Assembly: GCA_955652195.1 (NCBI GenBank)
Contig: CATPBC010000020.1
Coordinates: forward strand, 1-10,344
DNA from: an uncultured Xanthobacteraceae bacterium
Lineage (GTDB): Bacteria; Pseudomonadota; Alphaproteobacteria; Rhizobiales; Xanthobacteraceae
Direction: 5' to 3'
DNA length: 10,344 nucleotides
Below the pieces are notes generated by a model. It was not told the origin of the DNA. It did no database searches and was given only the letters and a program-made list of their open reading frames with translations. Position 1 is the first letter of the stretch. Each line of letters opens with the position of its first letter. Below are positions 1 to 10,344 of the stretch, in pieces. The translations under genes and the position numbers were made by a program.

Positions 1-437
1 CAGCCCTGCACGACGCGGCCGCCGATCAGCGTCAGCATGTTCGGCGAGGCCGCGCAGAGGAGCGAGCCGACCATGTAGACCACGAGCCCGATCAGCATCG
101 CGGCGCGCCGCCCGTGGATATCGGCAAACTTGCCGTAGAGGGGCGTGAGCGCGGTCGACGCGATTAGAAAGGCCGTGATCAGCCACGGCAGATTGTGCAC
201 TTGGCCGAGATCGCGGCCAATCGTCGGCAGCGCGCTCGCCAGCACCGATTGATCGACCGAGCCGAGAAACACCGGCAGCATCATGCTGATTGCGATGAGC
301 CGCTTCTCGCGATGGCTCAAATCGGCAGGCGCGGCATGCGGCGTCGACACGGCAGGCGGCGCTGAATGCGCGAAGGCGGCATCGGCGGCAATCGCCGGTC
401 TCGGCCGCTCGGCGCTGCCGCTGCGCGAGTCATTCAT
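1..437 (-). CDS. MFS drug/multidrug efflux transporter, DHA2-like (N-terminal part, runs off left edge)
   Basis: The first 145 residues of a major facilitator transporter are present and the rest lies beyond position 1. A polar, Ala/Pro-rich cytoplasmic tail (residues 1-45) is followed by hydrophobic segments at about 47-67, 84-103 and 112-131 and the start of a fourth. The stretch VDQSVLASALPTIGRDL at the end of helix 1 matches the D1-type motif of the 14-helix EmrB/QacA exporters. GKFADIHGRR (102-111) is the loop 2-3 'motif A' of the superfamily. By family it should be a proton-driven exporter in the inner membrane; the substrate cannot be told. The ATG at 437 is preferred over an in-frame ATG at 497, because the extra residues would be encoded by a palindromic repeat. 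No good ribosome binding site is seen. Confidence 0.87.
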   Translation of the reverse strand, partial: MNDSRSGSAERPRPAIAADAAFAHSAPPAVSTPHAAPADLSHREKRLIAISMMLPVFLGSVDQSVLASALPTIGRDLGQVHNLPWLITAFLIASTALTPLYGKFADIHGRRAAMLIGLVVYMVGSLLCAASPNMLTLIGGRVVQG

Positions 438-469
438 GAAAAGATCATACGCCGCGCGGTTCTTCCTTG

Positions 470-519
470 AAGCATGATCTTGTCCGAAAACCGGCATTCC
501 ACTTTTCGGGATCATGCTT
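470..519. repeat. REP-like palindromic intergenic repeat
   Basis: The ends AAGCATGATC (470-479) and GATCATGCTT (510-519) are exact reverse complements. An inner pair, CCGAAAA (484-490) and TTTTCGG (503-509), extends the stem with a 4-base bulge and leaves a 12-base loop. It lies 32 bp upstream of the MFS start. From general knowledge, elements with this GATCATGC...CCGAAAA layout are frequent between genes in Bradyrhizobium relatives; a genome-wide search would confirm this. Confidence 0.8.
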
Positions 520-563
520 GACCCGCAGCGTTCCCGGCGGAACGAGGATGAAAGCAATAGCGG

Positions 564-658
564 CAAAGTGAGCCGCTGTCATTTGTGCGATAAGAATTGC
601 TGACCTGTGCGTATGCATGGCAGCTCACTTTGCGGCAGATACATGTGCTATACCGCAC
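564..658 (+). promoter_or_regulatory. Probable promoter/operator region of the mop unit
   Basis: The region between the divergent MFS and mop genes contains a spaced inverted repeat, CAAAGTGAGC (564-573) and GCTCACTTTG (623-632). It also has three similar words, TGTGCGATA (584-592), TGTGCGTAT (606-614) and TGTGCTATA (644-652). The last is part of a small palindrome, GTGC-N6-GCAC (645-658), that covers a possible -10 sequence (CTATAC, 648-653). No convincing -35 was found at the correct spacing. Dyads like this suit a DNA-binding regulator, but none can be named and no Mo-box was recognised. Inference only. Confidence 0.3.
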
Positions 659-717
659 GAACTTAACCGTCATGCGGTGTCGCCCCGCCGCGCTTTGTAT
701 TCGATGGAGACAACGCC

Positions 718-927
718 ATGAAAATCAGCGCGCGCAACAAGCTCCAAGGGAAGATCATCGAGGTGAAGAAAGGCGCGACGACCGCCCATGTGCGTCTCGA
801 AATAGCGCCAGGCCAGATCATCACCGCTTCGATCACCAACGAAGCCGTCGAGGAGTTAGGGCTCAAGCTCGGCGCTAAGGCCAGCGCCGTCATCAAGGCC
901 TCCGACGTCATGATAGCGATCGATTAG
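718..927 (+). CDS. mop: Molbindin, molybdenum-pterin binding protein (single Mop domain)
   Basis: This 69-residue protein is a single Mop/TOBE domain. It begins KISARNKLQGKI and has the family pattern: S-A-R-N-x-L-x-G near the N-terminus, a central ITASITNEAVEELGL segment, and an end reading AVIKASDVMIAI. Stand-alone Mop proteins assemble into ring-like oligomers that bind molybdate in the cytoplasm. They are thought to buffer or store it for molybdenum-cofactor enzymes. The ATG has a good site GGAGA (706-710) with a 7-base spacer. The next gene starts 9 bp after the stop, so the two are probably co-transcribed. No mod transporter or molybdoenzyme gene lies in the window, so its partner enzyme is unknown. 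Confidence 0.93.
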   Translation: MKISARNKLQGKIIEVKKGATTAHVRLEIAPGQIITASITNEAVEELGLKLGAKASAVIKASDVMIAID

Positions 928-936
928 GAGCGCGCA

Positions 937-1440
937 GTGAAATCTGCCGCTATCGTCCTTGCCGTCTGCGTAGCCGCCGGGCCGGCGCTGGCGCAGGAAC
1001 CGGTCGGTTGTGACAAGTTCAAATGGCCGCTCGACAAGGAACGCGCGACGCTTGCCGGCAGCGATCTGCCGAAAGTCGCCTCGAGTAGCCGCGTGAACTG
1101 GCCGATCCCGTTCGCCACGGCCGTCACGCTTGTGCCGCTTGCCGAGGCCAAGCTTCCGATGGCGCCGGAGCGCGCGCCGAAATCGAACGAGAGTTTTGCC
1201 GGCTTCATTCAATCGCCGGCGCCGGCCAAAGCCGCCACCTACAAGATCACGTTATCGTCCGCAGGCTGGATCGACGTCGTGCAGGACGGCCGAAGGGTGC
1301 AATCGATCACCTCGACCGGCGTCAGGGGCTGCGACGGCGTGCGCAAAAGCGTGAAGTTCGACTTGGCGGCGACGCCCTTTACCATCGAACTCAGCGGCAT
1401 CGAAGCGAACACGATCGCGATCGCGATCACCAGCGAGTGA
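937..1440 (+). CDS. Small secreted protein of unknown function
   Basis: This 167-residue protein has a clear Sec signal peptide: MKSAAIVLAVCVAAGPALA with cleavage expected before Q20. The mature part has two cysteines (25 and 132) that could form a disulfide. Its C-terminal half (about 87-167) alternates hydrophobic and polar residues (TYKITLSSAGWIDVVQDG, FDLAATPFTIELSG), which suggests a beta-sandwich exported to the periplasm. No catalytic motif is seen and I do not recognise a named family. The start is GTG at 937, supported by AGGAG (926-930) with a 6-base spacer and by the signal peptide beginning exactly there. It directly follows mop. Its 3' end faces scoB across 22 bp. Confidence 0.85.
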   Translation: MKSAAIVLAVCVAAGPALAQEPVGCDKFKWPLDKERATLAGSDLPKVASSSRVNWPIPFATAVTLVPLAEAKLPMAPERAPKSNESFAGFIQSPAPAKAATYKITLSSAGWIDVVQDGRRVQSITSTGVRGCDGVRKSVKFDLAATPFTIELSGIEANTIAIAITSE

Positions 1441-1462
1441 GGCAAAACGTCTACCGCCAACG

Positions 1463-2113
1463 TCACTGCTTGAGCGTGTTGGCGACCTTGAAACTCGCCT
1501 CGGTCTTGCCCCTGATCTCGTCGAGCGTCACATCGGGCGCAAGTTCGACCAAGGTCAGCCCGCCGCCGTTCCTGTCGAGCATGAATACGCCGAGGTCGGT
1601 GATCACCATGTCGACCACGCCGGCGCCGGTGAGCGGCAGGGTGCAGCGCTGCTTGAGCTTGGACTCGTCCTTCGCCGAGTGCTCCATCACCACGACAACC
1701 TTCTTGACGCCGCCGACAAGATCCATGGCGCCGCCCATGCCTTTGACCATCTTGCCCGGGATCATCCAATTGGCGAGGTCGCCATTTTCGGCAACCTGCA
1801 TGGCGCCGAGGATGGCGATATCGATATGGCCGCCGCGGATCATGGCGAAAGAATCCGCCGAATTGAAATAGCTCGTCGTGGGCAGCTCGGTGACGGTCTG
1901 CTTGCCGGCATTGATGAGATCGGCGTCCTCGTCGCCCTCGAAAGGGAACGGCCCGGTGCCGAGCATGCCGTTTTCCGATTGCAGCTGGACACTTATTCCA
2001 GGCGGAATGTAATTCGACACTAGCGTCGGAATCCCGATGCCGAGATTGACGTAAAATCCGTCTTGAAGCTCTTTGGCGGCGCGCGACGCCATCTGCTCGC
2101 GGTTCCAAGGCAT
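1463..2113 (-). CDS. scoB: Succinyl-CoA:3-ketoacid CoA-transferase subunit B
   Basis: This 216-residue protein is the beta subunit of a class I CoA-transferase. The enzyme moves CoA from succinyl-CoA to acetoacetate, letting the cell use ketone bodies and polyhydroxybutyrate breakdown products. The signature LQSENGMLG contains Glu47, by homology the catalytic glutamate that forms the glutamyl-CoA thioester. The glycine-rich [10 protein letters not shown] (23-32) and [13 protein letters not shown] segments are also typical. Its length fits separately encoded beta subunits. It starts 17 bp after the scoA stop, with AGGGGA as ribosome binding site, so the two form one transcription unit. A pcaJ-type 3-oxoadipate transferase is the main alternative, but the partner subunit resembles ScoA more closely and no aromatic-degradation genes are nearby. 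Confidence 0.93.
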
Positions 2114-2130
2114 GCGATTTTGATTCCCCT

Positions 2131-2868
2131 TTAGACTTCGACGCCGGTTCCGGCCGGCGCGTCGGCGCTCTGCCGCTTGCGCACGGTGCGCTGCTCGATG
2201 TGTTTGATCGCATTCGGCACGTGCACGATGCGTTGGACATAGATCCCCGGCGTAACGATGTGATCGGGATTGATATCGCCAGGCTTCACCAGTTGCTCGA
2301 CTTCGGCCACCGTCACCTTAGCTGCGGTCGCCATCGGTGGATTAAAATTCCGCGCGCTCTTGCGGTAAACGAGATTGCCCTCGCTGTCGCCGCGGTACGC
2401 GTGAACGATCGCAAGGTCGGCGACCAGGCCGCGCTCCATGACATAACGATGGCCGTCGAAGTCGTGGGTCTCCTTGCCTTCGGCGATCTGCGTGCCGACG
2501 CCCGTCCTGGTGAAGAATGCGGCAATGCCGGCGCCGCCGGCGCGAATGCGCTCCGCCAGCGTGCCTTGCGGATTGAATTCGATCTCGAGCTCGCCGGCGA
2601 GATATTGCTGCATGAAGGTTTTGTTCTCCCCGACATAAGAGGAGATCATCTTCTTGATCTGGCGGGTATCGAGCAGAATGCCGAGCCCTTTGCCGTCGGT
2701 CCCACAATTGTTTGAGACCACGGTGAGGTTTTTCACCCCCGAATCGCGGATCGCCAGGATCAAAGTTTCCGGAATGCCGCACAGGCCGAAACCGCCGGCC
2801 ATGATCATCATGCCGTCCTTGAGCAATCCGGCCAACGCGGACCGCGCGTCCGCATAGACCTTGTTCAT
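2131..2868 (-). CDS. scoA: Succinyl-CoA:3-ketoacid CoA-transferase subunit A
   Basis: This 245-residue protein is the alpha subunit, which with ScoB forms the active transferase. Signature 1 is present as [17 protein letters not shown] (18-34). It is followed by family blocks such as [43 protein letters not shown] and KSARNFNP. The order and wording are those of bacterial ScoA rather than PcaI or AtoD. The ATG at 2868 (MNKVYADA) is chosen over an in-frame upstream start at 2946 for two reasons. It has GGAG 8 bases upstream, and the longer version would read through a palindromic repeat. That repeat (2881-2958) ends just before the ribosome binding site and could affect expression. Confidence 0.94.
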
Positions 2869-2880
2869 GTCCGCTCCATT

Positions 2881-2958
2881 TCTAGTGTCTCGATTCCGAA
2901 GTTCGCAAGTATGTGCGGGCGCCTCTGATGCGAACTTCGGAATCAAAGGGATACTAGA
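2881..2958. repeat. Palindromic repeat, copy 1 (scoA leader)
   Basis: A 16-bp perfect inverted repeat, GATTCCGAAGTTCGCA (2892-2907) against TGCGAACTTCGGAATC (2929-2944), encloses a 21-base loop. The flanks TCTAGT (2881-2886) and ACTAGA (2953-2958) also pair, giving an overall hairpin of about 78 bp. It ends a few bases before the scoA ribosome binding site on the transcribed strand. The layout (CTAGTGT end, then a GAAGTTC core) is shared with the neighbouring copy. Confidence 0.88.
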
Positions 2959-2968
2959 ATTTATAATT

Positions 2969-3045
2969 CTAGTGTGGTTTTTGGATTTGAAGTTCCTATC
3001 CGAGTTGGCCGCTTAATTGTAGGAACTTCAAATCCGCCACACTAG
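2969..3045. repeat. Palindromic repeat, copy 2
   Basis: A 16-bp perfect inverted repeat, GGATTTGAAGTTCCTA (2983-2998) against TAGGAACTTCAAATCC (3020-3035), encloses a 21-base loop. Outside it, CTAGTGTGG (2969-2977) pairs with CCACACTAG (3037-3045). A TTTTT bulge on one side faces a single G on the other. It has the same design and loop length as copy 1, with 10 of 16 inner-stem bases identical. It lies 10 bp from copy 1, between scoA and the small membrane-protein gene. Confidence 0.88.
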
Positions 3046-3100
3046 CGATGCCCCCGTTACAGCGATAGCAGGGCTACGCATAATGGTACGGACGAAAAGG

Positions 3101-3328
3101 TCAACCGCCGGACGGATAGGAATATGCGCTGACAATCGGCAGTTGGATCTGCGGATGCGGATAATAATTCCAGACCACGTACATCGCGGCGAATAGGATC
3201 GCCGCGAGCAGCGCTCCGCCGACCCGGTTACGAAAAGAAATCAGGCCGCCCAGCAAGGCCGCGACGAAAGCAAAGACTGCCATTATTGCCACGTAAAGCC
3301 AGTTCACGGTCGAAAAATCGATGGCCAT
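3101..3328 (-). CDS. Small two-helix inner-membrane protein, unknown function
   Basis: This 75-residue protein has two predicted membrane helices, about 10-32 (WLYVAIMAVFAFVAALLGG) and 38-58 (GGALLAAILFAAMYVVW). They are joined by a short basic loop (SFRNRV) and followed by a Pro/Tyr-rich tail ending SYPSGG. The ATG at 3328 is favoured by AGGAG (3335-3339 on the complement) 6 bases upstream; an upstream start at 3349 lacks such a site. I do not recognise a named family. It lies upstream of scoA on the same strand, but a 232-bp gap filled with two strong palindromes makes co-transcription uncertain. Confidence 0.72.
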   Translation of the reverse strand: MAIDFSTVNWLYVAIMAVFAFVAALLGGLISFRNRVGGALLAAILFAAMYVVWNYYPHPQIQLPIVSAYSYPSGG

Positions 3329-3476
3329 CGTTTGCTCCTGCCCCAACAATAACAGGATTTAGCTTAGCCGAGACCGGCGCGACGCGCGAGATGAAATTGC
3401 GTGCACATTCCGCCATTGGCGGCCGGTCGTGCAGGAAGATATAAGTCGCTCGCAAGTCGCAAGCCGCGGAACGCAG

Positions 3477-3693
3477 ATGTCATTCGCGCAGGTCGATTAT
3501 CTGCAGAAGAACCGTTTTTCCAGCACGCGCTTTGTCGAAGCGGCGGACCTGCTCGATAAGATCAAGGCGATTAAAAGCCCCCGAAGAACAGGACCTCATC
3601 CGCCGTGCCGCCGCCATGCAAGACGCCGCCATGCGCGCGGCGTTCGCCGCGGTCGAGCCTGGAATGGCACGGCCCAATCGACATTTACGTTAA
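3477..3693 (+). pseudogene. Remnant of an M24-family metallopeptidase (Xaa-Pro peptidase-like), frameshifted
   Basis: From the ATG at 3477 the frame reads MSFAQVDYLQKNRF, then FVEAADLLDKIKAIKSP. The expected next residues (EEQDLIRRAAAMQDAAMRAA, then FAAVEPGM) continue only in the next frame. One extra C in the C5 run at 3578-3582 explains the shift, since four Cs restore KSPEEQ. The joined text matches the hinge between the N-terminal domain and the pita-bread catalytic domain of M24 peptidases (LxxIRxIKSPEExxLIRRAA...PGM). Similarity stops at the PGM and the frame ends at 3693. The metal-binding catalytic part is absent, and no N-terminal domain is recognisable upstream. This is a decayed fragment, not a working enzyme. 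The flanks 3329-3476 and 3694-3868 show nothing recognisable. Confidence 0.66.
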
Positions 3694-3868
3694 CGCCGCC
3701 GATTTTTGTCCGCAGTTTGCGCCAAAAAATCCGCAATTCCGCCACCACGCGGTCACGCTGCCTGTGCCCTATGGGCCACGCCGCGCATGATTTTAATGTG
3801 ATTTTCGCGTTACATCATAGATACCGCGCGAAGCACGGCGGCCACCTCTGGAATCGGCGGAGGATATT

Positions 3869-4708
3869 GTGTCGAACTTTCGTATTATTTGTGTCGCGGC
3901 ATTGGCATCACCTCTTGTGCTGATTGCCGGTGCTGCGATCGCACAGAGCGTCACTGATCAATCTGGCAAACCTCTTGCCGGCTTACGGCCGCCGCATGAG
4001 CATCACAAGCTCGCGCACGCTAAAACCGGCCCCGCCAAATCTCAGCACAACGCGACACCGAAGGTTGCGCACAAGCCTGCGAAACGGAGATCGGTGGTCG
4101 CGGCAAGTTCAACGGCAGAAGTCCCGCGACGTGTCGCAAAAAATAATTCGCATATCGCAAATTCACGCATCACAAATTCACCCATCACTTGGCCGAGCGC
4201 CGAACCTGGTGCAGCTGAAGAGTCGAGCACGCCGCAAACTGCACTACAGTTCGCAACCGAGGACACCGCTTCAAACACCGCACCCGCGACGGCTACCGCG
4301 ACCGCAACCACGGCGAAAGCAAAAACTGTCGCGACCGATGAACGCAAGGATTCCGCTGCCGTCGATATGCGGCCGACGGCAAGCAAACTGGTGCAGACGG
4401 AGCGCTTCGAAGCGCCTGCTGCAAGCCAGATCTCAAGCCAGGCGCCAACCGAAATGCCAAACCAGGCAGCAAGTCCAGCGTCAAGTCCGGCGCCAACTCA
4501 GACGCTAATCGCCGCACCGGCGCGTCAGGAAATAACTCCCGCGAACCGTGCTTCTTCGACCGCCTCGATTCTGGTTACGCTCGCCGGCGCAATCACTGCT
4601 GGTTTGGTCGGATGGTTGACGTTCGGTTTTGGCTCGGCGCGCACGATCCGTGTCAGCCGCGAACCGGCAGCCCCTATCCGGTATTTGCCGTTCGTACCAC
4701 TTCGCTGA
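3869..4708 (+). CDS. Exported low-complexity protein with C-terminal membrane anchor, unknown function
   Basis: This 279-residue protein starts with a signal peptide (residues 1-25, ending GAAIA before Q26). A C-terminal hydrophobic segment, about 233-254 ([20 protein letters not shown]), precedes a short Arg-containing tail. Between them lie about 200 residues of disordered-looking sequence. There is a His/Lys-rich part (about 38-70), an Asn/Ile/Thr repeat ([13 protein letters not shown]), an Ala-Thr run (ATATATATT) and Ser/Ala/Pro/Gln-rich repeats ([15 protein letters not shown]). This suits an envelope protein tethered at one end, but no domain is recognised. The start is GTG at 3869, close behind GGCGGAGGA (3857-3864). 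The last 35 bp overlap the 3' end of lsrF on the other strand. Codon choice is looser and more A-rich than in neighbours, so a young or fast-evolving gene is possible. Confidence 0.66.
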
Positions 4709-5591
4709 CCGCGGCCGCACGACGTTTGAGCGAATTGAACAGCTCGAAAGCCTCTTTCGGCGTCATGTTCTTGTGCACAACGGCGGCCACTGCTGCGATC
4801 ATCGCCTGCGGCGCCTCGGATTGGAAAATGTTGCGGCCCATATCGACGCCGGCGGCGCCCTGCTGCACCGCATTGTAGGCCATCGTCAGCGCCTCGAGCT
4901 CGGCAAGCTTTTTGCCGCCGGCCATCACGATCGGCACCGGACAGGAAGCGGTGACCGTCTCAAAGCCGTCTTCGACGAAATAGGTTTTGACATATTGCGC
5001 GCCGAGCTCCGCGATGATCCGGCAGGCGAGCCGGAAATATTTGGCGTCGCGCACCATGGTCTTGCCGACCGCGGTGATGCCCATGACGGGGACCCCGGCG
5101 CGCAGGCCGGCATCGACCAACCGCGTCATGTTGTGCACCGAGCGCGTCTCATGCTCGCCGCCGATGAACACCTGGATGCCGACGCCGGCCGCGTTCAAAC
5201 GCACCGCATCGTCCATATCCATCGCGATCTGCTCATCCGAAAGTTCATCGCGCAGAATGCTGGGCCCGCCGCTCGCACGCAGCACCATCGGCTTCTGGCA
5301 ATGCGCCGGGATCACCGAGCGCAATATGCCGCGCGTGCAGAACAAAGCGTCACAGGACGGCAACAGCGGCACGATCGAAAGATCGATGCGTTCGAGGCCG
5401 GTGGTCGGACCTTGGAAATAACCGTGGTCGACGGCGAGCATCACGGTGCGCCCGGAAGCGGGATCGAACACGCGCGCCAGCCGGTTCTTCATTCCCCAAT
5501 CGAGCTGATGCGAACCTTTCAGATAGAAGCCCGGCGTCGCTTGGGGCTGGTCGGGAGCGTAGCGTTGGCCTTCTTGATCGGCTTCAGGCAT
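4674..5591 (-). CDS. lsrF: LsrF-type 3-hydroxy-5-phosphonooxypentane-2,4-dione thiolase (class I aldolase fold)
   Basis: This 305-residue protein closely follows Escherichia coli LsrF. Shared blocks include LDWGM, the near-identical [55 protein letters not shown] and [11 protein letters not shown]. LsrF ends autoinducer-2 breakdown by transferring an acetyl group from the phosphorylated dione to CoA, giving acetyl-CoA and dihydroxyacetone phosphate. The lysine in YVKTYFVE (Lys202 from the chosen start) aligns with the E. coli Schiff-base lysine, so it should be active. The ATG at 5591 matches the E. coli N-terminus; a TTG at 5612 would add seven residues. Neither has a good ribosome binding site. 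No lsrK, lsrG or lsrACDB lies in the window, so the true substrate may differ. Confidence 0.88.
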
Positions 5592-5623
5592 GGCACTGTC
5601 GTTGAGTTGCAAAGTTTACGCCG

Positions 5624-5878
5624 TCAATTCTGATCGGCTGCCGCGCGCCAAAAAGGATTTATGGCGCAGAAGCCGCGGTTGCCGGTGAGCACGGCCGGTG
5701 TGCAGTCCTCGGCGGTATCATATTCACAGTCCCAGTTGAGGGCGTCGGAGCCCTGATTGGTAACGGCGCACCATCGTGAATTGCCATAAAGGCCGGCATG
5801 GCTGGCCGCGACGTTTAAGAATATGGCAGCCGCGAGAGCCGCAATCGCGCCGACCAATTTGGCAAGGACGATTTTCAC
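5624..5878 (-). CDS. DUF3551 small secreted cysteine-rich protein
   Basis: This 84-residue exported protein starts with a signal peptide (MKIVLAKLVGAIAALAAAIF, then LNVAASHA). The mature part is short, with four cysteines in the DUF3551 arrangement: RWCAV, WDCEYDTAEDC and GFCAINPFW. The family is common in Bradyrhizobium and relatives, usually in many copies, and its function is unknown. Two disulfides are likely in the periplasm. GTG at 5878 is preferred because AGAG lies 8 bases upstream and the signal peptide then has a normal n-region. GTG at 5887 would add MPR. It lies 32 bp upstream of lsrF on the same strand, so the two may share a transcript. It is divergent from imuA. Confidence 0.82.
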   Translation of the reverse strand: MKIVLAKLVGAIAALAAAIFLNVAASHAGLYGNSRWCAVTNQGSDALNWDCEYDTAEDCTPAVLTGNRGFCAINPFWRAAADQN

Positions 5879-6018
5879 GCGCGGCACTCTAGGGCGTCAG
5901 TTGCGAAAAGCAAACGCGCCGCCGTCCCCAGCGAGTCTATGCAAAAAGCCGCAGAAAATGCTGCGCAGGCGGCTCGGAAAGACGCTCGCGGTGCAGTGGC
6001 CGCGGATCATGTTTGCCC

Positions 6019-6046
6019 TTGCTTTGTTCTCTATTTGTTCTAGTAT
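6019..6046 (+). promoter_or_regulatory. Candidate SOS promoter of imuA-imuB-dnaE2
   Basis: A possible -35 (TTGCTT, 6019-6024) and -10 (TAGTAT, 6041-6046) are separated by 16 bp, and the LexA box fills the spacer. Repressor binding there would block RNA polymerase. The hexamers are imperfect, so the exact start of transcription is an inference. Confidence 0.5.
6026..6040 (+). promoter_or_regulatory. LexA binding site (alphaproteobacterial SOS box)
   Basis: GTTCTCTATTTGTTC is an exact match to the direct-repeat GTTC-N7-GTTC recognised by LexA in Alphaproteobacteria. It lies 66 bp upstream of the imuA start, where SOS boxes of imuA-imuB-dnaE2 cassettes are expected. No second box was found before imuB or dnaE2, so one box probably controls all three genes. 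Confidence 0.92.
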
Positions 6047-6066
6047 TAGGTTTAAGAAACATACCC

Positions 6067-6087
6067 GGAATAAGGATGGGTTATTCC
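6067..6087 (+). other. Short hairpin in the imuA leader
   Basis: GGAATAA (6067-6073) and TTATTCC (6081-6087) form a 7-bp stem around a 7-base loop. It lies 5 bases before the imuA ribosome binding region (GGGAAGGA, 6093-6100). The stem is weak and no function is known. Confidence 0.35.
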
Positions 6088-6106
6088 AGACCGGGAAGGA
6101 TGTTAA

Positions 6107-6994
6107 ATGCTTGTGAGTACAGCATTTCCGTCTCTGTCCCTAATACCAGACCGGGCTGCCGTTTTGACCCAATTGCGCGGCCTGCTGGCACGACAAGCGG
6201 GCTGGCGTGAGGACGTGAATGCGACGCTGCCTTTCGGCCTAGCGGCACTCGATTCGCATCTGCCGAATGGCGGCCTCGCCTGCGGCGCACTCCATGAGAT
6301 CGTTCCGACAACGCAAGCGGCGCTGCCGGCCGCGTTCGGTTTTGTGGTGGCTATATTGGCCCGATTATCTTCGTCTTATGGAGTCGGCTTGGCGGATAGC
6401 GAGCGCATGGATGCTCACTGTCTCCCCCATGGTTTCCCAAATGGTCCCCCATATGGGACCGAGCGGCGAATCGTTTTTGTCATGCCGGCCCATGCCCTGC
6501 GCCAATGCGGCCGCCTGTCCGGACATGGCCTCAAGAGTCTAGGTCTCAATCCGCGCCGCGCGATCCTGATCGAGACGGCGCATTGGCAAGACTCGCTATG
6601 GGCCCTGGTGGAAGCGCTGCGCTCGCAAGCGCCGCAAGCCGCCGCCGGAATGATCGATAGGATCGATCTGAAGACCAGCCAGAAACTGCATCTCGCCGCC
6701 GTCGATGCCGGCTTGCCGTTGTTGCTGCTGCGTCCTTCGCAAACGCTGGAATCAAGCGCCGCGGCAACGCGCTGGCGGATCGATGCGGCGGCCGGCGCGC
6801 GCGACCGTTTCGGCAGTTACGCGCGCGCGCGATGGCAAGTGCAGCTTGAACGCTGCCGCAATGGACGGTCGGGTGAATGGGTAGTGGAGTACGATCATGT
6901 CGCGCATCGTTTCAGTCTGGTTGCCGCGCTGGCCGATCTATCGCTTTCTCGCGGTGCAGGCGATCAGTCCCGTCGGCAAGCCAATCGATCCTGA
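6107..6994 (+). CDS. imuA: ImuA, RecA/SulA-like SOS mutagenesis protein
   Basis: This 295-residue protein is the first subunit of the ImuA-ImuB-DnaE2 mutasome, which makes translesion mutations after DNA damage. Family features are the RecA-like start of the core (LPFGLAALDSHLPNGGLACGALHEI, 41-65), the block GHGLKSLGLNPRRAILIETA (139-158), DSLWALVEALRS, and the tail TRWRIDAAAG, WQVQLERCRNGRSGEW. The P-loop position lacks a classic Walker A, as is usual for ImuA. The ATG at 6107 follows GGGAAGGA (6093-6100) with a 6-base spacer. Residues about 88-119 (SSYGVGLADSERMDAHC, then LPHGFPNGPPYGTE) seem longer than the usual linker. The last 32 codons overlap imuB in another frame. Expression should be LexA-controlled. 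Confidence 0.9.
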   Translation: MLVSTAFPSLSLIPDRAAVLTQLRGLLARQAGWREDVNATLPFGLAALDSHLPNGGLACGALHEIVPTTQAALPAAFGFVVAILARLSSSYGVGLADSERMDAHCLPHGFPNGPPYGTERRIVFVMPAHALRQCGRLSGHGLKSLGLNPRRAILIETAHWQDSLWALVEALRSQAPQAAAGMIDRIDLKTSQKLHLAAVDAGLPLLLLRPSQTLESSAAATRWRIDAAAGARDRFGSYARARWQVQLERCRNGRSGEWVVEYDHVAHRFSLVAALADLSLSRGAGDQSRRQANRS

Positions 6995-8552
6995 GCGGCC
7001 GCTCGTCCTTGCCATTGCCGCAACCGGAGGTCCGCGCATCGCCGCCATGAATGAGGCGGCGGAGAATGTCGGAATTGCGATTGGCGATCCGGTGGCCGAT
7101 GCGCGCGCCAAAGCGGATAGTCTGCAAGTGCGCGCCGCCGACAGCGGCGCCGATGATGCCGCGCTGCGCCGCCTTACTTTATGGGCGACACGCTACACCC
7201 CAACCGCCTCGCCGTGGTGCAGGGAACCTTGGAGCGAGGAAAATGGCGCCGACGGTTTTTTCCTCGACATCGAAGGTGCCGCGCATCTGTTCGGCGGCGA
7301 GGAAAGCCTCCTCGCCGATCTTGCCGGCCGGCTTAATCGCTTCGGATTGCTAGCACGGCTTGCTATCGCCGCTACCCCCGGCATGGCCTGGGCCTTGTCA
7401 CACTTTAATGCCGCACCCCAATCCATCCTGCCCTCGGGCAACGAAGCCGCTGCGATCGCTGCAATGCCGATCAAAGCCTTGCGGCTCTCGGGCGAAAGCC
7501 GCGCAGTGCTGCGCCGGCTCGGCTTCAAATCCGTGGGTACGTTGATGGATAAGCCGCGTGCACCTTTGGCGGCACGCTTTTCCGACGAACTACTGCGGCG
7601 GCTCGATCAAGCGCTCGGCCGTATCGACGAACCACTCATTCCGGTGACGGCGCCGCCGGTCTATCACAGCCTGAATTATTTGCTCGAACCGATCATCAGC
7701 CAGCAGGCAATCGTCGCTCGCGCCTGCCGTTTAATGCAAAACCTGGTGCATGTGCTCGTGCGCGATCAGGTCGGAGCGCGCGCGCTGAGATTAAGCCTTT
7801 ATGGGCTCGATGGCGCAGTCGAGACGATCGATATCGGACTGACCGCGCCGACGCGCAGTGTGGCGCATGTGGCGCGGCTGATCGATCTCAAGCTCGATAC
7901 GCTGGCGGCAATGCAGGATGCCGGCTTTGGCTTCGAGGCAATCGGCCTTGCCGTCACGCGCGTCGCGCCGATGCCGGCGCGGCAGATTGACTCAAATATC
8001 GATCGTCACCTTCAGCTGCGAGCGACAGCTGAGAATGACGATGACATTGCGGCTTTGATAGACGCGCTGCGGCAGCGGCTCGGTTCCAATCGTGTGCGGC
8101 AGTTCGAAGCCGTCCCCAGCCATATTCCCGAACGCGCGGAAAAGCTGACTGAGGTCAATGGCAAAACATTTCAATCCGCCCCTCCCCGTTCAGAAGACAG
8201 CTACTGGCTGCTTGCGGACGACAAAACGCGTCCGCTGTTACTTTTGCCGCAAGCCGAACCGGCCGAAGTCACCGCGCTCGTCCCCGAAGGTCCGCCGCGG
8301 CGTTTGCGCTGGCGCGGGGTGACTTACGACATCACCGGCGCGCAAGGTCCGGAACGGATCGCCGAGGAGTGGTGGCGCAATCCCTCACCCTACCCTCCTC
8401 CGCAAGCGGGGGAGGGAAAGGAAGGGAGCCTTACCCGCGATTACTATTTCGTCGAGGACGGCGAAGGCCATCGCTTCTGGCTCTACCGTGAAGGCCTTTA
8501 CGGCCGCGAAACCGCGGCGGCGCGCTGGTTCGTGCATGGCTTGTTTGCTTGA
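6897..8552 (+). CDS. imuB: ImuB, Y-family polymerase-like mutasome hub, with in-frame repeat insert
   Basis: This 551-residue protein has the Y-family polymerase fold but is expected to be inactive. It acts as the adaptor linking ImuA, DnaE2 and the sliding clamp. The N-terminus VSVWLPRWPIYRFL replaces the metal-binding DMDAF motif of true Y-family enzymes. GFFLDIEGAAHLFGGEE marks the second palm region, also without the canonical SIDE acid pair. The helix-hairpin-helix part (ALRLSGESRAVLRRLGFKSVGTL), the little finger, and the ImuB-specific C-terminal domain (HIPERAEKL, VPEGPPRRLRWRG, GPERIAEEWW, RDYYFVEDGEGHRFWLYREGLYG) follow in order. Residues about 495-512 (NPSPYPPPQAGEGKEGSL) come from a palindromic repeat inside the gene. 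The ATG at 6897 has GGAG (6886-6889) and overlaps imuA by 98 bp. Confidence 0.93.
   Translation: MSRIVSVWLPRWPIYRFLAVQAISPVGKPIDPERPLVLAIAATGGPRIAAMNEAAENVGIAIGDPVADARAKADSLQVRAADSGADDAALRRLTLWATRYTPTASPWCREPWSEENGADGFFLDIEGAAHLFGGEESLLADLAGRLNRFGLLARLAIAATPGMAWALSHFNAAPQSILPSGNEAAAIAAMPIKALRLSGESRAVLRRLGFKSVGTLMDKPRAPLAARFSDELLRRLDQALGRIDEPLIPVTAPPVYHSLNYLLEPIISQQAIVARACRLMQNLVHVLVRDQVGARALRLSLYGLDGAVETIDIGLTAPTRSVAHVARLIDLKLDTLAAMQDAGFGFEAIGLAVTRVAPMPARQIDSNIDRHLQLRATAENDDDIAALIDALRQRLGSNRVRQFEAVPSHIPERAEKLTEVNGKTFQSAPPRSEDSYWLLADDKTRPLLLLPQAEPAEVTALVPEGPPRRLRWRGVTYDITGAQGPERIAEEWWRNPSPYPPPQAGEGKEGSLTRDYYFVEDGEGHRFWLYREGLYGRETAAARWFVHGLFA
8382..8428. repeat. GC-rich palindromic repeat inserted in frame in imuB
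   Basis: CCCTCCTCCGC (8393-8403) pairs with GCGGGGGAGGG (8406-8416), with one mismatch that is a G-U pair in RNA, around a tight CAAG turn. Flanks (CCCTCACCCTA before, AAAGGAAGGGA after) match the wider layout of a repeat that, to my knowledge, is common between genes in Hyphomicrobiales. Here it is read as coding sequence between the conserved EEWWR and TRDYY blocks. Confidence 0.75.
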
Positions 8553-8573
8553 GTTGGCCTGTTTGCCTGAGTT
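8538..8573 (+). repeat. 18-bp tandem duplication across the imuB stop codon
   Basis: GGCTTGTTTGCTTGAGTT (8538-8555) is followed directly by GGCCTGTTTGCCTGAGTT (8556-8573), differing by two T-to-C changes. The first copy contains the imuB stop TGA (8550-8552). The second lies in the 40-bp gap before dnaE2 and carries an equivalent TGA. Confidence 0.8.
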
Positions 8574-8592
8574 TGTTCGCGTGAGAATGTAA

Positions 8593-10344
8593 ATGAGCGC
8601 GTATGCCGAGCTCGCTGTAACAACTAATTTTTCCTTCCTTCGCGGCGCCTCGCATCCGCAGGAAATGGTGGCCCGCGCCGATGATCTCGGACTGACCGCT
8701 ATCGGCATCGCCGACCGCAATTCTTTTGCCGGCGTGGTCCGCGCCTATGACGAAGCGAAAAAGCGAAAAATAAAACTCTTAATCGGCACGCGCCTGGTGA
8801 CCAGCGATGGCTTCGAAGTGCTGGCCTACCCAACCGATCGCACCGCCTATGGCCGGCTCTGCCGCCTGATCACCGCCGGCAATCTCAAAGCAAAGAAAAG
8901 CGAATGCCATCTGAGTTTCGCGGAGATTCTTAATGCCACCGAAGGTCAGATTTTTATCGTGCTGCCGCCAGCAGAGCTGACTTATGGAAGTGATTCAATT
9001 TCCGCTCATCCCCGCGAAAGCATTCTAGAAAAAATAACCTCCCCCTGGAGGGGGGAGGTCGACGCGCGCAGCGCGGCGGGTGGGGGTGATGCGACGGCGC
9101 CGCTGGTCACCCCACCCCGGCCGCTTCGCGGCCGACCCTCCCCCTCCAGGGGAGGTTTTGGAGTCTTCACCACCCGCCTTATCGCCTTAGTCCGCGCGGC
9201 GCCGGGACGCACATTCCTTGCCGGCGTGCATTATCATCGCGGCGACGAGTCGCGCCGGCTCGGTCTGTTGGCCGAACTCGGCGCCCGATGTGGCGCGCCG
9301 CTCGTTGCGGTCAATGACGTGCTCTATCACACGCCGGAGCGCCGGCCGCTCGTCGACGTGCTCACCTGCATCCGGAAGAAATGCACCATCGCCGCAGCCG
9401 GCTTGCGGCTGTCGGTCAATGCCGAGCGGCATCTCAAAGCGCCGGCGGAAATGGCGCGGCTGTTCGCCGCCTTTCCCGACGCCATTGCCCGCACTCTCGC
9501 CATCGCTCAATCCTGCCGTTTCTCGCTTAGCGAACTCAAATACGAATATCCCGACGAGCCGGTGCCGCCGGGCAAGACCGCCCAGCAGCATCTGGAGGAT
9601 CTTACCTGGGTGGGAGCGCAGGAGCGCTACCCGAAAGACAAATATCCCAACGGCATTCCCGACGATGTTCGGAAGCGGCTTAACGACGAACTCGCGCTCA
9701 TCGGCAAACTCGATTATGCGCGCTACTTCCTCACCGTACATGACGTGGTTTCCTTCGCGCGAACCCAGGACAAGGAAATCCTCTGCCAAGGCCGCGGCTC
9801 GGCGGCCAATAGCGCGGTCTGCTTTTGTCTCGGCATCACTTCGGTCAATCCGGACAAGAGCAATCTCTTGTTCGCCCGGTTCATTTCCGAAAATCGCAGC
9901 GAGCCGCCCGATATCGATGTCGATGTCGAACATGAGCGGCGCGAAGAGGTCATTCAATACATTTACCGGCGCTACGGCCGCCATCGCGCGGCGATCTGCG
10001 CCACAGTCGTGCATTACCGCTCCCGCGGCGCCATCCGCGAGGTCGGCAAAGCCTTAGGCTTGACCGAAGACGTGACCGCCGCGCTGGCTAAGACGGTGTG
10101 GGGTTATGGCGATGGCTATCCCGACGATCACATCCGCCAAGCCGGCCTCGATCCATCAAATCCGACGATCCGGCAGGCCGCTGCGCTCGCCGACGAACTG
10201 ATCGGTTTTCCGCGCCATCTCTCGCAGCATGTCGGCGGCTTCGTACTCACGCGCGCGCCGCTCGATGAGACGGTCCCGATCGGCAATGCCGCCAACGACG
10301 ATCGCAACATCAACGAATGGGACAAAGACGAGATCGACACGCTG
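8593..10344 (+). CDS. dnaE2: DnaE2 error-prone DNA polymerase III alpha subunit (N-terminal 584 codons, runs off right edge)
   Basis: The error-prone C-family replicase of the SOS mutasome, working with ImuA and ImuB, is open to the window end. The PHP domain comes first ([34 protein letters not shown]). The polymerase core follows with [18 protein letters not shown] and [20 protein letters not shown]. Asp440 and Asp442 there match two of the three catalytic aspartates of C-family polymerases. [11 protein letters not shown] lies near the edge. The ATG at 8593 directly follows a TAA in the same frame, so it is the earliest start; only a weak GUGAGA precedes it. It starts 40 bp after imuB. Residues about 148-189 ([18 protein letters not shown], then [19 protein letters not shown]) come from a palindromic repeat in the gene. 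The frame is intact across it. Confidence 0.94.
9036..9157. repeat. Long palindromic repeat inserted in frame in dnaE2
   Basis: The outer arms are 9036-9058 (AACCTCCCCCTGGAGG...) and 9137-9157 (CCTCCCCCTCCAGGGGAGGT...). They are reverse complements apart from one base in a C run and one in a G run. Inner arms GGGTGGGGGTGA (9078-9089) and TCACCCCACCCC (9107-9118) pair almost fully around a short GC-rich tip. Side hairpins lie between them, the clearest being GGCCGCTTCGCGGCC (9119-9133). The 122-bp unit contains no stop in the dnaE2 frame. Its layout matches repeats I know from intergenic regions of Hyphomicrobiales. Confidence 0.85.

Follow-up and report, generated by a model that had tools for sequence, protein, structure and literature searches.

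Short palindromic repeats inside bacterial coding genes have been described before. According to the accessible text of Di Nocera et al. 2013 (PMC3733652), intragenic GTAG/CGTC REPs are short palindromic sequences, often dimers, and many of them lie in genes for replication and repair (DnaE2, uvrA, UvrD/REP helicase and DNA ligase among them), with pseudouridine synthases and RNA helicases as further hosts. The same text suggests mutator effects of REPs in repair genes, and states that repeats in one functional gene class occupy different sites, recB excepted. As this work already places palindromic repeats in repair genes including DnaE2, the general phenomenon is published. Delihas 2007 (PMC2759123), in the portion available, deals with intragenic mobile repeats (RU/ERIC) of enterobacteria and refers to the Rickettsia studies.

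We analyzed a window of 10,344 nucleotides (contig CATPBC010000020.1 of an uncultured Xanthobacteraceae bacterium) that carries a palindrome within dnaE2, referred to here as family A (families A, B and C are labels of this analysis). Family A resembles the GTAG/CGTC REPs, as far as the accessible text describes them, in being a palindrome found inside coding genes, repair genes, pseudouridine synthases and RNA helicases. Judged by eye from the description in PMC3733652, family B matches a CGTC repeat dimer, and a GTAG or CGTC end is not evident in family A. Unlike the rule of differing sites given in that text, unrelated families here reuse one DnaE2 loop. In the literature searched, in which subscription journals are thinly covered, we found neither such reuse of one DnaE2 loop nor a precedent nearer than PMC3733652.

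Family A also behaves much like the Rickettsia palindromic elements, which the available parts of PMC2635572 and PMC2759123 describe as neutral-looking insertions that keep the frame of conserved proteins and are missing from relatives. Its palindromic unit is present in several copies per genome, both within and between genes, and lies in frame within conserved proteins while missing from orthologues, as in protein-coding (RPE-like) repeats; the resemblance to Rickettsia elements proposed in the initial annotation is thereby supported, in that the palindromic insert is in frame, is absent from some relatives and has copies in and outside genes. Unlike the Rickettsia elements, family A occurs in a different alphaproteobacterial order and is GC-rich, and the likeness is one of behavior. 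It shares one property with REPINs (two inverted REP-like units), and with RU/ERIC the MITE-like character, the open frames and the location inside genes; RU/ERIC are other repeats in other hosts, and the available text of PMC2759123 never uses the term 'DNA repair'.

A palindromic insert in the PHP-domain linker of DnaE2

The ORF at 8593-10344 matches the error-prone polymerase profile NF004225 (E = 8.8e-193) and contains the PHP and DNA_pol3_alpha domains. The features of this region are as follows.

8593..10344, + strand: 5' part of dnaE2 (error-prone DNA polymerase), from its ATG start, open at the window end; assigned by profile matches
8950..9195, + strand: variable PHP-domain linker, about residues 120-201; from linker comparison and predicted structure
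9000..9021, + strand: family-B remnant, unrelated to A, a further insertion within this linker (21/22 bases as in G007)
9036..9157, + strand: family-A palindromic element, 122 bp, residues 148-189 of DnaE2
9037..9059, + strand: left outer hairpin, by sequence reading
9060..9078, + strand: left inner hairpin, by sequence reading and a survey of inner-hairpin pairing
9118..9134, + strand: right inner hairpin, by sequence reading and the same survey
9135..9156, + strand: right outer hairpin, by sequence reading

No stop codon interrupts 9036-9157 in the dnaE2 frame, the arms (9042-9061 and 9133-9152) are 90% complementary, and the RNA fold of the element reaches -92.3 kcal/mol (z = -5.84; none of 200 shuffles equals it), bearing out the original description of a 122-bp palindrome that is stop-free in this frame. 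Two inverted REP-like units make up the element, and both contain an outer as well as an inner hairpin. Open frames number four of six in the element and four to six in 460 of 500 dinucleotide shuffles; a 'coding-ready' design was rejected, since composition alone yields such open frames and the stop-free state of the element is therefore not special. Rfam gave five sub-threshold hits in the window and none at the element.

The linker is bounded by a predicted strand (residues 119-124) and a predicted helix (189-202), and is 82 residues long in the window DnaE2 vs 23 in G011. About 42 added residues had been claimed; residues 148-189 do correspond to these, but the extra material is larger and also includes the family-B remnant, whose presence beside A indicates more than one insertion event in this linker. 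The insert has pLDDT values below 50 within a confidently predicted PHP domain, and the family-A segment is thus predicted to form a disordered loop of that domain. Ligand positions of the PHP domain are altered in the window DnaE2 according to an alignment to Taq Pol III alpha, the positions compared being those that we take to be ligands of the PHP nuclease metal site.

One DnaE2 loop and three unrelated repeat families

The linker could be read in 15 same-genus DnaE2 proteins, including that of the window genome (G000), and these form the comparison; G013 (part of the gene is missing) and G002, G003, G005 and G015 (linker not obtained) are left out of the count. Family A is found in 5 of the 15 linkers (G000, G009, G010, G017 and G018), family B in two (G007 and G012) and family C in two (G006 and G008), and all three are absent in six (G001, G004, G011, G014, G016 and G019), some of which have short GC-rich stretches. 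The alignment that the initial annotation had called for reveals no conserved segment shared at residues 148-189. The 122-bp unit in dnaE2 is an insertion, absent from some relatives and with unrelated repeats in others.

The AU test rejects a single origin for the two C insertions (p = 0.0019). Within the genus, a single origin is not rejected for A (AU p = 0.20) or B (AU p = 0.10), so part of the presence/absence pattern may reflect inheritance. Unrelated repeat families have entered one DnaE2 loop in relatives, and family C did so at least twice. Beyond the genus, other repeat-like peptides were seen by eye at this place in the DnaE2 proteins of L051, L052, L096, L097, L101 and L111. The equivalent loop of the paralogue DnaE1 holds an insert in 0 of 14 same-genus proteins vs 9 of 15 for DnaE2 (p = 0.0005, uncorrected for relatedness). 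One genus thus offers a single DnaE2 loop that either stands empty or contains any of three unrelated palindromes, with DnaE1 clean at that place, and this natural series of filled and empty loops makes the neutrality of in-frame selfish repeats directly testable.

We note that in the dnaE2 of G013 (L045, G013:C169) approximately residue 48 joins approximately residue 209 in frame, through a PHP-region deletion or an assembly collapse.

Family A across genomes and its host genes

Family A was matched in 43 of the 61 genomes searched (own genome included) and in all 20 genomes of the genus; half units were also found alone. The window genome, a draft of 511 contigs that is 85% complete, has three other partial family-A places, so the proposed search for further copies succeeded in its own as well as in other genomes. 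All genomes are drafts, and gene calls combine a codon model with profile matches, several of which fall below the curated cut-off because the genes are cut by the edges of the analyzed stretch.

The surveyed copies are the top-ranked matches, and the counts cover best matches rather than every copy. In the first survey (six genomes; 90 places, 6 dropped near contig ends), 23 of 84 classifiable best-match places of family A are in frame inside a coding gene according to the codon model, and a 24th in-frame copy, in ligD, was identified later; applied to 200 random positions, the rule places 103 within genes. Two of the 23 copies are those of dnaE2, and L184, L223, L260 and L262 were named by place or by having flanks in common with profile-scanned copies. 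Hosts include the repair genes dnaE2, imuA, an imuB-like gene, mfd, uvrA, uvrC, a PHP-UvrD helicase and ligD, and also nrdJ, rluA, hydantoinase A/B, hrpB, tilS and a ubiH-like gene. Among best matches, with dnaE2 copies excluded, only 1 of 40 B copies (in imuB) and 2 of 39 C copies (in a hydantoinase and a histidine kinase) are in frame, vs 23 of 84 for A, and tolerance alone therefore does not explain the in-frame copies of A.

Hydantoinase A/B-type genes (L199, L224, L243, L303, L371 and L380) are a recurrent host of A and C inserts, and one of them (L224) contains two A copies. In uvrA of G010, G018, G016 and G034 (the last from another genus), an A insert is found at approximately the same place (L230, L260, L012 and L384, respectively); given this position across genera, it may be an old, inherited insertion.

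No consistent Y1 transposase partner was found for family A in the genomes scanned with PF01797 (Y1/RAYT) and at 30 Y1 loci. PF01797 has no match in G000 (85% complete) or in G004 (20 element matches), matches are present in G009, G010, G017 and G018, and only 1 of the 30 Y1 loci has a nearby A match (39 bases, E = 7.6e-6).

DNA-repair genes as hosts

With both sets of in-frame A copies taken together and dnaE2 excluded, 7 of 19 host genes are repair genes vs 1 of 37 random genes (p = 0.0014, or 0.0045 with the PHP-UvrD helicase left out of the repair class). The random-gene control is small (39 selected, 37 scanned, 6 of the 37 without a family match), and its lone repair gene is an Lhr-like helicase. 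The repair bias was first seen post hoc in the first survey; the replicate alone was planned. The latter comprises 14 planned genomes and single best copies from nine more (G003, G006, G007, G025, G027, G032, G033, G035 and G055), and its 77 places, after removing 7 duplicates and 5 edge places, left 65 to be classified. Among these best matches 13 are in frame, all in the 14 planned genomes: the repair hosts are mfd, uvrA (two genomes) and imuB, and the others are rluA, hydantoinase (two), acyl-CoA ligase, peptide permease, thiC, glyS, an ABC ATPase and one unmatched gene (the names of L021, L371 and L380 come from their similarity to scanned genes; L363, unmatched, was counted as non-repair). 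The repair share of the replicate is 3 of 11 genes (p = 0.033) or 4 of 13 copies (p = 0.013), which is weaker than in the first set, and its three repair genes had all appeared there.

For 19 A copies that are not in frame, none of the nearest genes is a repair gene (16 of the 19 nearest genes could be named). Repair loci are thus not hit more often outside coding sequence, which favors tolerance over targeting, on small numbers. Together, the random-gene and flank controls back the remark in the accessible text of PMC3733652 on the unusual frequency of such repeats in genes for DNA repair.

Sequence constraint and selection

Outside the insert, pN/pS of dnaE2 is 0.252 in 36 insert-bearing pairs, 0.274 in 54 mixed pairs and 0.292 in 15 insert-free pairs: purifying selection persists on the rest of the gene, with similar substitution ratios with and without inserts. 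The dnaE2 A element is identical over 119 bases among G009, G010 and G018, vs flanks with 93-95% (left) and 89-96% (right) identity, which hints at constraint or recent spread and counts against plain neutrality. Slow evolution as a general rule for inserts was rejected based on other orthologous inserts of G010 and G018, whose elements are 93-97% and flanks 91-96% identical.

Among 280 pattern-caught units in the examined loci (overlapping loci repeat some), the inner hairpins have 95 distinct sequences, with a mean longest stem of 6.2 vs 3.4 when shuffled. Inner stems are kept despite the varying sequence, so family A is shaped by nucleic-acid structure and not by the peptide. The element had been called domesticated, a term that is not supported, given the predicted disorder, the unrelated or missing repeats in relatives and the similar substitution ratios.

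Explanations for the insert

We consider it likely, with good confidence, that a tolerated DnaE2 loop collects mobile palindromes, much like the Rickettsia palindromic elements, and that the insert is neutral or nearly so. A dispersed, probably non-autonomous family-A repeat has inserted into the dnaE2 loop between strand 119-124 and helix 189-202, and the loop may tolerate it because the PHP domain lacks some nuclease metal-site residues and the segment protrudes as predicted disorder. The insert would be selfish DNA, able to persist inside a gene only when it is stop-free and keeps the frame. Repair and SOS proteins may hold more inserts because they are long, modular and seldom needed, so that purifying selection removes fewer of them.

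The excess of repair genes among in-frame hosts (7 of 19 vs 1 of 37) and the inserts in imuA, imuB and dnaE2 alike would also fit elements that are mobile chiefly when DNA is damaged and enter the genes highly transcribed under those conditions (SOS, repair). We regard this as improbable, as repair genes are never nearest to the 19 copies examined outside reading frames, and the DnaE2 and ImuB linkers host unrelated families, which points to a site in common rather than one family's preference. An extended version, in which the DnaE2 loop and the ImuA/ImuB linkers would be insertion hotspots through SOS-coupled palindrome movement, with mutasome genes recording bursts of mobility and inserts modulating the mutasome, seems to us unlikely as well. 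We consider it quite improbable that selection has kept the insert for an effect on DnaE2 or the mutation rate, exerted by the insert itself or by its mRNA hairpin: Di Nocera et al. (PMC3733652, accessible text) suggested selection for repeats in repair genes generally, and the 119 unchanged bases in three genomes agree with it, as does the kept inner-hairpin pairing, although the latter is true of family A everywhere and not of dnaE2 specifically; against it, the insert is predicted to be disordered, relatives have an unrelated insert or none, pN/pS is alike with and without it, and inserts show no general slow-down. The fragmented, incomplete assembly (511 contigs, 85% complete) could in principle have produced an assembly or binning artefact; this is extremely unlikely, because the suspected frame break did not materialize (the frame is open throughout), dnaE2 in the assemblies of G009, G010, G017 and G018 carries the element too, and the gene is under purifying selection.

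The imuB linker and other window features

A second repeat-like insert is found in the same gene cluster, within the ORF at 6897-8552.

8393..8416, + strand: hairpin in the imuB C-terminal linker

Ten same-genus ImuB C-terminal linkers were judged by eye. Family B is found in G004, G007, G009 and G011, decayed B in G006 and G012, and none in G001, G013 and G014; the hairpin of the window differs from family B. By this inspection, the ImuB C-terminal linker appears to behave like the DnaE2 loop in same-genus proteins.

Elsewhere in the window, two perfect 16-base inverted repeats with 21-base spacers (2892-2944 and 2983-3035) lie near each other, upstream of an apparent CoA-transferase gene (named by eye).
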